From NCBI GenBank assembly GCA_016795105.1, contig JAEUIH010000008.1, positions 62,001-126,000 of the forward strand: DNA of 64,000 nucleotides. The letters are read 5' to 3'. The notes beneath the pieces were generated by a model. That model worked only from the letters and a program-made list of their open reading frames with translations, searched no databases and was not told the origin of the DNA. A program made the translations under genes and the position numbers. This document shows, piece by piece, positions 1-64,000 of this stretch. Source of the stretch: Planctomyces sp. Lineage in GTDB: Bacteria > Planctomycetota > Planctomycetia > Planctomycetales > Planctomycetaceae. Within the stretch, counting starts at the first letter, position 1. Each line of letters opens with the position of its first letter.

Positions 1-2
1 TT

Positions 3-308
3 ACACTGCAGTCCGCCGGGTTTCAGGTCATAGAAGGCGCTGACGGAAAGGATGCACTGGGAAAGGTATCAGGGAAGGCCGTCAACCTCGTTGTTACTGA
101 TCTCAACATGCCAACGATGGATGGCATATCGCTCATTCGGGAGTTGCGCAAGATCCCAAACTTTAAGTTCACTCCGATTCTGATGCTGACAACAGAATCT
201 CAGGATGCCAAAAAGCAGGAGGGTAAGGCTGCCGGGGCAACCGGCTGGCTTGTGAAGCCATTCAATCCTGACCAGCTGCTGGCCGTCGTGGGCAAAGTCG
301 TCCACTAA
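3..308 (+). CDS. CheY-like response regulator, 5' truncated by window edge
   Basis: The reading frame is open from the first bases of the window, so the start lies outside it. The visible part is the C-terminal two thirds of a single receiver domain. It has the phosphoacceptor Asp in TDLNMPTMDG, the switch Thr in LMLTTES and the conserved Lys in LVKPFNP. There is no output domain before the stop, so it is a stand-alone CheY-type protein that would be phosphorylated by the CheA encoded 107 bp downstream. First gene seen of a chemotaxis operon. Confidence 0.93.
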   Translation, partial: TLQSAGFQVIEGADGKDALGKVSGKAVNLVVTDLNMPTMDGISLIRELRKIPNFKFTPILMLTTESQDAKKQEGKAAGATGWLVKPFNPDQLLAVVGKVVH

Positions 309-415
309 CGAAGGATCGCCGTTCGCTTCTGCGCAGATGAGCTTTCCACAGTGAATCACTGTGTGCGATAGAAATACGTACAGAATTTAGTTCGAATTTC
401 CCTCCGAGGTCTGAA

Positions 416-2467
416 ATGCAAATCGATCTGAACCGATTTCGCGCTGCGTTCTTTGAAGAAGCCGACGAACACCTTACGAACATGGAAGCGGCACTATTGC
501 AGCTTGAAGCGTCGCAGGAAGACCCCGAAATCCTGAATACAATCTTCCGGGCCGCCCATAGTATCAAAGGCGCCAGTTCCACATTCGGTATTGATCAGGT
601 GGCTCGCTTCACTCATGTTCTGGAGAATCTTCTCGATCGTATGCGTGACGGTGAGATCATCGCCACTACAGATCTTTGCCACCTTCTCCTGCAGTCGACC
701 GATGTGCTTTCAGACCTGATTCACGCTGAACGACAACAACAGCCTGCCCCTGGTTCCATGGAGGAGATTCTCACAAAGCTTCATCTGGTTGCGGGAGCAT
801 CAACACGTTCTGCAATGCAGCATTCGCAGGACCGAAGTCCGGAATGCCAACCCGCGAATCAAATCCATCAATTTCAGGTACGCTTTCAGCCTTCAAGAGA
901 TTTCTTTCTGACCGGACAAAATCCGCTGCTCCTCATCAATGAGCTGCGATCAATGAGTCAGGCATTTGAAGTCGAGGCTGATGTTTCGCAAATCCCGGCC
1001 CTCTTTGACCTCGATCCGGAGTCGCTTTATCTCGCATGGAACATCACTCTGGAGACAGACCGGCCCGAGACCGTGATCCGTGATGTGTTCATGTTTGTTG
1101 ATGACGGAAATTGTGTCTCAATCCAGCGAATTGAATCTCAGTCGCCAGAATCGGCAGGATTGAAATCAGAGATTGTTCAGGGCACGCCTGCTCCGATGAT
1201 CGCCGCTTCGACCGTCGCAGAAAATCGCCAGCGCCCGGAAGAACGCAGAAGCGGGGATGAACGACGCACTTCCGACGACCGCGGTGTCGGCCGTGAGACG
1301 GTTCGGGTTGACCGCGAACGACTCGACAAAATGATCAATCAGATCGGGGAGCTAGTGATTGGCACTTCGATGGTTGAACAGGACTGGAGTCGGTTTCACG
1401 GCGAAATGGAGTCAAGCGCACTTGTTCAGCTCGGAAAGATTGTGCGAGATCTTCAGGAGATGAGCCTCTCCCTGAGAATGGTGCCCATCGCTGCTACATT
1501 TCAGAAAATGGCAAGAATCGTCCGGGACCTCAGCCTTCGGCTTGGAAAGCAAATTCGATTTGAAACCGAAGGAGAAGACACGGAACTCGATAAGACCGTT
1601 GTCGATCAGATCGGCGATCCACTGCTGCATATGATCAGAAACTCAGTGGATCACGGTATTGAACTGCCGGCTCAGCGACTTGCCGCCGGAAAGCCGGCAG
1701 AGGGTCGAGTTTGCCTTCGCGCTTATCACCAGGGCGGCAACTTCATCATTGAAATTCAGGATGACGGTCGGGGGCTTGATCGTGATCGAATCCTGAAGAA
1801 AGCTATCGATCGTGGAATTGTCAGTGAATCTGACAATTTGACGGACGACGATGTGTACGCTCTCATCTTCGCCCCAGGATTCTCAACAGCTGAACAGGTG
1901 ACAGATGTCTCTGGTCGCGGTGTTGGAATGGATGTCGTCCGGCGAAACGTTGAAGCCCTTCAGGGAAGCATTTCGATCCGGTCGACACCAGGGAAGGGCT
2001 GCCGCATGATTGTCCGGCTGCCTCTCACTCTGGCCATACTCGACGGACTTCTGGTTCGTGTCGGACAGGACAGCTATGTCATTCCTCTGCTGTCTGTCGT
2101 TGAGTCCATCAAGCCATCAGCTCGCGATATCAGAACGGTTCTCGGACGTGGCGAAATCATCACGCTGCGAGGTGAAGTCGTTCCGATTCTGCGAGTCGAT
2201 CGAATCCTGAATCTTCGATCCTCTGACAGTTCCTCAGACGAAAATCTGTTAGTCATCGTAGAGGACCAGGGACGCAAGTACTCGCTGGTGGTCGATGAAC
2301 TGCTCGGCCAGCAACAGGTCGTCATCAAGAATCTGGAAACGAACTTCCAGAAAGTACCAGGGGTCGCAGGAGCAACGATCCTGGGCGATGGTCGCGTTGC
2401 TTTGATTCTTGACATCAATGGCCTATGCAGTCTTGTATCGAGGCATGAATTGCAGGCTTGTCTCTAG
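416..2467 (+). CDS. cheA: Chemotaxis histidine kinase CheA
   Basis: 683 aa with the CheA domain order. An N-terminal HPt domain carries the phosphorylated His48 in the AAHSIKGAS motif. A variable middle region follows (about 145-235), then the dimerisation helices (from about 300, VRVDRERLDKMINQIGELV). The ATPase domain has its N box at IRNSVDHG and G boxes at DDGRGLD and GRGVGMDVV, and a CheW-like domain ends the protein. The middle region does not look like the classic CheY-binding P2 domain. The start follows a CCGAGG-like ribosome site. It autophosphorylates under receptor control and feeds CheY and CheB. Central gene of the operon. Confidence 0.97.
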   Translation: MQIDLNRFRAAFFEEADEHLTNMEAALLQLEASQEDPEILNTIFRAAHSIKGASSTFGIDQVARFTHVLENLLDRMRDGEIIATTDLCHLLLQSTDVLSDLIHAERQQQPAPGSMEEILTKLHLVAGASTRSAMQHSQDRSPECQPANQIHQFQVRFQPSRDFFLTGQNPLLLINELRSMSQAFEVEADVSQIPALFDLDPESLYLAWNITLETDRPETVIRDVFMFVDDGNCVSIQRIESQSPESAGLKSEIVQGTPAPMIAASTVAENRQRPEERRSGDERRTSDDRGVGRETVRVDRERLDKMINQIGELVIGTSMVEQDWSRFHGEMESSALVQLGKIVRDLQEMSLSLRMVPIAATFQKMARIVRDLSLRLGKQIRFETEGEDTELDKTVVDQIGDPLLHMIRNSVDHGIELPAQRLAAGKPAEGRVCLRAYHQGGNFIIEIQDDGRGLDRDRILKKAIDRGIVSESDNLTDDDVYALIFAPGFSTAEQVTDVSGRGVGMDVVRRNVEALQGSISIRSTPGKGCRMIVRLPLTLAILDGLLVRVGQDSYVIPLLSVVESIKPSARDIRTVLGRGEIITLRGEVVPILRVDRILNLRSSDSSSDENLLVIVEDQGRKYSLVVDELLGQQQVVIKNLETNFQKVPGVAGATILGDGRVALILDINGLCSLVSRHELQACL

Positions 2468-2555
2468 AGTTCTCGAAATCGTCCACGCACCCTGATTCAC
2501 AAAACCACTTCCTTATTCTTAGTTCCTTTCCCGTTGCAATCTCAGGAGTCCATTC

Positions 2556-4736
2556 ATGGCCACGACCAGAAAACCATCCAGCCCGTCCAAGCCCAAATCC
2601 AAATCCGCTTCTGCAAAGACCAAAAACGTCGCACCCAAAAGTCGTGCCCCGAAACCGAAGGCGTCCACCACGGAGTCTTCATCCATCTCCAGGGATGAAC
2701 TTAATCTGGCACACTCACTGCTCAACCGGGTATCAAGTGCCGTGATGGTTGTGGATATGGACTTCGTAGTGACCTATGTCAACAACGCAACAATGGACCT
2801 GTTCGCCAGACATGCAGAAAGCCTGCGAAAGATCTTCCCGGATTTTGATCCTGCAAAAATTATTGGAACCTGCATTGACAGATTCCACAAGGCGCCAGCC
2901 CATCAGCGTAAACTCCTCGCAGATCCTCGCAACCTGCCATATACGACTGACATCACAGTCGGCAGTGCCAAGATTCAGCTGCATGTCACTCCAAACCTCG
3001 ACAGTAAAGGGCGTCCTGTCGGATTTGCACTGGAATGGTGCGATGTCACTCAGTTGCGAGAAAGCGCGGGACAACTCGCAGCAATCGATAAAGCCAGCGC
3101 GGTTATTGAATTTGCACTTGATGGCACCATACTAACAGCGAACGAGAACTTCTGCCGCACCGTAGGCTTTCGAATGGACGAGATTCGAGGCAAGCATCAC
3201 AGTATGTTTGTCGATCCAGCATATGCTTCCAGCGCTGCCTACCGAGATTTCTGGTCAAAGCTGAATCAGGGCCAGTTCGACACTGGAGAGTACAAGCGAT
3301 TCGGAAGGGATGGACGTGAAATCTGGATTCAGGCATCCTATAACCCAATCGTGGACGGAAATGGACGACCCTTTAAGGTTGTAAAGTTTGCCACAGACAT
3401 CACCGAATCGAAGAACATGGAGTTCGCGATTGCTGAACGACAAAAAGCAGACGCCAAAGCAGCCGAAGAACTCAAGAACAACGTTGCTCAGATTCTCGAA
3501 GTCGCCAATCGAGTTGCTCACGGAGATTACTCGATGGAAATCACGGTCCGAGGCGAAGATGGTGTTGGGAAACTGGGTGAAGGACTGCAGAAGTTCTTTG
3601 CAGAGAAAAAGATTGCTGAAGCCGCAGAACGCGAACGCAACGATCGAGATCGACGCGAAGCGGAACTGCAGCAAAAGAAAGTCCAGCAGGTCCTTCAGAT
3701 TGTCAATGCCGTCGCCGATGGAAACTTCGACTTTGTGGTTCCTGATCTTGGAGATGATGCCGTAGGACAGGTCGCACGAGCCCTTGAATCTGCTGTTGGC
3801 GCCATCCGAGGTGCCCTGAAGGAAGTCCGCAGTGTCGCCGAGACGGTGGCATCCGCTGCATCGGAAATGACAGCGGCGTCAACCGAAATTTCCAAAGGCG
3901 CGCAGCATCAGGCTTCAAGCCTGGAAGAAACCGCCTCCAGCCTCGAGGAAATCACGTCAACCGTCAAACAGAATACAGAAAATGCTCAGCAGGCAAGACA
4001 GCTTGCTAACGGCTCACGAGATGTCGCCGATAAAGGTGGTACGGTTGTTGGTGACGCTGTCCGCGCTATGGGCGAAATCAATCAGGCCTCGACACGCATT
4101 GCCGACATCATCACAACGATCGATGAAATCGCATTTCAAACCAATCTGCTTGCACTCAATGCTGCCGTTGAAGCCGCACGAGCCGGCGAGCAGGGACGAG
4201 GATTTGCGGTGGTGGCTGCCGAAGTTCGAAATCTCGCTCAACGAAGTGCTTCAGCCGCAAAGGAAATCAAAGCGCTCATTCAGGACTCTGTGCGAAAAGT
4301 CGAAAACGGCACCTCACTTGTGAATCAGTCCGGTCGTACTCTGGAAGAAATTGTCGGCTCCGTGAAACGCGTGACCGATATCGTTGCCGAGATCGCTGCC
4401 GCATCAAAAGAGCAGCTGACCGGCATTGAGCAGGTGAATAAGGCGGTCTCTCAGATGGACCGCGTTACCCAGAACAATGCATCTCAAACTGAAGAGATGT
4501 CAGGAACTGCAAATTCGCTGCTTCAGCATGCCGAACAGCTCCGAGGTCTGGTTGGCCGCTTCCGACTCGACAATGAACCCGAAGCTGCACCACAGGCAGG
4601 CCGACGAGCTGCTGCTCCACGAACACGTTCAATGCCCACTGGAGGACGGAATACAGAAAGAGCGATCGACTCGGAATTCGATTCAATGAGCAGCCAGATT
4701 GGTCAGCTCGTTGGAAATGGCTTTACCGAATTCTGA
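2556..4736 (+). CDS. Soluble PAS-domain methyl-accepting chemotaxis protein
   Basis: 726 aa with no hydrophobic membrane segment, so a cytoplasmic chemoreceptor. Residues 1-45 are rich in Lys, Ser and Pro. Two PAS-like domains follow (about 48-170 and 175-288, the second ending in [12 protein letters not shown]). HAMP-like helical linkers and a long coiled-coil signalling domain come next, with the receptor tip around [19 protein letters not shown] and flanking methylation helices. The C-terminus GFTEF fits the x-[FW]-x-x-[FW] pentapeptide that tethers CheR/CheB in other bacteria. The start follows a CAGGAGT ribosome site. It lies between cheA and cheW and would form the signalling array with them. 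The ligand is unknown; PAS domains suggest redox, oxygen or small-molecule sensing. Confidence 0.95.
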
Positions 4737-4781
4737 TGTCGTTGATTTCACTTTCTATTACTGTTCGAAAGGAACACTCTT

Positions 4782-5258
4782 ATGTCTGCAGAGCAATCAG
4801 CAGTCAGCCTGTCTGGAATCGCCGAAGGCGGCAGCCAGTTTCTGACTTTTCAGCTGGCAGATGAGCAATTCGGAATTGATATCCTGAAAGTCCAGGAAAT
4901 CAAAGGACTCGCTCACCTGACCCAGATTCCTAATGTCCCGCCGTATATCAAAGGTGTCATGAATCTTCGCGGCACTGTTGTGCCGGTCGTTGATCTTCGC
5001 CATCGATTCAGCATGCCGGCGGCCACTTACAACCAGTTCACCGTGATCATCATTGTCACTGTTGGTCAGAGGGTGATGGGACTTGTGGTGGATGCTGTCT
5101 CTGACGTTCTCAACGTCAGCGAAACTGATCTTGAACAGCTGCCGGACCTCGGAGGAGGTATTGATACGAGCTTCATCACGGGGATGGCGAAGTCCAGTGA
5201 TCGACTGATCACACTGCTCGATATCGATCGCCTGCTCGGAAATCATCTTGCAGCGTGA
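4782..5258 (+). CDS. cheW: Chemotaxis coupling protein CheW
   Basis: 158 aa, a single CheW domain of normal length. It carries the family's QFLTFQLADEQFGIDILKV opening, the IPNVPPYIKGVMNLRG motif and the VGLVVD-type strand (MGLVVDAVSDV). It links chemoreceptors to CheA in the cytoplasm. A good AAAGGA ribosome site precedes the ATG, 45 bp after the receptor gene. Confidence 0.97.
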   Translation: MSAEQSAVSLSGIAEGGSQFLTFQLADEQFGIDILKVQEIKGLAHLTQIPNVPPYIKGVMNLRGTVVPVVDLRHRFSMPAATYNQFTVIIIVTVGQRVMGLVVDAVSDVLNVSETDLEQLPDLGGGIDTSFITGMAKSSDRLITLLDIDRLLGNHLAA

Positions 5259-5349
5259 ATCGTCCTCGATGTCGATGCTGCATGCACACACCCGAAATCC
5301 GCCCCTCGATCCCGGTATTCCGCGGTGGCAGCATCGACTCGCGTCGATG

Positions 5350-5384
5350 CCCTGACTGAACGCCCGCAAGGACTTCAGTCAGGG
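5350..5384 (+). terminator. Hairpin between cheW and cheR-cheD
   Basis: Perfect 11-bp inverted repeat (CCCTGACTGAA with TTCAGTCAGGG) separated by 13 nt and followed by a T-rich stretch (TCTTCTTCG). It could be a weak terminator or an RNA-processing or stability element that lowers expression of cheR-cheD and cheB relative to the upstream genes. The T run is poor, so function is uncertain. Confidence 0.45.
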
Positions 5385-5433
5385 TCTTCTTCGCATTCCA
5401 GTTTCTTTCAGACACTTTTCAGGCCTGGTCATC

Positions 5434-6999
5434 ATGGTGCCCGAACTCACGTCCGAAATCAGACTTACCTCACGCGAATTTGCGTTGTTTCGGGATTTGA
5501 TCTACGCCGAAGCGGGCATCTCACTCGGCGACTCCAAACAACAACTCGTCGCATCCCGACTTGCAAAACGCCTGCGAGCCCTCAGCCTCACATCATACTC
5601 AAAGTACTATGATTACCTCATGCACAATGATCGTGATGGTTCCGAACGTCTGAAAATGATCAATAGCCTGACGACCAATAAGACAGACTTCTTCAGAGAA
5701 GATCATCATTTCGATTACCTCAAGTCAACCATATTTCCTGCCTTTGAACAGATCGCCAAACAGGCACATAAGCGAAAAATCCGTATCTGGAGTGCAGCCT
5801 GCTCGACCGGTGAAGAGCCTTACACTCTGGCGATGACCATTCTGGATTTCTTCGGTCCGACAGTATTTAACACATGGGACATCCGAATCCTTGCCTCCGA
5901 TATTGACACTGACGTCCTGACCCATGCTCAGCGCGGCAAGTACCCCCGGGAACGAATCGAAGAAGTCCCCCCGGCTCTCAGAAAACAGTCGTTCATCAAG
6001 CGAGATGATGATCTGAACGACACGATGACGATTCGCCCCGAGCTGCAGTCACTGATCACATTTCGCAGGATTAACTTTGTCGATGAATCATGGCCGATTC
6101 ATACGGAGTTCGACATTATCTTTTGTAGAAATGTAATGATCTATTTTGATGAACCAACACAGGATCGCCTGCTCACACGATTCGCATCCTATCTGAAGCC
6201 AGGCGGTCATCTGTTTATCGGCCATAGTGAGTCGATCCTGAGACTCGACCAGATCTATCGCCCAATCGGGCAGACAATCTATCAGAAGGTCGGCAGTCAG
6301 CCATCCTCTGTCAGTGTATTGCCATCACCTCCAATGAATTCCGCCGCCGGGAAAGGAAATCCGCCGACTCTTACGCCCTCTGCACTGCGAACGGCAGCCG
6401 CTACACCATCGTTGAAACCGACTCGCGTGGAAGATCGATCTGAAGTTCAGATTCCATCTCATCCGATTATCGTCGGTGAAGTCAAAGCCAGCCGGGAACC
6501 CCTGAAAATTTCCACTCTGCTTGGTTCATGCGTTTCTGTGTGTCTCTTCGATCCCGTAGCCCATATTGGCGGGATGAACCACTTTATGCTCCCGTCCAGC
6601 CGTACGGATCAGGCAGCTTGTGCCACGTATGGGATCCACGCTATGGAACTATTGATCAACGAAATCATGAAGCTCGGCGGCGATCGACGAAGACTGGTTG
6701 CAAAAGTCTTTGGCGGCGGCAATGTCCTCGGCCGCGATTGTTCCGGAATCTCCGGTCCCCTTGTCGGAGATCGCAATGCCGAATTTGCACTTCAGTTTCT
6801 GCAGACCGACGGAATTCGAGTCGTAGCACAGGATCTGGGCGGTACCCGGGGGCGTCACGTCCACTTTCTTTCTCACACCGGTCAGGCCTTTGTCCGACCA
6901 ATTCAGAAAGTTCAGGAAGAAGAGATTCAGGTCGCTGAAAAAATGGCCGTACAGACTGCGCCGCCGAAAAGCGGCCCTGGTTCTGTTGAACTCTTCTAA
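5434..6999 (+). CDS. CheR-CheD fusion: receptor methyltransferase plus receptor deamidase
   Basis: 521 aa and two enzymes in one chain. Residues 1 to about 285 are CheR: an N-terminal helical domain, the SAM site in IWSAACSTGEEPYTLAM, and the FDIIFCRNVMIYFD motif. Residues about 345-500 are CheD, with LGSCVSVCL holding the candidate nucleophile Cys366 and GGMNHFMLP holding His383; the 17-residue spacing matches characterised CheD. The family Thr appears replaced by Ser360. A low-complexity Pro/Ala/Ser linker (about 290-345) joins them. It would methylate receptor glutamates and deamidate receptor glutamines. The two are usually separate genes. The start site has no strong ribosome signal. Confidence 0.93.
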   Translation: MVPELTSEIRLTSREFALFRDLIYAEAGISLGDSKQQLVASRLAKRLRALSLTSYSKYYDYLMHNDRDGSERLKMINSLTTNKTDFFREDHHFDYLKSTIFPAFEQIAKQAHKRKIRIWSAACSTGEEPYTLAMTILDFFGPTVFNTWDIRILASDIDTDVLTHAQRGKYPRERIEEVPPALRKQSFIKRDDDLNDTMTIRPELQSLITFRRINFVDESWPIHTEFDIIFCRNVMIYFDEPTQDRLLTRFASYLKPGGHLFIGHSESILRLDQIYRPIGQTIYQKVGSQPSSVSVLPSPPMNSAAGKGNPPTLTPSALRTAAATPSLKPTRVEDRSEVQIPSHPIIVGEVKASREPLKISTLLGSCVSVCLFDPVAHIGGMNHFMLPSSRTDQAACATYGIHAMELLINEIMKLGGDRRRLVAKVFGGGNVLGRDCSGISGPLVGDRNAEFALQFLQTDGIRVVAQDLGGTRGRHVHFLSHTGQAFVRPIQKVQEEEIQVAEKMAVQTAPPKSGPGSVELF

Positions 7000-7038
7000 G
7001 ACAGATTGCCTGATTCCCAATCAAAGAAAACGACCACT

Positions 7039-8271
7039 ATGCGTCGCATCAAAGTACTCATCGTTGATGACTCCGCCCTGATGCGAGAGCTCCTCACGGA
7101 TATCCTCAGCTCCAGCCCTCAAATTGAAGTTGTCGGCACCGCCGGAGATCCATACATCGCGCGAGATAAGATCCTGAGGCTCTGTCCCGACGTCCTGACA
7201 CTCGATATTGAAATGCCTCGAATGGATGGTTTGACGTTTCTCGAACGACTGATGGCCAGTCACCCGATGCCGGTTATCATGGTCTCGTCCGCAACGGAAC
7301 GTGGCTGTGACACGACCTTTCGAGCTCTTGAACTTGGGGCAATCGACTTCGTTACAAAGCCTGCTCTGAATCTCGATGGCGGGCTGAAGGAACTCTCTGA
7401 TGAAATCATAGCAAAGGTCATTGGAGCGTTTCGAGCCGGAGTTCGTCGTCGTTCAAGAAGTCCGGTCATCGAACTGACGCCTGCTCAGGCGTCGGCAGGC
7501 ATCATGGAAAACAAAACTGCTGCGTGCAACTCAGCATACAAGGTCGTTGCAATTGGCACATCGACAGGCGGCGCTGAGGCTCTTCTAAGCATCCTCTGCC
7601 AGCTGCCTGCTGATTCGCCCGGAATTGTTGCCGTCATTCACATGCCTCCGGTTTATACAAAATCGTATGCGGAACGACTCAATCGCTCGTGCCACGTGAA
7701 CGTGAAGGAAGCAGAAGACGGAGACCGAATCCTCCCCGGACACGTCCTGATCGCCCCGGGCAATTACCATCTTACGGTCCACCGGACTGGTACCATCTGT
7801 AAGGTCAGGATCAGCGACACAGAAAAAGTGTCGGGATTCCGCCCCTCGGTGGACGTACTATTTCATTCCTGCGCACGCCACCTTGGCTCCAATGCGGTGG
7901 GGGTGATCCTGACCGGCATGGGACACGATGGGGCCGCCGGGCTTCTGGCAATGAGTCTAACAGGAGCTCACACCATCGCTCAGGATGAACGCAGCTGTGT
8001 GGTCTTTGGAATGCCGCGTGAAGCGATTAAGCTCCAGGCGGCTACACAAGTGCTGCCTCTGGATCAAATTCCCGCACAGATACTCCGACACGGGTATGCA
8101 CTTCCAGCAGAGAGTGGCGGATCCCGGGCGGGCGGATCCCGGGCGGGCGGATCCACTGGAGGAGCTCCCGGGACGGGGTCTTCAGATACAGGTCCTCCGG
8201 GCATGAGACTTCAGGGACCTGCCTCATCCGAACAATCCAGAGTGCAGTGCCGATCACTCAATTCAACTTAA
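7039..8271 (+). CDS. cheB: Protein-glutamate methylesterase/deamidase CheB
   Basis: Receiver domain (VLIVDDSALMREL, phosphoacceptor in LTLDIEMPRMDG) followed by the methylesterase domain. With the ATG at 7039 the catalytic triad is Ser175 (GTSTGG), His201 and Asp297 (GHDGAAG), with the same spacing as the enteric enzyme. A TTG start at 7006 is also open but adds only an unconserved stretch, so the ATG is preferred. The last 50 residues are a Gly/Ala/Ser-rich tail absent from typical CheB. It removes receptor methyl groups and is activated by CheA. Its TAA overlaps the valS stop codon on the other strand. Confidence 0.95.
   Translation: MRRIKVLIVDDSALMRELLTDILSSSPQIEVVGTAGDPYIARDKILRLCPDVLTLDIEMPRMDGLTFLERLMASHPMPVIMVSSATERGCDTTFRALELGAIDFVTKPALNLDGGLKELSDEIIAKVIGAFRAGVRRRSRSPVIELTPAQASAGIMENKTAACNSAYKVVAIGTSTGGAEALLSILCQLPADSPGIVAVIHMPPVYTKSYAERLNRSCHVNVKEAEDGDRILPGHVLIAPGNYHLTVHRTGTICKVRISDTEKVSGFRPSVDVLFHSCARHLGSNAVGVILTGMGHDGAAGLLAMSLTGAHTIAQDERSCVVFGMPREAIKLQAATQVLPLDQIPAQILRHGYALPAESGGSRAGGSRAGGSTGGAPGTGSSDTGPPGMRLQGPASSEQSRVQCRSLNST
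8116..8160 (+). repeat. 15-bp tandem repeat inside the cheB 3' end
   Basis: Two exact copies of GGCGGATCCCGGGCG (8116-8130, 8131-8145) and a partial third copy. The 15-bp unit keeps the reading frame and encodes GGSRA units in the CheB C-terminal tail. Likely a slippage-prone, copy-variable linker tail. Confidence 0.85.
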
Positions 8272-11200
8272 CTGCTCAGCTCTGCAATGATGCGTTCGAC
8301 ACTTTCCAACTGAGATTTAAGCCCGCTCAGGGTTTCTCGAATCTCGTTCACGACCTGTTCCGGCGCCTTGGCGAGGAACCCTTCATTCGACAGCTTCTTC
8401 TCGTGCCCTGAGATAAACCCTTTCAGCTTGTCTGCTTCCTTCAGTTGTCGAGTCAGTTCGGCTTTTCGATCGATCAGCCCTTCAAGCGGTATATATCCGT
8501 CGGCATCTCCCAGAGAAAAACTGGCAGATCCTCCCGGCCTTGAGACATCCAGTCCGGCCGCGGCAAGCATCGTCTTCGAAAGATTGTCAAACTGATCCGC
8601 AACGGCTTCCAGCTGCGTTGCGACTTCCGGTGAACACTTGATGAACAATTTCAGGTGCGCAGAGGGAGCAATATTATAAACCGAACGCACGTTGCGAACC
8701 GCAACGATTGTCTCCTGCAGTCGCTGAAATCGATGTTCCAGTGCGGTGTCAATGCTTCGCGCCGCAAGAAGCGGCCATTCCGCAACCATGACACTTTCAA
8801 CCGCCACAGTCGGCAATTCAAGTCCCCGTTCAGGAGCAAATTCATTCAGCAGATGCCAAAGCTCCTCCGTGATGAACGGGGCAAACGGATGAAGTAGCCT
8901 GAGCAGATGGTCAACTACGACAACCAACACTCGCTGAGCAACTCCCCGTGCTGATTCACTTCGAAATCGAGGTTTGAGCATTTCGAGGTACCAGTCACAG
9001 AATTCGTTCCATGTGAATTCGCGAATTGCTCGAGTTGCCTGATCGAACTGATATCGATCCAGCATTGTCGTAACGTCTTTGGCTGTTGATGCAAGGCGAC
9101 TGAGAATCCATCGATCCTCCACCTGAAGCTCAGAATCTGCAACCGGTGCAGCCGAATAGCCCTCCAGATTCATAAATGCAAAACGGCAGGCATTCCAGAG
9201 TTTGTTACAGAAATTCCGTCCGTAATCGAACCGTTCGCTGACAATTCTGGCAACCGCAGCACCTTCGTCCGGGACAAACCATGGGCTCGGAAACTGAAAT
9301 GCTTTCTTGCACTTGCCACACTTGATTGAAGGAGTAGCGCCGCCCATTGGCCGCATCTCCTGGTGTTCTTTCGTCTGGCCGGTAATGGCCTGACAATGTG
9401 GACATTCATAGCCGACTGGCAGCCGAACGTCCTGAGTTTCTCCTGCCAGAGAAGCAATGGTAAAACGGACCGCGTCCGTTCCGTATTTGTCGATCAACTC
9501 GAGCGGGTCAACTCCATTGCCTTTGGACTTTGACATTGTCTGGCCAAGTCCATCCAGTATCTTCGGATGGATATAGACATGCCGAAACGGGACGTCTCCC
9601 ATATTGTAAAGCCCCGTCAGCACCATTCTGGCGACCCACAGAGTGATAATATCACGGGAGGTCACCAGCACTGAACCTGGATAGAAGTACCTGAGAACTT
9701 CGTTCACTCCGCCTGTGGTGTTCGCTGCCTGAACCTGACCGGAACTCTGAGAATCGGTGCCCGCCATCGGCGGATTGTGGGTCAGGTCCGGCCAGCCCAG
9801 TGTTGCGTGTGGCCAGAGTGCCGAACTGAACCACGTATCAAGCACATCCGGATCCTGTTCGAAGCCAGCTTCGGCCAGGGCCTGCTCCAGGTCAGCATTC
9901 CCGGCATCAACGCAGCACAGAATCAGCTCTTCACCCGGGTGCAGGCCTGGGGCGAACTGTGCGGCAAGTCGCCCAAGGTATTGCTCCGCAAGTCCGATTC
10001 GGCCTCCGGAAAGGAGTTGAGCTCCGAAGGGGGCGAGGCACTTCAACCGGTCAGCGGAACTCTGAACGTCTCCATCGCTATCGACGCGTCTCGACCAGAC
10101 GGGAATCCGATGCCCCCACCACAACTGACGACTGATACACCAGTCTCGCTTCTCTCCCAACCAGTCAAGGTACGTATTTGCATATCGCTGCGGAAAGAAG
10201 CGAACGCGACCATCGCGAACCGCGTCCATCGCAGCTTCCGCGAGTGTATCCATTTTCACGAACCACTGATCTGACAGAAACGGTTCAATCGGTGTCTTCG
10301 AACGATCACTGTGCATGAGTGGGATGACACGGTCTTCAACTTTTTCGAGATGACCGAGTTCCTGCATCCGTTCGACGATCTTCTTTCGGGCTTCGTATCG
10401 ATCCAACCCTGTAAACGGCGCCCCATTGTCATTAATTGACCCATCCGGATTCATGATATTGATCATGGGCAGGTTATTGCGAAGCCCGCACGCATAGTCA
10501 TTGGGATCGTGTGCCGGTGTCACTTTGACCGCGCCTGTACCCAGTTCGCGGTTGGCGAGCAAAGCATCGGCGATGACCGGTATACATCGACCGTTCACCG
10601 GAATCTGGACCAGACGTCCGATCAGGTGCGTGTAGCGTTCGTCTGAGGGATGAACGCAGACTGCGGAGTCTCCAAGCATGGTTTCCGGGCGAGTCGTTGA
10701 GAAACTAATGCGATCCCCGGTTGGCTTCCCGTTCGCATCAACAACCGGATAGTTCATCGTCCAGAAGTGCCCGTCAACGTCTTCATGGAACACCTCATCG
10801 TCGGCAACAGCCGTCTGAAGGTAGGTATCCCAGTTCACCAGCCGCTTGCCTCGATAGACCAATCCATCGCAGAACATACGATAGAACGTCTTGCGGACTG
10901 CACGGCTGCAGACGTCATCGAGAGTGAATCGAACACGTCGCCAGTCACAGCTCGATCCAATCTGCTTGAGCTGATTCAGAATGCGGGCTTCGTATTCATC
11001 TTTCCATTTCCAGATTCGTTTGACCAGCGCATCACGACCGATGTCATGACGAGTCAGTCCCTCTTCTTCCAGCATTCGACGCTCGACGACAGCCTGTGTC
11101 GCAATGCCGGCGTGGTCAGTTCCCGGCATCCACAAAGCCACTTTCCCCTGCATGCGACGGAACCGAGTAATCAGGTCCTGAACGGTGCCGTTGAGGCAAT

Positions 11201-11366
11201 GCCCCATGTGCAGAGCGCCCGTGACGTTCGGAAGGGGAATCATGATCGTATGGGATTCACGATCCGGAGCCGGATCCGCATTGCAGTATCCGTGCTTCAG
11301 CCAGTGTTCAACCCAGCGATTCTGTGCAGCTGCCGGATCATAGTGTTTTGGAAGATCAGTAGGCAT
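8268..11366 (-). CDS. valS: Valyl-tRNA synthetase
   Basis: 1032 aa class Ia synthetase that charges tRNA-Val. It has the HIGH-type motif in PNVTGALHMGHCLNG, the editing domain (SFSTTRPETMLGDSAV), the KMSKS-type loop TMSKSKGNGVDP, the anticodon-binding domain (YGRNFCNKLWNACRF) and a C-terminal coiled coil. A four-Cys insert (CPHC...CGKC) follows the KMSKS region. The start is set at MPTDLPKHYDP; a longer open frame to 11510 would run into cimA and is not family-like. It begins 37 bp after cimA, so the two are probably cotranscribed and share the attenuator upstream of cimA. The stop codon overlaps that of cheB. Confidence 0.97.
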   Translation of the reverse strand: MPTDLPKHYDPAAAQNRWVEHWLKHGYCNADPAPDRESHTIMIPLPNVTGALHMGHCLNGTVQDLITRFRRMQGKVALWMPGTDHAGIATQAVVERRMLEEEGLTRHDIGRDALVKRIWKWKDEYEARILNQLKQIGSSCDWRRVRFTLDDVCSRAVRKTFYRMFCDGLVYRGKRLVNWDTYLQTAVADDEVFHEDVDGHFWTMNYPVVDANGKPTGDRISFSTTRPETMLGDSAVCVHPSDERYTHLIGRLVQIPVNGRCIPVIADALLANRELGTGAVKVTPAHDPNDYACGLRNNLPMINIMNPDGSINDNGAPFTGLDRYEARKKIVERMQELGHLEKVEDRVIPLMHSDRSKTPIEPFLSDQWFVKMDTLAEAAMDAVRDGRVRFFPQRYANTYLDWLGEKRDWCISRQLWWGHRIPVWSRRVDSDGDVQSSADRLKCLAPFGAQLLSGGRIGLAEQYLGRLAAQFAPGLHPGEELILCCVDAGNADLEQALAEAGFEQDPDVLDTWFSSALWPHATLGWPDLTHNPPMAGTDSQSSGQVQAANTTGGVNEVLRYFYPGSVLVTSRDIITLWVARMVLTGLYNMGDVPFRHVYIHPKILDGLGQTMSKSKGNGVDPLELIDKYGTDAVRFTIASLAGETQDVRLPVGYECPHCQAITGQTKEHQEMRPMGGATPSIKCGKCKKAFQFPSPWFVPDEGAAVARIVSERFDYGRNFCNKLWNACRFAFMNLEGYSAAPVADSELQVEDRWILSRLASTAKDVTTMLDRYQFDQATRAIREFTWNEFCDWYLEMLKPRFRSESARGVAQRVLVVVVDHLLRLLHPFAPFITEELWHLLNEFAPERGLELPTVAVESVMVAEWPLLAARSIDTALEHRFQRLQETIVAVRNVRSVYNIAPSAHLKLFIKCSPEVATQLEAVADQFDNLSKTMLAAAGLDVSRPGGSASFSLGDADGYIPLEGLIDRKAELTRQLKEADKLKGFISGHEKKLSNEGFLAKAPEQVVNEIRETLSGLKSQLESVERIIAELSS

Positions 11367-11403
11367 ATTATTCAATTCCCTGCAATTCGCGAAGCCGCGG
11401 CAA

Positions 11404-12981
11404 TCAGCCTTCGTTGGCGCTGACACTTCCATTGTCTTTGTGGATCTTGTATTCGACTGCGTCAACCAGAGCTTTCCAGCTGGCCTCAATGATATTCTCA
11501 CTGACTCCAACGGTACTCCAGACTTCTGACCGATCCCGACTTTCGATCACAACCCGCACGCGGGCTGCTGTACCCTCGGTACTGTTAATCACACGCACTT
11601 TGTAGTCCGCCAGACTCATCTCAGACAAACCCGGATATGCGGGTGTCAGTGCCTTTCGCAAGGCTGAGTCCAATGCATTGACCGGTCCGTCGCCCTCACC
11701 GACAACATGCTGGGTGGCGCCGCCGATCCTGAGCTTAACAATCGCCTCCGTCATCGGCTCGCGGTCCTGATTCTCTACGTTGACTCGATAGTGGTCGAGT
11801 TCAAATGCACGCGAATAACTTCCGGCATGTTTCATGACCAGAAGATCGAACGAAGCCTCTGCTGCTTCAAACTGGTAACCCGCATTTTCGAGGTCCTGAA
11901 CTTCGTTGAGAATCTTCGTCATCAGAGCCTGATCTTCATTGATCCGGAATTTGGTAGTCTTCGCCACAATATTCGATCGTCCGGACAACTCACTCACGAG
12001 AACTCGGCGAACATTTCCAACAGACTCCGGAGTAATGTGCTCATAGCTGCTCGCAATGCGATTGACTGCATGTACATGCATCCCGCCTTTATGAGCAAAC
12101 GAACTTGTTCCAACAAATGGCTGTCCCGGCCGGAAATTCATGTTGGCAACTTCATAGACATATCGAGACAGTTCCGTCAGTCGCTGAATTCCTCCAGGCA
12201 ACAATACATCGTATCCAAGTTTCAATGACAAATTCGCAGCAACTGATACAAGATCTGCATTCCCACACCGCTCCCCGATCCCGTTGATGGTTCCCTGTAC
12301 CTGGATAGCGCCAGCCTGCACTGCCGCCAGAGAATTGGCAATCGCCAGGTCGCAGTCGTTATGGCAGTGAATACCGATCGGTACGTGAACGTTGCGACCG
12401 AGCTCGGTCACGAATTCAGCAATTTTCTGAGGCAACGTTCCACCGTTCGTGTCACACATCACGATCATATTCGCGCCGGCTTCAGCGGCGGCACACAGCG
12501 TCCGCAGGGCATACTCGGGGTTCGCCTTCCAGCCGTCGAAGCAATGTTCGGCATCGTAGATCGCTTCAAAACCACTTTGTTTCACAAACGCGATCGAGTC
12601 ACGAATCATGGCGAGATTCTCTTCCAGAGATACTCGCAGGACTTCTGTCACATGCAGATCCCACGTTTTGCCAACAATTGTAATCGCATTTGCACGCGAC
12701 TTGACCAGTGCCTGCATACCGATATCTTCGGCGGCAGAAATCCCTTTTCGACGTGTCATTCCGAAGGCAGTGACACGAGCATGTCGCAATGGACTGACAG
12801 CAATCTTCTGAAAGTATTCCTCGTCCTTCGGATTTGAAAGAGGATACCCACCTTCGATGTAGTCAAAGCCCAACTCGTCCAGCTTCTGAGTGATCAGAAG
12901 TTTGTCCTGCAAAGAAAAATTGACGCCCTCCCCCTGAGCACCGTCGCGAAGCGTCGTGTCATATAGCTGAATGCGAGTCAT
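11404..12981 (-). CDS. cimA: (R)-citramalate synthase
   Basis: 525 aa, the full length of the CimA/LeuA-like family. The HMGL-like TIM barrel carries LYDTTLRDGAQGEG and the metal-binding HCHNDCDLA, with GERCGNADL nearby. A C-terminal LeuA allosteric dimer domain starts at about residue 385. It condenses acetyl-CoA with pyruvate to citramalate, the entry to threonine-independent isoleucine synthesis. The FDYIEGGYPLSNPKDEE motif favours citramalate over isopropylmalate synthase. The ATG at 12981 is chosen because the open frame upstream runs through a terminator hairpin. Its leader carries an Ile/Val attenuator. valS follows 37 bp later. Confidence 0.93.
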   Translation of the reverse strand: MTRIQLYDTTLRDGAQGEGVNFSLQDKLLITQKLDELGFDYIEGGYPLSNPKDEEYFQKIAVSPLRHARVTAFGMTRRKGISAAEDIGMQALVKSRANAITIVGKTWDLHVTEVLRVSLEENLAMIRDSIAFVKQSGFEAIYDAEHCFDGWKANPEYALRTLCAAAEAGANMIVMCDTNGGTLPQKIAEFVTELGRNVHVPIGIHCHNDCDLAIANSLAAVQAGAIQVQGTINGIGERCGNADLVSVAANLSLKLGYDVLLPGGIQRLTELSRYVYEVANMNFRPGQPFVGTSSFAHKGGMHVHAVNRIASSYEHITPESVGNVRRVLVSELSGRSNIVAKTTKFRINEDQALMTKILNEVQDLENAGYQFEAAEASFDLLVMKHAGSYSRAFELDHYRVNVENQDREPMTEAIVKLRIGGATQHVVGEGDGPVNALDSALRKALTPAYPGLSEMSLADYKVRVINSTEGTAARVRVVIESRDRSEVWSTVGVSENIIEASWKALVDAVEYKIHKDNGSVSANEG

Positions 12982-13063
12982 CCGGTTCGTACTCCCGGCC
13001 AGCTGCTGGCCGAATTGATTCTTGAGAGGTTGACGGCTCGTCGCAGGCCGATCGATCGTCAAC

Positions 13064-13095
13064 AAAAAAACCCTCAGGGTACTTCCTGAGGGTTT
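13064..13095 (-). terminator. Rho-independent terminator in the cimA leader (attenuator)
   Basis: On the - strand a perfect 11-bp stem (AAACCCTCAGG with CCTGAGGGTTT) has a 6-nt loop AAGTAC, and the stem runs into seven T residues. It lies 83 nt upstream of the cimA start, with no complete gene before it on that strand except the 25-codon leader. It is therefore in a position to stop transcription before cimA-valS. Confidence 0.88.
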
Positions 13096-13123
13096 GTCGA
13101 GTTCCAAAACAGAGCCTCAGGAA
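13083..13123 (-). promoter_or_regulatory. Antiterminator pairing that competes with the cimA leader terminator
   Basis: TTCCTGAGG (13123-13115, - strand) is exactly complementary to CCTCAGGAA (13091-13083). The latter covers most of the 5' arm and part of the loop of the terminator. The 9-bp pairing and the terminator stem cannot coexist. The upstream strand overlaps the leader peptide stop codon, so a ribosome that finishes the leader would cover it and let the terminator form. A ribosome stalled at the Val/Ile codons would leave it free. Confidence 0.8.
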
Positions 13124-13194
13124 ATCTGCAATTGTCCGCCACAAATAATGACGGAGACAGCGATTACCGGAATAGCAACTGCAAACCTTGACAT
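13117..13194 (-). CDS. Ile/Val-rich leader peptide of the cimA-valS attenuator
   Basis: 25 codons from ATG to TGA. The peptide begins MSRFAVAIPVIAVSVII and has four Val and five Ile. Eight of these nine fall within codons 6-17. The TGA lies inside the CCTGAGG strand of the antiterminator. Stalling at codons 13-17 would leave that strand uncovered and completion would cover it, which is the geometry of enteric ilv and trp leaders. The ribosome site is weak (GAAG 5 nt before ATG). Too short for routine gene calling. Confidence 0.8.
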   Translation of the reverse strand: MSRFAVAIPVIAVSVIICGGQLQIS

Positions 13195-13406
13195 TGAACT
13201 TCGATTGCTTTTCTGAATTTCGGGTTAAACGCGATACTTGCGAAACGGAACTTTAGAGGAATCCGGGGGGGAACGTCAACGAGCATTCCTGTTTTCCATC
13301 GGGTCCCGGACACCAATCCCGGCGAAATTGTTCACTGAACCGCCGTTTTTTCCCTCGGAACTGTTAAGATCGGGGCCTTTCATACACCTTGCGAGTGAGC
13401 GTTTTG

Positions 13407-13937
13407 ATGAGCGAAGTCGTTTCCACACCCCCAGTCGCCAAACGAAGTTATGCCGGTCGATGGCTTGTCGCCAGTATGTTTCTCCTCGGCTTCACTGCCA
13501 CAGGACTGCTGAGGTGGTACTGGAATGAACACCTTGAACCATTTATGCCTCTTCAGGAAGCCATTGAAAAAGACTTCCCCGGATCAGCCCCTCGCGTTGA
13601 TGGAGGAAAACGCAGACTCGACAGAGATACTCCAATGATCCTCCGAGTTGTCATCAAAGTCCCCTTCGACCCAACTCAAACGGAACCGACGCCAATTGTC
13701 GAATCTCCGCCGCCAGGTGTGAAGCCAAGCGGCAATCCGCCAGTCCTGGTTAAGGCACCCGATGAAATGATGCGATACGCTGATCGAATTCGAGAACTCG
13801 CAAAAACCCATGTCTCCTCGCCAAAAGCGGATGTCCTCGAAATTCACTACTACCATCTCATCAAAGAGAAAGAAATTCGCGAAGGGATGGTGCGGCGAGA
13901 CATGGAGACCTGGGAAGTCGTGAAAGACCTCAAATAG
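13407..13937 (+). CDS. Hypothetical single-pass membrane protein
   Basis: 176 aa from the ATG at 13407; a TTG six codons earlier is also possible. One hydrophobic segment near the N-terminus (WLVASMFLLGFTATGLL) is followed by a soluble, Pro-rich domain with charged ends. I recognise no family. It is divergent from the cimA leader and separated from the convergent glycine-rich gene by a strong bidirectional terminator, so it is probably monocistronic. Confidence 0.75.
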   Translation: MSEVVSTPPVAKRSYAGRWLVASMFLLGFTATGLLRWYWNEHLEPFMPLQEAIEKDFPGSAPRVDGGKRRLDRDTPMILRVVIKVPFDPTQTEPTPIVESPPPGVKPSGNPPVLVKAPDEMMRYADRIRELAKTHVSSPKADVLEIHYYHLIKEKEIREGMVRRDMETWEVVKDLK

Positions 13938-13977
13938 CCAATCACAACGCCCACAACTCAACTTGAAATCACAAACA

Positions 13978-14009
13978 AAAAACGCCTCAGAATGCTCTGA
14001 GGCGTTTTT
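13978..14009. terminator. Bidirectional Rho-independent terminator
   Basis: 13-bp perfect inverted repeat (AAAAACGCCTCAG with CTGAGGCGTTTTT), loop AATGCT, with A run on the left and T run on the right. It sits between two convergent genes and can serve both. Confidence 0.92.
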
Positions 14010-14076
14010 CGTTATTTGCAAAGTCTGCAGACCGGATTACGAAAGTAACGAACGGTCTCCCGGATCATTGTGCGAT

Positions 14077-14982
14077 CTACTTGCGAGAACTCTCAACACG
14101 ATCCTGCGTTTTCTCAGGAGCAGTCAGCTCGCCGTTCTGAATCTTCTCACGAACACGGCCTTCAGCATTCGTCACCAGCAACTGTGCCTGAGCAATCTCA
14201 TTGCCGTCGAAGTAGTTCATCCACCCCTGGAAACCCATTGAACCCTTCGCTGAAAGCTGCTGCCATGTCATGTTGTCAGTGCGAGTCCAGATGGCCGCCT
14301 GAGCAGCGTGCTGGTTCACTCGACCTGTTCCAACCATTGCAATCAATTCCGCAAGAACAGGATCCTCTGTGTACTCAGAAACAGGCACCAGTTTGTATTC
14401 AAGCCGAGGAGAAGGATCAGCCTTGCCATGGTTCAGGCATGCCGAAACATATGGGACTCGCACGGTGCGTTCCGGTGGAATCGAGAAGAAGCCGCCACCA
14501 CCACCGCCAAGACCACCCTGCCCACCGCCGCCAAATCCACCCTGACCACCGCCACCACCAAATCCACCACCCGCATTTTGATTTCCACCACCCTGGCCGC
14601 CGCCTTGACCACCACCGAGCCCGCCGCCGCCGCCAAGTCCACCACCACCGCCCCCAAGTCCGCCAAGCTGCTTGAGAACCTGGACTGCAACGAACGCTTC
14701 CGGCAACTCAACTGTCAGGGCTTCATCAGACTTGTTTGATACAAGAATAAATCCACCTTCCGATCCCTTTGGCAGAAACTGAGTTTCCAGGCGACCGTCG
14801 TTCAAACCGTCGAACAAACCAACTCGAGTTGCTGATGGGTCAAATTTTGGCTTCGTAATGACCGGCTTCCGCGTCTCCCGGTCTTTCGGATCTGCGATTC
14901 CGGTTCCGGAAACTGAGAACACTGTCAGGAGAAATGCTCCCCCAACGATCAAGCTTCGAATCAATGGCTGGGACAATTTCAT
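14077..14982 (-). CDS. Secreted glycine-rich protein
   Basis: 301 aa from the ATG at 14982, which has an AGGAG ribosome site; the longer open frame upstream has none. A clear Sec signal peptide (hydrophobic core SLIVGGAFLLTVFSVSG, cleavage probably after GIA, residue 30) leads into a conserved-looking domain. Then comes a low-complexity segment of Gly with Leu, Gln, Phe and Asn (about 106-166), and a second compact domain with AELIAMVGTGRVNQHAAQAAIW. The second domain resembles planctomycete secreted proteins of unknown role. The polyglycine stretch may be a flexible spacer in the cell envelope. Confidence 0.85.
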   Translation of the reverse strand: MKLSQPLIRSLIVGGAFLLTVFSVSGTGIADPKDRETRKPVITKPKFDPSATRVGLFDGLNDGRLETQFLPKGSEGGFILVSNKSDEALTVELPEAFVAVQVLKQLGGLGGGGGGLGGGGGLGGGQGGGQGGGNQNAGGGFGGGGGQGGFGGGGQGGLGGGGGGFFSIPPERTVRVPYVSACLNHGKADPSPRLEYKLVPVSEYTEDPVLAELIAMVGTGRVNQHAAQAAIWTRTDNMTWQQLSAKGSMGFQGWMNYFDGNEIAQAQLLVTNAEGRVREKIQNGELTAPEKTQDRVESSRK

Positions 14983-15374
14983 GTAGCCAACTCCTGAAGG
15001 TTCGTGCGGAAAACGTGGTCTGCAATTTGGCAGAATGACTGAGCCCACCGCCGCAGTCACCATTAAAAAACGCTTTTTCAAGCAGAGACTCAAGCAGTTT
15101 ATCGCTGTTTTTAGGGGGCTCACAACAAAAAAGTCTCAATCCCGACCCAAGTCTCTGCGAGATCGTGTTCGCGAGTCCAAACAATCGCAGGATCGCGAAT
15201 TTATCCAAATCTCTAAGCAGCAAGACCTTAAGGATTCGCAAAACAGGGCAAATCACAGAATCGAGTCCGGTTGAATCGACTTTTCCGAGTGTTTGATGAT
15301 TGACTGAGCCTTGAGAATTCTGGTTGTATTCTCCGGCCAACAAATCCCGTTGGAGCCAGAAACAAGAGACCGCC
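14983..15374. other. Intergenic region, no supported gene
   Basis: 392 bp between the start of the glycine-rich gene and the stop of bpt, both on the - strand. It should hold the promoter of the glycine-rich gene. A 79-codon + strand frame (15035-15274) has no ribosome site or recognisable family and is not called. I see no hairpin terminator for bpt. Confidence 0.6.
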
Positions 15375-16136
15375 TCACTCCCAGACAGAGTCTCTCCAAA
15401 CGGGTTCTGCTTCATCCGCCACATATGCCTCTAATACCTGATTCGGCTCAAAACGGTTCTTGTAATTCATCGACTGACAATCGCGGATGTAGTACCCCAT
15501 GTAGAGCCAGTCCCGACCGGTTCGAGCCCCTTCACGCAACTCGCAGAGTACAGAAAATGTCCCCAAACCAGCCTCACGGTAGTCCGGATCGTGGAAGAAA
15601 TAGATGCTGGACATCGAGGTTGGACCCATATCGACAAGTCCCAGACCAACCAGTTTTCCCTTGTCGCGATACTGAAATTCCCTCGAAAACGAAAAATTCC
15701 CATCCAGAAATGATTCGAAGTACTGATCCCGTGTGATTTCTCGAAATGGCCATTGCCGTCGATGGTGCATGTCCAGGTGGTACCGATTGTAAAGCGATAT
15801 GTGCTCACTACTCAGACCCGGTCTCCGCACCGACACTGTCAACGATTCATTCCGGCGAAACACCCGCCGCTGGCTTTTTGAAGGTTCAAATGCCCGAATT
15901 GAGACACGGAGACTCTGGCATGCTCGGCACATAGAACACGCGGGACGAAACAAAGTACGACCAAAACGCCGCCATCCGCGGGCCAACAGTTGTTCGTAAC
16001 GAGTCTCCCGAAGCTCGTATGCCAGTCGGTAAGTCATCGTGGATCGCTGATTCGGCAGATACGAACAAACTGATTCGGATCCATCGATTTCAATCTCCCT
16101 CGAGGCGTCGCCCTGTAGGAAGTCGCCGCTCACCAT
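15375..16136 (-). CDS. bpt: Aspartate/glutamate leucyltransferase
   Basis: 253 aa, normal for bacterial Bpt (ATE family). The N-terminal Cys cluster ACSMCRACQSLRV and the C-terminal GNAT-like part with YMGYYIRDCQSMNYKNRF are present. It transfers Leu from Leu-tRNA to proteins with N-terminal Asp or Glu, marking them for ClpS/ClpAP degradation (N-degron pathway). Divergent from trpD, with 157 bp between. Confidence 0.92.
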   Translation of the reverse strand: MVSGDFLQGDASREIEIDGSESVCSYLPNQRSTMTYRLAYELRETRYEQLLARGWRRFGRTLFRPACSMCRACQSLRVSIRAFEPSKSQRRVFRRNESLTVSVRRPGLSSEHISLYNRYHLDMHHRRQWPFREITRDQYFESFLDGNFSFSREFQYRDKGKLVGLGLVDMGPTSMSSIYFFHDPDYREAGLGTFSVLCELREGARTGRDWLYMGYYIRDCQSMNYKNRFEPNQVLEAYVADEAEPVWRDSVWE

Positions 16137-16293
16137 ATTAGACTACGCCTCTCAACTGAAGATGTTTCCTCATCACCAACAACTCAATCAGGGATTCTTT
16201 TCCAGAAGCAGAAATTCGTCTACCGTTGATGTCAGATTCCATCACACTTCGCTTCAAATGAACGTTTTCTGCCTTCTGACAGACTGAACTCAC

Positions 16294-17325
16294 ATGCATG
16301 AACAACTTTCCGGCCCCGTCCATGCCTTGCTCCTTCAAAAGCATTTGACTCGCGATGAAGCCGCAGCCTGCGTCGGAGCCATTATGGATGGGCTGTGCGA
16401 GCCAGTCGATATTGCTGCATTTCTCACCGCCATGTCCGCTAAGGGTCCCGTTTCCAACGAAGTTGTTGGGGCTGCGATGGCCATGCGGGCCCGAGCATCT
16501 CGAATCCCGTCATTGAGGTCGCCTCTGCTCGACACTTGCGGAACGGGGGGCGATCGACTCCACACCTTTAATATCAGCACCGCAACTGCACTCGTTGCTG
16601 CTGCCTGTGGAGTCAATGTTGCAAAGCACGGGAACCGCAGTGTCTCCAGCTCCAGCGGATCCGCAGATGTCCTCGAGTCGCTGGGTGTGAACATCAGCCT
16701 GACGGCCGCTCAGGCTGGACAGTGCCTCGATCAGACGGGTATTGCCTTTTGCTTCGCACCGATGCTCCATGGAGCCATGAAACACGCAGCTCCGGTCAGA
16801 CGTCAGCTGGGATTTCCAACGATCTTCAATCTGCTGGGACCGCTGACAAATCCAGCTCAGGCGTCTTACCAGTTGATCGGTGCCAGCTCGGTTGATCGAG
16901 CTGAACTGCTGGCTCATGCAATCTGTCAGCTGGGTGTCCGAAAAGCGATCGTTGTCTGTGGCAATAATGAACTTGACGAAGTCTGTCTCTGGGGACCGAC
17001 GAGAGTCTTCGTTGTGTCGAACAACACCGTGCATCAGCACGAATGGACGGCCAATGACTTTGGTTTACCTCCGTGCCGCGTGGAGAGCATTCGAGTTCAC
17101 TCAGCGGCCGAAAGTGCAGCCATGATTCGAAAAGTGCTGTCTTTCGAACAATGCGCGGCTACAGATATGGTTGTCGCCAATACCGCAGCAGCTCTGATTG
17201 CCTGTGAGTTCACCGATGACCTGTCTCATGCTGTCACAATCGTCAGGAATGCTCTTCAGTCCAATTCCGCTCAAGCGATTCTTGATCAGCTGATTCGCGT
17301 TACGAATGAACTCGCGACACCATGA
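16294..17325 (+). CDS. trpD: Anthranilate phosphoribosyltransferase
   Basis: 343 aa, full length. It carries the PRPP-binding DTCGTGGDRLHTFNIST, the KHGNRSVSSSSGSADVLE motif and the anthranilate-site AAPVRRQLGFPTIFNLLGPLTNP region (given here in part). It makes phosphoribosyl-anthranilate in tryptophan synthesis. No other trp gene is nearby. Its stop overlaps the ribD start by 4 bp (ATGA), so the two are translationally coupled. Confidence 0.97.
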   Translation: MHEQLSGPVHALLLQKHLTRDEAAACVGAIMDGLCEPVDIAAFLTAMSAKGPVSNEVVGAAMAMRARASRIPSLRSPLLDTCGTGGDRLHTFNISTATALVAAACGVNVAKHGNRSVSSSSGSADVLESLGVNISLTAAQAGQCLDQTGIAFCFAPMLHGAMKHAAPVRRQLGFPTIFNLLGPLTNPAQASYQLIGASSVDRAELLAHAICQLGVRKAIVVCGNNELDEVCLWGPTRVFVVSNNTVHQHEWTANDFGLPPCRVESIRVHSAAESAAMIRKVLSFEQCAATDMVVANTAAALIACEFTDDLSHAVTIVRNALQSNSAQAILDQLIRVTNELATP

Positions 17326-18494
17326 ACAAATCACATTCAGAACACGAAACACAGTGCCGTTTCTTCCGCAATGATTCGGAAGTCATGCGATATGCACTGT
17401 CACTCGCAGAACGAGGACTCGGTCTGGTAGAACCAAATCCCGCAGTCGGTGCAGTCATCGTGGACGTTGACGGCACTCTCATTGCAGAAGGATTTCACGA
17501 AGGATTCGGGAAGCCTCATGCCGAAGTCAACGCGATTCTCGCAGCTGGCGACCGATGTCGTGGAGCAGATTTGTTTGTTACACTCGAACCATGCAGCCAC
17601 CATGGAAAAACTCCTCCCTGTGCGCCTCTTGTAGCGGACGCGGGATTTCGTCGAGTCATCATTGGCTGCCAGGACCCGGCGCCCCATGTCGCTGGCAGAG
17701 GAATTCAATCTCTGCGAGATCAAGGTGTCAACGTTGTTACCGGCGTCGAGCAGGAAGCAGCAAGAAAACTGATCGCTCCCTTTGAAATGCTTCACTGTCA
17801 TCATCGCCCATGGATCCATGCCAAATGGGCCATGACGCTTGATGGCAAAATCGCAACCGCCTCAGGTCATTCACAGTGGATCTCAAACGAAGGATCCCGC
17901 CGCATCGTTCATCAGATTCGCGGACGCATGGATGCGATCATTACTGGCGCAGGGACTGTTCGCCACGATGATCCTATGCTCACTGCCCGGCCTCCCGGAC
18001 CCAGAACTCCGGTACGAATTATTGTCGACGCCGATGCCACCTGCTTGTCAGCCACATCAAGACTGGTCCGGACAGCTGCAGAGGCACCCGTTCTGCTGAT
18101 TGCATCCACCAGCGCGGACAAGTCGGCACTCCGGCAACTCGAACAGATGGGAATTCAGACACTTACATTTCCATCCGACCGCAACAAAAGACTCCCCCTG
18201 GATCTCATTCTGGCTGAACTTGCCAACCGAAAATTCACCAACGTCCTCGTTGAAGCCGGCCCCAGACTACTTGGCTCATTCTTCGACATGCAACTCATTG
18301 ATGAGGTCACCGTCTTTATCGCCCCCAAAATCATCGGCGGCGCCGACGCCCCCTCCCCCATCGCCGGCCTCGGCCTCGACGCCATCCCCTCCGCACCATC
18401 CCTCGACCAAATCTCCTGGACCCACTCCACCACCGACCTAATCCTCCACGCTTACCCCAAAAAAGGGGTCAGGACTCGTTTAAACGAGTCCTGA
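17322..18494 (+). CDS. ribD: Bifunctional riboflavin deaminase/reductase RibD
   Basis: 390 aa. The N-terminal deaminase domain has the zinc site HAEVNAI and TLEPCSHHGKTPPC. The C-terminal reductase domain carries KWAMTLDGKIAT and VEAGPRLLGSFF. It converts the pyrimidine intermediate of riboflavin synthesis in two steps. The start ATG overlaps the trpD stop. The last dozen residues (from about PKKGVRTRLNES) and the stop codon are encoded by a 42-bp palindrome, so the original C-terminus was probably replaced by insertion of that repeat. The 150 bp before it are unusually C-rich. Confidence 0.96.
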   Translation: MNKSHSEHETQCRFFRNDSEVMRYALSLAERGLGLVEPNPAVGAVIVDVDGTLIAEGFHEGFGKPHAEVNAILAAGDRCRGADLFVTLEPCSHHGKTPPCAPLVADAGFRRVIIGCQDPAPHVAGRGIQSLRDQGVNVVTGVEQEAARKLIAPFEMLHCHHRPWIHAKWAMTLDGKIATASGHSQWISNEGSRRIVHQIRGRMDAIITGAGTVRHDDPMLTARPPGPRTPVRIIVDADATCLSATSRLVRTAAEAPVLLIASTSADKSALRQLEQMGIQTLTFPSDRNKRLPLDLILAELANRKFTNVLVEAGPRLLGSFFDMQLIDEVTVFIAPKIIGGADAPSPIAGLGLDAIPSAPSLDQISWTHSTTDLILHAYPKKGVRTRLNES

Positions 18495-18502
18495 CCCCTT
18501 TT
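18461..18502. repeat. 42-bp perfect palindrome (REP-like) forming the ribD 3' end
   Basis: Left arm 18461-18481 (AAAAGGGGTCAGGACTCG plus TTT) and right arm 18482-18502 are exact reverse complements, centred on GTTTAAAC. The GGGGTCAGGACTC core resembles termini of REP-type elements mobilised by REP-associated tyrosine transposases, from general knowledge. It supplies the ribD stop and could act as a terminator, because the right arm ends in TTTT. No transposase lies in the window. Confidence 0.9.
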
Positions 18503-18548
18503 CCCAGCGAATTGGAAAATTGGGAATTTTAGTGAGGCAATTTTGGCC

Positions 18549-19430
18549 ATGAATAACGAACAGAGCGATGTAAAGAGTAGTGAATTCGCTTTTGGCGATG
18601 TATCGGTCGATTTGCCCGGCGGGCAGCGGGGGGCCGCTGAGGGGGCGAAGAGTTCGTCACGGGGTGGGTCGAGGGCGTTTTCGTTGGTTGCAGGGTATGC
18701 GTTGGCAGTGACTGCATTGTTGGTTGGTTTGGTGGCGACTGGCAGAGTGACTTTGTATCGAAATCACCGCCTTGAAAGCTTGCCGGATCTCCGGCCTTTG
18801 GATTCGAACGAATTTCAGAAGGTACCGGATGGAACTTCACTGCCGGCAGGTCACGTGCTCAGGATGGGAGAGTCGAGACGTTTCGGTGATGTTGTCGTGA
18901 CGCCTGTGCAGTTGACATGGGAGCCGGTGGAGTATGTGAATTTCGTTTCTGGCGACACTGAATTCAGCATGACGACTTCTCCGCTGCTGAAGTTGTGGCT
19001 GAAGTTTGAGAACGTGTCTGACAGCTATGCATTTCCTCCGATGGATGTTCATCTGATGTCACACCGAAGTCCGCCGGAAGGGGATGATCCACAGACGCTG
19101 GCCAATTCCTGGCTGCATCTCACAACAGACGGAGAATCAGATGAAGTGATCAGATTTCTTAACCTTCTCCATTCACCCAACAGCAATTTCTTACTGAGAA
19201 ATCAAAACTCTGGGCGTGTTATTCGTCCAGGGGAAACAGTCACAACTTTCGTGCCATGTTCAACCAATCTCCAACAGGATGATTTCACCGATTCAACACG
19301 CGGACAGTGGCGAATCCAGATTCGCAAGGGTGTTCACGTCGATTCGGGTCATGGCGTCACCACATTGATTGACGTCAATTTTTCATCTGAAGACTTTTCC
19401 ACCATGCCGTTGCCGGAGCGTTCAATCTGA
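18549..19430 (+). CDS. Hypothetical single-pass membrane protein
   Basis: 293 aa from the ATG at 18549; a TTG two codons earlier is also open. A charged, Gly/Ser-rich cytoplasmic N-terminus is followed by one membrane helix (AGYALAVTALLVGLVATG, about residues 48-66). The roughly 220-residue extracytoplasmic domain looks all-beta (SRRFGDVVVTPVQLTWEPVEY). I do not recognise a family beyond similarity of layout to planctomycete proteins. It starts 46 bp after the ribD palindrome. Confidence 0.8.
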   Translation: MNNEQSDVKSSEFAFGDVSVDLPGGQRGAAEGAKSSSRGGSRAFSLVAGYALAVTALLVGLVATGRVTLYRNHRLESLPDLRPLDSNEFQKVPDGTSLPAGHVLRMGESRRFGDVVVTPVQLTWEPVEYVNFVSGDTEFSMTTSPLLKLWLKFENVSDSYAFPPMDVHLMSHRSPPEGDDPQTLANSWLHLTTDGESDEVIRFLNLLHSPNSNFLLRNQNSGRVIRPGETVTTFVPCSTNLQQDDFTDSTRGQWRIQIRKGVHVDSGHGVTTLIDVNFSSEDFSTMPLPERSI

Positions 19431-19536
19431 GCTGTTGTCCTGAATCTCTGTTTTCTGTGCCCTCGAGGCGTGTAGATATCCGTCGTAGAGGCTTTGCAGG
19501 GATTTTGTTTTCTCTCAAGACTTCGGCGATCCAAAA

Positions 19537-20073
19537 ATGCGACAACTCTGTCTTTTGCTTCTTGTGGTCACGGTGACTTTCTGCGGCCCGGTCTCGGCAG
19601 GCGGTGTTTATTCGGAAGACGATGAAATAGCGGCTCTGAAGAAAGAGCTTCAGGAGCTTCGCACCGAAAACAGATCATTACGGGAAGAAAATCGATCACT
19701 ACGGGAAGAGATTCGTGAGCTGAAGTCCGGGTCACAGAGAGGTGATGGAGTCGATCCATCAGCGAAGGATCAGATCGTCGGCAAGGTGTGGGAAATCACC
19801 GCCACAGGCCGTGGCGGAAAGCGATTCGGACCGGCACGATTTCTGGCCCACAACGGGAACATCTATGTAGACAGCCTCGACAACGCAAAGATCGGAACGT
19901 ACACCGAAAAAGGCCCCAACGTTCGCATTGATGTTTTCAATTCCAGCAAAACGGAGGTCAATGGTATCTACACACTCATCCAGATCAGCAAAGAACCTCC
20001 GACGTACACTGGGAACGCGACGAATACGAAGGGTGTGGTGTTTCGAGTCCAATTGCGAATGCTGAATGACTGA
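19537..20073 (+). CDS. Secreted coiled-coil hypothetical protein
   Basis: 178 aa. The Sec signal peptide is LCLLLLVVTVTFCGPVSA, with cleavage near residue 21. A short coiled coil with a near-perfect repeat (LRTENRSLREENRSLREEI) follows at about residues 36-62. The remaining 110 residues look beta-rich (GKVWEITATGRGGKRFG... NVRIDVFNSSKTEVNG), like a lipocalin-sized domain. No known family recognised. Same strand as its neighbours, but with 106 and 167 bp gaps it may be independent. Confidence 0.8.
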   Translation: MRQLCLLLLVVTVTFCGPVSAGGVYSEDDEIAALKKELQELRTENRSLREENRSLREEIRELKSGSQRGDGVDPSAKDQIVGKVWEITATGRGGKRFGPARFLAHNGNIYVDSLDNAKIGTYTEKGPNVRIDVFNSSKTEVNGIYTLIQISKEPPTYTGNATNTKGVVFRVQLRMLND

Positions 20074-20240
20074 CGACGAGCACAAACGATCAGCAACAGT
20101 CAGGCTGAAGGATTTCCACACATGCGTGATCTCCTCACTGCCAGCATGAAAAATTAACAAGCGGAGACTATCATCCCGGGGCGTTTCAATCTTCACGAAT
20201 CCGACCCCTGAACCGAACTTCCCACAGGACTCAGCCCATC

Positions 20241-21221
20241 ATGCCGAACGCCATCCGCACTGATTCCGAAAATAACCGCACAACAGGCTTCGGTCGTCCC
20301 GGACTGTATGACAACAAGCCGGGATCGGTCAAACAGCAGGTGCACGATGGCGATACGCTCAGTATGCAGCTGGATGGCAATGTAGGTGTGAGGCTGCTTG
20401 GGATTGATACACCGGAAATCAGCTTCAGTTTTCCAACGCCGGGTAACGGCTTCGTCGGACTGGAGGATCCTCGCTGGAACGATTTCCTCTCCGACCCGCT
20501 GAGCGATCGATGGGGACCGATGCAGGGCTTTGTGCCGTCTGCACTGCAAGCCTGGTTTCGGACTCGAACAGGCCCGAATTCTGCCAGAGCGCATTACGAA
20601 CATGCCGTCGCGGCTCGCGAAGAGTTCCAACAACTCGTGAGCAAGGACATGGAAGTGATGCAGCAGACAACAGACACGTTTCGCTATTACATGAACTTTG
20701 GCTTCGAAGTGATGGATGGCTATGGACGTCTGTTGTGCATGGTGAATCGCAATCAGCCAAACGGAAGCGTCCCTACACGTCGCCCCCCGACATACAACCT
20801 GCGAATGCTGGAACGAGGTCGAGCATTTCCATATTTCATCTGGCCCAACATCAATCCGTGGGAACGTCCCGAGACCATGGATGAAGCCGTAATTCCTCCT
20901 GGCAGGGCAAAGGCTATGGCAGAAGCAGACCGCGAACTGAAGTCAGCGCGCGGTGCAGTACGTGAGGCGAGAAACCGGCATATTGGTGTCTTCGATGCGA
21001 TGAACCCACTCCTGCTGGAACCATTTGAACTTCGCAACCTGTGTCGGCGAGTCGCAGCCACTCGATATCTGATCGACCTGACTGTAGAATCCGACCAGTT
21101 GATTCATCCACTGAATTATCCTTCCGTACCAAATTCGGAAGATCGACTCTGGATTCCGTCTGTCTTTGTTCCACTCTTTGTTGAGGCAGGCTGGAAGCGA
21201 CAATCTGCACCAACCGTGTGA
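20241..21221 (+). CDS. SNase-like (staphylococcal nuclease fold) protein
   Basis: 326 aa. The family signature VHDGDTL and VRLLGIDTPE (about 34-62) gives the OB-fold metal and active-site residues. DGYGRLLCMV near residue 155 matches the later YGR strand. About 95 residues, largely helical, separate the two, more than in a minimal nuclease. No signal peptide is present, so cytoplasmic action is likely. The C-terminal 100 residues are helical and unrecognised. Nuclease activity is inferred, and the second catalytic Arg cannot be assigned by eye. It ends 16 bp before punA. Confidence 0.75.
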   Translation: MPNAIRTDSENNRTTGFGRPGLYDNKPGSVKQQVHDGDTLSMQLDGNVGVRLLGIDTPEISFSFPTPGNGFVGLEDPRWNDFLSDPLSDRWGPMQGFVPSALQAWFRTRTGPNSARAHYEHAVAAREEFQQLVSKDMEVMQQTTDTFRYYMNFGFEVMDGYGRLLCMVNRNQPNGSVPTRRPPTYNLRMLERGRAFPYFIWPNINPWERPETMDEAVIPPGRAKAMAEADRELKSARGAVREARNRHIGVFDAMNPLLLEPFELRNLCRRVAATRYLIDLTVESDQLIHPLNYPSVPNSEDRLWIPSVFVPLFVEAGWKRQSAPTV

Positions 21222-21237
21222 CGTATCTGAATCCTGA

Positions 21238-22140
21238 ATGACCAGTCATCATCCAATTGAAGCGTCAGAAAATCCCGTTTCTCATGCAGCGTCATTTGTT
21301 CGCGAACGGCTTCAACTGAACGCCGATCAGCATTCGGACAAATGTATGCTCGGTGTGATTTTGGGTTCAGGACTCGGCGGTGCTGCGGACCGCCTGATGG
21401 CACTCGGCGGACGCGATGTGCTTTATGCCGAAATCCCGGGGATGCCGGCAACCGGCGTAGCGGGGCATACCGGTCGGCTGATTTGCGGGCAGGTCCATGG
21501 GGTCACGGTTTTGATGCTTCAGGGCCGAGTCCATACGTATGAAGGGCGTTCGGCGGCGGATGTAACGTTCGGAACGCGTTTGCTGTCGGAGCTCGGGGCT
21601 TCAGGTCTGATCGTGACGAATGCCGCGGGTGGAATTCGTGACGGATTTCGTCCGGGGGATCTGATGCTGATCGATGGACATTTAAGTCTCTTTCAGCCAG
21701 GCACCGAACGGATCAACAGATCTTCCGCAACGACACGAGGTACTTCGACAGCGTTCGATGTTCCTCGAACGGCATCTGATTCCGGAGTGCTATGGGACCA
21801 AAAATGGATTTCATCCGCCCACAGGATCGCAACACCACTCACAGTATACCGTGGTATCTATGCGATGATGCCTGGTCCATGCTATGAGACTCCGGCAGAA
21901 ATCCGAATGCTCCGGACTCTGGGAGCCGACGCTGTTGGAATGAGCACAATTCCGGAAGCATTATGTGCAGTTCACTGCGGAATGCGAACACTGGGAGTCT
22001 CGTGCATCACGAATGTCGCCGCTGGTCTTTCTTCACAGACTTTACATCACGCAGAAGTTACGGCGACCGCGAATCAAATCGCGGCCGCCTTCCAGGACTG
22101 GCTTTGGGCTGTGATCCGGACTACTTCACAACAAAGTTGA
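21238..22140 (+). CDS. punA: Purine nucleoside phosphorylase (trimeric type)
   Basis: 300 aa. It carries the phosphate-binding [19 protein letters not shown] and [10 protein letters not shown], then VTNAAGGI and [20 protein letters not shown]. This is the class II (inosine/guanosine) layout. It splits purine nucleosides with phosphate for salvage. The last 20 bp overlap the convergent leuS gene. Confidence 0.95.
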
Positions 22141-24811
22141 TCATGCGGCCTGCAACGGCGATGACTTTGACAATCGTCTTCCCGTCCAGATTGCGACGGA
22201 CGATTTCGTCAGCTTCTGCGGCTGCCTGAAGCTGATCGGTCGTCAGACCAGCTGGCACCACCAGCTTCGCTCGAAGCTTGCCATTGACCTGAACAGGAAC
22301 TTCTACGGTGTCCTCAATCAGCCACTTATCAACACAAACAGGCCATGGCTCATATGCCAGTGTCGTGGTGCCCCCGAGTACCGACCACAGCTCTTCCGCG
22401 ATGTGAGGCGCGAATGGACTCAGCAGCAGCACGAACGTCTTCAGCACTTCCTTTGAACGAGTTTCCTGAGACGACATGAAATTGCTGAACTCCATCATGC
22501 GACTGATGGCAGTGTTGAAGCTGAGCCGTTCGATATCGTCGGTAACTGCTCGGATGGTCTTATGAAGCACCCGAAGTTGTTCATCCGATGCAGGCGCATC
22601 GCTAAGACTGCTATTGAGCACAATTTCTTCCGATCGATCATCAATGATCAACCGCCACACGCGTCCAAGGAATCTATAAACTCCCTCAACGCCACTCATC
22701 TGCCATGGCTTTACCTGTTCGAGGGGTCCCATGAACATTTCGTACAGTCGAAGCGAGTCGGCACCGTATTCACGAACAATGTCATCGGGGTTGATGACAT
22801 TCCCGCGGGACTTGGACATCTTTTCGCCGTTTTCACCAAGAATCATCCCCTGATTCACAAGTCGATGAAATGGTTCAGGTCGGCTGACATGTCCTCGGTC
22901 AAACAACACTTTGTGCCAGAATCTCGCATACAGCAGGTGCAGTACCGCGTGTTCCGCGCCGCCAATATACAGGTCCACCGGCAGCCAGAACTTTTCAAGA
23001 TCCGGATCGATAAAATGAGTCGAGTTCTTGTTGTCACAGAATCGCAGATAGTACCAGCAGCTTCCTGCCCACTGAGGCATACTGTTGGTTTCTCGCTTGA
23101 GTCGCGTGCCATCCGAATCCGTCTTATAGAGCCATTCCTGCGGCGCCTTGGCCAGCATTGGTTCCGGCGTTCCGGTCGGCTTAAAGTCTTCCATATGAGG
23201 ATGCAACACAGGCAGTGATTCGGCCGAATCGGCACGCATCAGTCCCGTCGGTTCACCATTTTCATCCAGCTCATGCCAGATCGGAAATGGCTCGCCCCAG
23301 TATCGCTGCCGACTGAATAACCAGTCTCGCAGTCGATAATTCACCGCTTCTCTGCCCAGGCCGGATTTCGAGAGGTGACTGGTAATCCTGGTTTTGAAGT
23401 CTTCCGTCGAGAGTCCGTTGTATTCTCCGGAATTAACTGCAATTCCGACTTCGGTATAGGCAGCTGTTTCCAGATCGGGTACGGAGCCACTTCCATCCGC
23501 CGAAGCCACCACCTGAACAATCGGAATCCCAAATGTTTTGGCGAATTCATAGTCCCGTTCATCATGCCCGGGGACAGCCATAATGGCCCCGGTTCCATAG
23601 TTGATGAGTACATAGTCGGCAATCCAGACTGGAACTTTGGCGCCATTCACAGGATTGATGGCATACCCTCCTGTGAACACACCTGTCTTGTCCTTTGCCA
23701 GATCTGTACGTTCCAGATCGCTCTTTAGCGACGCCTTCTGACGATACTCAGCAACCGCAGCTCGTTGAGCATCCGTAGTAATGACATCCACGAGGGAATG
23801 CTCCGGCGCGAGTACCATATACGTGACACCGAACAGGGTATCGGGCCGAGTCGTATAAACTCGCAGAACGGATGGCTCCGGGACTTCAGGGAAACCGGAC
23901 TTTTGGCGAGTCTCCTTCCACAGATCGAACGATGACGTTGCTGCATCGATCAGAAAATCGACTTCAGCTCCCACGCTGCGGCCGATCCAGTTTCGCTGCA
24001 TGTACTTGATGGATTCCGGCCACGCAAGTTCATCCAGCTCACTCGCAAGTCGATCGGCGTACGCTGTAATCCGGAGCATCCACTGCTTCAGAGGAAGTCG
24101 AGTAACCGGATGCTGACCTCGTTCACTCTTTCCATCAGTGACCTCTTCATTGGCGAGAACCGTCCCGAGCGCCGGACACCAGTTGACTGGAGCCTCGGAA
24201 ACATACGCAAGGCGATAACGATCCTGATAACGACGAACAGCTGACTCACCCTGCCCCCTGACTTCCGTCGGAATCGGCAATTCGCTGATCGGTCGCCCCT
24301 TTCCAACTCGTGCAACACCGTCGGGGCCTTTCCATTTGAAGCCGGCATCGTACCACGTGTCGAAAAGCTGCAGGAAGATCCACTGTGTCCAGCGGTAGTA
24401 GTCCGGGTCCGTGGTTGAAAGTTCGCGGCTCCAGTCGTAACTGAATCCCAGCATTTTCAACTGTCGACGAAACGTGGAAATATTCTGTTCGGTCGTAATT
24501 CTTGGATGAGTCCCGGTCTTGACAGCATGTTCTTCGGCCGGAAGTCCAAATGCGTCCCATCCCATTGGATGAAGCACATGCTTGCCCTTCATGCGAGCAT
24601 ATCGACAAACAATGTCGGTCGCGGTGTATCCTTCCGGATGCCCCACATGCAGTCCACTTCCGGACGGATATGGAAACATGTCCAAAACATACAGCTTTGC
24701 GGGAACATTCGACGTGTCAGTCAGATCAGGATTTTGTGTCCGGAAAGTCTGATGAGTCTCCCAGTACTGCTGCCATGGGAGTTCAATTCGTTTTGCGTCA
24801 TAGCGAGGCAT
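22121..24811 (-). CDS. leuS: Leucyl-tRNA synthetase
   Basis: 896 aa class Ia enzyme. It has [19 protein letters not shown] (HIGH motif), the LeuRS-specific [12 protein letters not shown], the editing domain ([20 protein letters not shown]) and the KMSKS loop in [16 protein letters not shown]. The C-terminal domain ends [14 protein letters not shown]. It charges tRNA-Leu. The start is set at [13 protein letters not shown]; an upstream extension of 108 codons would read through a dispersed repeat and is unlikely. It overlaps the convergent punA by 20 bp. Confidence 0.97.
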
Positions 24812-25029
24812 GGATCGGAGATTCCGAGCGTGGATACAGGCGAACAGAAAACGCGGCAGTATATTCGCCAGACCGCCCCCTGCAATCCGTACTACGAACA
24901 GTTGAATTCTTTTTGTGCCGCAAATGTCTAATCCGGCGAGTTGCGCAAGTTGTTTGGCGATGCGGTTTTGCGCACTGAAAACGGCGGTGAGTTGATTCCG
25001 ACCGCATCCATCCCGTAGCCAGCATGATT

Positions 25030-25117
25030 GGTAAGCACGAAAGACTCGAACCACACGAAAAAACACAATCAGACACTTCTGCGATTCTTCCGTCTCTTCC
25101 GCGTCTTCCGTGGTCAA
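25030..25117. repeat. Planctomycete-type CACGGAAGA/TTCGTG dispersed repeat
   Basis: An 88-bp imperfect inverted repeat made of short degenerate units. One end reads GTAAGCACGAAAGACTCG and the other CTCTTCCGCGTCTTCCGTGG. This CACGAAAGACACGAA type of intergenic repeat is common in planctomycete and related genomes, from general knowledge. It lies in the 320-bp gap between leuS and the beta-barrel gene. The rest of that gap holds nothing I recognise. Confidence 0.65.
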
Positions 25118-25131
25118 AACGCCAGCCGGCC

Positions 25132-26133
25132 TCAAAAGGAAATCCCTGCCCGCACTACAAAAGTGTCATCGAAGTCGCGCTCGAACTCCGAGCGAACGTA
25201 CTCCATAGAACGCCCAAAGACCCAGCCAGCCTCCGCAAAGCCACCTTTGTTCCCGGAGATCAACTTTTCGTAGCCCGCCACAAATCGGAAGTCTCTCAGC
25301 GTGAGTTCATCTTCCAACCCGTTTGTTCGAGTGACTGCCCAGGTACTTCCGCCCAGCCCTCCTCCGAGGTATGCCCAGGATTCGCTATTGGCTCCATCTT
25401 TCGAAATCAGGCGGGATAGTCGAGGCTGTGGAAACTGCAGGTCGAGACGCCAGCAGGGATCCGGGGTCCATCGAAGCCCAACCGCCGGTAACACAGGGAG
25501 GTCTTCCCGCCCCAGAAACACGGCGCCAGCCGACAGCGTCAATTCATCAGGCACGGCTTCCCAGGACAGCAGAGCCAGCCCAAAAAGGCGGAACGCGTCT
25601 TCACTGGTTGTAAAGTCACTTCGAATCAAAGGAGACACGATCACCATCGAACTCAAAACATCGGAAATCTCTTTCCGATGAAAGAACCTCACTCCGGTCT
25701 CATAGAGCGTTGCAGGGATATCTGTGGAATCAGGAGCCTGTACGAAATCAGTCCTGAACGTAGGAGTAACGACAAGCAGATTGTCAAAACTTCCCAGTGG
25801 AACTGCGAACCCCGCGTTCGCTTCAATCGTCGTCAAACTTAGATCATCACCACCGCCACCAATCTGTGAGCCACTCAGCTGCATACCCTGAAAGAAGCCC
25901 TTGCGAAATCGAGCAACCTTCTGGCTCTCTTTATGAAGCTCGTCGACGACTGTTCGATTCGCAGAACCTGACAGTTCTGTTGTCGGATCGTCTTCCTGCT
26001 CCCGCTGTTCCCGCGAAAGTGCTGGAATCGATGAGTGAGCTCCAACAGTTGACTGTGCTTCAACAGTCTGTGAAGTCGCACAGAGGGCGATCAGAAGCAG
26101 TGTTAAGCAGACGCAGCAACGCTGAAACAGCAC
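25132..26133 (-). CDS. Outer-membrane beta-barrel candidate (DUF6268-like)
   Basis: 333 aa with a Sec signal peptide ([21 protein letters not shown], of which the hydrophobic core is [11 protein letters not shown]). A charged spacer is followed from about residue 80 by alternating short beta strands. The protein ends in a C-terminal Phe (VVRAGISF), typical of outer-membrane barrels recognised by BamA. Family assignment to DUF6268 is tentative. It is divergent from the lipoprotein gene at 26591. Confidence 0.7.
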
Positions 26134-26590
26134 GGTTTACATCTTCCAAAAGCGGCTGAAAAACTCCGCATGCCACGGCCGGTGAAATATCATTCATTCG
26201 GGACACATCCAGCGAAACTCGGATCGCATCACCGAATGTCCTCTGGCCATGTTTTATAGATTGAGCCACCATACTGACAGTCTCCGGTGTTGTGGATTCC
26301 ATAGGCATCGAGGGGGATGAACGTTGTCGTTTCTTCTGTTTCGGCAAATTGTGCAGGCCGCCACCTGCTGCTGGTCGAACTCACCGTCAACGGAGTCAAA
26401 ATTCCGAAGCGACACAAAAGCAAAAACAAACACCAGCGACCGGGAACATGACAATCCGAAAATCGAGGCAGAGTCTCAGAATCTCAGTTTCCGTGAGAAT
26501 TCTTTGTTGCGGCCAGGCTGTTCAGCGTACTCCTCAAAGACAACAATGCGGCCGACGAATCGTCTTTGCTGACTTCAAAGGAGTTCACGA
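26134..26590. other. Divergent intergenic region, no supported gene
   Basis: 457 bp between two divergent genes, expected to hold both promoters. Small - strand frames of 66-95 codons overlap here, but they disagree with one another and lack ribosome sites. I recognise no repeat or RNA structure. A GGAG ribosome site 7 nt upstream serves the GTG start at 26591. Confidence 0.55.
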
Positions 26591-29500
26591 GTGGCACGTT
26601 TCAGAGCCCTGACGCTTACAACTGGAGCCGTTTTCCTCTTTTTATTGACTTCCGGGTGCGAAGAAACAAAAGACGGAAGCACGGGGACCAATGGTACGAC
26701 AGTTGGGAATACTGAAACGGGGACGGGGGAAACCGGGACAGGCACGAAAACAGAACTGGCTGCACCGACACGTTCCCTGAACCGTGATGAACTCATCCAG
26801 ATCGTGGCTCTGCACAACAAGGGCCTCGCGGAACTCGAAAATAAAGAATGGCTGAAAGCCGACGCCACTCTTTCCGAGTTAATTCGCATCGTTCCGGAGA
26901 GCCGAGCTGCTCGGCGAAATCTGGCCATTGGCCGCACACTGGCCGTTGTTGATCGAACAACCCCCTACAAACGGTTTGAAGCCCCCGAAGCTTATCAAAA
27001 GGCAGTCGCCAGCGCGGAAGAAGCCGTTGCCGGACTTATTAACCTAAGAGGAGCAGACGAAGACATCGCCATCGCGGACATGCTCTCCGGGCAACTCATG
27101 GTCTTTGATGATTCTCCAAAGACCCCCCGCATGGCGGAAGGTCTCGCGAAACTGACGGCCGCAGCCGAACGAATGAAGGATCGCCCCGACTTTTGGATGG
27201 CTATCGTCGGAGCCATGGAGACCAATCGGCAGTACAACGAGTCTCCCGTGGTCATTCAAATTCTGCGTCGCTGTTCCGAACTTGCTCCAGACAATCTTTA
27301 TGTTCTTGAAAGACTTGTGGATCATCAGGCATCAGGACTCGAATCCACAAACCCGGCTACAAAGAAGGAGTCTATGGACCTGCGACAGACGTTGGAGCGA
27401 GCGATCCCGATGCTTCAGCCAATGAACACTTCTTTCATCAAACAGTCACGCATTGATATTGTTGATCAGATTCGAAAGGCAGTTGCACAGTCAGCCCCGG
27501 AGAATCCCGAACCTCTTTTCGTTCCGGCAATGTATGTCAAGAATCTCCTGCTGAATGAGCTTGCAAAACAGATTGACGCTCGCAGCATTCAGCGAAATCT
27601 TCTTGACTACTGCTTTACGAATCCTGACGAATGGATCGAACAACAAATCCGCGAGGCTGGCCTGTCCACAGTACAGTCGTTACCTGCGACGCTCACAGGC
27701 TTCACACCGCACGTGCTGGTCCCGGACCTCAAAGGAGTGACGGACGTCGCAGTCACAGATTTTACGCTGGACAGTAAAGATGATCTGCTGGTCGCTCGGG
27801 AAGGTTATATTGAGGTCTACGAACGGAGTGCAGCGGGCGAATGGCAAAAGACCATTTCGTCAGCTGATGTCGGAGGCAGTGAACCATCAGTCCCTGTTGG
27901 TGGACTGACAAAATTCATCACCGCTGACCTGGACCGCGATTTCGACAAAGTTCTCTCAGATGTCAACGACTCAAAGGTACTGCTCGACTTTGATGGCGAT
28001 CAGAAGATTGTCGCCGACCCTGCGGACAAGAACCGCTGGTTTGATGCCGACCTGGACCTGATAGCATGGGGTCCCGAGCAGGTTGTTATCTTTCGAAATC
28101 AGCTGAACCCTGACGGGACACGCAGTCTGCAGGTGATTCCACAGAAGGCATCGCAATCGGGCGTTCGAGACATCACGTCAGCCGACATCGATGCGGACGG
28201 TGATCTCGATCTGGTCATGGCGACCGGAGAAGGAGTCCGAATCTGGAAGAGCCTCGACGGAACACAGTTTGAAGCCGTCGAGTCAGAAGTTGCCGGCCCT
28301 GCATTCGGTCTCGACGCTATCGTGACCGCTGACTGGAACAGAGACATGGCCATGGATGTTGCAGGAGTCTCTGCAACGGGTGGTGCCGGAGAACTTCAGA
28401 ACCTTCTGCATGGCAGATTTCGCTGGCAAACTGCTCCGTCTGAACAGAAGTCAGATACCGCCAGTCAGCTCTTCATTCGAGACGTCGACAACAACAACAG
28501 CTGGGATCGAATTCAGTCGGGCCTCAAAGGAATTCAGGTTGTCATGACGGATCAGGGTCCCACCGGAACCATTCGACATCTCAAAACGCTGCGTATCATT
28601 GATCAACCATCACATATTCTTCTCGCAGAAGACTTCGACAACGATGGGAACACGGACCTTATCGTTGCGCATCAGGATCGGCTGACACTTTATCGAGGTG
28701 CAGCAGATGGGAGTTTCGCCGAACAGAAAGGCCTGTTCTCATCGGACTCGTGGTCGCAGATCAACTCAGAGCAACTCCTGAACACTCGAGCCGCGGCGGC
28801 AGACTTTGATCTTGATGGCGATCTTGATGTTGTCGTGATCAATGGTGCGAACGGGCAGGTCTCAGGATTCATGAATGAGGGAGGCAATCAGTACGAATGG
28901 ATTGATGTTGTTGCCCGAGCCGTACCCAAAGATGAACAGTTCCCGCACAACCGAGTCAACATGCATGCGTTTGGGAGCGTTCTGCAGATTCGCAGCAACA
29001 CAGCAAACCGCGATGTGATTATTGATCAGCCGCGTATGCATCTTGGACTGGGAACGACAAAACAAATTGATTCCATTCGAATCGTCTGGACTGATGGAGT
29101 ACCTCAGCATATCAACACGCCGGAACATCTGAGGTCCCGCATCGGCGTTCTGGCACCGCAGATTCTCAAAGGTTCGTGTCCTTATATTTACACGTGGACG
29201 GGTGAAAGATTTGAATTCTTCAGTGACTGTCTTTGGGCTGCCCCGCTCGGACTTGTGCAGGCAACAGGGGATCTGGCGCCGACACGCGAATGGGAGTATC
29301 TGCTTGTTCCCGGCGAGAAACTGGCTGCTCGAGATGGAAAATACTTTCTTCAGTTCACAGAAGAACTCTGGGAAGCAGCCTACCTCGATGAGGTCAAACT
29401 TGTGGCCGTTGATCATCCGGTTGACGTCGACATATTCACGAATGAAAAGGTTGGATCACCGCAGATGGCCGCACATCGGATTCACACCGTTCGCGAGAGA

Positions 29501-30532
29501 AAGGTTCCACAGTCGGTTGTGGATTCTCGCGGACGCGATCTTCTCCCAGGGCTGCTGACGCAGGACGGAGACTACGTTCAGGCCTTCACTGCTCGACGCA
29601 TGCAGGGTGTCGTGGATCCGTGGTTCATGGAATTTGAACTTGGCGAACTCAGGGATCCGTCCAATGTTCGGCTGGTTCTGATTGGCTGGGTGTTTCCAAC
29701 AGACACGTCGCTGAATCTGGCCATCGAACAGAATCCTCAGATTGATCCCCCTGCTGGTCCGTCAATTGAAGTGCTGAAGAATGGCACCTGGGAAACGGCG
29801 ATTCCTTTTATTGGGTTCCCAAGTGGAAAAACAAAAGCAATGGTTGTTGACATTTCCCAGGTGACTTCGCAGGGACATACCCGATTTCGACTGAGTTCCG
29901 GTATGGAACTCTATTGGGATGCGGCTTTCGTAATTGACGGCGAACACGACGAAGAAACTCGCTCGCACGCTTGTGAACTTGAGGCGGCAGACCTGCATTA
30001 CCGAGGATTCTCTCGCCGGGTCTATTCGGATCAGGCTCTGTTCCGACAGGGGCACGCTCCCGAAGATTACAACTACCAGGCTGTCACAGAGTACCCTCGA
30101 TGGGCTCCAATGCGAGGTCGGTTCACCAAATATGGTGAAACGACCGAACTACTGACCTCTCAGGACGACATGATGATCGTAATGGGACCGGGCGATGAAC
30201 TGACCCTCGAATTTTCCGTTCCGAACGAAGAACCACCAAAAGGCTGGAAACGGGACTTCGTACTTTATAACGTTGGCTGGGATAAAGATGCAGATCTGAA
30301 TACGATCTATGGACAGTCGAGTGAACCGTATCCTTTTCGTGGTATGACTCGGTATCCATTTGCAGACTCCGACAAGCAGCCAGACACCCCGGAATATCAC
30401 CATTACATGAACACCTATCAGACGCGAGAATACCGACTGGACATGCTATGGCCCCTGACGACAGGGCTGAATTTGCAGCCGATCAACACAGGTCCGGGGC
30501 TTCAGCCACAATCCGCCGAGCAGAGACAGTGA
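26591..30532 (+). CDS. TPR / FG-GAP / ASPIC-UnbV lipoprotein (CRTAC1 family)
   Basis: 1313 aa with a GTG start and a GGAG site. A lipoprotein signal has its lipobox LTSGC, giving lipidated Cys23. A Thr/Gly-rich spacer follows, then TPR-like helices (about 65-290). FG-GAP/VCBS propeller repeats with Ca-binding DxDxDGDxD motifs (DIDADGDLDLV, DFDNDGNTDLI, DFDLDGDLDVV) span about 370-760. An ASPIC/UnbV domain (about 790-855) and a 440-residue C-terminal region follow. The C-terminal region starts SCPYIYTWTGERFEFFSD and is unannotated to my knowledge. Likely exposed on the cell surface. It is 7 bp from the VWA gene, so one operon. Confidence 0.88.
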   Translation: MARFRALTLTTGAVFLFLLTSGCEETKDGSTGTNGTTVGNTETGTGETGTGTKTELAAPTRSLNRDELIQIVALHNKGLAELENKEWLKADATLSELIRIVPESRAARRNLAIGRTLAVVDRTTPYKRFEAPEAYQKAVASAEEAVAGLINLRGADEDIAIADMLSGQLMVFDDSPKTPRMAEGLAKLTAAAERMKDRPDFWMAIVGAMETNRQYNESPVVIQILRRCSELAPDNLYVLERLVDHQASGLESTNPATKKESMDLRQTLERAIPMLQPMNTSFIKQSRIDIVDQIRKAVAQSAPENPEPLFVPAMYVKNLLLNELAKQIDARSIQRNLLDYCFTNPDEWIEQQIREAGLSTVQSLPATLTGFTPHVLVPDLKGVTDVAVTDFTLDSKDDLLVAREGYIEVYERSAAGEWQKTISSADVGGSEPSVPVGGLTKFITADLDRDFDKVLSDVNDSKVLLDFDGDQKIVADPADKNRWFDADLDLIAWGPEQVVIFRNQLNPDGTRSLQVIPQKASQSGVRDITSADIDADGDLDLVMATGEGVRIWKSLDGTQFEAVESEVAGPAFGLDAIVTADWNRDMAMDVAGVSATGGAGELQNLLHGRFRWQTAPSEQKSDTASQLFIRDVDNNNSWDRIQSGLKGIQVVMTDQGPTGTIRHLKTLRIIDQPSHILLAEDFDNDGNTDLIVAHQDRLTLYRGAADGSFAEQKGLFSSDSWSQINSEQLLNTRAAAADFDLDGDLDVVVINGANGQVSGFMNEGGNQYEWIDVVARAVPKDEQFPHNRVNMHAFGSVLQIRSNTANRDVIIDQPRMHLGLGTTKQIDSIRIVWTDGVPQHINTPEHLRSRIGVLAPQILKGSCPYIYTWTGERFEFFSDCLWAAPLGLVQATGDLAPTREWEYLLVPGEKLAARDGKYFLQFTEELWEAAYLDEVKLVAVDHPVDVDIFTNEKVGSPQMAAHRIHTVRERKVPQSVVDSRGRDLLPGLLTQDGDYVQAFTARRMQGVVDPWFMEFELGELRDPSNVRLVLIGWVFPTDTSLNLAIEQNPQIDPPAGPSIEVLKNGTWETAIPFIGFPSGKTKAMVVDISQVTSQGHTRFRLSSGMELYWDAAFVIDGEHDEETRSHACELEAADLHYRGFSRRVYSDQALFRQGHAPEDYNYQAVTEYPRWAPMRGRFTKYGETTELLTSQDDMMIVMGPGDELTLEFSVPNEEPPKGWKRDFVLYNVGWDKDADLNTIYGQSSEPYPFRGMTRYPFADSDKQPDTPEYHHYMNTYQTREYRLDMLWPLTTGLNLQPINTGPGLQPQSAEQRQ

Positions 30533-30539
30533 TCTGTTC

Positions 30540-33065
30540 ATGAACTGGCGGCTCCTATTCTCAGGGACTCAGTCAACCAGCTGGACGATCAGCGTCATCG
30601 TTGGCGTTTGTGTGGTTCTCGTGGTCAGCTATTGGCTGCTCAAACTGGAGCGCCGTCTGGTTCCACGGACTGTTGGATACATGTTATTGTCACTTCGTCT
30701 GTTCGTGCTGCTGACACTGCTGACAACGTTTTTGAAGCCCGTCCTGACTCGAACATGGGATGCCGAAGAACAGGGACGTCTTGTTGTAGCGATTGATGTT
30801 TCACAGAGCATGGAGACCGAGGATCAGCATGCGACGCTGGCCGAAAAGCTTCGCTGGGCACAGGCACTCGGGATGCTCGGGAACGAAGCATCGAACTCAA
30901 TCATCGAAGACTGGATTCAGGCGCTGGACGCAGGCAACGAACCCAACTGGCTGGGGCGACCTTCTTCTGCGGATGCAGCCGCTGACCGTGAGATGTCCCT
31001 CGCACGCAAACGCCAGATTTCAGAAGTGCTGAACGAATTTGGAAGAATGAAGCGGACGGAATTTGTTCATCGCCTGCTGACATCAAGACCCGGAGAGGTT
31101 CTCACTCGGTTCAGCAAAGTGATGCCGCTGGATATTCGCCTGTTTGCGACGCAGCAGGAAACGGTTTCCGTAACACAGTTGCCGACGCTGCTCAGTACAG
31201 CTCGGCCGGAGCTGATTCCGTCAGGTACTGACCCGGCAACTCTGCTGACACAGGTATTGAGTGAACCCGATGGAAACCAGGTTCGTGGTATTGTTCTCTT
31301 TTCCGACGGACGTCCGACCGTTCCCGGCGATCTCGCATCTGAAGCCAGACGTCTTGGCAGCCTGGGAGTACCCGTACATACTGTTCCCATCGGTTCAAGG
31401 TTTCCGCCGAGAGATCTTTCGATCGCCGCCGTGGAAAGCCCCGAGACTGTGTTCGTCAATGACTCTGCGCAAATCACAGCGACCATCGGAGCCTCCGGTT
31501 TCGAAGGACAAGAGATCTCGATCAGGCTCGAGAAGAACGGACAGCTGCTGGAAACACAAAAAGTGACCCCGGCAGGAGACACAGCCGAAGTGCGATTTTC
31601 CATCCCGCCAGCAGAGCCGGGCAGGTACGACTATCAGCTGATCACAGAGTCGTTTCCCGGAGAGTTGCGAGAAGACAACAACAAGCGAGAACTGAGTGTC
31701 TCAGTCGTAGATACAAAGGCCCGGGTCCTTTTGATTGAGGGTGATGCCCGCTGGGAATTTCGTTATCTGAAGAACCTGCTTGAGCGTGACCAGCAGGTTG
31801 AACTTTCCACCACGCTCTTTCGTCAGCCGTACCTCAGTCTGCTCAACGAGACATTTATTCAGCGAAGTCTGCCCGAAATTGAGCAACTGAAAGAGCAACT
31901 CGCAAATACAGACCTCGTTGTGATCGGCGATGCCGGACCCGTCGATCTGCCGGAAGTATTCTGGACAGCAGTCGAAGAAAGCGTCTCCAGGGATGGTCTG
32001 ACTGTGGTTGTGATCCCAGGTCGACGACATATGCCACAGTCGTTTACGTCTGCAACTTTGCAGGTATTGCTTCCTGTGGAACAGGCCAGACAACGATGGG
32101 CCGAGCAATTAATGGCCTCCGTCCCCGATGAGCCATCGTCTGCGTTTCAGCTGCATCCCACATCAGATGGCTCGCAACTGCCGATGTTTCAGCTTGGTAC
32201 GGATCAGCCGGGCCAGATTCCTGAGTTTCAGTCGCTGCCGGGACACCCATGGGCGTTCACTGCAACAGCCAGACCATCGGCAACCGTCTGGGCAGACGTG
32301 CTTTTGCCAGGCCGCGAAGGAGTCACCGAACCAGCCATCGTCCATCACTACTATGGTTTCGGCCAGGTACTCTGGATGGGCATTGACAGTACCTGGAGGT
32401 GGCGACAGCGAGCGGGCGATTCCTGGCATTACCGTTTCTGGGGACAACTGGTTCGCTGGGCAGCCCGAAACAAGGCATCAGCCGGAAATGATCAGGTCCG
32501 GCTGACGCTTTCGAATGTACTCATCGACGAAACAGAATCCGCAGAAGTCGTTGCACGATGGAACGAAAAACTGCTCCCGCAACTTGCAGGCGCGACTCTT
32601 GAAATCGTTGCCACCCCCGCAGATTTAAGTCCGGATGAGAACGGCCCACCGATTGAATCGCATTCAGCAGTAATGCAGCAAAATGGCGACACACCTGAAC
32701 GATTTACGGCCCGCCTCCCGAGACTGCCTCCGGGGAACTGGAACGTAGAACTGAAACTTGAGGGTGCAGAATTTCAGCTGAGAGAAGCGATCCGAAGCGA
32801 TCTTATGGTTCGTCCTCGAACTTCTGCCGAACTTGCAAACGTCAGTTGCAATCGAGAAGCCCTTCAGCAACTTGCAGACCTGAGCGGCGGTCAAATGGTG
32901 GAACCATCCGACCTCAGTAAACTCATCTCGCTCATTCAACCCGAAGACTTCTCCGCCGCCCAAATCGAAGAACGAACACTCTGGGACCATTGGGGGTTAA
33001 TGCTGGTATTCTTCTTCTTATTGATGTGCGAATGGGTCATCCGCAAACTCAACGGACTCCCCTGA
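30540..33065 (+). CDS. VWA-domain membrane protein
   Basis: 841 aa. Two N-terminal membrane helices (about 17-36 and 48-66) precede a von Willebrand A domain with the MIDAS motif DVSQSM (Asp86). A beta-rich middle follows, then a class I glutamine-amidotransferase-like segment (RVLLIEGDARWEFRYLKNLL, about 395-560). The C-terminal membrane helix is WGLMLVFFFLLMCEWVI. This is the layout of the BatA-like proteins found with aerotolerance-type or MoxR operons, but no MoxR ATPase is beside it. Translationally linked to the upstream FG-GAP lipoprotein. Function unknown. Confidence 0.85.
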   Translation: MNWRLLFSGTQSTSWTISVIVGVCVVLVVSYWLLKLERRLVPRTVGYMLLSLRLFVLLTLLTTFLKPVLTRTWDAEEQGRLVVAIDVSQSMETEDQHATLAEKLRWAQALGMLGNEASNSIIEDWIQALDAGNEPNWLGRPSSADAAADREMSLARKRQISEVLNEFGRMKRTEFVHRLLTSRPGEVLTRFSKVMPLDIRLFATQQETVSVTQLPTLLSTARPELIPSGTDPATLLTQVLSEPDGNQVRGIVLFSDGRPTVPGDLASEARRLGSLGVPVHTVPIGSRFPPRDLSIAAVESPETVFVNDSAQITATIGASGFEGQEISIRLEKNGQLLETQKVTPAGDTAEVRFSIPPAEPGRYDYQLITESFPGELREDNNKRELSVSVVDTKARVLLIEGDARWEFRYLKNLLERDQQVELSTTLFRQPYLSLLNETFIQRSLPEIEQLKEQLANTDLVVIGDAGPVDLPEVFWTAVEESVSRDGLTVVVIPGRRHMPQSFTSATLQVLLPVEQARQRWAEQLMASVPDEPSSAFQLHPTSDGSQLPMFQLGTDQPGQIPEFQSLPGHPWAFTATARPSATVWADVLLPGREGVTEPAIVHHYYGFGQVLWMGIDSTWRWRQRAGDSWHYRFWGQLVRWAARNKASAGNDQVRLTLSNVLIDETESAEVVARWNEKLLPQLAGATLEIVATPADLSPDENGPPIESHSAVMQQNGDTPERFTARLPRLPPGNWNVELKLEGAEFQLREAIRSDLMVRPRTSAELANVSCNREALQQLADLSGGQMVEPSDLSKLISLIQPEDFSAAQIEERTLWDHWGLMLVFFFLLMCEWVIRKLNGLP

Positions 33066-33103
33066 ACAGACAAAGAACGGTTCAAGGACAGCAGCGTTCA
33101 TAT

Positions 33104-33189
33104 GTAGGATGGGCATTCCTGCCCGTCCCGCACTGGCTCAAGCACTGCAGCGGCGCAGGGACGTGCTCGGGCAGGAATGCCCAAGCTAC
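33104..33189 (+). repeat. 86-bp palindromic intergenic element, copy 1
   Basis: Begins GTAGGATGGGCATTCCTGCC and ends GGCAGGAATGCCCAAGCTAC, so the outer about 20 bp form an inverted repeat around a GC-rich core. A second copy in the opposite orientation lies at 34842-34926. It occupies the gap between two convergent genes and could fold into a strong hairpin. MITE/REP-like; no transposase nearby. Confidence 0.88.
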
Positions 33190-33198
33190 GACTGTCTG

Positions 33199-34764
33199 TC
33201 ACCGTTGAATTGCCTTTTTCAACAGGTTGTCGGTGATCTTTTGAACCCTTGCGTCCGGGCCGTGTGGACGACTCCAGTGGGACCATGGCAAAGTATGTCC
33301 GGGAGGACTGCTTAACCCCTGAACCCAGAAAATGGTGGAAGAATTGAAGACGAAGTTATTCTTCGGACCGGGGTAAATCGTTGCGGTCCATTGTTGAGGA
33401 TTGACGCCACCCTGCCATGCGGTGCCTGCAGCCACAATTTCGAGGCCTGGAATGCTGGCAGGCTGACCGTGGTATTCCCAGCCGATCAGTCCAGGTATTG
33501 AGTCACCATTTTTGACACCGGTTCCTTCGAAGATCCAGTGATCTGCTTTTGTAACGATCCAATCCCCGCCGCCATTTACGGGTTCAACGTTTCGAGCTCC
33601 CATCAACAGCCCTTCATCCGGCCCGCGAAACGGAAACGGACCATGTTCTTTTTCTCGTTGAACCGCATAATCGTTTTCAGCACCATACGGTCCACCACGG
33701 AACATGATGCGATTCGGTCGACCATCAAATCCTGCTCGCAGGGGAGTCACCCAGCAAACGCTGTTGCCGGAAAGAAATAAGAGGCTCACACCGGAATCTC
33801 TCATCTTCTCCACGCTCTGAAACTGTCGAATATCCCAATACTCGTCGTGGCCGATACTGACCATGCACTTGCACTTCAGTCCTCGGTCGGGAGTCAGCAA
33901 ATCACTATTCGAACAATACGCAACGTCATACCCATGTTGCTCAAGCCAAAACGCCATCGGAAACTCGTAGGGCAGAAATTCGCCTGAACCAAAAGTCAAT
34001 GGGTCATTCACCACGCTCATATGCTGAGCTTCTCTGCCATAGGGCCGATCAAAGCTGACATCTGCCCACGGCCCCTGACCACCCTTTGGATGCGTATAGA
34101 CTGAAAAGTTATTCGGCCACGTATTGTATGCCTGCCATGTGTTGTCAGAACACTGGAACAACACATCCGCCGGTCGATCATCGGTCACAATGAACACCAC
34201 ATAACTCTGCCAGTATGGCTCGTTCCCCTCCGGAATCGTTGTCAGGCGTCCAAGGTATACCCCGCTCACCCAGTCAGCTGGAATCGTCAGCGTGAGGCTC
34301 GGTTCCCAACGACATTCATGCAGCGCTTTGTCGCCGGGTTCCGGAGTAGGCTGAGTCTTTCCTTCGATGCGATCGAAGGACTTCATCAACCGAGCACCTC
34401 TGCCTCCGTAGTACCCCATTCTGAATATTTCGAGTCGAAACTGACGGGCAGGATTGGTCGAAACCATAATGTCAATCGATTCGCCCGCTTTGACGCTCTG
34501 TCGAGAACAATACCCTTCAATCCAGACCGATCGAAATCCTCCGGCATCAGCTCGAACTCGAGTCAGTTGCCAGTCCAATGCCCCCTCTTGAGCGTTCTCT
34601 GCCTGAATCAAATTGCTCTGAATCAAACTTGTCTGTGTGACGTTTGCCGGCTTGCCTGATGGTTCGTTAAGGGAGTCTGTTCCATACACTGGAACAGACA
34701 GCGTTCCAGCCAGTACAGTTGTAAACAGCAAAGATGTCAGCGTGACCCGGATCGATTGTCGCAT
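33199..34764 (-). CDS. Secreted N,N-dimethylformamidase large-subunit-like protein
   Basis: 521 aa with a Sec signal peptide (LTSLLFTTVLAGTLSVPVYG). The mature part resembles the C-terminal region of the dimethylformamidase beta subunit: an N-terminal beta domain (FRLEIFRMGYYGGRGARLM), then a glutamine-amidotransferase-like fold. That fold carries DRPADVLFQCSDNTWQAYN and the hallmark VSIGHDEYWD. Catalytic activity on amides is only inferred. It is bracketed by two inverted copies of an 85-bp element and faces the upstream VWA gene. Confidence 0.8.
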   Translation of the reverse strand: MRQSIRVTLTSLLFTTVLAGTLSVPVYGTDSLNEPSGKPANVTQTSLIQSNLIQAENAQEGALDWQLTRVRADAGGFRSVWIEGYCSRQSVKAGESIDIMVSTNPARQFRLEIFRMGYYGGRGARLMKSFDRIEGKTQPTPEPGDKALHECRWEPSLTLTIPADWVSGVYLGRLTTIPEGNEPYWQSYVVFIVTDDRPADVLFQCSDNTWQAYNTWPNNFSVYTHPKGGQGPWADVSFDRPYGREAQHMSVVNDPLTFGSGEFLPYEFPMAFWLEQHGYDVAYCSNSDLLTPDRGLKCKCMVSIGHDEYWDIRQFQSVEKMRDSGVSLLFLSGNSVCWVTPLRAGFDGRPNRIMFRGGPYGAENDYAVQREKEHGPFPFRGPDEGLLMGARNVEPVNGGGDWIVTKADHWIFEGTGVKNGDSIPGLIGWEYHGQPASIPGLEIVAAGTAWQGGVNPQQWTATIYPGPKNNFVFNSSTIFWVQGLSSPPGHTLPWSHWSRPHGPDARVQKITDNLLKKAIQR

Positions 34765-34841
34765 AAGGTATTCTCCTCAGGATTGACAGACAGACGGAGG
34801 TCTACCTTCCCCCGAGTGGATTTACAATCCACAGCAAAAGT

Positions 34842-34926
34842 GTAGCTTGGGCATTCCTGCCCGAGCCGCAACTGCGCCGTTGTAGTACTCGAACCAGGGC
34901 GGGACGGGCAGGAATGCCCATCCTAC
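34842..34926 (-). repeat. 85-bp palindromic intergenic element, copy 2 (inverted)
   Basis: Reverse complement of copy 1 in layout. Read on the - strand it starts GTAGGATGGGCATTCCTGCC and ends GGCAGGAATGCCCAAGCTAC, matching copy 1 at the ends and diverging in the core. It ends 8 bp before the stop codon of the next - strand gene. No obvious target-site duplication. Confidence 0.88.
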
Positions 34927-34933
34927 ATTTGAG

Positions 34934-36046
34934 TTAGACGCGTTCCAGTTTGGTGACGCGGCCGGTGCCTACCCACTCTGCAACGAAGATATCACCGTTG
35001 GCGGCGAAACATGCATCATGGGGATGAACAAACTGGCCTTCAGTCCATTGATCGGGCTTCACTCGCAGGTCTTTGACTTCGTTGAGTCTGGCGACAGCAG
35101 AGCCGAGACGGGCAACGACCTGATTCTTTTCATCAAGTAACGTCACCTGAGCCTTGAGTTCGGGAACCATCATCAAATTCTGCCATGTATCAATGTTGGC
35201 AGGCAGACCGTAACCCGTCAGAGTCTCGATATAAACACCATCCATTGTGAAGTACTGCAACGTGTCGTGAGCACGATCTGTGACGACGATTGATGGTGTG
35301 CGGCCGGGACGTTTATCGATCCAGAGCCCATGAGCGGTATTGAATGTGCCCTGACCATCTCCAGCGCCACCGAAACAGCTAACCCACTTTGCGTCTTTGT
35401 CGTAGCGATGAATCTTGAAGGATCCATAACCATCAGCAAGCAGGAAACCACCGTCATCCAGAAATGCAAAGTTCGTGGGCATAAACCGATCGCGGCCCCA
35501 CACTTTCTGTGGGTTAGTGTCTTCGCCTTCCGCGTAGACCATGGACTCCATCGGAGCATGCTTTGTCCAGACGACGTCCCCCGTCAGCGACATCTTTGCA
35601 AATGCCTTCACCTGCTGATACGCAGCGACGTACAAAAACTCTTCGCCACCTTCTTCGCGAACCTCAATGCCATGCCCGCCACCCTGAAACTGGTTGCCAA
35701 AGGCTCGAATAAACTTGCCGGCCGAATCAAAGACAAAGATCGATGGATGATCTTTCAGCTCTTCGCGACCTTCATGAATCACGTACAGATTGCCTGCCTT
35801 GTCGACAGCGACATTGTGAGTTGTCTGCCATGAGTATTCGGCTGGTAACTGCGGAAACCCATGGTGAACTCGATACCGGTAATCGCCTTCGCCAATCACA
35901 ATCTCACTAAACGTACGGCTGGGAGTGACAACTGCTGGTGCACCTTTCAGGAGAGACGCCCCTGAAACTGAACTCACCAGCGAAGCCCCGGCAACAGCAG
36001 CCGACGTGGCAAGGAACTGACGGCGGGAAGACTTATTAGAAGTCAT
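34934..36046 (-). CDS. Tat-exported NHL-repeat beta-propeller protein
   Basis: 370 aa from the ATG at 36046, which has a GGGAG site; the longer upstream frame is discarded. The Tat signal is SRRQFLATSAAVAGASLV. The rest is a six-bladed NHL-type propeller (NVAVDKAGNLYVIHEGREE, HGIEVREEGGEEFLYVA, HDACFAANGDIFVAEWVGTG). It resembles the lyase domain of peptidyl-alpha-hydroxyglycine amidating enzymes, but activity cannot be claimed. Divergent from the Tat-exported TIM barrel at 36292, with a 245-bp shared promoter region. Confidence 0.85.
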   Translation of the reverse strand: MTSNKSSRRQFLATSAAVAGASLVSSVSGASLLKGAPAVVTPSRTFSEIVIGEGDYRYRVHHGFPQLPAEYSWQTTHNVAVDKAGNLYVIHEGREELKDHPSIFVFDSAGKFIRAFGNQFQGGGHGIEVREEGGEEFLYVAAYQQVKAFAKMSLTGDVVWTKHAPMESMVYAEGEDTNPQKVWGRDRFMPTNFAFLDDGGFLLADGYGSFKIHRYDKDAKWVSCFGGAGDGQGTFNTAHGLWIDKRPGRTPSIVVTDRAHDTLQYFTMDGVYIETLTGYGLPANIDTWQNLMMVPELKAQVTLLDEKNQVVARLGSAVARLNEVKDLRVKPDQWTEGQFVHPHDACFAANGDIFVAEWVGTGRVTKLERV

Positions 36047-36291
36047 GGAAGAACTCCCAGGAGGTTCGAGCGGGGTAACGGAATTCAGCAGGTTGAAAGC
36101 AAACGAAGGCAGAGTCAAACAGCAATCAGTCGCAGAATGAAACAACTGTTTACCATCGAAGATTGCCGGATTCCAGTCCGGAGGCAGTTCCCTCGTGAAA
36201 CCGTTCGCTTTTCCGATCCTTTGCGTCGGAACAGTTTCTCCGGTTAAACTCCTGTGCAACTGAAATATGGCATCAGCACGAGGAAGTCACA

Positions 36292-37329
36292 ATGTCAGGT
36301 CATTCACGTCGGCGGTTCCTTCATTATGCGGCTCTGACATCGATGGCAACCGCGATGACCACGGATGCAGAAACGCTGGCAGGGTCGGGCGGTCCGGAGA
36401 ACGCCGATCCGAAACTTGAGGCGGCTCAAGACAAATCCTCCCGGAAGTTCACCATGGACCTCCGAACCGGTTCTATTGGCGTTGGAGGAGATCAGCTCCG
36501 CCAGATCGAACTCGCTGCTGCACATGGATTTGAATCCGTAAACGCAGAAGGTGAATTCCTTGTCCGGTTGCCATCCAGCGAACGCCGCGAAATGCCGGAA
36601 ATCCTGAAGTCCAAAGGACTTGTCTGGGGTGCAGCTGGTCTGACCGTGGAGTTCCGCCGGGATGAAACCACTTTCGCAGATTCACTGAAGCCGTTCACTG
36701 AAATTGCTCAGGCACTGAAGGAATCCGGCGTCACGCGAGTCGGAACATGGCTGATGCCGTTCCATCAGGAAATGCCGTACGTCGCCAACTTCCGCCAACA
36801 CGCCCGCAGGCTCCGCGAATGCTCCAAAATCATGCAGGATCATGGGCTGCGGTTTGGAATGGAATATGTCGGCCCCAAGACGCTTTGGGCTTCGTCGAGA
36901 CATTCATTCATCCATTCGATGGTGGAGACAAAGGAGCTGATTGCGGAAATTGGGCTCGACAACGTCGGCATCGTTCTCGACAGCTGGCACTGGTACACCG
37001 CCCATGAATCCCTCTCCGATTTGCTGAGCCTGAAAGCCAGCGATGTTGTTGCCTGCGATCTGAACGACGCCCCCTCCGGTAAAGAAATCGACCAGCAAAT
37101 TGACAGCCAGCGAGAACTTCCAATGGCAACAGGCGTGATCGATCTCAAGGGTTTTCTGGGTGCATTGATCGAAATCGGGTACGACGGACCGGTCCGAGCA
37201 GAACCCTTCAACGCAGCCCTGAACGCGATGGACGACGATCAGGCGACAGCAGCGACCGCCACCGCCATGAAATCCGCGTTTTCGCTGGTGGATGGGGATA
37301 TTTCCCCCGGTTCAAAGCCGGAAAGATAG
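36292..37329 (+). CDS. Tat-exported sugar phosphate isomerase/epimerase-like TIM barrel
   Basis: 345 aa with the Tat signal SRRRFLHYAALTSMATAMT. The rest is an AP-endonuclease-2/xylose-isomerase-like TIM barrel with metal-ligand type motifs (GMEYVGPKTLW, GIVLDSWHWYTA, VVACDLNDAPSG, PVRAEPFN). This family is greatly expanded in planctomycetes. The substrate is unknown. A 213-bp gap separates it from the giant protease. Confidence 0.85.
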   Translation: MSGHSRRRFLHYAALTSMATAMTTDAETLAGSGGPENADPKLEAAQDKSSRKFTMDLRTGSIGVGGDQLRQIELAAAHGFESVNAEGEFLVRLPSSERREMPEILKSKGLVWGAAGLTVEFRRDETTFADSLKPFTEIAQALKESGVTRVGTWLMPFHQEMPYVANFRQHARRLRECSKIMQDHGLRFGMEYVGPKTLWASSRHSFIHSMVETKELIAEIGLDNVGIVLDSWHWYTAHESLSDLLSLKASDVVACDLNDAPSGKEIDQQIDSQRELPMATGVIDLKGFLGALIEIGYDGPVRAEPFNAALNAMDDDQATAATATAMKSAFSLVDGDISPGSKPER

Positions 37330-37542
37330 GAAAACCTGTTGCGACGGCTCTCCCCTGAGCCCCAAGATACAAGGTCTGTTCAGGTGCTGTTTTACCGGAG
37401 TCAAGCTGTTTTCCAAATTCCGGTGTTTGATTATCACCGTTTTTTCGTCGTCCCCTGTTCTTCCGTGCAGTTTCTGAACAAATCCTTTCGTCGATTCAGA
37501 TCATTCTTCCAGTGGTAACTGGTTATTTCAAATCCCGAGGTC

Positions 37543-40500
37543 ATGCCCATCATGCCACGACGTCCCGCAGGTTCTGGTTCGTTTTCGGATCGAGTTCGAG
37601 CAATTTTTGGGGAAGCAAACCGCCGTCGGCATCGCGGTGAAGCAAAGGGTACCCGCCTCACAGGCACTGAATCTCTCGAAGTGCGGTCGCTGCTGTCCGG
37701 CACAAACTACGTACCAAACCGAGTCCTGGTTGGCCTGACAGAAGGCACCGATCCTTCGACCGTTGAAGCCCGCGTCATCGGTTCGGAAATGAAACCGCTC
37801 GGGAACTACGGCGTTCACCTCATGACGCTCCCCGCCGGTGTCGATGCCCCAATGGCAATCGGTATGCTGCAGGGCTCTCCGGGCGTGCGCTACGCGGAAC
37901 TTGACTGGATCGGCGGACTGAGTGCAACACCGAACGATTCCAGCTTCAACAGACTTTGGGGACTCCGCAACCTGGGACAAACCGTGAATGGAGTCGCTGG
38001 CACATTTGACGCTGATATCGACGCGACAAACGCCTGGGATATTTCGACGGGGAGCCAATCCGTCATCGTTGCAATTGTCGACACCGGCATTGACTTTCTC
38101 CACCCGGATTTGGCCGGCAATATGTGGCAAAATCCCGGTGAGATTTCCGGTAACGGGATAGATGATGACGGAAATGGCTACGTCGACGACGTTTATGGTT
38201 ACGACTTTGACGCGGGAGACGCGGATCCCTCGGATGTGATAGGACACGGAACTCACGTCGCTGGAACCGTTGGAGCGGTAGGAGATAACGGTATAGGTGT
38301 TTCCGGCGTGAATTGGGATGTTAGCTTGATGGCGTTGAAAATCTTCGATGATTTCGGAGGTGCAACGACATCATCTGCAATTAGCGCTATCAACTATGCT
38401 GTGGCAATGGGAGCAACGGTTTCAAACCACAGCTACTACGTGCCGCCAACCGCAGCACTTCAGGATTCCATTATCAATGCTAGAAATTTCAATCATATTG
38501 TCGTCGCAGCCGCGGGCAACTTTTCAGATAACAGCGACTTTAATCCAATCTTCCCTGCGGGTTACACGCTGGACAACATCGTCTCAGTTGCCGCTTCCGA
38601 TCAACGAGACCAATTGGCCGGATTCTCAAACTTTGGTGTAACCAGCGTCGATATCGCTGCCCCTGGCGTCAATGTTTACAGCACTACTCCAACCGCAGGT
38701 TCACAGCTCTACTCTGCGAATTACGACTTCTCTGACGGAACTTCGATGGCTGCTCCACATGTTGCAGGGGCCATAGCACTCTTAAAGAGTATCCGCAATG
38801 CGCCCTACACAACCATCATCAACGCGCTTTATCAGGGTGCCGATGTTAAACCGGCACTAGCAGGGCTTGTAAAGACTGGCGCCCGCCTCAACGTCGCCAA
38901 CGCAATCAATTTCCTGCAGGAAGCGTCTATCAGCCTTTCAACGTCAACCGTGCGTGAAGATGCGGGTGATGGTGCAGTGACCGTTACAATTCAGAAACGC
39001 AACTGGCCTTTGAATCAGCCTTTGACGCTTGACCTGCAATTTGACGACATCAGTGAAGTCAGTGTTCCAATACTTGCCGGTGGAAACTTTGGCACAATCA
39101 CAATTCCAGCCAATGTGCCTCAGATTTCATTCCCAGTGAATATCCTCGATGACACGCTGCTGGACGGCACACAAACGGTAACCTTCCAACTGGAGTACCA
39201 GGGGAATTCACTTGGCTTCGCCGCACTCGACGTGACCGACATGGAAACACTGTCGATCTCTATTGACAAGACAACGATCAAAGAGAACGCAGGTCCAGGC
39301 GCTGCCAACATCACGATTACTCGTTCAAACACCGACATTGCTCCGCCGAACAATTATTTCATTGCCGACAATACTCTGTATGAATTCTCTCCGGACGGCA
39401 ATCAGGTGAATTCGTTTCCGGTCCCATGGCCAACCGGACTGCGTCCGATCGGTCAGGATGCTCATGATGCAGTCACACTGCTCAGCGGGCGAATTGCTGT
39501 CTATAACGGCACAACCACGGCATTCGTGTCTGTCTTCAATCCTGCATCAGCCACATGGCAACACTTTAATGTGAATGGGCTCTCTACCGATGGCACTGAC
39601 CCCGGTACAGGCGGGATTGCGTCCTGGAACAACTTCGCGTTCCTGACGGATATGCAGACGACTCCAAACAATCCCTATGGGGCTGTTCGGCTCAACCTTT
39701 CCAATGGACAGGTTACTCGTTTTGCCCAGAAATCACCCGGCTATCGTATGTTCGTAAAGGACGTTCACGGCTCGGTGATTCACGAAGTGGATCCAAACAC
39801 AGGCGCAACCCTCAACACAATTCCAATGCCGACTGCGAACGCGTTTGGATTTAATACCGGACTGGCGTTCGACGGTACGAACCTTTGGCTGCTGGCCGGA
39901 CCAATCAATAACGACCAGATCTACAAACTCAATCCCGATGACGGCACCGTGCTCGAAGTCCATAACCTCGGCGCAAGCAACGAATGGGATGGACTGGCCT
40001 TTATGAACGGCCTCTTGTACGTGCAGGACAACTTCATTCAGAACAGAATCACCGTCTACGATCCAGTCGCTCGAGCAATTGTTGACACCCTCGATATCGG
40101 TGCCGTCAATAATATCGATATCAGCGGCGGACTGGCTGCCATCACAGGACCGGACGCCCTGGTAGCAACTTCCACGTTTGGTGACACGATTTATCTGATC
40201 AACCCCACAAACGGTCAGGTCATCAACTTCTGGAATTCCGGAATGACGACCACTGAATACGGTGTCGGAGTTGCGAACGGAGAAATCTACGTCGGCGAAT
40301 TTATCAGTGATACGATGCGTGTCTTCAATCGTGAAGGTGCTCTGCAGCGAACTGTGCAGCTTGATCTGACACCTGTTGAGGGTGTGTTTGCAATCGGTGG
40401 AGACGATATTAAAGGACTCATCCCTACTCCGTATCGCTACCGCGATATTGCTGTTGGTCTGGATAACGTCGCGTATGTTCTTGATCGAGATGGTGTTGCA

Positions 40501-43500
40501 GTCGGCAGTTACAATCCATCAACTCTTGAACTCATCCAGTTTATCGATCTCGAGGTTGCCGTTAATGCGATCGCGGTTGCAGCGGACGGCACAATCCTCG
40601 GGGCTGCTTCAAACGGCTGGCTCTATAAGTTCGATTTCCTTGGAAATCTGATCGACTCGTTCAATACCGGTGTTGCTGGTTTGATCGACGTTGAGCTGAA
40701 CGTGGGTGGACAGGTTCTGGTCACATCAAGTTCCGGTGAGTTGATTCGAACGAGCCTCAATTTCCTGACACCGTTTTCATTCGCAGCAGCGGCAGCTCCC
40801 GGGTTTGCTGCATTTGGACGACACCAGACAATTCCTGCTGGTGAAGCAGCAATCACAATCACCAACAGTGACCCATCAGAAATCGGACTTCCCGCCCAGA
40901 TATTCATTCCAGCCGGTCAGCAGTCGGTGGTCATCCCGGTAACGGCGATTGACGACTCAATCCTGGATGGCACAATCAACGTCACAGTCACAGCATCCAA
41001 TACTCAATACATCGCCCCCGTTTCCGTCAGCCTGGACGTCGAAGACTCCGAAGGTGTGCTCGTTGACATTATCGCTCCTTCAGTTCCCGAGAACGCAGGC
41101 CCTGGAGCAACGATGGTCAGGATTTCAAGAACGGATGTGGGATACGACGCAGCCAACCCGTTTGAATACAGGTCGACTCAGGACTATTCCGTGACCACTC
41201 CGGTCTCGATCCTTGATCGAAACACAATCATTTCCAAAGTCACGGTTCCTTCGATGACAGCGCTGGTGGACGACATTGATGTCAAGCTCAGCCTGAATCA
41301 TACGTGGCTGGGAGACCTCGATGTCTATCTGATCAGCCCTGCCGGAACACGAGTCGAACTATTTACGGACCTGGTCTCCAACAAAACAGCGATGACGGAC
41401 ACGATCATTGATGACGAAGGTGGTCTGAGCATCACGGCTGCAGCTTCGCCGTATACTGGACGTTTCAGACCAGAAGGAGTCCTCGCAATGTTCGACGGTG
41501 AATCGCCGGTCGGAACCTGGACACTGGAGATCACAGATGACAATCGAACGGATACTGGAACGTTGTTTAACTGGAGTCTGAGCCTGACAACAGTGGGGCT
41601 GGCTCCGATGAAAGTGCTGTTGAGCAACAACCAGCAGGGAGACGAAGCCACTATCCCGCTCGAAGTGATCATCCCGCTGAATCAGTCTGAGGTCTATATT
41701 CCTCTCGACGCCATCGACGACAATGTACTTGATGGGACTCAGACGGCCACGATTTCGGTGGTTGATGTTCAGAAGCCCAATACGTTTACGGGAGCATTTC
41801 AGTCTGTCATTGGTTACGACTTTGGTTCGGATCAAGTCAACATCACCGATGTAGAAACTTTGACACTTCAGGTTAATCGGTCTGCCATTTCAGAAGCCGG
41901 TGGATCAGGTGCGGCAGTTGGCCGAGTTACCCGGTTCAACAGCGACATCGGCTCCAGCTACGTTGTCCAGCTTTCCAGCAGCGACACGAGTGAACTTACC
42001 GTTCCGCCAACTGTGACAATTCCTGCTGGTGCGACCTTCGCCGAATTCAATATTGATGCAGTCGATGACGCGCTTTTTGATGGCACCCAGACAGTCACTA
42101 TTACTGCAATTGCTCCGGAGTACGGGGCAAACAAGACAGTTAACCTCGATGTTGAGGACCTGGAACCAAGTCTTCAGTTCTCAACACTCACTCCAAATGT
42201 CCGTGAAAATGCTGGTTCAATTCTGCTGACTGTCACCCGTGTTGATCTGGCGGACCTGTCCCAGCCGATGACTGTTAATCTCACCAGCTCCGACACATCG
42301 GAATTGATCGTACCGGCGAGCGTCGTGATTCCGGCAACGCAGTCGTCGTTCAGTTTCATCGTGACTGTTGTCGATGATTCATTATTCGATGGGACACAGT
42401 CACCAAAAATCTCCGGAAGCGGAATCGGTGTTTCGGACGGCGAAATCACAATTCACGTGGAAGACTACGAGACCCTTTCGGTTCTTGCTACACCGAGTTC
42501 GTTCCTGGAAAACGGCGGACCTCAGGCATCGAAAGGTCGAGTCACCCGCAGCAATACGGATCTTGGCAGTGCTGTCACAGTGTTCCTCAACAGCAGCGAT
42601 ACATCGGAGCTGACTGTTCCGGCCTCTGTTGTTATTCCGGCTGGGAGCTCCTTTGTTGACTTCAATATCGCTGCAATCAATGACCCTCAGGCCGATGGTC
42701 CTCAGTCAGTCGTGATCTCCGCATCAGCCGCTGGTTACATTGATGGAAGTACAAACGCCACAGTTCTTGATCACGAACCACCTGTGATCCTTGGACCGCC
42801 ACCGGTCACCAGCAATCCGTTCCCAACAATTCAGTGGCAGGCAATCCCAGGGGCAACTCGCTATGACATCTGGATCGATGATGTCAGCAACGGGATCGCT
42901 CAGATCATTCGAAACACCAACGTAAGTGGAGTGACATTCACTCCCACAGAGGCGCTTGGTATTGGCCGCTATATCGTTCGGGTTCGAGCGTATGACGCCC
43001 TCGAAATTCCCGGCTTCTGGAGTAATGACTACCAGTTCCGGGTTGATACGGCACCAGTCATTACAGCGCCCGCATCAGGTGGCGGGACCGCAGTTCCCGC
43101 ATTCCCGGTCATCTCGTGGACAGCAGTCGCCGACGCGCCTCGATATGAAATCTGGATCGACAATGCGACAACCGGACAGACTCAGGTCGTCCGCCGTTCA
43201 GACCTTTCCACGACGAGCTACATCTCAACAGACGGCTTTGGTTCAGGCACCTACCGAGTATGGGTGCGGGCCTATAATGCTGTTGGGGAGTTTGGCAAGT
43301 GGAGTAACGAACGACGATTTACAGTTCTGGCTCAACCCGTCATCACGGCCCCAACAGGCGGTACATTCAACCGCACGCCAACCTTCAAGTGGACCGCAGT
43401 AGCGGGCGCAACACACTACGACCTGTGGGTGTCCGATCTCGTGAACAAGCGAGTCGTTCTCAGGGATCGAGTCGTTTTCGGCACGCAGTTTACTGCGGTC

Positions 43501-44466
43501 AGCGACTTTGCAAACGGAGAATACGCCGTTTGGGTACGAGCTAACGCCGGCAGTACCTTCGGGGAATGGTCGCCAGTTACCAAGTTCTCTATTGGACTGG
43601 CACCGCCGATCTTTACTCCGGTTGCAAACGCAACAACTCTCGCAAAACCACAGTTCACATGGGGTTCGCTCAGCGAAGCGTCTCATTATCAGCTCTGGGT
43701 GGATCGACTTGAAGGTGGCGTTGCCAAACGCGTGATCTATCAGCCCAGCCTGACGGGAACGTCATTTACTGCGTCCTCGGACCTCAAGATGGGCAACTAT
43801 CAGGTTTGGGTTCGAGCCATCAGCACGATGGGCGAAGTGACCGGATGGGGCTCACCTGTTGCATTCAAAGTTGCTCCTGTCCTGACGTCACCGACGGCAG
43901 GAAGTTCAGTAAATCCATCTCCGGAATTTACCTGGACAACGTTCTCTGATGCTGCCACCTATGAACTCTGGGTTGATGTTCTCAACGCTGGCTCATGGAC
44001 TCAGGTGATCCTCAAAACCGGACTGACGGGATCGACTTACAGCCATACATCCCCTCTGGCTGTCGGCAGCTATCGAGCGTGGATTCGAGCAGTTTCCACC
44101 ACGGGAGCTGCGACGTCCTGGGGAACTGCTGTTAACTTCTCCGTTGTAGCTCAGAATTCTGAGAAACCATTTATTCCGGGTCAGCCGGAAGCACCAGTCC
44201 TGACCGTCTTTGAAGAGCTGCTTCCAGAGGCAGTCACGACAGAGTCCTCTGACAAACAGCTCGTTCAAAAGCAGAACACCCAAACGGCTGAATTCGCCGC
44301 AACAGAAGTTCTTTTGTTGGCTGGACCCGATTACTCCAGCCAAACTGCCCATGTGAACTCTGTGGCAACTGAAGACGGAATCGCGGAACTCGCCTTCGAT
44401 TCCGTCATGGCCGAATGGAATGAACTCAGCTGGTTGCTGACGGAAGAACAGACGGCCGTTCAGTAA
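37543..44466 (+). CDS. Giant secreted subtilase with Calx-beta-like, propeller, P-domain and Fn3-like modules
   Basis: 2307 aa. The N-terminus carries a planctomycete LEPR-XLL-like export motif (SLEVRSLLSG, 44-53) in place of an ordinary signal. An inhibitor-like propeptide (about 55-130) precedes a subtilisin S8 domain with Asp180, His235 (GHGTHVAGT) and Ser401 (GTSMAAPHVAG). Six Calx-beta-like repeats follow (about 462-1744). The second holds a roughly 490-residue NHL-like propeller and the third holds a proprotein-convertase P domain (about 1215-1350). Five Fn3-like repeats (1746-2202, WVRA motifs) and an acidic tail complete it. Catalytic residues are intact. A surface or extracellular protease with adhesive modules is likely; no cell-wall anchor is visible. 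Confidence 0.93.
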   Translation: MPIMPRRPAGSGSFSDRVRAIFGEANRRRHRGEAKGTRLTGTESLEVRSLLSGTNYVPNRVLVGLTEGTDPSTVEARVIGSEMKPLGNYGVHLMTLPAGVDAPMAIGMLQGSPGVRYAELDWIGGLSATPNDSSFNRLWGLRNLGQTVNGVAGTFDADIDATNAWDISTGSQSVIVAIVDTGIDFLHPDLAGNMWQNPGEISGNGIDDDGNGYVDDVYGYDFDAGDADPSDVIGHGTHVAGTVGAVGDNGIGVSGVNWDVSLMALKIFDDFGGATTSSAISAINYAVAMGATVSNHSYYVPPTAALQDSIINARNFNHIVVAAAGNFSDNSDFNPIFPAGYTLDNIVSVAASDQRDQLAGFSNFGVTSVDIAAPGVNVYSTTPTAGSQLYSANYDFSDGTSMAAPHVAGAIALLKSIRNAPYTTIINALYQGADVKPALAGLVKTGARLNVANAINFLQEASISLSTSTVREDAGDGAVTVTIQKRNWPLNQPLTLDLQFDDISEVSVPILAGGNFGTITIPANVPQISFPVNILDDTLLDGTQTVTFQLEYQGNSLGFAALDVTDMETLSISIDKTTIKENAGPGAANITITRSNTDIAPPNNYFIADNTLYEFSPDGNQVNSFPVPWPTGLRPIGQDAHDAVTLLSGRIAVYNGTTTAFVSVFNPASATWQHFNVNGLSTDGTDPGTGGIASWNNFAFLTDMQTTPNNPYGAVRLNLSNGQVTRFAQKSPGYRMFVKDVHGSVIHEVDPNTGATLNTIPMPTANAFGFNTGLAFDGTNLWLLAGPINNDQIYKLNPDDGTVLEVHNLGASNEWDGLAFMNGLLYVQDNFIQNRITVYDPVARAIVDTLDIGAVNNIDISGGLAAITGPDALVATSTFGDTIYLINPTNGQVINFWNSGMTTTEYGVGVANGEIYVGEFISDTMRVFNREGALQRTVQLDLTPVEGVFAIGGDDIKGLIPTPYRYRDIAVGLDNVAYVLDRDGVAVGSYNPSTLELIQFIDLEVAVNAIAVAADGTILGAASNGWLYKFDFLGNLIDSFNTGVAGLIDVELNVGGQVLVTSSSGELIRTSLNFLTPFSFAAAAAPGFAAFGRHQTIPAGEAAITITNSDPSEIGLPAQIFIPAGQQSVVIPVTAIDDSILDGTINVTVTASNTQYIAPVSVSLDVEDSEGVLVDIIAPSVPENAGPGATMVRISRTDVGYDAANPFEYRSTQDYSVTTPVSILDRNTIISKVTVPSMTALVDDIDVKLSLNHTWLGDLDVYLISPAGTRVELFTDLVSNKTAMTDTIIDDEGGLSITAAASPYTGRFRPEGVLAMFDGESPVGTWTLEITDDNRTDTGTLFNWSLSLTTVGLAPMKVLLSNNQQGDEATIPLEVIIPLNQSEVYIPLDAIDDNVLDGTQTATISVVDVQKPNTFTGAFQSVIGYDFGSDQVNITDVETLTLQVNRSAISEAGGSGAAVGRVTRFNSDIGSSYVVQLSSSDTSELTVPPTVTIPAGATFAEFNIDAVDDALFDGTQTVTITAIAPEYGANKTVNLDVEDLEPSLQFSTLTPNVRENAGSILLTVTRVDLADLSQPMTVNLTSSDTSELIVPASVVIPATQSSFSFIVTVVDDSLFDGTQSPKISGSGIGVSDGEITIHVEDYETLSVLATPSSFLENGGPQASKGRVTRSNTDLGSAVTVFLNSSDTSELTVPASVVIPAGSSFVDFNIAAINDPQADGPQSVVISASAAGYIDGSTNATVLDHEPPVILGPPPVTSNPFPTIQWQAIPGATRYDIWIDDVSNGIAQIIRNTNVSGVTFTPTEALGIGRYIVRVRAYDALEIPGFWSNDYQFRVDTAPVITAPASGGGTAVPAFPVISWTAVADAPRYEIWIDNATTGQTQVVRRSDLSTTSYISTDGFGSGTYRVWVRAYNAVGEFGKWSNERRFTVLAQPVITAPTGGTFNRTPTFKWTAVAGATHYDLWVSDLVNKRVVLRDRVVFGTQFTAVSDFANGEYAVWVRANAGSTFGEWSPVTKFSIGLAPPIFTPVANATTLAKPQFTWGSLSEASHYQLWVDRLEGGVAKRVIYQPSLTGTSFTASSDLKMGNYQVWVRAISTMGEVTGWGSPVAFKVAPVLTSPTAGSSVNPSPEFTWTTFSDAATYELWVDVLNAGSWTQVILKTGLTGSTYSHTSPLAVGSYRAWIRAVSTTGAATSWGTAVNFSVVAQNSEKPFIPGQPEAPVLTVFEELLPEAVTTESSDKQLVQKQNTQTAEFAATEVLLLAGPDYSSQTAHVNSVATEDGIAELAFDSVMAEWNELSWLLTEEQTAVQ

Positions 44467-44495
44467 CCTGATCAGCCGCGATTGATAGCCCCCCT

Positions 44496-44535
44496 CCAAA
44501 GTACTCATCACGCTCCGTCGTGATGAGTACTTTGG
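44496..44535. terminator. Long hairpin between convergent genes
   Basis: 17-bp perfect inverted repeat (CCAAAGTACTCATCACG and its complement) with loop CTCCGT. It lies 30 bp after the subtilase stop and 30 bp before the stop of the facing gene. There is no T run of note, but position and length suggest a bidirectional terminator or RNA 3'-end stabiliser. Confidence 0.75.
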
Positions 44536-44564
44536 GAGGACTCCGGAAGGACTGCATGATTACT

Positions 44565-45896
44565 TCAGGGACGAAGTGGCTGCACTCGGATGGCGCGAAA
44601 ATCGAGATCGGTACCCGGATCATGGCCCTGAAGGCTGAAATGACCGGGAGCCGATCGCTGGCCCTGTCTGGGATTCTCATTGGGCTCGCGTGTGTCCTGC
44701 CAGTTGACAACCTGGTACCCATTCACCCACGTAGCAATTTTGTCGCCCTGAGCAATCAACGTCTCAGTGAACCACTCACGATCACTGGCGACAACGTATC
44801 GTGCTGGCACTCGGCGAAAGATGGCTCCGCTTCCGGCATCTTTTGGCTTAGAGCGATCACCATCCAGAAATCCGTTATGAATCTGCATCTCATAGCCATT
44901 GGACGGAGCGGCCTCCGTTCCCTGGATCGCCCGAAAGAACACTCCACTGTTGAGTGAATCACCGTTTGTTCGGGCCTCAACATGCAGGATAAAGTCGCCG
45001 AACTGATCGCTTGACTCCAGAAATCCCGGACCACCGGATACATGCAACAGGCCGTCACGAACTGCAAACTCGGACTTTGAACCAGGAACAACGTTCCACC
45101 CGGTGAGATCCATACCGTTCCAGAGCATTTGAGGAGCAAGAGGGCGAAGAAGCACCTTTCTGAACGCAATTCGCCCTTCGTTCATCTGTAACCCGATTTT
45201 TCCAGTCAGCTGTACCGAGTCGCTCATATCTGTGAAGTCCACAATCTGCGCATCGTCGAGCCAGACCTGAATATGAGGCCCCTCGCAACGAACTCGGAAC
45301 GAATGCCAATCGCCTTCGACGGCTGGAACGTTTTCAGCAACGTGTCTTCCGACAAGGCTGCCGGTTCGATGGGTCGGATGGCCATCACAGATATTGAGTT
45401 CGTAAGTGTCTTTTGAAGGATCGGCAGCGTTTTCGGCAGTTCGAAGAAAGACTCCGCTGTTGCCTCCGGACGCGAGATGGAAATCGCAGCGAAATTCAAA
45501 GTCATCAAATCGAAAGGGAGTCAGCAACAGACTCTTTCCGCCACCGTCGCACACGATGGTTCCTTCTTCAACTCGCCACTGAGAATTCTCCGGCTGCTGC
45601 CAGCCGAACAACGATGTCCCATCAAACAGGCTGATCCAGCCATCGCGTATCTCTTCCTGCGACAATGGTGCAGGTACAAACGGTGCAGCCACAACCGGTG
45701 CAGGCGGCGACATCGACGAACCTGAATTCGCCGCAGTTGAGGCGGCGGATGACGGCGAAGACGCGGCCTGAGTAGTGCTGGTTGATTCAGAAGCCGGAGA
45801 AGCGGGCTCAAGGTCCGGTGATTGACCGCAGCCGGAAAATGAGAATGCAGAAAACGCCACAAGCAGTGACGAGAGAGAAGTTCGGCGGGATTTCAT
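44565..45896 (-). CDS. Lipoprotein with two DUF1080 (3-keto-disaccharide hydrolase-like) domains
   Basis: 443 aa. The lipobox SFSGC gives lipidated Cys23. A Ser/Ala/Pro-rich linker (25-75) is followed by two tandem concanavalin-like DUF1080 domains. The first contains GWISLFDGTSLFGWQ and SGGNSGVFLRTAE; the second contains LWNGMDLTGWNV and SLNSGVFFRAIQG. The family includes 3-keto-glycoside hydrolases and is abundant in planctomycetes. Probable carbohydrate binding or cleavage at the outer membrane. Confidence 0.88.
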   Translation of the reverse strand: MKSRRTSLSSLLVAFSAFSFSGCGQSPDLEPASPASESTSTTQAASSPSSAASTAANSGSSMSPPAPVVAAPFVPAPLSQEEIRDGWISLFDGTSLFGWQQPENSQWRVEEGTIVCDGGGKSLLLTPFRFDDFEFRCDFHLASGGNSGVFLRTAENAADPSKDTYELNICDGHPTHRTGSLVGRHVAENVPAVEGDWHSFRVRCEGPHIQVWLDDAQIVDFTDMSDSVQLTGKIGLQMNEGRIAFRKVLLRPLAPQMLWNGMDLTGWNVVPGSKSEFAVRDGLLHVSGGPGFLESSDQFGDFILHVEARTNGDSLNSGVFFRAIQGTEAAPSNGYEMQIHNGFLDGDRSKPKDAGSGAIFRRVPARYVVASDREWFTETLIAQGDKIATWVNGYQVVNWQDTREPNENPRQGQRSAPGHFSLQGHDPGTDLDFRAIRVQPLRP

Positions 45897-46020
45897 TGGC
45901 GCAGCCTGTCATCGAGAAGGAATGCTGAAACGGTCGCCGCAATGACAACAGTCACGAGCGATGGAGGAAAGCATATCCTGTCCGAAGCTGCGTACAATTC
46001 ACGCCGGGAGTACAAACAGA

Positions 46021-46050
46021 AAACCCATGTCGAGAAAACGACATGGGTTT
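46021..46050 (-). terminator. Terminator of the FliA-type sigma factor gene
   Basis: 12-bp perfect stem (AAACCCATGTCG with CGACATGGGTTT), 6-nt loop, followed on the - strand by a T-rich tail TCTGTTTG. It lies 40 bp past the sigma factor stop. Confidence 0.85.
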
Positions 46051-46090
46051 CGAAAGATCTGAATCGAGTCGATCTGAAGTCAATCTGTTC

Positions 46091-46867
46091 TTAATCAAAT
46101 TCCGGACGACGACGTCCCAGTTGTTCCTTAAGCCGAGCGACGATGCTGGAATGCATCTGGCTCACACGACTTTCGGAGAGACCGAGAGTATTTCCGATTT
46201 CTTTCATGGTCAGTTCTTCGTAGTAGTACAGGATGATGATCAGGCGTTCGTTTCGATTGAGCCCTTTCGTCACCAGCTTCATAACATCCAGTTTCTGGAT
46301 GCCGTTGGTTGGGTCTTCACCCTTGCCGTCCTGAACGACGTCAACCTCACGGACATCTTTGTAGCTGTCTGTTTCGTACCACTTCTTGTCGAGACTGACC
46401 AGATTCACAGCACTGGCCTCACTCTTCAGGCGTTCGAATTCATGAATCGAAAGCCCCATTTGTGTGGCAATTTCAATTTCCGTTGGTGGACGTCCAACTC
46501 GAGCTTCCACCGCTTTGCGTGCAGCTTCCATCTTACTGGCTTTGCTTCGAACCAGCCTGGGAACCCAGTCCATGGTTCTTAGCTCGTCCAGCATTGCACC
46601 CCGAATTCGGGGAACACAGTAAGTCTCGAACTTTACACCACGATCCATGTCGAAAGCTTCGATGGCATCCATCAGCCCGAATACTCCGGCCGACATCAGG
46701 TCATTGAGGTCGACACCTTCCGGGAGCTTCGCCCAGACACGTTCCGCGTTGTAGCGAACAAGCGGCAAATACCGCTCCATGAGACGGTTCCTGAGTTCCT
46801 GATTTGTCTGGTCTTTTTTGTATTCCACCCAGACTTCAGAAACGTCTTCACTGACCTTAGTAGCCAT
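46091..46867 (-). CDS. FliA/WhiG-type RNA polymerase sigma factor
   Basis: 258 aa sigma-70 family, group 3. Region 2 (RYLPLVRYNAERVWAKLP, GVFGLMDAIEAFD, RGVKFETYCVPRIRGAMLDE) ends in the FliA/WhiG signature DWVPRLVR. Region 3 (about 107-145) and region 4 with the helix-turn-helix LTMKEIGNTLGLSESRVSQ follow. It directs RNA polymerase to flagellar and chemotaxis promoters in most bacteria. It stands alone here, 38 kb from the chemotaxis operon in this window, with its own terminator. A role in motility is inferred. Confidence 0.93.
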   Translation of the reverse strand: MATKVSEDVSEVWVEYKKDQTNQELRNRLMERYLPLVRYNAERVWAKLPEGVDLNDLMSAGVFGLMDAIEAFDMDRGVKFETYCVPRIRGAMLDELRTMDWVPRLVRSKASKMEAARKAVEARVGRPPTEIEIATQMGLSIHEFERLKSEASAVNLVSLDKKWYETDSYKDVREVDVVQDGKGEDPTNGIQKLDVMKLVTKGLNRNERLIIILYYYEELTMKEIGNTLGLSESRVSQMHSSIVARLKEQLGRRRPEFD

Positions 46868-47354
46868 TCAATCCTCCATGACGAACAGCAAGCACCTATG
46901 AACCGACACTGGACCGTATCAGTCAATATCGGCTTCTGCGACACCACCCAATCATCAGAACCTGTACAATTGCCAGATCTGATCAACTCGATGTGCCGCC
47001 GCAGCTCTGTTCTAACTTCCTATTAACGTCCATCTGCGACCAGAGTGATCTACCAGACTCAGTTCGTATGAACATCGGCATTGTCTGCCGAAACCCGCAT
47101 CCATCTGAACTGACTCAGTCTGTCACCGTGCTCGCGTCTCTGTGGTTGACAACGGGGCGGGTTGATATCGCAGGTGATCACGGACTGTCCAGACGGATGA
47201 TCCCATGTTTGATGATGTTTTTTTTCGAAGATGATGCCTTCGGCATTTTCAACCGGACAGTTTCTGTCGTGTCGGCAGAAAGCGGCTGTCATCACGTGCT
47301 GAGACCACAGATCGGAGCGCCGAACTTGCACTTTCTGCAGAAATGAAGAGGACT
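46868..47354. other. Intergenic region, no supported gene
   Basis: 487 bp upstream of the sigma factor gene. A 117-codon + strand frame (46993-47346) has no ribosome site, an odd Cys/His-rich composition and no recognisable family, so it is not called. The sigma factor promoter is expected near 46900; I see no convincing consensus and no RNA structure. Confidence 0.5.
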
Positions 47355-48272
47355 TCAAACGTCACACGTCCTCGCCCCATGACGCAGTGACAGCACCGGA
47401 TCACTCCAGGTCGGAATGAACTCCTGAGCAACGTACCCTTTGTATCCTGTTTCAAGAATGACCTTCATGATCGCCGGGTAGTTGATCTCCTGATGTTCGT
47501 CGATCTCACACCGCCCGGGGTTGCCGGCCGTGTGATAATGACCAATCATCGAGTGCATGCTGCGGATCCGCCGAATCACGTCCCCATGCATGATTTGCAC
47601 ATGGTAGATATCAAATAAGAGCCGAAAACACGGAGAATTCACCCGTTCAATCAACCGAGCACAGCGATCCAGCTGGTCCCCAAAGTAGCCCGGGTGCCCC
47701 TTCATCGGGTGAGTGTCGTCTCGAGTATTCAAATGCTCAAGAACGAGCGTTACACCTTTGTCCTCGGCGTATCCGATCACCTTCTTCCACGCATCGACGC
47801 AGTTGTCCTCGCCTTCCTGGTCGGTCATCCCGTCGACTCTCATGCCCGTAAACGTAATCACGCTGGAACACTCGAAGCGGACGGCCGTATCAATCGAGCT
47901 GCGAAGTGTGGCGATCACTTCTTCATGGTTTCGAGGATCAACGGGTCCTTTCGCAAATCCGTGGCTGCTGACCAGTGAAATCTTCAGTCCCTTTTCTACC
48001 GCCAACGGATAGAACTCCGCCGGAATCCCCTCAATCCCCTCAATTCCGATTGCCTGCACATGGTCAATCAGCTCGGGGACGGGCATCGGCTGAAAGCACC
48101 ACCCCATCACAGACTGGCGAATTCTGCCGTTCTTTATGCGGAAATTACTCAGATCGTCGCCTTCCTCGCCAGTGGTGGCAGACTGCGCAACGACCGACGG
48201 AGTCAGCGTTCCAATCGTCCCCAATGCCAATCCATGAAGTACAGCACGGCGGCCCGCCATTTCCGGATTCAT
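47355..48272 (-). CDS. Exported hydroxypyruvate isomerase-like TIM barrel
   Basis: 305 aa from the ATG at 48272, which has a GGGGAGAA site. A Tat-like N-terminus (GRRAVLHGLALGTIGTL) is followed by a TIM barrel of the Hyi/xylose-isomerase-like family. Motifs include VMGWCFQPMPVPEL, EHLNTRDDTHPMKG and FDIYHVQIMHGDV, with HYHTAGNPGRCEID and GYVAQEF closing the metal site. It would isomerise a small keto/aldose substrate if active. The substrate is unknown and export is unusual for true Hyi. Confidence 0.85.
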   Translation of the reverse strand: MNPEMAGRRAVLHGLALGTIGTLTPSVVAQSATTGEEGDDLSNFRIKNGRIRQSVMGWCFQPMPVPELIDHVQAIGIEGIEGIPAEFYPLAVEKGLKISLVSSHGFAKGPVDPRNHEEVIATLRSSIDTAVRFECSSVITFTGMRVDGMTDQEGEDNCVDAWKKVIGYAEDKGVTLVLEHLNTRDDTHPMKGHPGYFGDQLDRCARLIERVNSPCFRLLFDIYHVQIMHGDVIRRIRSMHSMIGHYHTAGNPGRCEIDEHQEINYPAIMKVILETGYKGYVAQEFIPTWSDPVLSLRHGARTCDV

Positions 48273-48446
48273 GAGTATTCTCCCCGAACACTTCGACTCA
48301 AACATTGTCAGAACGACAAAATCGTGAATACTTACAGAGTGTCAAAGTAACCAGCAGACCGGGCCCCTGTCCAATCTGCCCGGTACAGCTTCACTCTCAG
48401 TTCCGCAATTGCCTGCCCGTCTCTGGCATACAGAGAATCACAGAAA

Positions 48447-49214
48447 ATGCCCATTGACCAGTCACGACTGCGACGCGAAATCTGCTTTGCGGCTGCGCAA
48501 CTTCTGAGTTCGCGGCGAGAAACCAACTTTACTCATGCCAAATGGCGTGCAGCGCGATCCATTACTCGCTGCTATGTCCGCGCCGATCACCTCCCGACAG
48601 ATATGGAAATCCGCGTTGCTCTCCAGCAGATTATGGCAGCAGAGGGAATTTCCGTGGTTCTCGATTCGACGGCTGCCGGCTCCCGGCATGAACAGTTCCT
48701 GCTGTCACTTCTCCTGCCTTTAGATCGTGTCCAGCAGCCCAGAGATACGCACCCGGAAGGCGACGTGCTGTACCACAGCCTACAGGTGTTTGAACTTGCT
48801 CGTGAACATCGTGACTGGGACGAAGATTTCCTGATGGCTGCCCTGTTCCACGATATCGGCAAGGGAATTGACCCGTTCGATCACGTGGGCGCCGCTTTGC
48901 GGGTTCTGAAGGGTCACATCACGGAACGGACCCATTGGCTGATTGAAAACCATACACTGGCTCATCGGATTGCTGATGGAACCATCGGTGCTCGTGCATG
49001 GAGACGTCTGTCTCAGTCAGACGACGGCGAAACACTGAAACTCCTGGCTTCCTGCGACCGCGAAGGTCGTGTACCAGGCCGAATTGTGTGTACTCCCCAG
49101 GAAGCACTTGCTTTCATCTATGCGCTGTCTGAGGAGAACGACGATTCCGGCCCCTATGACACATCTCTGAATGACGAAGACACCGATGCGACGGATTCTC
49201 AATACGGCTGGTAG
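48447..49214 (+). CDS. HD-domain phosphohydrolase
   Basis: 255 aa. The N-terminal 85 residues are unrecognised. The HD domain has the metal-binding pair in LFHDIGKGIDPFDHVGAA, with an upstream His in VLYHSLQVFELA and a downstream HTLAHRIADG. This type is like the HD part of tRNA nucleotidyltransferases and related phosphohydrolases. The cytoplasmic substrate is unknown. The final 44 bp overlap the next gene in another frame, so translation is probably coupled. Confidence 0.85.
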   Translation: MPIDQSRLRREICFAAAQLLSSRRETNFTHAKWRAARSITRCYVRADHLPTDMEIRVALQQIMAAEGISVVLDSTAAGSRHEQFLLSLLLPLDRVQQPRDTHPEGDVLYHSLQVFELAREHRDWDEDFLMAALFHDIGKGIDPFDHVGAALRVLKGHITERTHWLIENHTLAHRIADGTIGARAWRRLSQSDDGETLKLLASCDREGRVPGRIVCTPQEALAFIYALSEENDDSGPYDTSLNDEDTDATDSQYGW

Positions 49215-51039
49215 CCTGTTCCACCGCCTGCTAAACAACAGCCGTTTCACGTTCAGCCTTGCCGTTATTGCTCTTCAGGTCATCGTCCCAGTCCTGCTGT
49301 GGAGAATTGTCTCAATCCATGGGGTCACGGGAATCATTGATCTGAAGGGTATACTCGCAGTCGTCGTTGCGGCCACGGTCGGCTGGATTTGTGTTCGCAA
49401 CTCCGTCAGGACGTCTCCTTTCCGATCTCAGTATTGGTGGGGACTCGCTTTACTGGTCCTCTTTACAGCTTCCACTCCGTTTCTGATCTTTGCCTGGATC
49501 GAATCGTACCTCGTCGTCGCTGCCCTGTTGTGGGTACTGTTCTGTGCATCAATCGTTTTTTCCCTATGGAGTCCCGCATTCCAGTCCGCAATGAAACGCC
49601 GTGTTGCAGTGTTGACCAATGCTGTAACCGCGTTGCTGTTTTTTGGTCTGCTGTCGATTCATGGAGTTACAGGAGAAGGCCGAACTTCGTTTGAATGGAG
49701 GATCCATCGACTGCCGAACAACCTCATCCCGGATGGCGACTCTGCTTCTGCCGGGACTCTGAAGCCTGAACAGACCGAGCCTGACAACGAGACATCCGGC
49801 GCCATCGTCTGGCCAGGGCATGCCGGGTACTCTGATACAGTTCTCACAGAACAGCGAAATCTGCCGGACAACTGGTGGTCAGAGCTTGAGACAGTCTGGA
49901 CCGTTCCTGTTGGCCCCGGATGGAGTGGAATGGCGGCGACCGAGACACACGTCTTTACACTCGAACAACTCAACAACTGCGATACTCTCACGTCCCGCGA
50001 CATCAATGATGGTCACCAACTCTGGACGGCTACTGTCAATGTCGAGCCATACAAAAGCCCATACGGCGGCGATGGGCCGAGAGCCACCCCGGCAGTCTTT
50101 GACTTCACTGCTGAAGATGGCTCAATCTACAGACGAGTCGTCGCTGCCGGGCCTCGTGACAATGTTATCTGCGTTCGAGCAGCCGACGGTACTGTGATCT
50201 GGCAGACCGATTTAACGGAGTTGAGTACCGGTGAGCCCCTTCACCATGGTCTCAGCGCGTCGCCGTTGATTGTCAATACTATGGTGATTGTAAGCCCTTC
50301 AGCGAGTCACGGACCGGGATTGTGTGCACTCAGTCAGTCCGATGGGAGACTCATCTGGAAAGCTGAGAGCAGCTGGAAGGCCAGTTATTCCTCTCCAATC
50401 CACACCCAGCTCTGTGGCGTGCACCAGATCCTCTTTCACGCCGGCCCTGGAATTCTCTCTCTCGATATTGAATCAGGAAAAACGCTCTGGAGCTTTGAAT
50501 GGACCAATGAACATCAAACAAATGCATCACTACCTGTCGTTGTGAACGCTGAGCAGGGTCTGGTGGCAGTCTCGACAGGTTACGGGACTGGAACGGTGTT
50601 GCTCAAGACCATTGTGAACTCCAGCGGGAAATGGTCTGTCTCTGAAGTGTGGAAATCGAAGGCCCTGAAAACGAAGTTCAGCTCACTGAGCCGCTTTGAC
50701 CGCATGCTCGTTGGGCTCGACGACGGCATTCTTTCGGCCGTTGATCTGGAAACCGGGGAACGTCTCTGGAAGAAAGGGCGATACCGACATGGGCAATCTC
50801 TGAGGGTTGGAAATCAACTTATCGTGCTGTCGGAATCCGGAGAACTGGTCGTCGTCGCACCAGAACAAACGTCGCCTGCGGAACTCGCGAACCTCCCTGT
50901 CCTTACCGGCAAATGCTGGAGCGCCCCGATTCTGTCAGAAGATTCAATCCTCATTAGAAATGATGAACAGATGACGCGTCTCAGGATTGCCGGAGGGCGG
51001 TTACATCCAGAGACTGATACACTGAAACACAAAGATTGA
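49171..51039 (+). CDS. Membrane-anchored PQQ-type beta-propeller protein
   Basis: 622 aa. Four to five N-terminal membrane helices (about 25-165) are followed by a periplasmic PQQ-like propeller of tryptophan-docking repeats (DGHQLWTATVN, DGTVIWQTDL, DGRLIWKAES, SGKTLWSFEW, TGERLWKKGR). The layout is like an assembly propeller or a membrane dehydrogenase without the catalytic residues I would expect; the role is unknown. Starts at 49171 and 49186 are both possible, both inside the preceding HD gene. The end overlaps the convergent DUF456 gene by 39 bp. Confidence 0.85.
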   Translation: MTKTPMRRILNTAGSLFHRLLNNSRFTFSLAVIALQVIVPVLLWRIVSIHGVTGIIDLKGILAVVVAATVGWICVRNSVRTSPFRSQYWWGLALLVLFTASTPFLIFAWIESYLVVAALLWVLFCASIVFSLWSPAFQSAMKRRVAVLTNAVTALLFFGLLSIHGVTGEGRTSFEWRIHRLPNNLIPDGDSASAGTLKPEQTEPDNETSGAIVWPGHAGYSDTVLTEQRNLPDNWWSELETVWTVPVGPGWSGMAATETHVFTLEQLNNCDTLTSRDINDGHQLWTATVNVEPYKSPYGGDGPRATPAVFDFTAEDGSIYRRVVAAGPRDNVICVRAADGTVIWQTDLTELSTGEPLHHGLSASPLIVNTMVIVSPSASHGPGLCALSQSDGRLIWKAESSWKASYSSPIHTQLCGVHQILFHAGPGILSLDIESGKTLWSFEWTNEHQTNASLPVVVNAEQGLVAVSTGYGTGTVLLKTIVNSSGKWSVSEVWKSKALKTKFSSLSRFDRMLVGLDDGILSAVDLETGERLWKKGRYRHGQSLRVGNQLIVLSESGELVVVAPEQTSPAELANLPVLTGKCWSAPILSEDSILIRNDEQMTRLRIAGGRLHPETDTLKHKD

Positions 51040-51531
51040 GATCCCGACAATCAGCTTTGCGAACATGCCGAGGATTCTTCCAACCATTGCGGCAGTGCCG
51101 ATTTCATTTCGTTTGGTTGTATCCGTTCCCTTCCACGCTTCTCCCAGCCACGCTCCCCAAAAGGCCCCGAGCGCTGCTCCGGATACGGCACCAATGGCAC
51201 TCCCCACGAAAGGAATTGGGACAAGAAATGCTCCGCCAATGCTGCCTGCAATTGATAGCCCAAACGACAGCAGCATTGCACGCCGACTGGCACCTTTCTT
51301 CGATGCCTTCGCGGAACCAGTAACCATCTCGAGGACTTCGCCAAATGCCGCCAGCCCAGCCACAATGAGTACTGTGGTCCACGTTGGTCCGACACCGGCA
51401 TCTGTCCCCAGAACGAATAGAGTCAGTGATCCAACCATGACCCAATTTCCTGGAAGCATCAGCAAGTTGGCAAGGACCGCACAACCGTTCACCAACACCA
51501 GCAGAGTCGCTGCCGTCCAGTACCACCACAT
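51001..51531 (-). CDS. DUF456 membrane protein
   Basis: 176 aa and almost wholly hydrophobic: four or five helices with Gly-rich segments (GSIGGAFLVPIPFVGSAIG, GAVSGAALGAFWGAWLGE) typical of DUF456. Small inner-membrane protein of unknown function. Its 3' end overlaps the PQQ-propeller gene. It starts 16 bp past the stop of the antiporter gene on the same strand. Confidence 0.88.
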   Translation of the reverse strand: MWWYWTAATLLVLVNGCAVLANLLMLPGNWVMVGSLTLFVLGTDAGVGPTWTTVLIVAGLAAFGEVLEMVTGSAKASKKGASRRAMLLSFGLSIAGSIGGAFLVPIPFVGSAIGAVSGAALGAFWGAWLGEAWKGTDTTKRNEIGTAAMVGRILGMFAKLIVGISIFVFQCISLWM

Positions 51532-51547
51532 CAGGAAGACTCCGGTT

Positions 51548-53101
51548 TTAGGTCGCCGATCCTTGACCTGCTCCGCGCGACATTGCCCATTTCAAGAGCG
51601 GAGGCGTCACCATGGTTGTGACCATAACCATCACAATAATCGCGGAAAAGATGTCCTCATTCACGATTCGGGAGCCATCGGGACCAACCAACCGACTGCC
51701 TTCAGCCGCAAAGATCAGTCCAACTTCGCCGCGAGGAATCATTCCGAGTCCAACAGCGAGTCGATTCAGCCCCTTCTCAAGGACACCAAAATAGCAGGCA
51801 AGTTTGCCAATAATTGCCACAACTGTAATGCCGGCCGCAAGCAACCAGACTGTCGAATTTGAAAACGCGGCGAGGTCAACCGACATTCCCATCGCCACAA
51901 AGAAGATGGGCACCAATAAAGTGGAGATCGGCGCAAGCGCTTCTTCGAGATGATGATTCTTCCACTTATCACTCACGTCCCGATAATGAGTCCCCTCAAG
52001 AATCAGCCCCCCGGCAAATGCACCGATGATGGCTGCCAGACCGACCTGTGTCGCTGCCCATGAGAATCCAAAACAAATGACAAGAGCTGTCACAACCAAC
52101 ATTCCGTGTCCACGCAAATAGCTGGCAACACGAAACATCGTCTGAGGTACCTTCATTGCGCCCAGAATCAGGGCCACGGCGATGAATGCCACCGAAAGCC
52201 CTACAATGTTCACCAGGGTCATGAATTCAAAATCCGCCCCCTTTTCAATCACTCCCTTAACCACCGCCAGGACCACGATCCCCATAACGTCGTCAATAAC
52301 CGCTGCTCCAAGGATGATCTTGGATTCCCGATCCTGTCCGCGTCCAAGATCTTTGATTACTCGAGCCGTTATACCAACACTCGTTGCACATAGAGTCGCG
52401 CCGATGAAAACCGGCACCTGCCACTCAGATATCGAATCCGAAAGCAGCATATATCCAACACCAAACCCAAGCACCATTGGCGTGACCACTCCGAGGGTCG
52501 CCACCAACATCGAAGATGCTCCAACATTGACCATGTCTTTGACGCGGGATTCAAGCCCCACTTCAAACAACAACATGACCACGCCAATTCTGGACAGCAT
52601 GTCCAGAACATTGCCCGTCAATGCATGGGGATCTTCGAGATTCGGTTTCAGGAATTCAAATGTGGTCATTCCGCCCGATAACAACACCCAGTTGCCGAGC
52701 ACGACCCCAACTGTAAGTTCGCCGAGGACGGCCGGCATATGAATGCGTTCAAACAGGTCACCCGCGAGCTTGGCGGCAAGAAGGATAACTGTAATGGCGA
52801 GCAGGATTTCAGAGACAGGATCCAGATGGCCTCCGCCGTGAGACTTCGAAACTGAACCCGATGCTTCTGTTGCACCAACAACTTCAACCGTTCCCGAATC
52901 CACAGTCGCCGTCGGAGAATTCTCGCCTGACTGGTCACTCTCACCCGAGGCACCCGCTGCCGCCCTCTCAGTGACTCGTTCGTCGGCTGCCCCGAGTCGG
53001 TGTAGACCAGTCAACTGTCCGGTATACGAGAGACACAACACGATGAAAAGAACAAAAATCGACTTCCAGCGAACCGCACCACGGTCGCGGAGGTTGCGCA
53101 T
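51548..53101 (-). CDS. CPA2-type cation/proton antiporter
   Basis: 517 aa from the ATG at 53101; a TTG at 53113 is also open. An N-terminal signal or first helix and a Ser/Gly/acidic spacer (about 30-85) are followed by about twelve helices. Family motifs are LGELTVGVVLGNWVLL, the ion-site AAVIDDVMGIVVLAVV and GAFAGGLILEGT. No KTN/RCK domain is present. It exchanges Na+ or K+ for H+ across the inner membrane. DUF456 follows 16 bp later, suggesting a two-gene unit. Confidence 0.9.
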   Translation of the reverse strand: MRNLRDRGAVRWKSIFVLFIVLCLSYTGQLTGLHRLGAADERVTERAAAGASGESDQSGENSPTATVDSGTVEVVGATEASGSVSKSHGGGHLDPVSEILLAITVILLAAKLAGDLFERIHMPAVLGELTVGVVLGNWVLLSGGMTTFEFLKPNLEDPHALTGNVLDMLSRIGVVMLLFEVGLESRVKDMVNVGASSMLVATLGVVTPMVLGFGVGYMLLSDSISEWQVPVFIGATLCATSVGITARVIKDLGRGQDRESKIILGAAVIDDVMGIVVLAVVKGVIEKGADFEFMTLVNIVGLSVAFIAVALILGAMKVPQTMFRVASYLRGHGMLVVTALVICFGFSWAATQVGLAAIIGAFAGGLILEGTHYRDVSDKWKNHHLEEALAPISTLLVPIFFVAMGMSVDLAAFSNSTVWLLAAGITVVAIIGKLACYFGVLEKGLNRLAVGLGMIPRGEVGLIFAAEGSRLVGPDGSRIVNEDIFSAIIVMVMVTTMVTPPLLKWAMSRGAGQGSAT

Positions 53102-53220
53102 GATTGAAGACAAGGGAGACTTTCAATTTGATTTCGGTACAGATACGGAGATGCAATGAATTCTCGTTGTAGCGAAATCAATCCCGAATTGCGATGAACA
53201 ACACGCCAACGGATTCGTTT

Positions 53221-54441
53221 CTACTTGTCGAGCCGCTTCTCGAGCGCCTCAACGACTGTCTCATCACCACACTCATCCGCATACTTCAACAGCAAACCCA
53301 GAAACGATCGGTCGAGGTCGCTGATTTTATCAAGCTCCCGAATCCTGCCGTCCAGCTGTCGCCCCTGGTCCGCAATGGACTGCATTTTTGCAGCTTCAGG
53401 TAAACGACCTGTTCGCCGGTACAGTGCAGCCAGCTCGTTGTGTGTTTTCCAGCTCATCGGGAAGAGCTTCTTTGCCTGAAGTAAATCCTTTTCAGCCGTT
53501 TCATATTCTTCCACCATCATGCGGTACCATCCTCGCGCCCTCCAGTGATACGGATCAAGGTCTGCACCCTCTGCGGGCAGTTGCAGAAGTTCAGACACCC
53601 CCGAAATGTCACCTGCGTCGATTCGTGCCTGAAGTAATTCGCGTACCACGTCCGAACTCAACGGCGGTGCTGCAATTCGAGCGTTGACCGTCGCCATCGC
53701 TTCATCCGCAGTCTTCTGTGATTCATTGGAGATGTTGCCCACAAGCTTGACTCTGGCTTCCAGCAAACCAGCGAGGAGGACAGCATCCTTTAACGTGAGA
53801 TCCTGAGGATTCGCCTCATACCACGTCTGCAGCACTGCTGTACGGTCTTTAATAAACGCTGTATCCGCCACAGTCAAATAGCCATAAATTACAGGAACGT
53901 CACTTTTCGTGCGACAGGCCTCATGAACCTGATCGATCAACTGCTGTCGATTCAAAGTCATCAGCAGGAAATTACAGTACATCAATCGAATCGGCCCTGA
54001 AGACGGATACAGTTTCAGCGCCTTTACAGCCTCAGCGGCTGCTTCCTCCGGCTTATTTGCCGCGCCGAACAGTATTCCAATACGCAGTTCTGTGACTTCC
54101 TGATGTCGAGTTGATTCAGGTGCCACGAACGCAAGGGACTTCAAACTCTCCTCCGCCGTTGCAGGCGTCAGACGCCCCTTTCGAGCAATCGCTTTGCCCA
54201 GAAAGAAATATGCATCGTCACTCTCCGGCTGGATTTGAACCCACCGCCTGGCGGCAGCCTCAAGGTCATTCCAGCGACCTCTCGATTCGAAACGAATGCT
54301 CTGCTGCACAAGTGCATCAATCTCCTGCTGTGTTGCATAGAAGTTCCAGCCAAAGTAGATCCCAATCCCAGCCAGGACGAGCACGATTGACAGCAGTCGA
54401 TTTCGAAAGTTGCGGTTCTCCACAATCCCCTTAGTTTCCAT
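53221..54441 (-). CDS. Membrane-anchored TPR protein, paralogue B
   Basis: 406 aa from the ATG at 54441, inside the end of the previous gene (11-bp overlap). One N-terminal helix (LLSIVLVLAGIGIYFGWNF) is followed by TPR-like repeats over the rest (FLGKAIARKGRLTPATAEES, GWYRMMVEEYETAEKDLLQA). The last 110 residues match the same region of the neighbour at 54431 (KMQS.A..GR, LLKYADECGDETV), so the two are tandem duplicates. Extracytoplasmic scaffold is the likely role. Last gene of a four-gene operon. Confidence 0.85.
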   Translation of the reverse strand: METKGIVENRNFRNRLLSIVLVLAGIGIYFGWNFYATQQEIDALVQQSIRFESRGRWNDLEAAARRWVQIQPESDDAYFFLGKAIARKGRLTPATAEESLKSLAFVAPESTRHQEVTELRIGILFGAANKPEEAAAEAVKALKLYPSSGPIRLMYCNFLLMTLNRQQLIDQVHEACRTKSDVPVIYGYLTVADTAFIKDRTAVLQTWYEANPQDLTLKDAVLLAGLLEARVKLVGNISNESQKTADEAMATVNARIAAPPLSSDVVRELLQARIDAGDISGVSELLQLPAEGADLDPYHWRARGWYRMMVEEYETAEKDLLQAKKLFPMSWKTHNELAALYRRTGRLPEAAKMQSIADQGRQLDGRIRELDKISDLDRSFLGLLLKYADECGDETVVEALEKRLDK

Positions 54442-55774
54442 CACCAGCGTCCTTGTCACCTTGCGGCTGGCCATCCTGCGACTGGTCCTGATCGCCTTTG
54501 GCGGGATCTGTCGCCGGTGAATTCAGAACGGGACTGGATGAAGGAGACTGCGTACGTTTCAACAATGCCTGATGGACTTCAGTATCTCCGCAGGCCTCGG
54601 CATATTTTGCGAGGCGAGTCAGAATTTCTTCAGTGATGGCATCCGAAGATTTGAGCTGAAGAACCTGTTTCCGTATTTCTCGACCTTCGGCCGCCAGGGA
54701 CTGCATCTTCTGAACGTCCTGTTCCGGCCGTTTCAGGAGACGCATCACGGCAGAATAATGATGCCGCCCCTCGGCACTCATCGGGTGAATCTTCAAGGCT
54801 TCCTGAAAGGACTTCTCCGCTTCAGCAAGATCTTCGGTGGTTAAATGATACCAGCCCCGATGAACCCAGAACTTGTGGTCCTTCGATGCACTTTCAGGTG
54901 CCAGAGCCAATAACCGTCCGACATCTGCAACCTTGCCCTGTTCAACATAATAATCCAGCAGAAATGACAGCAGCACAAGATCCTGCGGATAGACCTTCAC
55001 AAACTCTTCCAGCCGAAACAGAGCCTCGGCCTCTCGGGCGGTGCTTTCTTCTTTAACCTCAACGTCTGCCGTCATCACGATCTGCTCAGCTGTCCTCACC
55101 GCCATACTGACTTTGAACCGCGCATCGTTTCCGTCTGCTGCAAGCCATCGTTGCACGATCTGACGTCCATTGCTGACATTTATCTTGTCGGCGAGCGTCA
55201 GATACGAATAAGCATCTCGCGGCTCTGCACCGGCCGCAATCGCGGTCCGGATCGCATCCAGCATCTCGCGACGTTCCATCAGAAATGCATGGAATGCGAT
55301 CACGTGTGCGTGAGCTTCAAGGATGCGTGAGTCCCGCTGAATGATGTCCCTGTATGTTGCAACGGCAGTCCGAGGTTCATTCAATTCATTCCACTCTAAT
55401 CCGGCCTTTTGAAGCTGAGTCAGCAGGAATCTGGAATCGGTGTCCGGAACCTTCGCAAGGGCATCCCTTGCTTCTTCAAACTTTTCCAGCTTTGCCGCAG
55501 CTTCACCCAGAAACAACCAGGCATCCGGATCCGCAGGAAACTGAGCCGTCCATGCCATTGCAGCCCCGTACTCAGCGTCCCAGTTATACTTGTCTCTTGC
55601 GGTTCGGCACGTTTTTTCAAACTGTCGCCGCTGCCATGACTGATATTGATGCCAACCCAATCCTCCACCAGCAAGCAGCATGATCAGAGTTGAGATGACT
55701 CCGATCAACAATCGCCGCCGACCGGAGGTCTGAGAAGGATATTTTTCAGGTAAGGCCGGGACTTCTGAGCTCAT
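54431..55774 (-). CDS. Membrane-anchored TPR protein, paralogue A
   Basis: 447 aa. An N-terminal membrane helix (LIGVISTLIMLLAGGGLGW) is followed by TPR-like helices (AWLFLGEAAAKLEKFEEARD, GWYHLTTEDLAEAEKSFQEA) and a Gln/Asp/Gly-rich low-complexity tail (from about 415). Its start overlaps the stop of the cytochrome gene by 4 bp (ATGA), a sign of translational coupling. Paralogous to the next gene. Confidence 0.87.
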   Translation of the reverse strand: MSSEVPALPEKYPSQTSGRRRLLIGVISTLIMLLAGGGLGWHQYQSWQRRQFEKTCRTARDKYNWDAEYGAAMAWTAQFPADPDAWLFLGEAAAKLEKFEEARDALAKVPDTDSRFLLTQLQKAGLEWNELNEPRTAVATYRDIIQRDSRILEAHAHVIAFHAFLMERREMLDAIRTAIAAGAEPRDAYSYLTLADKINVSNGRQIVQRWLAADGNDARFKVSMAVRTAEQIVMTADVEVKEESTAREAEALFRLEEFVKVYPQDLVLLSFLLDYYVEQGKVADVGRLLALAPESASKDHKFWVHRGWYHLTTEDLAEAEKSFQEALKIHPMSAEGRHHYSAVMRLLKRPEQDVQKMQSLAAEGREIRKQVLQLKSSDAITEEILTRLAKYAEACGDTEVHQALLKRTQSPSSSPVLNSPATDPAKGDQDQSQDGQPQGDKDAGDGN

Positions 55775-57702
55775 GGTGACTTTGGCTGATTGTCCGAATA
55801 TTTCGTTCTGAGACGCACTAGTTCTTCCGCCTGTGCGCGATGATATCGTGCTTCGGCTGAATTTCCGAGAGTCTCATAGGCTTCAGACAGCCAAAACTGT
55901 GCCTGAGGAAGGCCCGGATTGAGCGACAACGCGCGTTTTGCGGCGATCAGACCTTCCCGCATCTGCCCTGACTGCCCCAGAACGTGCGCAAATCGACCAA
56001 AATACGTGGGGCGAGAATCGTTGGACAACACGAGTTGAGCATAGTAATCGCGAGCCCGCCGAGCATCTCCTCGGTTGTGATGCATCGTGGCCAGCAGCTC
56101 AAGGATTGCCTCATCGTCGCCGCCACGGATCTCCAGCGCCTTCTTCCAGTGATTCTCCGTCAGTTTTGTGTTCCGAAGCTGCTCATAGACAAGCCCACCT
56201 GCCTCAAAAAGGTCCGCGTCATCGTCAGCAACGGGAATGAGTTGAGAAATCAGTGCCAATGTCTCCTGAGTCATTTTGGCTGGCTCCCGGGCCGAATCCA
56301 GATTTTCGGCTGACAGGATGAACCTTGCTCTGAGCTTTTCATGCTCAGGAATTTCATAACCCGCCTCTTCAAAGATAACCGGCATGCGAAACTCACGGTC
56401 TTCGTGAGTGTCTTCGGCGAGTATGTCGGCTTTTCTTCGAAGTACCCTGTGGTCGGTCTGTGCGGTATGCGGAACATCAGTCGCCTGCAGCGATGGCATA
56501 TGGCATTCGATGCAGTTGTCGGATGTGGCGATTCGTTCGGCGTTGTCGACAGGAAGTGAACAAACCGTGGGCGATGTGGTGATGACAGTTGATTCTACCG
56601 AATGACAGGTGAGACATTTCGCTCGATAAAATGAAGCATGATCCTCTTCCTTTGGAACGGTGTGAGGATCGTGACAGGAGATGCACCCAAGTTTGCCTTC
56701 GCTTGCCGTGTAGCATCGGCTTGACAACATCTGTTCAACCTGACTGACCGCTTCCGCTTTACCTTCTGAGACTCGCCCGTCCTTCACGAATGTCACCCAG
56801 ATTTCATTCACATTCATCCCGGGTTGAAATCCATAGTCGTCCTGACCATATCGAACAACTCTTCGCTCTCCCTGCAGGTGACACTGAAAACAAACTGCAT
56901 CTCGCTTCTGGGGAGACAAACTCAGTGGATTGACAATAACATCTGCCCCCTGCTTCGTCGTTTGAAACTCCACATGCTGTGCGCCTGGTCCATGACAACG
57001 CTCGCAGCCAATTGCTGCTTCCAGAAAGACGCCGCTGTTGAACTGATCTCGTTTATCGGGCCTGGAATCCATCCGGCCGGCATGGCATGCCATGCATCCA
57101 TCAGACGCCTTTCGCTCAAACCCAGGGTGGTTATTCGGATCATATCCCGGAGACAGGTCCCAGGTTTGCCTTCGAGAATACCAGGTCACGGGTGACATAT
57201 AGATTCGGTCAGCTGCCAGAAAACAATAGCTTCGGCCTCGGGAACCAGAACCAATTGCAAACAGAATTTCCGCAGATCGCGCGTAGACCGATTCACCATT
57301 TTCGTTCAGAAGCCGTTCGAAATGTTCAACCTTGTCGCCTTCCCTGACCACGTCATACGTCAGACCCGCTGAAGTTGTAAACGAAGCTTTGTCCGGGGTC
57401 TCGGCAAAAGTGTTCGGGTCGGTAGACACTGACCGACCCATTGGATGCTTTGAGAATTCATCACAAATTGCGCCATGACACTGCCTGCAGGCATCACTGC
57501 CAACAAACCCATCAGTAACACGAGTGACCTTCTTAAACTTCGTGTCGCCGGTACTTCCAAGAAATCCATCTGTCGGAACTGAGGACTTCTCCGAAACCGA
57601 ATTCTGCTGTTTCGCCGCCGTCTGCTGGGGTGGTTCATCGCAGCCGCATACGGCCATTACAATTAACCCCAGTAGAATTCCCCGAAGTTGAAGATTCCTC
57701 AT
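55771..57702 (-). CDS. Seven-haem cytochrome c with C-terminal TPR domain, lipoprotein
   Basis: 643 aa from the ATG at 57702, one base after the stop of the upstream gene. A lipoprotein-type signal (GILLGLIVMAVCGC) is followed by seven CxxCH haem sites: CRQCH, CMACH, CERCH, CFQCH, CISCH, CLTCH and CIECH, over about residues 70-420. The arrangement is like cytochrome c554/NrfA-type multihaem folds. TPR repeats (NHWKKALEIRGGDDEAILEL, AAKRALSLNPGLPQAQFWLS) occupy the last 200 residues. An electron-transfer protein outside the cytoplasm; partner and substrate unknown. Confidence 0.92.
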   Translation of the reverse strand: MRNLQLRGILLGLIVMAVCGCDEPPQQTAAKQQNSVSEKSSVPTDGFLGSTGDTKFKKVTRVTDGFVGSDACRQCHGAICDEFSKHPMGRSVSTDPNTFAETPDKASFTTSAGLTYDVVREGDKVEHFERLLNENGESVYARSAEILFAIGSGSRGRSYCFLAADRIYMSPVTWYSRRQTWDLSPGYDPNNHPGFERKASDGCMACHAGRMDSRPDKRDQFNSGVFLEAAIGCERCHGPGAQHVEFQTTKQGADVIVNPLSLSPQKRDAVCFQCHLQGERRVVRYGQDDYGFQPGMNVNEIWVTFVKDGRVSEGKAEAVSQVEQMLSSRCYTASEGKLGCISCHDPHTVPKEEDHASFYRAKCLTCHSVESTVITTSPTVCSLPVDNAERIATSDNCIECHMPSLQATDVPHTAQTDHRVLRRKADILAEDTHEDREFRMPVIFEEAGYEIPEHEKLRARFILSAENLDSAREPAKMTQETLALISQLIPVADDDADLFEAGGLVYEQLRNTKLTENHWKKALEIRGGDDEAILELLATMHHNRGDARRARDYYAQLVLSNDSRPTYFGRFAHVLGQSGQMREGLIAAKRALSLNPGLPQAQFWLSEAYETLGNSAEARYHRAQAEELVRLRTKYSDNQPKSP

Positions 57703-57703
57703 A

Positions 57704-59590
57704 TCACTGCACATCCTGTCTGGTGAGTGTCCCGGCTTCATGAATCCAGACATCTCCGTGTTCCACAATTGTCAGGATCCGATTCAGAGTTCCACTGTCT
57801 ACCTGCTTGTGATCCTTCTGACCGGAAGGCCACTCCACACTGATCTCAACGCTGGAAGTACAGTCACCGAGTCCAAAAAACATCACGGGCTGCTGGGCCG
57901 ATGCGTAGCTCGTTCCCCCCGCTAACTCCTGTGTCAGCACATTCTCGCCCCACTTTAGCGTTACCACTGTTCCAATACCAAACCGGTTCGACCGAACTGC
58001 CAGGGGCCGAATCTGAAGCCACGCTCCACATTCACTTTCGTTCCTCAACAAGGCTGCCGCAGTGTTTTGATGGGCCACCATCACGTCGACGTCACCGTCC
58101 GTGTCAAAGTCTGAAGTCGCGACGCCACGTCCGACCAGTCGCCTGCTGAAAAATGGTCCCGCTGCTGAACCCTGGTCGACCCAACGTGCTCCATTGTAAG
58201 AAGTCAGTTGAGCACACATCTCATAGCCATCACCATCCGAATTTCTTGGATCAATGTGACCGTTCGTGATAAACATATCCATGCAGCGATCAGCGTTCAG
58301 GTCACACATCACGGCTCCGAAACCCAGCTTGGGCAACGTCAGATCACGAATGCCGGTTAATGCACTCACATCCTGAAACCCTCTGGCTCCCAGGTTTTGG
58401 TACAGAGTATTTGATTCACCTGTAAAATGCGTTAGACAGATGTCCTGGTAACCGTTCGCGTCGTAGTCGCCAAACGCGACTCCCATACTTGCCTGAGTTT
58501 CCCCAAGAGCGTTGAATGCTCCACCCAGTGCAAAGGCCTGTTCAAGAAATCCATCTCCACGACCATTATTCACGAAGAAAAAGTTGGCCGTCGTATCGTT
58601 TGCAACATAGATGTCCGGCCATCCATCGCGCGTGAAGTCCGCGATCACGACACCCAAAGCCTTATTGCCCGGACCGAAGAGGCCAAACTTCTGCGAGACT
58701 TCAACAAAACTGCCGTCTCCCTGATTCAGATAGAATTGATCGGGCTCCGGCTCTACATGACGCGGATGACAAATCGTTGGCATACCGTGCTCGTCATTGC
58801 ATGGAACGGGATGATACGGGTCGTAAATCGCGTAATTGCAAACATAAAGATCCAGATCGCCATCCTTATCCACGTCTCCCCACGCCGACGTAGAACTCCA
58901 GACAGACAGTCCACAGACCACGCCGCCTTCATCAGCGATGAATGTGCCGTCGCCCTGATTGATGAGTAACGAATTGAGTCCAACATTGGTCACAAAGATG
59001 TCATCAAATCCGTCGTTGTTGAAGTCCGCGACGGACACTCCCTGTCCAAAACTGTGCTCTTCAGGAACTGCACCCGCCTGTACCGCAGAGAACATCCCTG
59101 CCCGCTGTCGGTACAAGGTGTCCCGAGGCCGAATACTGACATCGGCGGCATCCGGAACACCACCCTGCACACAATACAAGTCGGGGACACCGTCACGCTC
59201 TATATCAAGCCAGCCGACACCGCCCCCAGTCGACTCAACCATCAGAGCACGTGGACTCGCACCATTATCATAGATGTGCCTGATTCCCAACTGTTCAGCG
59301 ACGTCGTTCAGGAGAATGGGCCGAACGGTATGGCTGCTTCCATCCCCGTTCTTTACGAATTCAGCCTCTCGTTCAGATGGCTTAAACGTAAACCCGCCAC
59401 CACCCACAGTGCCACCATTCTGTCCCGTCTGGAGATTGTCGGAGTTTGACGTTTTGACAGTTTGATTACCGCCAGCATCAATTCCTGCGTTGTCAGGTGA
59501 TCCAGAATCCGGCTGACAGCCTGAAATGCCGACCATCGCCAACACAAGGAACTGCCAGCAAGCGATTGGATAAACAAAAATCCGTTTCAT
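57704..59590 (-). CDS. FG-GAP / ASPIC-UnbV lipoprotein (CRTAC1 family)
   Basis: 628 aa. The lipobox GISGC gives lipidated Cys25. From about 85 there are FG-GAP/VCBS repeats with Ca-binding loops (DFNNDGFDDIFV, DVDKDGDLDLYV, DYDANGYQDICL, DFDTDGDVDVMV). A C-terminal ASPIC/UnbV domain lies at about 525-605 (GIGTVVTLKWGENVLTQELA, ISVEWPSGQKD). It is first in a tight - strand operon with the multihaem cytochrome and two TPR proteins. It is expected at the outer membrane or cell surface. Confidence 0.9.
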   Translation of the reverse strand: MKRIFVYPIACWQFLVLAMVGISGCQPDSGSPDNAGIDAGGNQTVKTSNSDNLQTGQNGGTVGGGGFTFKPSEREAEFVKNGDGSSHTVRPILLNDVAEQLGIRHIYDNGASPRALMVESTGGGVGWLDIERDGVPDLYCVQGGVPDAADVSIRPRDTLYRQRAGMFSAVQAGAVPEEHSFGQGVSVADFNNDGFDDIFVTNVGLNSLLINQGDGTFIADEGGVVCGLSVWSSTSAWGDVDKDGDLDLYVCNYAIYDPYHPVPCNDEHGMPTICHPRHVEPEPDQFYLNQGDGSFVEVSQKFGLFGPGNKALGVVIADFTRDGWPDIYVANDTTANFFFVNNGRGDGFLEQAFALGGAFNALGETQASMGVAFGDYDANGYQDICLTHFTGESNTLYQNLGARGFQDVSALTGIRDLTLPKLGFGAVMCDLNADRCMDMFITNGHIDPRNSDGDGYEMCAQLTSYNGARWVDQGSAAGPFFSRRLVGRGVATSDFDTDGDVDVMVAHQNTAAALLRNESECGAWLQIRPLAVRSNRFGIGTVVTLKWGENVLTQELAGGTSYASAQQPVMFFGLGDCTSSVEISVEWPSGQKDHKQVDSGTLNRILTIVEHGDVWIHEAGTLTRQDVQ

Positions 59591-59625
59591 GCGTTTGACC
59601 AGAACGACTCGGAAATCAACAAAAA

Positions 59626-59658
59626 AGGGAGAGCCCGCGGCAATCGCGAGCCCTCCCT
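59626..59658 (-). terminator. Terminator between the DUF1559 gene and the CRTAC1 operon
   Basis: On the - strand a 14-bp stem (AGGGAGGGCTCGCG with CGCGGGCTCTCCCT, two G-U pairs), loop ATTGC, then six T. It lies 39 bp past the DUF1559 stop and 36 bp before the CRTAC1 start, so the operon must have its own promoter in or after this site. Confidence 0.85.
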
Positions 59659-59696
59659 ATCATTACTTCCAAACCCAAAAATGAGTTTGAATTCTT

Positions 59697-60797
59697 TCAG
59701 AATTCGCCGACAGTCTGACCGTCTTTTCGGCTTGCAATGCGGTACTTGACGCGAACGTCAATGTTTTCGCTCACAAACTTCACAGCACCGTCAGTCATAC
59801 AGCACTGAGCACCACCGGTATGTCGGCTGCTCCAGCCCCAGCATCGTGGGTCACCGTTGAACTCGTAGCTGTAACCGTTTCGATTGTTGATCGGGTTTCG
59901 CAGGTTTACGATGGTTGCCAATGGGCTGCCCCAGCTGGCGTCGTCTGAATAGTTGAAGTCAAACGGAGTGTTCGGTGGATTGCGGAAGTCACCACCACGC
60001 CAGTGCATGGTTTCTGCAACCATGACGGTGTTGCTGGTTCCGTCAACAACTTCTGCGATTTTCGCAGATGTTCGGTAACCGAAAATTCCGTTCATACGGT
60101 TGATGTCGTTGTTCCATCGCTCAGAAACCCATGGTGTTCCGCGTGAGTCACGACCGAGGTCCGGGTCGCCAGGATAAGGGTCTGAAGTGAAACCACCGCA
60201 GTCTTTCCATCCACCCCAAAGATGACCGAAGTTGCCAGCATAGTCAACGCCACCAGCCGGTGAGTTACCACCAGTATGCCAGCCGTCGATGGTTCCGCCG
60301 ATCTGGTTCGTTCGCTTCGAAGCCTGATCGTTGGATGGACACAGGAACCCTGGGATCACCTGACCACGCAGGGCACGATGGTTCACGGTTCCACCGACGT
60401 AGAGGATGCCCAGATTGTCGTCTGGCTGTGAACCGGATGCCTGGAAGTCAATCTGATTGAACAGGTTCGACTGTTCAATGTATGGCAACAGGCGAACCAT
60501 CCATGAGAAGTCTCCGCCACGAGGACCGTTTGATGGGTCAGTGGCTGGACCTGGATTGACGTCCTGCTGGTTATTGGCCCAGTTCAAAGGAAACTGGCCG
60601 TAGACATCGTGATAGTTGTGGCAAGCCAAACCCAGCTGCTTCAGGTTGTTCTTGCACTGAGTTCGTCGTGCTGCTTCTCGAGCCTGCTGAACAGCAGGCA
60701 GCAGCAGTGCGATCAAAATCGCAATAATGGCAATGACCACAAGCAGCTCGATCAGCGTAAACGCCTTTCGTGAGCCCTTGTACGAAGTGACTTTCAT
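59697..60797 (-). CDS. DUF1559 prepilin-like protein
   Basis: 366 aa from the ATG at 60797, with a strong GGAGG site. The N-terminus RKAFTLIELLVVIAIIAIL is a type IV prepilin cleavage and methylation signal, followed by the planctomycete AVQQAREAARRTQCKNNLKQ helix. The DUF1559 domain ends with the usual H-x9-DG type closing motif (TGGAQCCMTDGAVKFVSE). These major-pilin-like proteins occur in dozens of copies per planctomycete genome. It pairs with the small lipoprotein gene upstream. Confidence 0.93.
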   Translation of the reverse strand: MKVTSYKGSRKAFTLIELLVVIAIIAILIALLLPAVQQAREAARRTQCKNNLKQLGLACHNYHDVYGQFPLNWANNQQDVNPGPATDPSNGPRGGDFSWMVRLLPYIEQSNLFNQIDFQASGSQPDDNLGILYVGGTVNHRALRGQVIPGFLCPSNDQASKRTNQIGGTIDGWHTGGNSPAGGVDYAGNFGHLWGGWKDCGGFTSDPYPGDPDLGRDSRGTPWVSERWNNDINRMNGIFGYRTSAKIAEVVDGTSNTVMVAETMHWRGGDFRNPPNTPFDFNYSDDASWGSPLATIVNLRNPINNRNGYSYEFNGDPRCWGWSSRHTGGAQCCMTDGAVKFVSENIDVRVKYRIASRKDGQTVGEF

Positions 60798-60970
60798 ACG
60801 CTCAACCTCCGAGAAATAGAACAAAGAGAAAACGCCAGGAAGACAGGACACATATCTCCGAAGTCACTCAACTGGAAACTTCGGACTATCAAGTTGAAAT
60901 GTGGCCCCCAGGAAATCTCAGCACACCGAGAATTGACGAACCTGGAACGCCTTTCAAACCCGAAAAATCC

Positions 60971-61471
60971 TTAAGGAATTTCAATGACCCAGTCGCCAGA
61001 AATTGGAACTGTTTGACGCAATGGTGTTTTGTCTGCTGCCTGAAAATCAACAGGGATCACGTCTCCGGATGCAGGTCCACTTCCTGGAGCAGCCGATGAC
61101 CGACCACCCTTCGCACCACCACCGTACTGTTTCATAATGTCTTCCATGTTTGACGGAGGCCCGCCATTTGGGTTTCCAGTTGGATTCGCATTGGAAGACT
61201 TTGGCGAAATATAGACCTTGTAAGTGCCCTCCGGAGCTCCCAGTCGGCCCGTTGCACTCATGATATTAAATGATCCATCACTGCCCGTTCGCCCACTCAC
61301 TGGCGGATAACCACCTTCGGCTGCAACCATAGTGACCATCACACCCTCAAGAGGGGCACCAGCTTTGGTGACTTTCCCCTTGACTGAATGAAGCGGAGGA
61401 CCATCACCCCCACATCCACTAATCAGAACTACCATTGCCAACGACATCAGTGCGATAGACGTTCGTAACAC
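60971..61471 (-). CDS. Small carboxypeptidase-regulatory-like lipoprotein
   Basis: 166 aa with a GTG start, GAGGA site and lipobox LISGC (Cys20). The mature part opens VKGKVTKAGAPLEGVMV, a transthyretin-like/CarboxypepD_reg domain, and a Gly/Asn/Ser-rich loop interrupts it at about 95-130. In planctomycetes such proteins are usually encoded next to DUF1559 pilins, as here (173 bp upstream). Confidence 0.88.
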   Translation of the reverse strand: MLRTSIALMSLAMVVLISGCGGDGPPLHSVKGKVTKAGAPLEGVMVTMVAAEGGYPPVSGRTGSDGSFNIMSATGRLGAPEGTYKVYISPKSSNANPTGNPNGGPPSNMEDIMKQYGGGAKGGRSSAAPGSGPASGDVIPVDFQAADKTPLRQTVPISGDWVIEIP

Positions 61472-61732
61472 GTGTCCTCACTCCATCAGAAAAATTCGAA
61501 TTTATTTCCCTGAATATTAAAACACTTCCGCACACTTGAAAAGAAAAGAGATCGATCTTTCGGCACACCTGCCCAATTTTTGCAGAAAATGCCATCTCAA
61601 CCTGATATTCAAGTCACCCTCAAAATGAATAAATGTCCACACGTAGGAACAGAACGAATTTTCTGGCCGCTTCGATACACTGGCTCCCCGTCCTCACCAG
61701 GAGGTACTGTGAATTACCACCCTTGATGACCT

Positions 61733-62602
61733 TTAATACGCGCTGACTCGAATCCCGCTCAATTCAACCGACGGCTGAGCACATACTATTGTTCTCCCAA
61801 ACAACATTCGCTCTGCCGCGGTCGGCCGAACAATCGAGATGCTCAAATTGTGTGTCGCATCAGATCTCGCCGCGATTCGCCACCCCGACAAATACTGGCG
61901 AAATGCCTGAAGCCGGAGCGACCTCCTCACGTGAATTGGATCCAGCCCGTACCACTCTCGCTGAGTCGACGCCAGTGTCAGCCCTCTGGCCCCTGCAATT
62001 TCACTGAGCAACTGCTGCGTTTGCTCTGCTCTGCTCTGAATTTCTTTCAGACTCAGAGTACATCCCGCGAACAGGAGTGACCTCGCGATCCGAAAACGAA
62101 TTGAACTAAGTGTCCACACAGACTCCAGCGGCAACCCTGTCACTACGATGTCGCTCAGCGGGGACCAGGCTTGAATTCGGTCAACGCATTCGACCACCGC
62201 AGCCAACGTCACCTCCGGACTCCGACCATAGACGAGGTCATTTCCAATATCAGTGATCAGGACACGAGGAATGACGCCGTCAGAAAGCTCCGGGGCCGCC
62301 TTCAGTTCCTCCCACAGGCCGCATGTCTGAATGCCGGGAAGGCGACGAAACCCAAATCCACTCCAGTTCACGTAAGAACGCCCCATTCCACACGCCACAT
62401 ACAAGTCAACCGGCCCTCGGATGGCCTCCTGAAGAGCTGTGGTCACAGCGTTCCAGCCCAGAATCAGGTTACTGGCGCCGAGCAGAATACAGGGTTGCCG
62501 GACTTGCGATTCTTCCACGACTGAATTCTTCTGAACCACTCTACTGATGAATGCTTCTAAACCTGAATGCCTCCAAACCAATTGTACACGCCGCAAGTGC
62601 AT
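61733..62602 (-). CDS. SGNH/GDSL-like hydrolase
   Basis: 289 aa. Block I is LLGASNLILGW, a GASN variant of GDSL with the Ser nucleophile. An oxyanion-type Gly appears in ACGMGRSYVNWSGFGF, the block III Asn in ITDIGNDLVYG, and the catalytic Asp/His pair in YGLDPIHVRRS. No signal peptide. Esterase activity is inferred. It starts 6 bp after the SDR gene, so cotranscribed. Confidence 0.78.
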   Translation of the reverse strand: MHLRRVQLVWRHSGLEAFISRVVQKNSVVEESQVRQPCILLGASNLILGWNAVTTALQEAIRGPVDLYVACGMGRSYVNWSGFGFRRLPGIQTCGLWEELKAAPELSDGVIPRVLITDIGNDLVYGRSPEVTLAAVVECVDRIQAWSPLSDIVVTGLPLESVWTLSSIRFRIARSLLFAGCTLSLKEIQSRAEQTQQLLSEIAGARGLTLASTQREWYGLDPIHVRRSLRLQAFRQYLSGWRIAARSDATHNLSISIVRPTAAERMLFGRTIVCAQPSVELSGIRVSAY

Positions 62603-62608
62603 TTCCCG

Positions 62609-63460
62609 TCAACGCTCATCAACTTTCCCAGCCCGCGATCCAGTCGAGATACGTTTCAAGAACTTTCTTGTCGCCGTCAGAATCATCATCTCACCAAGTC
62701 TCGGGAACATCTCACGGATCACGAACATCGGTCGCATCGGTGGCCAGTTTACAATCACTTCCGGTGCTCCTTTCCGAATACATGATTCCACAGCGGCAGC
62801 TACATGCGCCGCATCCGTTCCCCCCATTACTGCCGGCGTGCCCCGCCCCGTCGACTGTACGATCCGATCATAAATGCCACCATGTGTTGTGAAGCCAGGA
62901 CAAACAACCGACACTCGGATCCCCTGCCGGTGAAACTCACCGCGAAGCCCCTGAGTAAACGCGATCATTCCGGCTTTGGTCGCTCCATACACTGCCCCAA
63001 ACGCGGGACCGTGCTTCCCGGCCGTTGATGCCATATTGACGATCGAACCGGCCCCCTGCCGAAGCATGTGGGGTATCACGAGCCGAGTCAGCAGAATGGT
63101 GCCTGTGAGATTCGTTTCAATTGTCTGCAGAATTTGCTCTGTGCTCAGCTCTGCAAACTCGGCAAAACAATCGACCCCGGCGTTGTTAATCAGGACGTCG
63201 ATGCGTCCAAACCTCGACACGCATTCCGACACCAGCGTCTCCAGAGCGTTCGGGTCCGAAACGTCTGTGGGTACAGCGACGGCGGAGCCGCCTTTGGTCT
63301 CAATTTCTTTAACAGCCCGCTGGAGTCCTTCCACAGATCGGGCAGCAAGCACAAGCTGGTTCCCACGAACACCCAGTCTTGAACAAATCGCCCTGCCAAT
63401 CCCTGCAGAGGCTCCCGTGATCAGGATCACGCGAGGCGCACCAGTCGTTATGTCCGGCAT
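62609..63460 (-). CDS. Short-chain dehydrogenase/reductase
   Basis: 283 aa from the ATG at 63460. The Rossmann TGASAGIGRAI nucleotide motif, NNAGV and the catalytic Ser plus YGATK (Tyr-x-x-x-Lys) are present. A C-terminal extension (PMFVIREMFPRLGEMMILTA) resembles SDRs that act on lipids. The substrate is unknown. Followed by the SGNH hydrolase gene, so a lipid or ester pathway is possible. Confidence 0.92.
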   Translation of the reverse strand: MPDITTGAPRVILITGASAGIGRAICSRLGVRGNQLVLAARSVEGLQRAVKEIETKGGSAVAVPTDVSDPNALETLVSECVSRFGRIDVLINNAGVDCFAEFAELSTEQILQTIETNLTGTILLTRLVIPHMLRQGAGSIVNMASTAGKHGPAFGAVYGATKAGMIAFTQGLRGEFHRQGIRVSVVCPGFTTHGGIYDRIVQSTGRGTPAVMGGTDAAHVAAAVESCIRKGAPEVIVNWPPMRPMFVIREMFPRLGEMMILTATRKFLKRISTGSRAGKVDER

Positions 63461-63652
63461 AGAAGTTGGGATTCCATGAAAGTCTCTGAGTCCAAACCCG
63501 CATGGAAAGCATGGCAGATTCGGCAACCTAAGTCGACGGAAGAATGTCGCTCCGCTCTTCAGGATTCCAACGAATCCGGTTTTTCAGAATCTCTCCAACC
63601 GGATAGCATCTCCGCATCGATTTGCTAATGCTCTCCCGCTCAGGACCCAGCT

Positions 63653-64000
63653 ATGACGTCTTCTCTGCCAATCACCCGACTCGCACTTCTGCCCGGGACT
63701 GATCGACCAGATGTGATGTCAGTAGTCGATGAATTAAGCGAGGCTCTCCGACAAACTCCGGGGGTTCAGCTGTCCGGAGTATTTTTGCCGACCGACCTGA
63801 TGCCACCGGAACTTGACGCTGACCTCATGGTTGTGGTTGGTGGGGATGGGTCAATGCTTCGAGGATGTCGGCGGCTCGGTGTCAACCAACGTCCCATGGT
63901 TGGTGTCAACCTCGGACGTCTCGGGTTCCTCACAGATCTCACGCCCGAGGAGTTCCTCGAACGATTCCATTTGTTTCAGTCGGGTGATTATGAAGTGGTT
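63653..64000 (+). CDS. nadK: NAD kinase, 3' truncated by window edge
   Basis: First 116 codons, open to the end of the window. It shows MVVVGGDGSMLRGCR, the GGDG diphosphate-binding motif, and VNLGRLGFLTDL (NxGxxGFLT family signature). It phosphorylates NAD to NADP with ATP. It is divergent from the SDR gene across a 192-bp gap that should hold the promoters. Confidence 0.93.
   Translation, partial: MTSSLPITRLALLPGTDRPDVMSVVDELSEALRQTPGVQLSGVFLPTDLMPPELDADLMVVVGGDGSMLRGCRRLGVNQRPMVGVNLGRLGFLTDLTPEEFLERFHLFQSGDYEVV

Follow-up and report, generated by a model that had tools for sequence, protein, structure and literature searches.

A leader-peptide attenuator predicted upstream of cimA–valS in planctomycetes, with isoleucine as the constant control residue and valine codons that accompany valS linkage

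Organization of the cimA leader region

The 64,000-nucleotide stretch of Planctomyces sp. DNA analysed here, taken at its full length and hereafter called the window, carries on its − strand the gene of citramalate synthase (cimA, 11404–12981, 525 aa; TIGR00977, 681 bits with a cutoff of 450) and, 37 nt after the cimA stop, the start of the gene of valyl-tRNA synthetase (valS, 8268–11366, 1032 aa; TIGR00422, 915 bits with a cutoff of 612), as an earlier, sequence-only reading of this DNA had stated. Upstream of cimA and on the same strand lies an open reading frame of 25 codons followed by TGA (13117–13194), read in the window and present in the ORF list, whose product would be the leader peptide MSRFAVAIPVIAVSVIICGGQLQIS. 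Valine is specified by codons 6, 10, 13 and 15 and isoleucine by codons 8, 11, 16, 17 and 24, in agreement with the earlier count of four Val and five Ile, eight of these nine falling within codons 6–17. The likely main control codons are Val13 (GTC), Val15 (GTC), Ile16 (ATT) and Ile17 (ATT), at 13144–13158 of the − strand; the last two stand 10 and 9 codons ahead of the stop, that is, at the family-wide isoleucine peak described below. No clear Shine-Dalgarno sequence was recognized by eye at the leader ATG of the window, and on the 5′ side of the leader a promoter-like site, TTGACG-18-TAAAGT, occupies 13250–13279 of the − strand (one site found vs 0.2 in shuffles of the region).

All the remaining elements are likewise on the − strand. 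The 5′ arm of the predicted antiterminator, strand 2 (TTCCTGAGG, 13115–13123), holds the leader stop (TGA, 13119–13117) and is complementary to a part of strand 3 (CCTCAGGAA, 13083–13091), which in turn belongs to a predicted intrinsic terminator formed by strands 3 and 4 (13068–13095; loop AAGTAC; −18.8 kcal/mol). The sequence of the latter, AAACCCTCAGG-aagtac-CCTGAGGGTTT, makes a perfect 11-bp stem and is followed by TTTTG, so that the stem is present as described in the sequence-only reading; the T7 tract in which that stem was said to end does exist (13070–13064), but its first three T's are part of the stem itself. Similarly, the 9-bp pairing of the antiterminator strand and its overlap with the TGA were confirmed, whereas the claim that its complement is the terminator 5′ arm was only partly correct, the nine partner bases being distributed between this arm (seven) and the loop (two). 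Three terminator-like sites occur in the 701 bases scanned, vs 1.1 in shuffles, and the one of the cimA leader has the longest stem.

The folding energy of the window leader is 4.3 sd below that of shuffled sequences, none of 200 shuffles being as good. In the fold of the stretch 13126–13084 (−14.0 kcal/mol) strands 2 and 3 are paired to each other, and the terminator (−18.8 kcal/mol) is stronger than this antiterminator, so that the outcome would depend on kinetics. In the minimum-free-energy fold of the window leader a 12-bp helix is predicted between 13187–13176 (strand 1) and 13134–13123, the latter segment touching the 5′ edge of strand 2; this helix could represent a 1:2 protector.

Further upstream an ORF of 182 aa is found on the + strand (13389–13937), divergent from the cimA leader; it matches no NCBIfam family and, to judge from the ORF list, it is likely a real neighbouring gene. 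Since this likely neighbour is divergent, the hairpin would not be the terminator of an upstream gene, an origin that was considered and found unlikely.

Conservation of the leader among planctomycetes

Two partly overlapping samples, which share some genomes, were used to follow the element in relatives. A contig scan yielded 80 cimA relatives, 78 of which have usable upstream DNA (L027 and L064 being the exceptions); by sequence criteria, a terminator together with an antiterminator strand is present in 64 of 79 loci, the window included. Within the window's own family cimA was detected at E ≤ 1e-150 in 109 of 120 genomes, and of the 100 loci taken from them 92 have a terminator ahead of cimA by sequence criteria. 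In the other eight (L125, L141, L183, L194, L200, L207, L210, L211), in which no terminator is detectable, it may have been lost, have moved or have been missed by the criteria.

The DNA upstream of the terminator in these 92 loci and in the window was compared with 40 dinucleotide-keeping shuffles subjected to the identical search. At least six Ile/Val codons within 12 codons are found in 58 of the 93 leaders; the shuffles average 0.4 such leaders and never exceed 4. The antiterminator helix score is 18.2 vs 11.6 in shuffles, and helices scoring at least 18 are found in 50 of the 93 loci vs 7.6 in shuffles. A leader peptide with at least three Ile in 12 codons is present in 88 of the 93; the occurrence of a leader peptide in close relatives had been named beforehand as a check, and so had covarying stems.

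For the comparisons across the phylogeny, 144 leaders with at least three Ile in 12 codons, selected by their Ile and not by their Val content, were obtained from 179 loci; after removal of duplicates 128 remained, which were positioned on a cimA tree, and exclusion of the loci in which the contig ends (L001, L008, L056, L067, L117, L126, L179; L010 was already out as a duplicate) reduced them to 121. In the 128 leaders the pairing of strand 2 with strand 3 of the same leader (−19.4 kcal/mol) is more stable than that with strand 3 of other species (−16.3 kcal/mol), as covariation would have it, with a z of −12 that retains the effect of relatedness and is not to be read as a probability. A clear strand 2, i.e., a helix score of at least 14 near the leader stop, is present in 116 of the 128, and in these 116 leaders 12 nt or more separate 93% of the Ile codons from strand 2 further downstream, so that a ribosome stalled there would leave strand 2 free. 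As to the position of the cimA promoter, on which the sequence-only reading had made the transcription of the hairpin depend, consensus matches of the type TTGAC-N15-20-TANNNT are found upstream of the leader not only in the window but in 108 of the 121 loci, where 2.3 are expected from mononucleotide shuffles.

A strict three-part DNA pattern returned 40 rows in 36 of the 120 family genomes, 34 of them just upstream of cimA and six elsewhere; its one match in the window's genome is the cimA leader. By eye, the leader peptides vary widely outside their Ile/Val codons. Outside the window's class, 20 cimA loci were inspected, 18 of which have long upstream DNA, and four, by plain count, have a terminator and an adjacent Ile-containing ORF, which may place the origin of the element before that of the class. 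These four are L237, L238, L239 and L254, the element of L254 being ~400 nt upstream.

Isoleucine as the constant control residue

In the 92 family loci and the window the mean best count per 12 codons is 4.5 for Ile, followed by 2.3 for Ser, 2.0 for Arg and 1.9 for Val; only five of these 93 leaders have at most one Ile in 12 codons. Isoleucine peaks 7–11 codons before the stop and valine is more evenly distributed along the leader. Compared with shuffled leaders Ile is enriched 2.76-fold, Val 1.74-fold and Gly 1.42-fold; the value for Ile is inflated, the leaders having been chosen for this residue, and the fair control is the above Ile/Val comparison (58 of 93 vs 0.4). When the leaders of the family are pooled, the pair Ile plus Val is no commoner than Ile plus Ser or Ile plus Gly. 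The constant control codon is isoleucine, and the view that the leaders are Ile/Val-rich throughout the clade had to be corrected: Ile is constant and Val depends on the linkage of valS.

A side observation concerns codon choice. In the 128 leaders Ile is mostly encoded by ATT (462 of 677 codons), and in the first 500 codons of cimA of the same species it is mostly encoded by ATC (2352 of 3360); the window's own cimA has no ATC bias (17 ATT, 15 ATC). One tRNA may read both codons. According to a model of attenuation, high sensitivity depends on which of the synonymous codons is used (PMC1183508); this may bear on the ATT excess of the leaders.

Valine codons and the linkage of valS

Downstream of cimA, valS is present in 47 of the 80 contig loci and absent from 28, the remaining five being cut by the contig end; the premise that cimA–valS is the conserved target was corrected in view of these 28. 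Relatives without valS keep the leader, and the attenuator therefore belongs to cimA first. The recurrent presence and absence of valS behind cimA represents a natural experiment on leader codon choice: Fitch parsimony requires at least 14 changes of linkage on the cimA tree, gains and losses pooled, with a linked root, and this variation makes the proposition that control codons follow operon content testable.

The mean number of Val per leader is 2.66 in loci where valS follows within 1500 nt (n=82) and 0.74 in those where it does not (n=39); at least two Val are present in 70 of the former and six of the latter, and no Val at all in two and 17, respectively. With relatedness taken into account by PGLS, Val is the residue most strongly associated with linkage among all 20 (p 4.3e-9, n=121). 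Ile does not differ (p 0.53), and four residues are lower in the linked leaders (Leu, p 0.0055; Gly, p 0.027; Phe, p 0.043; Pro, p 0.046). Of 12 phylogenetically independent pairs, ten have more Val in the member with valS, none has less and two are tied (p 0.002), and Thr is lower with valS in eight of nine untied pairs (p 0.04). Family members (p 1.7e-10, n=85) and loci from outside the family (p 0.0064, n=36) both show the Val effect, which persists in leaders with at least four Ile (p 2.4e-9) and is obtained also from codons 5–20 before the stop alone (p 6.9e-9).

When only valS closer than 400 nt is counted as linked, the effect becomes weak (p 0.017), His (p 0.0025) and Pro (p 0.012) scoring better, because leaders are no poorer in Val where valS lies at 400–1500 nt (2.83 codons, n=24) than in the close class (2.59, n=58); a strong effect requires that one gene be allowed between cimA and valS. 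In several of the loci at 400–1500 nt much of the gap is occupied by an ORF on the same strand, an arrangement compatible with a single transcription unit. The gap gene is of the Uma2 family (PF05685) in all three loci searched (L072:6583-7506, L035:6584-7213, L034:6705-7673).

The linkage labels underwent completion after a first test, from genome coordinates and not from the leaders. That first test, with incomplete labels that covered about 1300 nt downstream for the family loci, gave p 0.059 (<400 nt) and 5e-4 (<1500 nt) with n=128; a second, with five labels completed and the contig-end loci out, gave p 4.4e-8 and 12 pairs with Val higher, one lower and two tied (n=122). The final test reported above differs from the second by the correction of two labels (L201, L132) and the dropping of L179, made after the pair list of the second test was seen.

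Where valS is unlinked, a terminator within 400 nt was found in none of the 18 readable regions out of 20 taken, leaders having been sought only beside terminators; of the other two regions one consisted of a single base and one did not extend to the valS start. Taken as a whole, these data probably reflect an evolving two-input sensor, in which Ile codons are kept for cimA and Val codons are kept as long as valS is linked and decay afterwards, the leader acting as an Ile/Val OR gate whose codons tell the content of the operon. The suggestion of the sequence-only reading that one sensor serves both genes is borne out insofar as the Val codons go with valS, but Ile alone is constant and the leader is kept also where valS is absent.

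A leucine leader upstream of leuA

The checks in the window's own genome covered cimA, leuA and ilvB with their paralogues and one DNA pattern. Upstream of leuA, about 130–180 nt from its start (L082, G000:C144), is a leader ending in MSILLLILLSLLLPV, with a terminator and an antiterminator of the same build as those of cimA; no terminator was found in the 500 nt examined at ilvB. In the family, leuA was identified in 59 of 61 genomes, and in each of the 30 loci read (L256–L285) a terminator occurs together with a leader that reaches four or more Leu in 12 codons; the 30 leaders pooled contain 208 Leu, 21 Ile and 14 Val, which are plain counts from leaders picked for the highest content of a single one of I, L and V. 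One and the same genome would thus have two branched-chain genes preceded by leaders with the matching amino acid, Ile for cimA and Leu for leuA.

Proposed mechanism and its alternatives

The elements described above are best accounted for by a ribosome-mediated transcription attenuator that controls cimA and the following valS, a reading to which a probability of about 0.9 may be given and whose assignment to this class of regulators rests on anatomy and evolution. The leader is read here as a sensor of Ile or Val shortage; that it is translated, that transcription terminates at the hairpin and that the response has the direction outlined below is what we infer.

According to this model, transcription would begin ahead of the leader, with a ribosome trailing RNA polymerase through the 25 codons. 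A shortage of Ile-tRNA or Val-tRNA would make the ribosome stall at the Val/Ile run of codons 13–17 and so leave strand 2, located about 20 nt further on, free to pair with strand 3; this pairing would preclude formation of the 3:4 terminator and cimA–valS would be read. When both tRNAs are charged, the ribosome would reach the TGA inside strand 2 and cover this strand, so that 3:4 would form and transcription would end near 13064.

The alternative that comes closest to this model, and yet is rather improbable, is an attenuator responding to isoleucine only and serving cimA, with the Val codons being incidental or structural and valS simply carried along. Its attraction lies in the constancy and the well-placed peak of Ile as opposed to the more even spread of Val, in the fact that the leader persists in relatives lacking valS and has few Val there (mean 0.74), and in the finding that in the whole family Ile plus Val does not exceed Ile plus Ser or Ile plus Gly. 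What it leaves unexplained is that, after correction for the tree, the Val codons track valS in the family (p 1.7e-10) and beyond it (p 0.0064), and that they do so also within codons 5–20 before the stop (p 6.9e-9), Ile being unchanged. An unregulated terminator with a fixed level of read-through, preceded by an ORF that is there by chance or encodes a small protein, would be compatible with the diversity that the peptides display by eye outside their Ile/Val codons; it is made very unlikely by the co-occurrence of Ile run, stop position, antiterminator and terminator across many genera and by a codon identity that fits the gene, Ile for cimA and Leu for leuA.

Genes of branched-chain metabolism and of aminoacyl-tRNA synthetases are targets of T-boxes and riboswitches in other phyla, a circumstance that would speak for a metabolite- or tRNA-binding RNA upstream of cimA. 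Indeed, ileS T-boxes are on record in actinobacteria (PMC1262725). However, within the window every Rfam family stays below its gathering score, and in the 551 bases around the leader five sub-threshold Rfam matches are listed, the best with E 0.3, none of them a T-box; one of the five, to His_leader, has 16.6 bits with a gathering score of 49 (E 3.3), and eight further loci compared with Rfam gave two tRNAs only. T-box, riboswitch and the Rfam amino-acid leader families were rejected accordingly, for want of a match at gathering score, and an explanation of this type is the least credible of those considered. The attenuator interpretation put forward in the sequence-only reading is, on the other hand, supported.

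Relationship to known attenuators

The attenuators of ilvGMEDA, ilvBN, leu, thr and trp in E. coli and S. typhimurium, as named in PMC1183508, have in common with the cimA leader an ORF containing control codons. A stop near strand 2 and mutually exclusive antiterminator and terminator structures are further features shared by the enterobacterial ilv, leu, thr and trp attenuators and the cimA leader. Going by the codon make-up of the E. coli and S. typhimurium attenuator leaders, more than one control amino acid is possible there, as in the cimA leader. The phylum, however, is another one and the targets are a citramalate synthase and an aminoacyl-tRNA synthetase; the likeness is one of design, judged from anatomy.

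For the ilvB-II, ilvB-OMG and ilvB motifs an upstream ORF rich in branched-chain codons ahead of a branched-chain amino-acid gene is described and attenuation is proposed, as here; unlike the cimA leader they lie upstream of ilvB and belong to Corynebacterium, various phyla and Leptospira (PMC10272879). Short ORFs with runs of Ile, Val and Leu over terminators are known also from actinobacterial ilvB leaders, and the Leu run of the actinobacterial leuA LEU element resembles the planctomycete leuA leader, but for these elements the mode of regulation is given as unclear or as involving a pseudoknot, and codon changes in the ilvB leader of S. coelicolor are reported to have had no effect (all from PMC1262725). 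The S. aureus ilv-leu attenuator likewise has a leader with Leu and some Ile codons ahead of a terminator and concerns the branched-chain pathway, but its main signal is Leu and it is found upstream of ilvD (PMC5794164).

With regard to distribution, a survey of 2010 extended leader-peptide attenuation, then known from Proteobacteria and Actinobacteria, to Firmicutes (PMC2965389), and later cases have been proposed in other phyla (PMC10272879). Leader genes have been counted in many groups, Planctomycetes included, and linked to reinitiation (PMC4833913), cimA and leuA not being named in the main text of that paper. No leader-peptide attenuator for planctomycetes or for cimA was recognized in searches of the open literature, and the earlier statement that none of this kind is described in planctomycetes or for cimA–valS is not contradicted by them; further cases might be contained in the bulk tables of PMC4833913 or in Lopatovskaya et al. 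2010 (Mol Biol 44:128). The mechanism is classical and, as far as seen, the novelty lies in the phylum, in the pair of targets and in the way leader codons correlate with gene content. The predicted attenuation is widespread in the sampled planctomycete class.

Leaders with an AAQGVR core

In nine of the 80 contig loci (L026, L032, L042, L048, L049, L051, L072, L075, L076) the leader, located about 115–175 nt upstream of cimA, contains the core I-x-AAQGVR; by title, five of the nine are Gemmatales, Gemmataceae or Fimbriiglobus and one is Isosphaera. Fourteen bases, GCGCAGGGAGTGCG, are identical in all nine leaders, in a search that permitted synonymous changes; they are absent from the window. 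Among 392 genomes of the phylum, a sample with few members of the window's class outside its family, there are 35 matches listed, in 30 genomes, and a reversed control pattern gives about 31. GGA accounts for only 7% of the Gly codons in the cimA genes of the AAQGVR loci, and the bases of GCGCAGGGAGTGCG are able to form a small hairpin with the loop GGGAG. The conserved letters suggest a signal at the level of RNA, a pause site or an arrest peptide that would replace the long Ile run.
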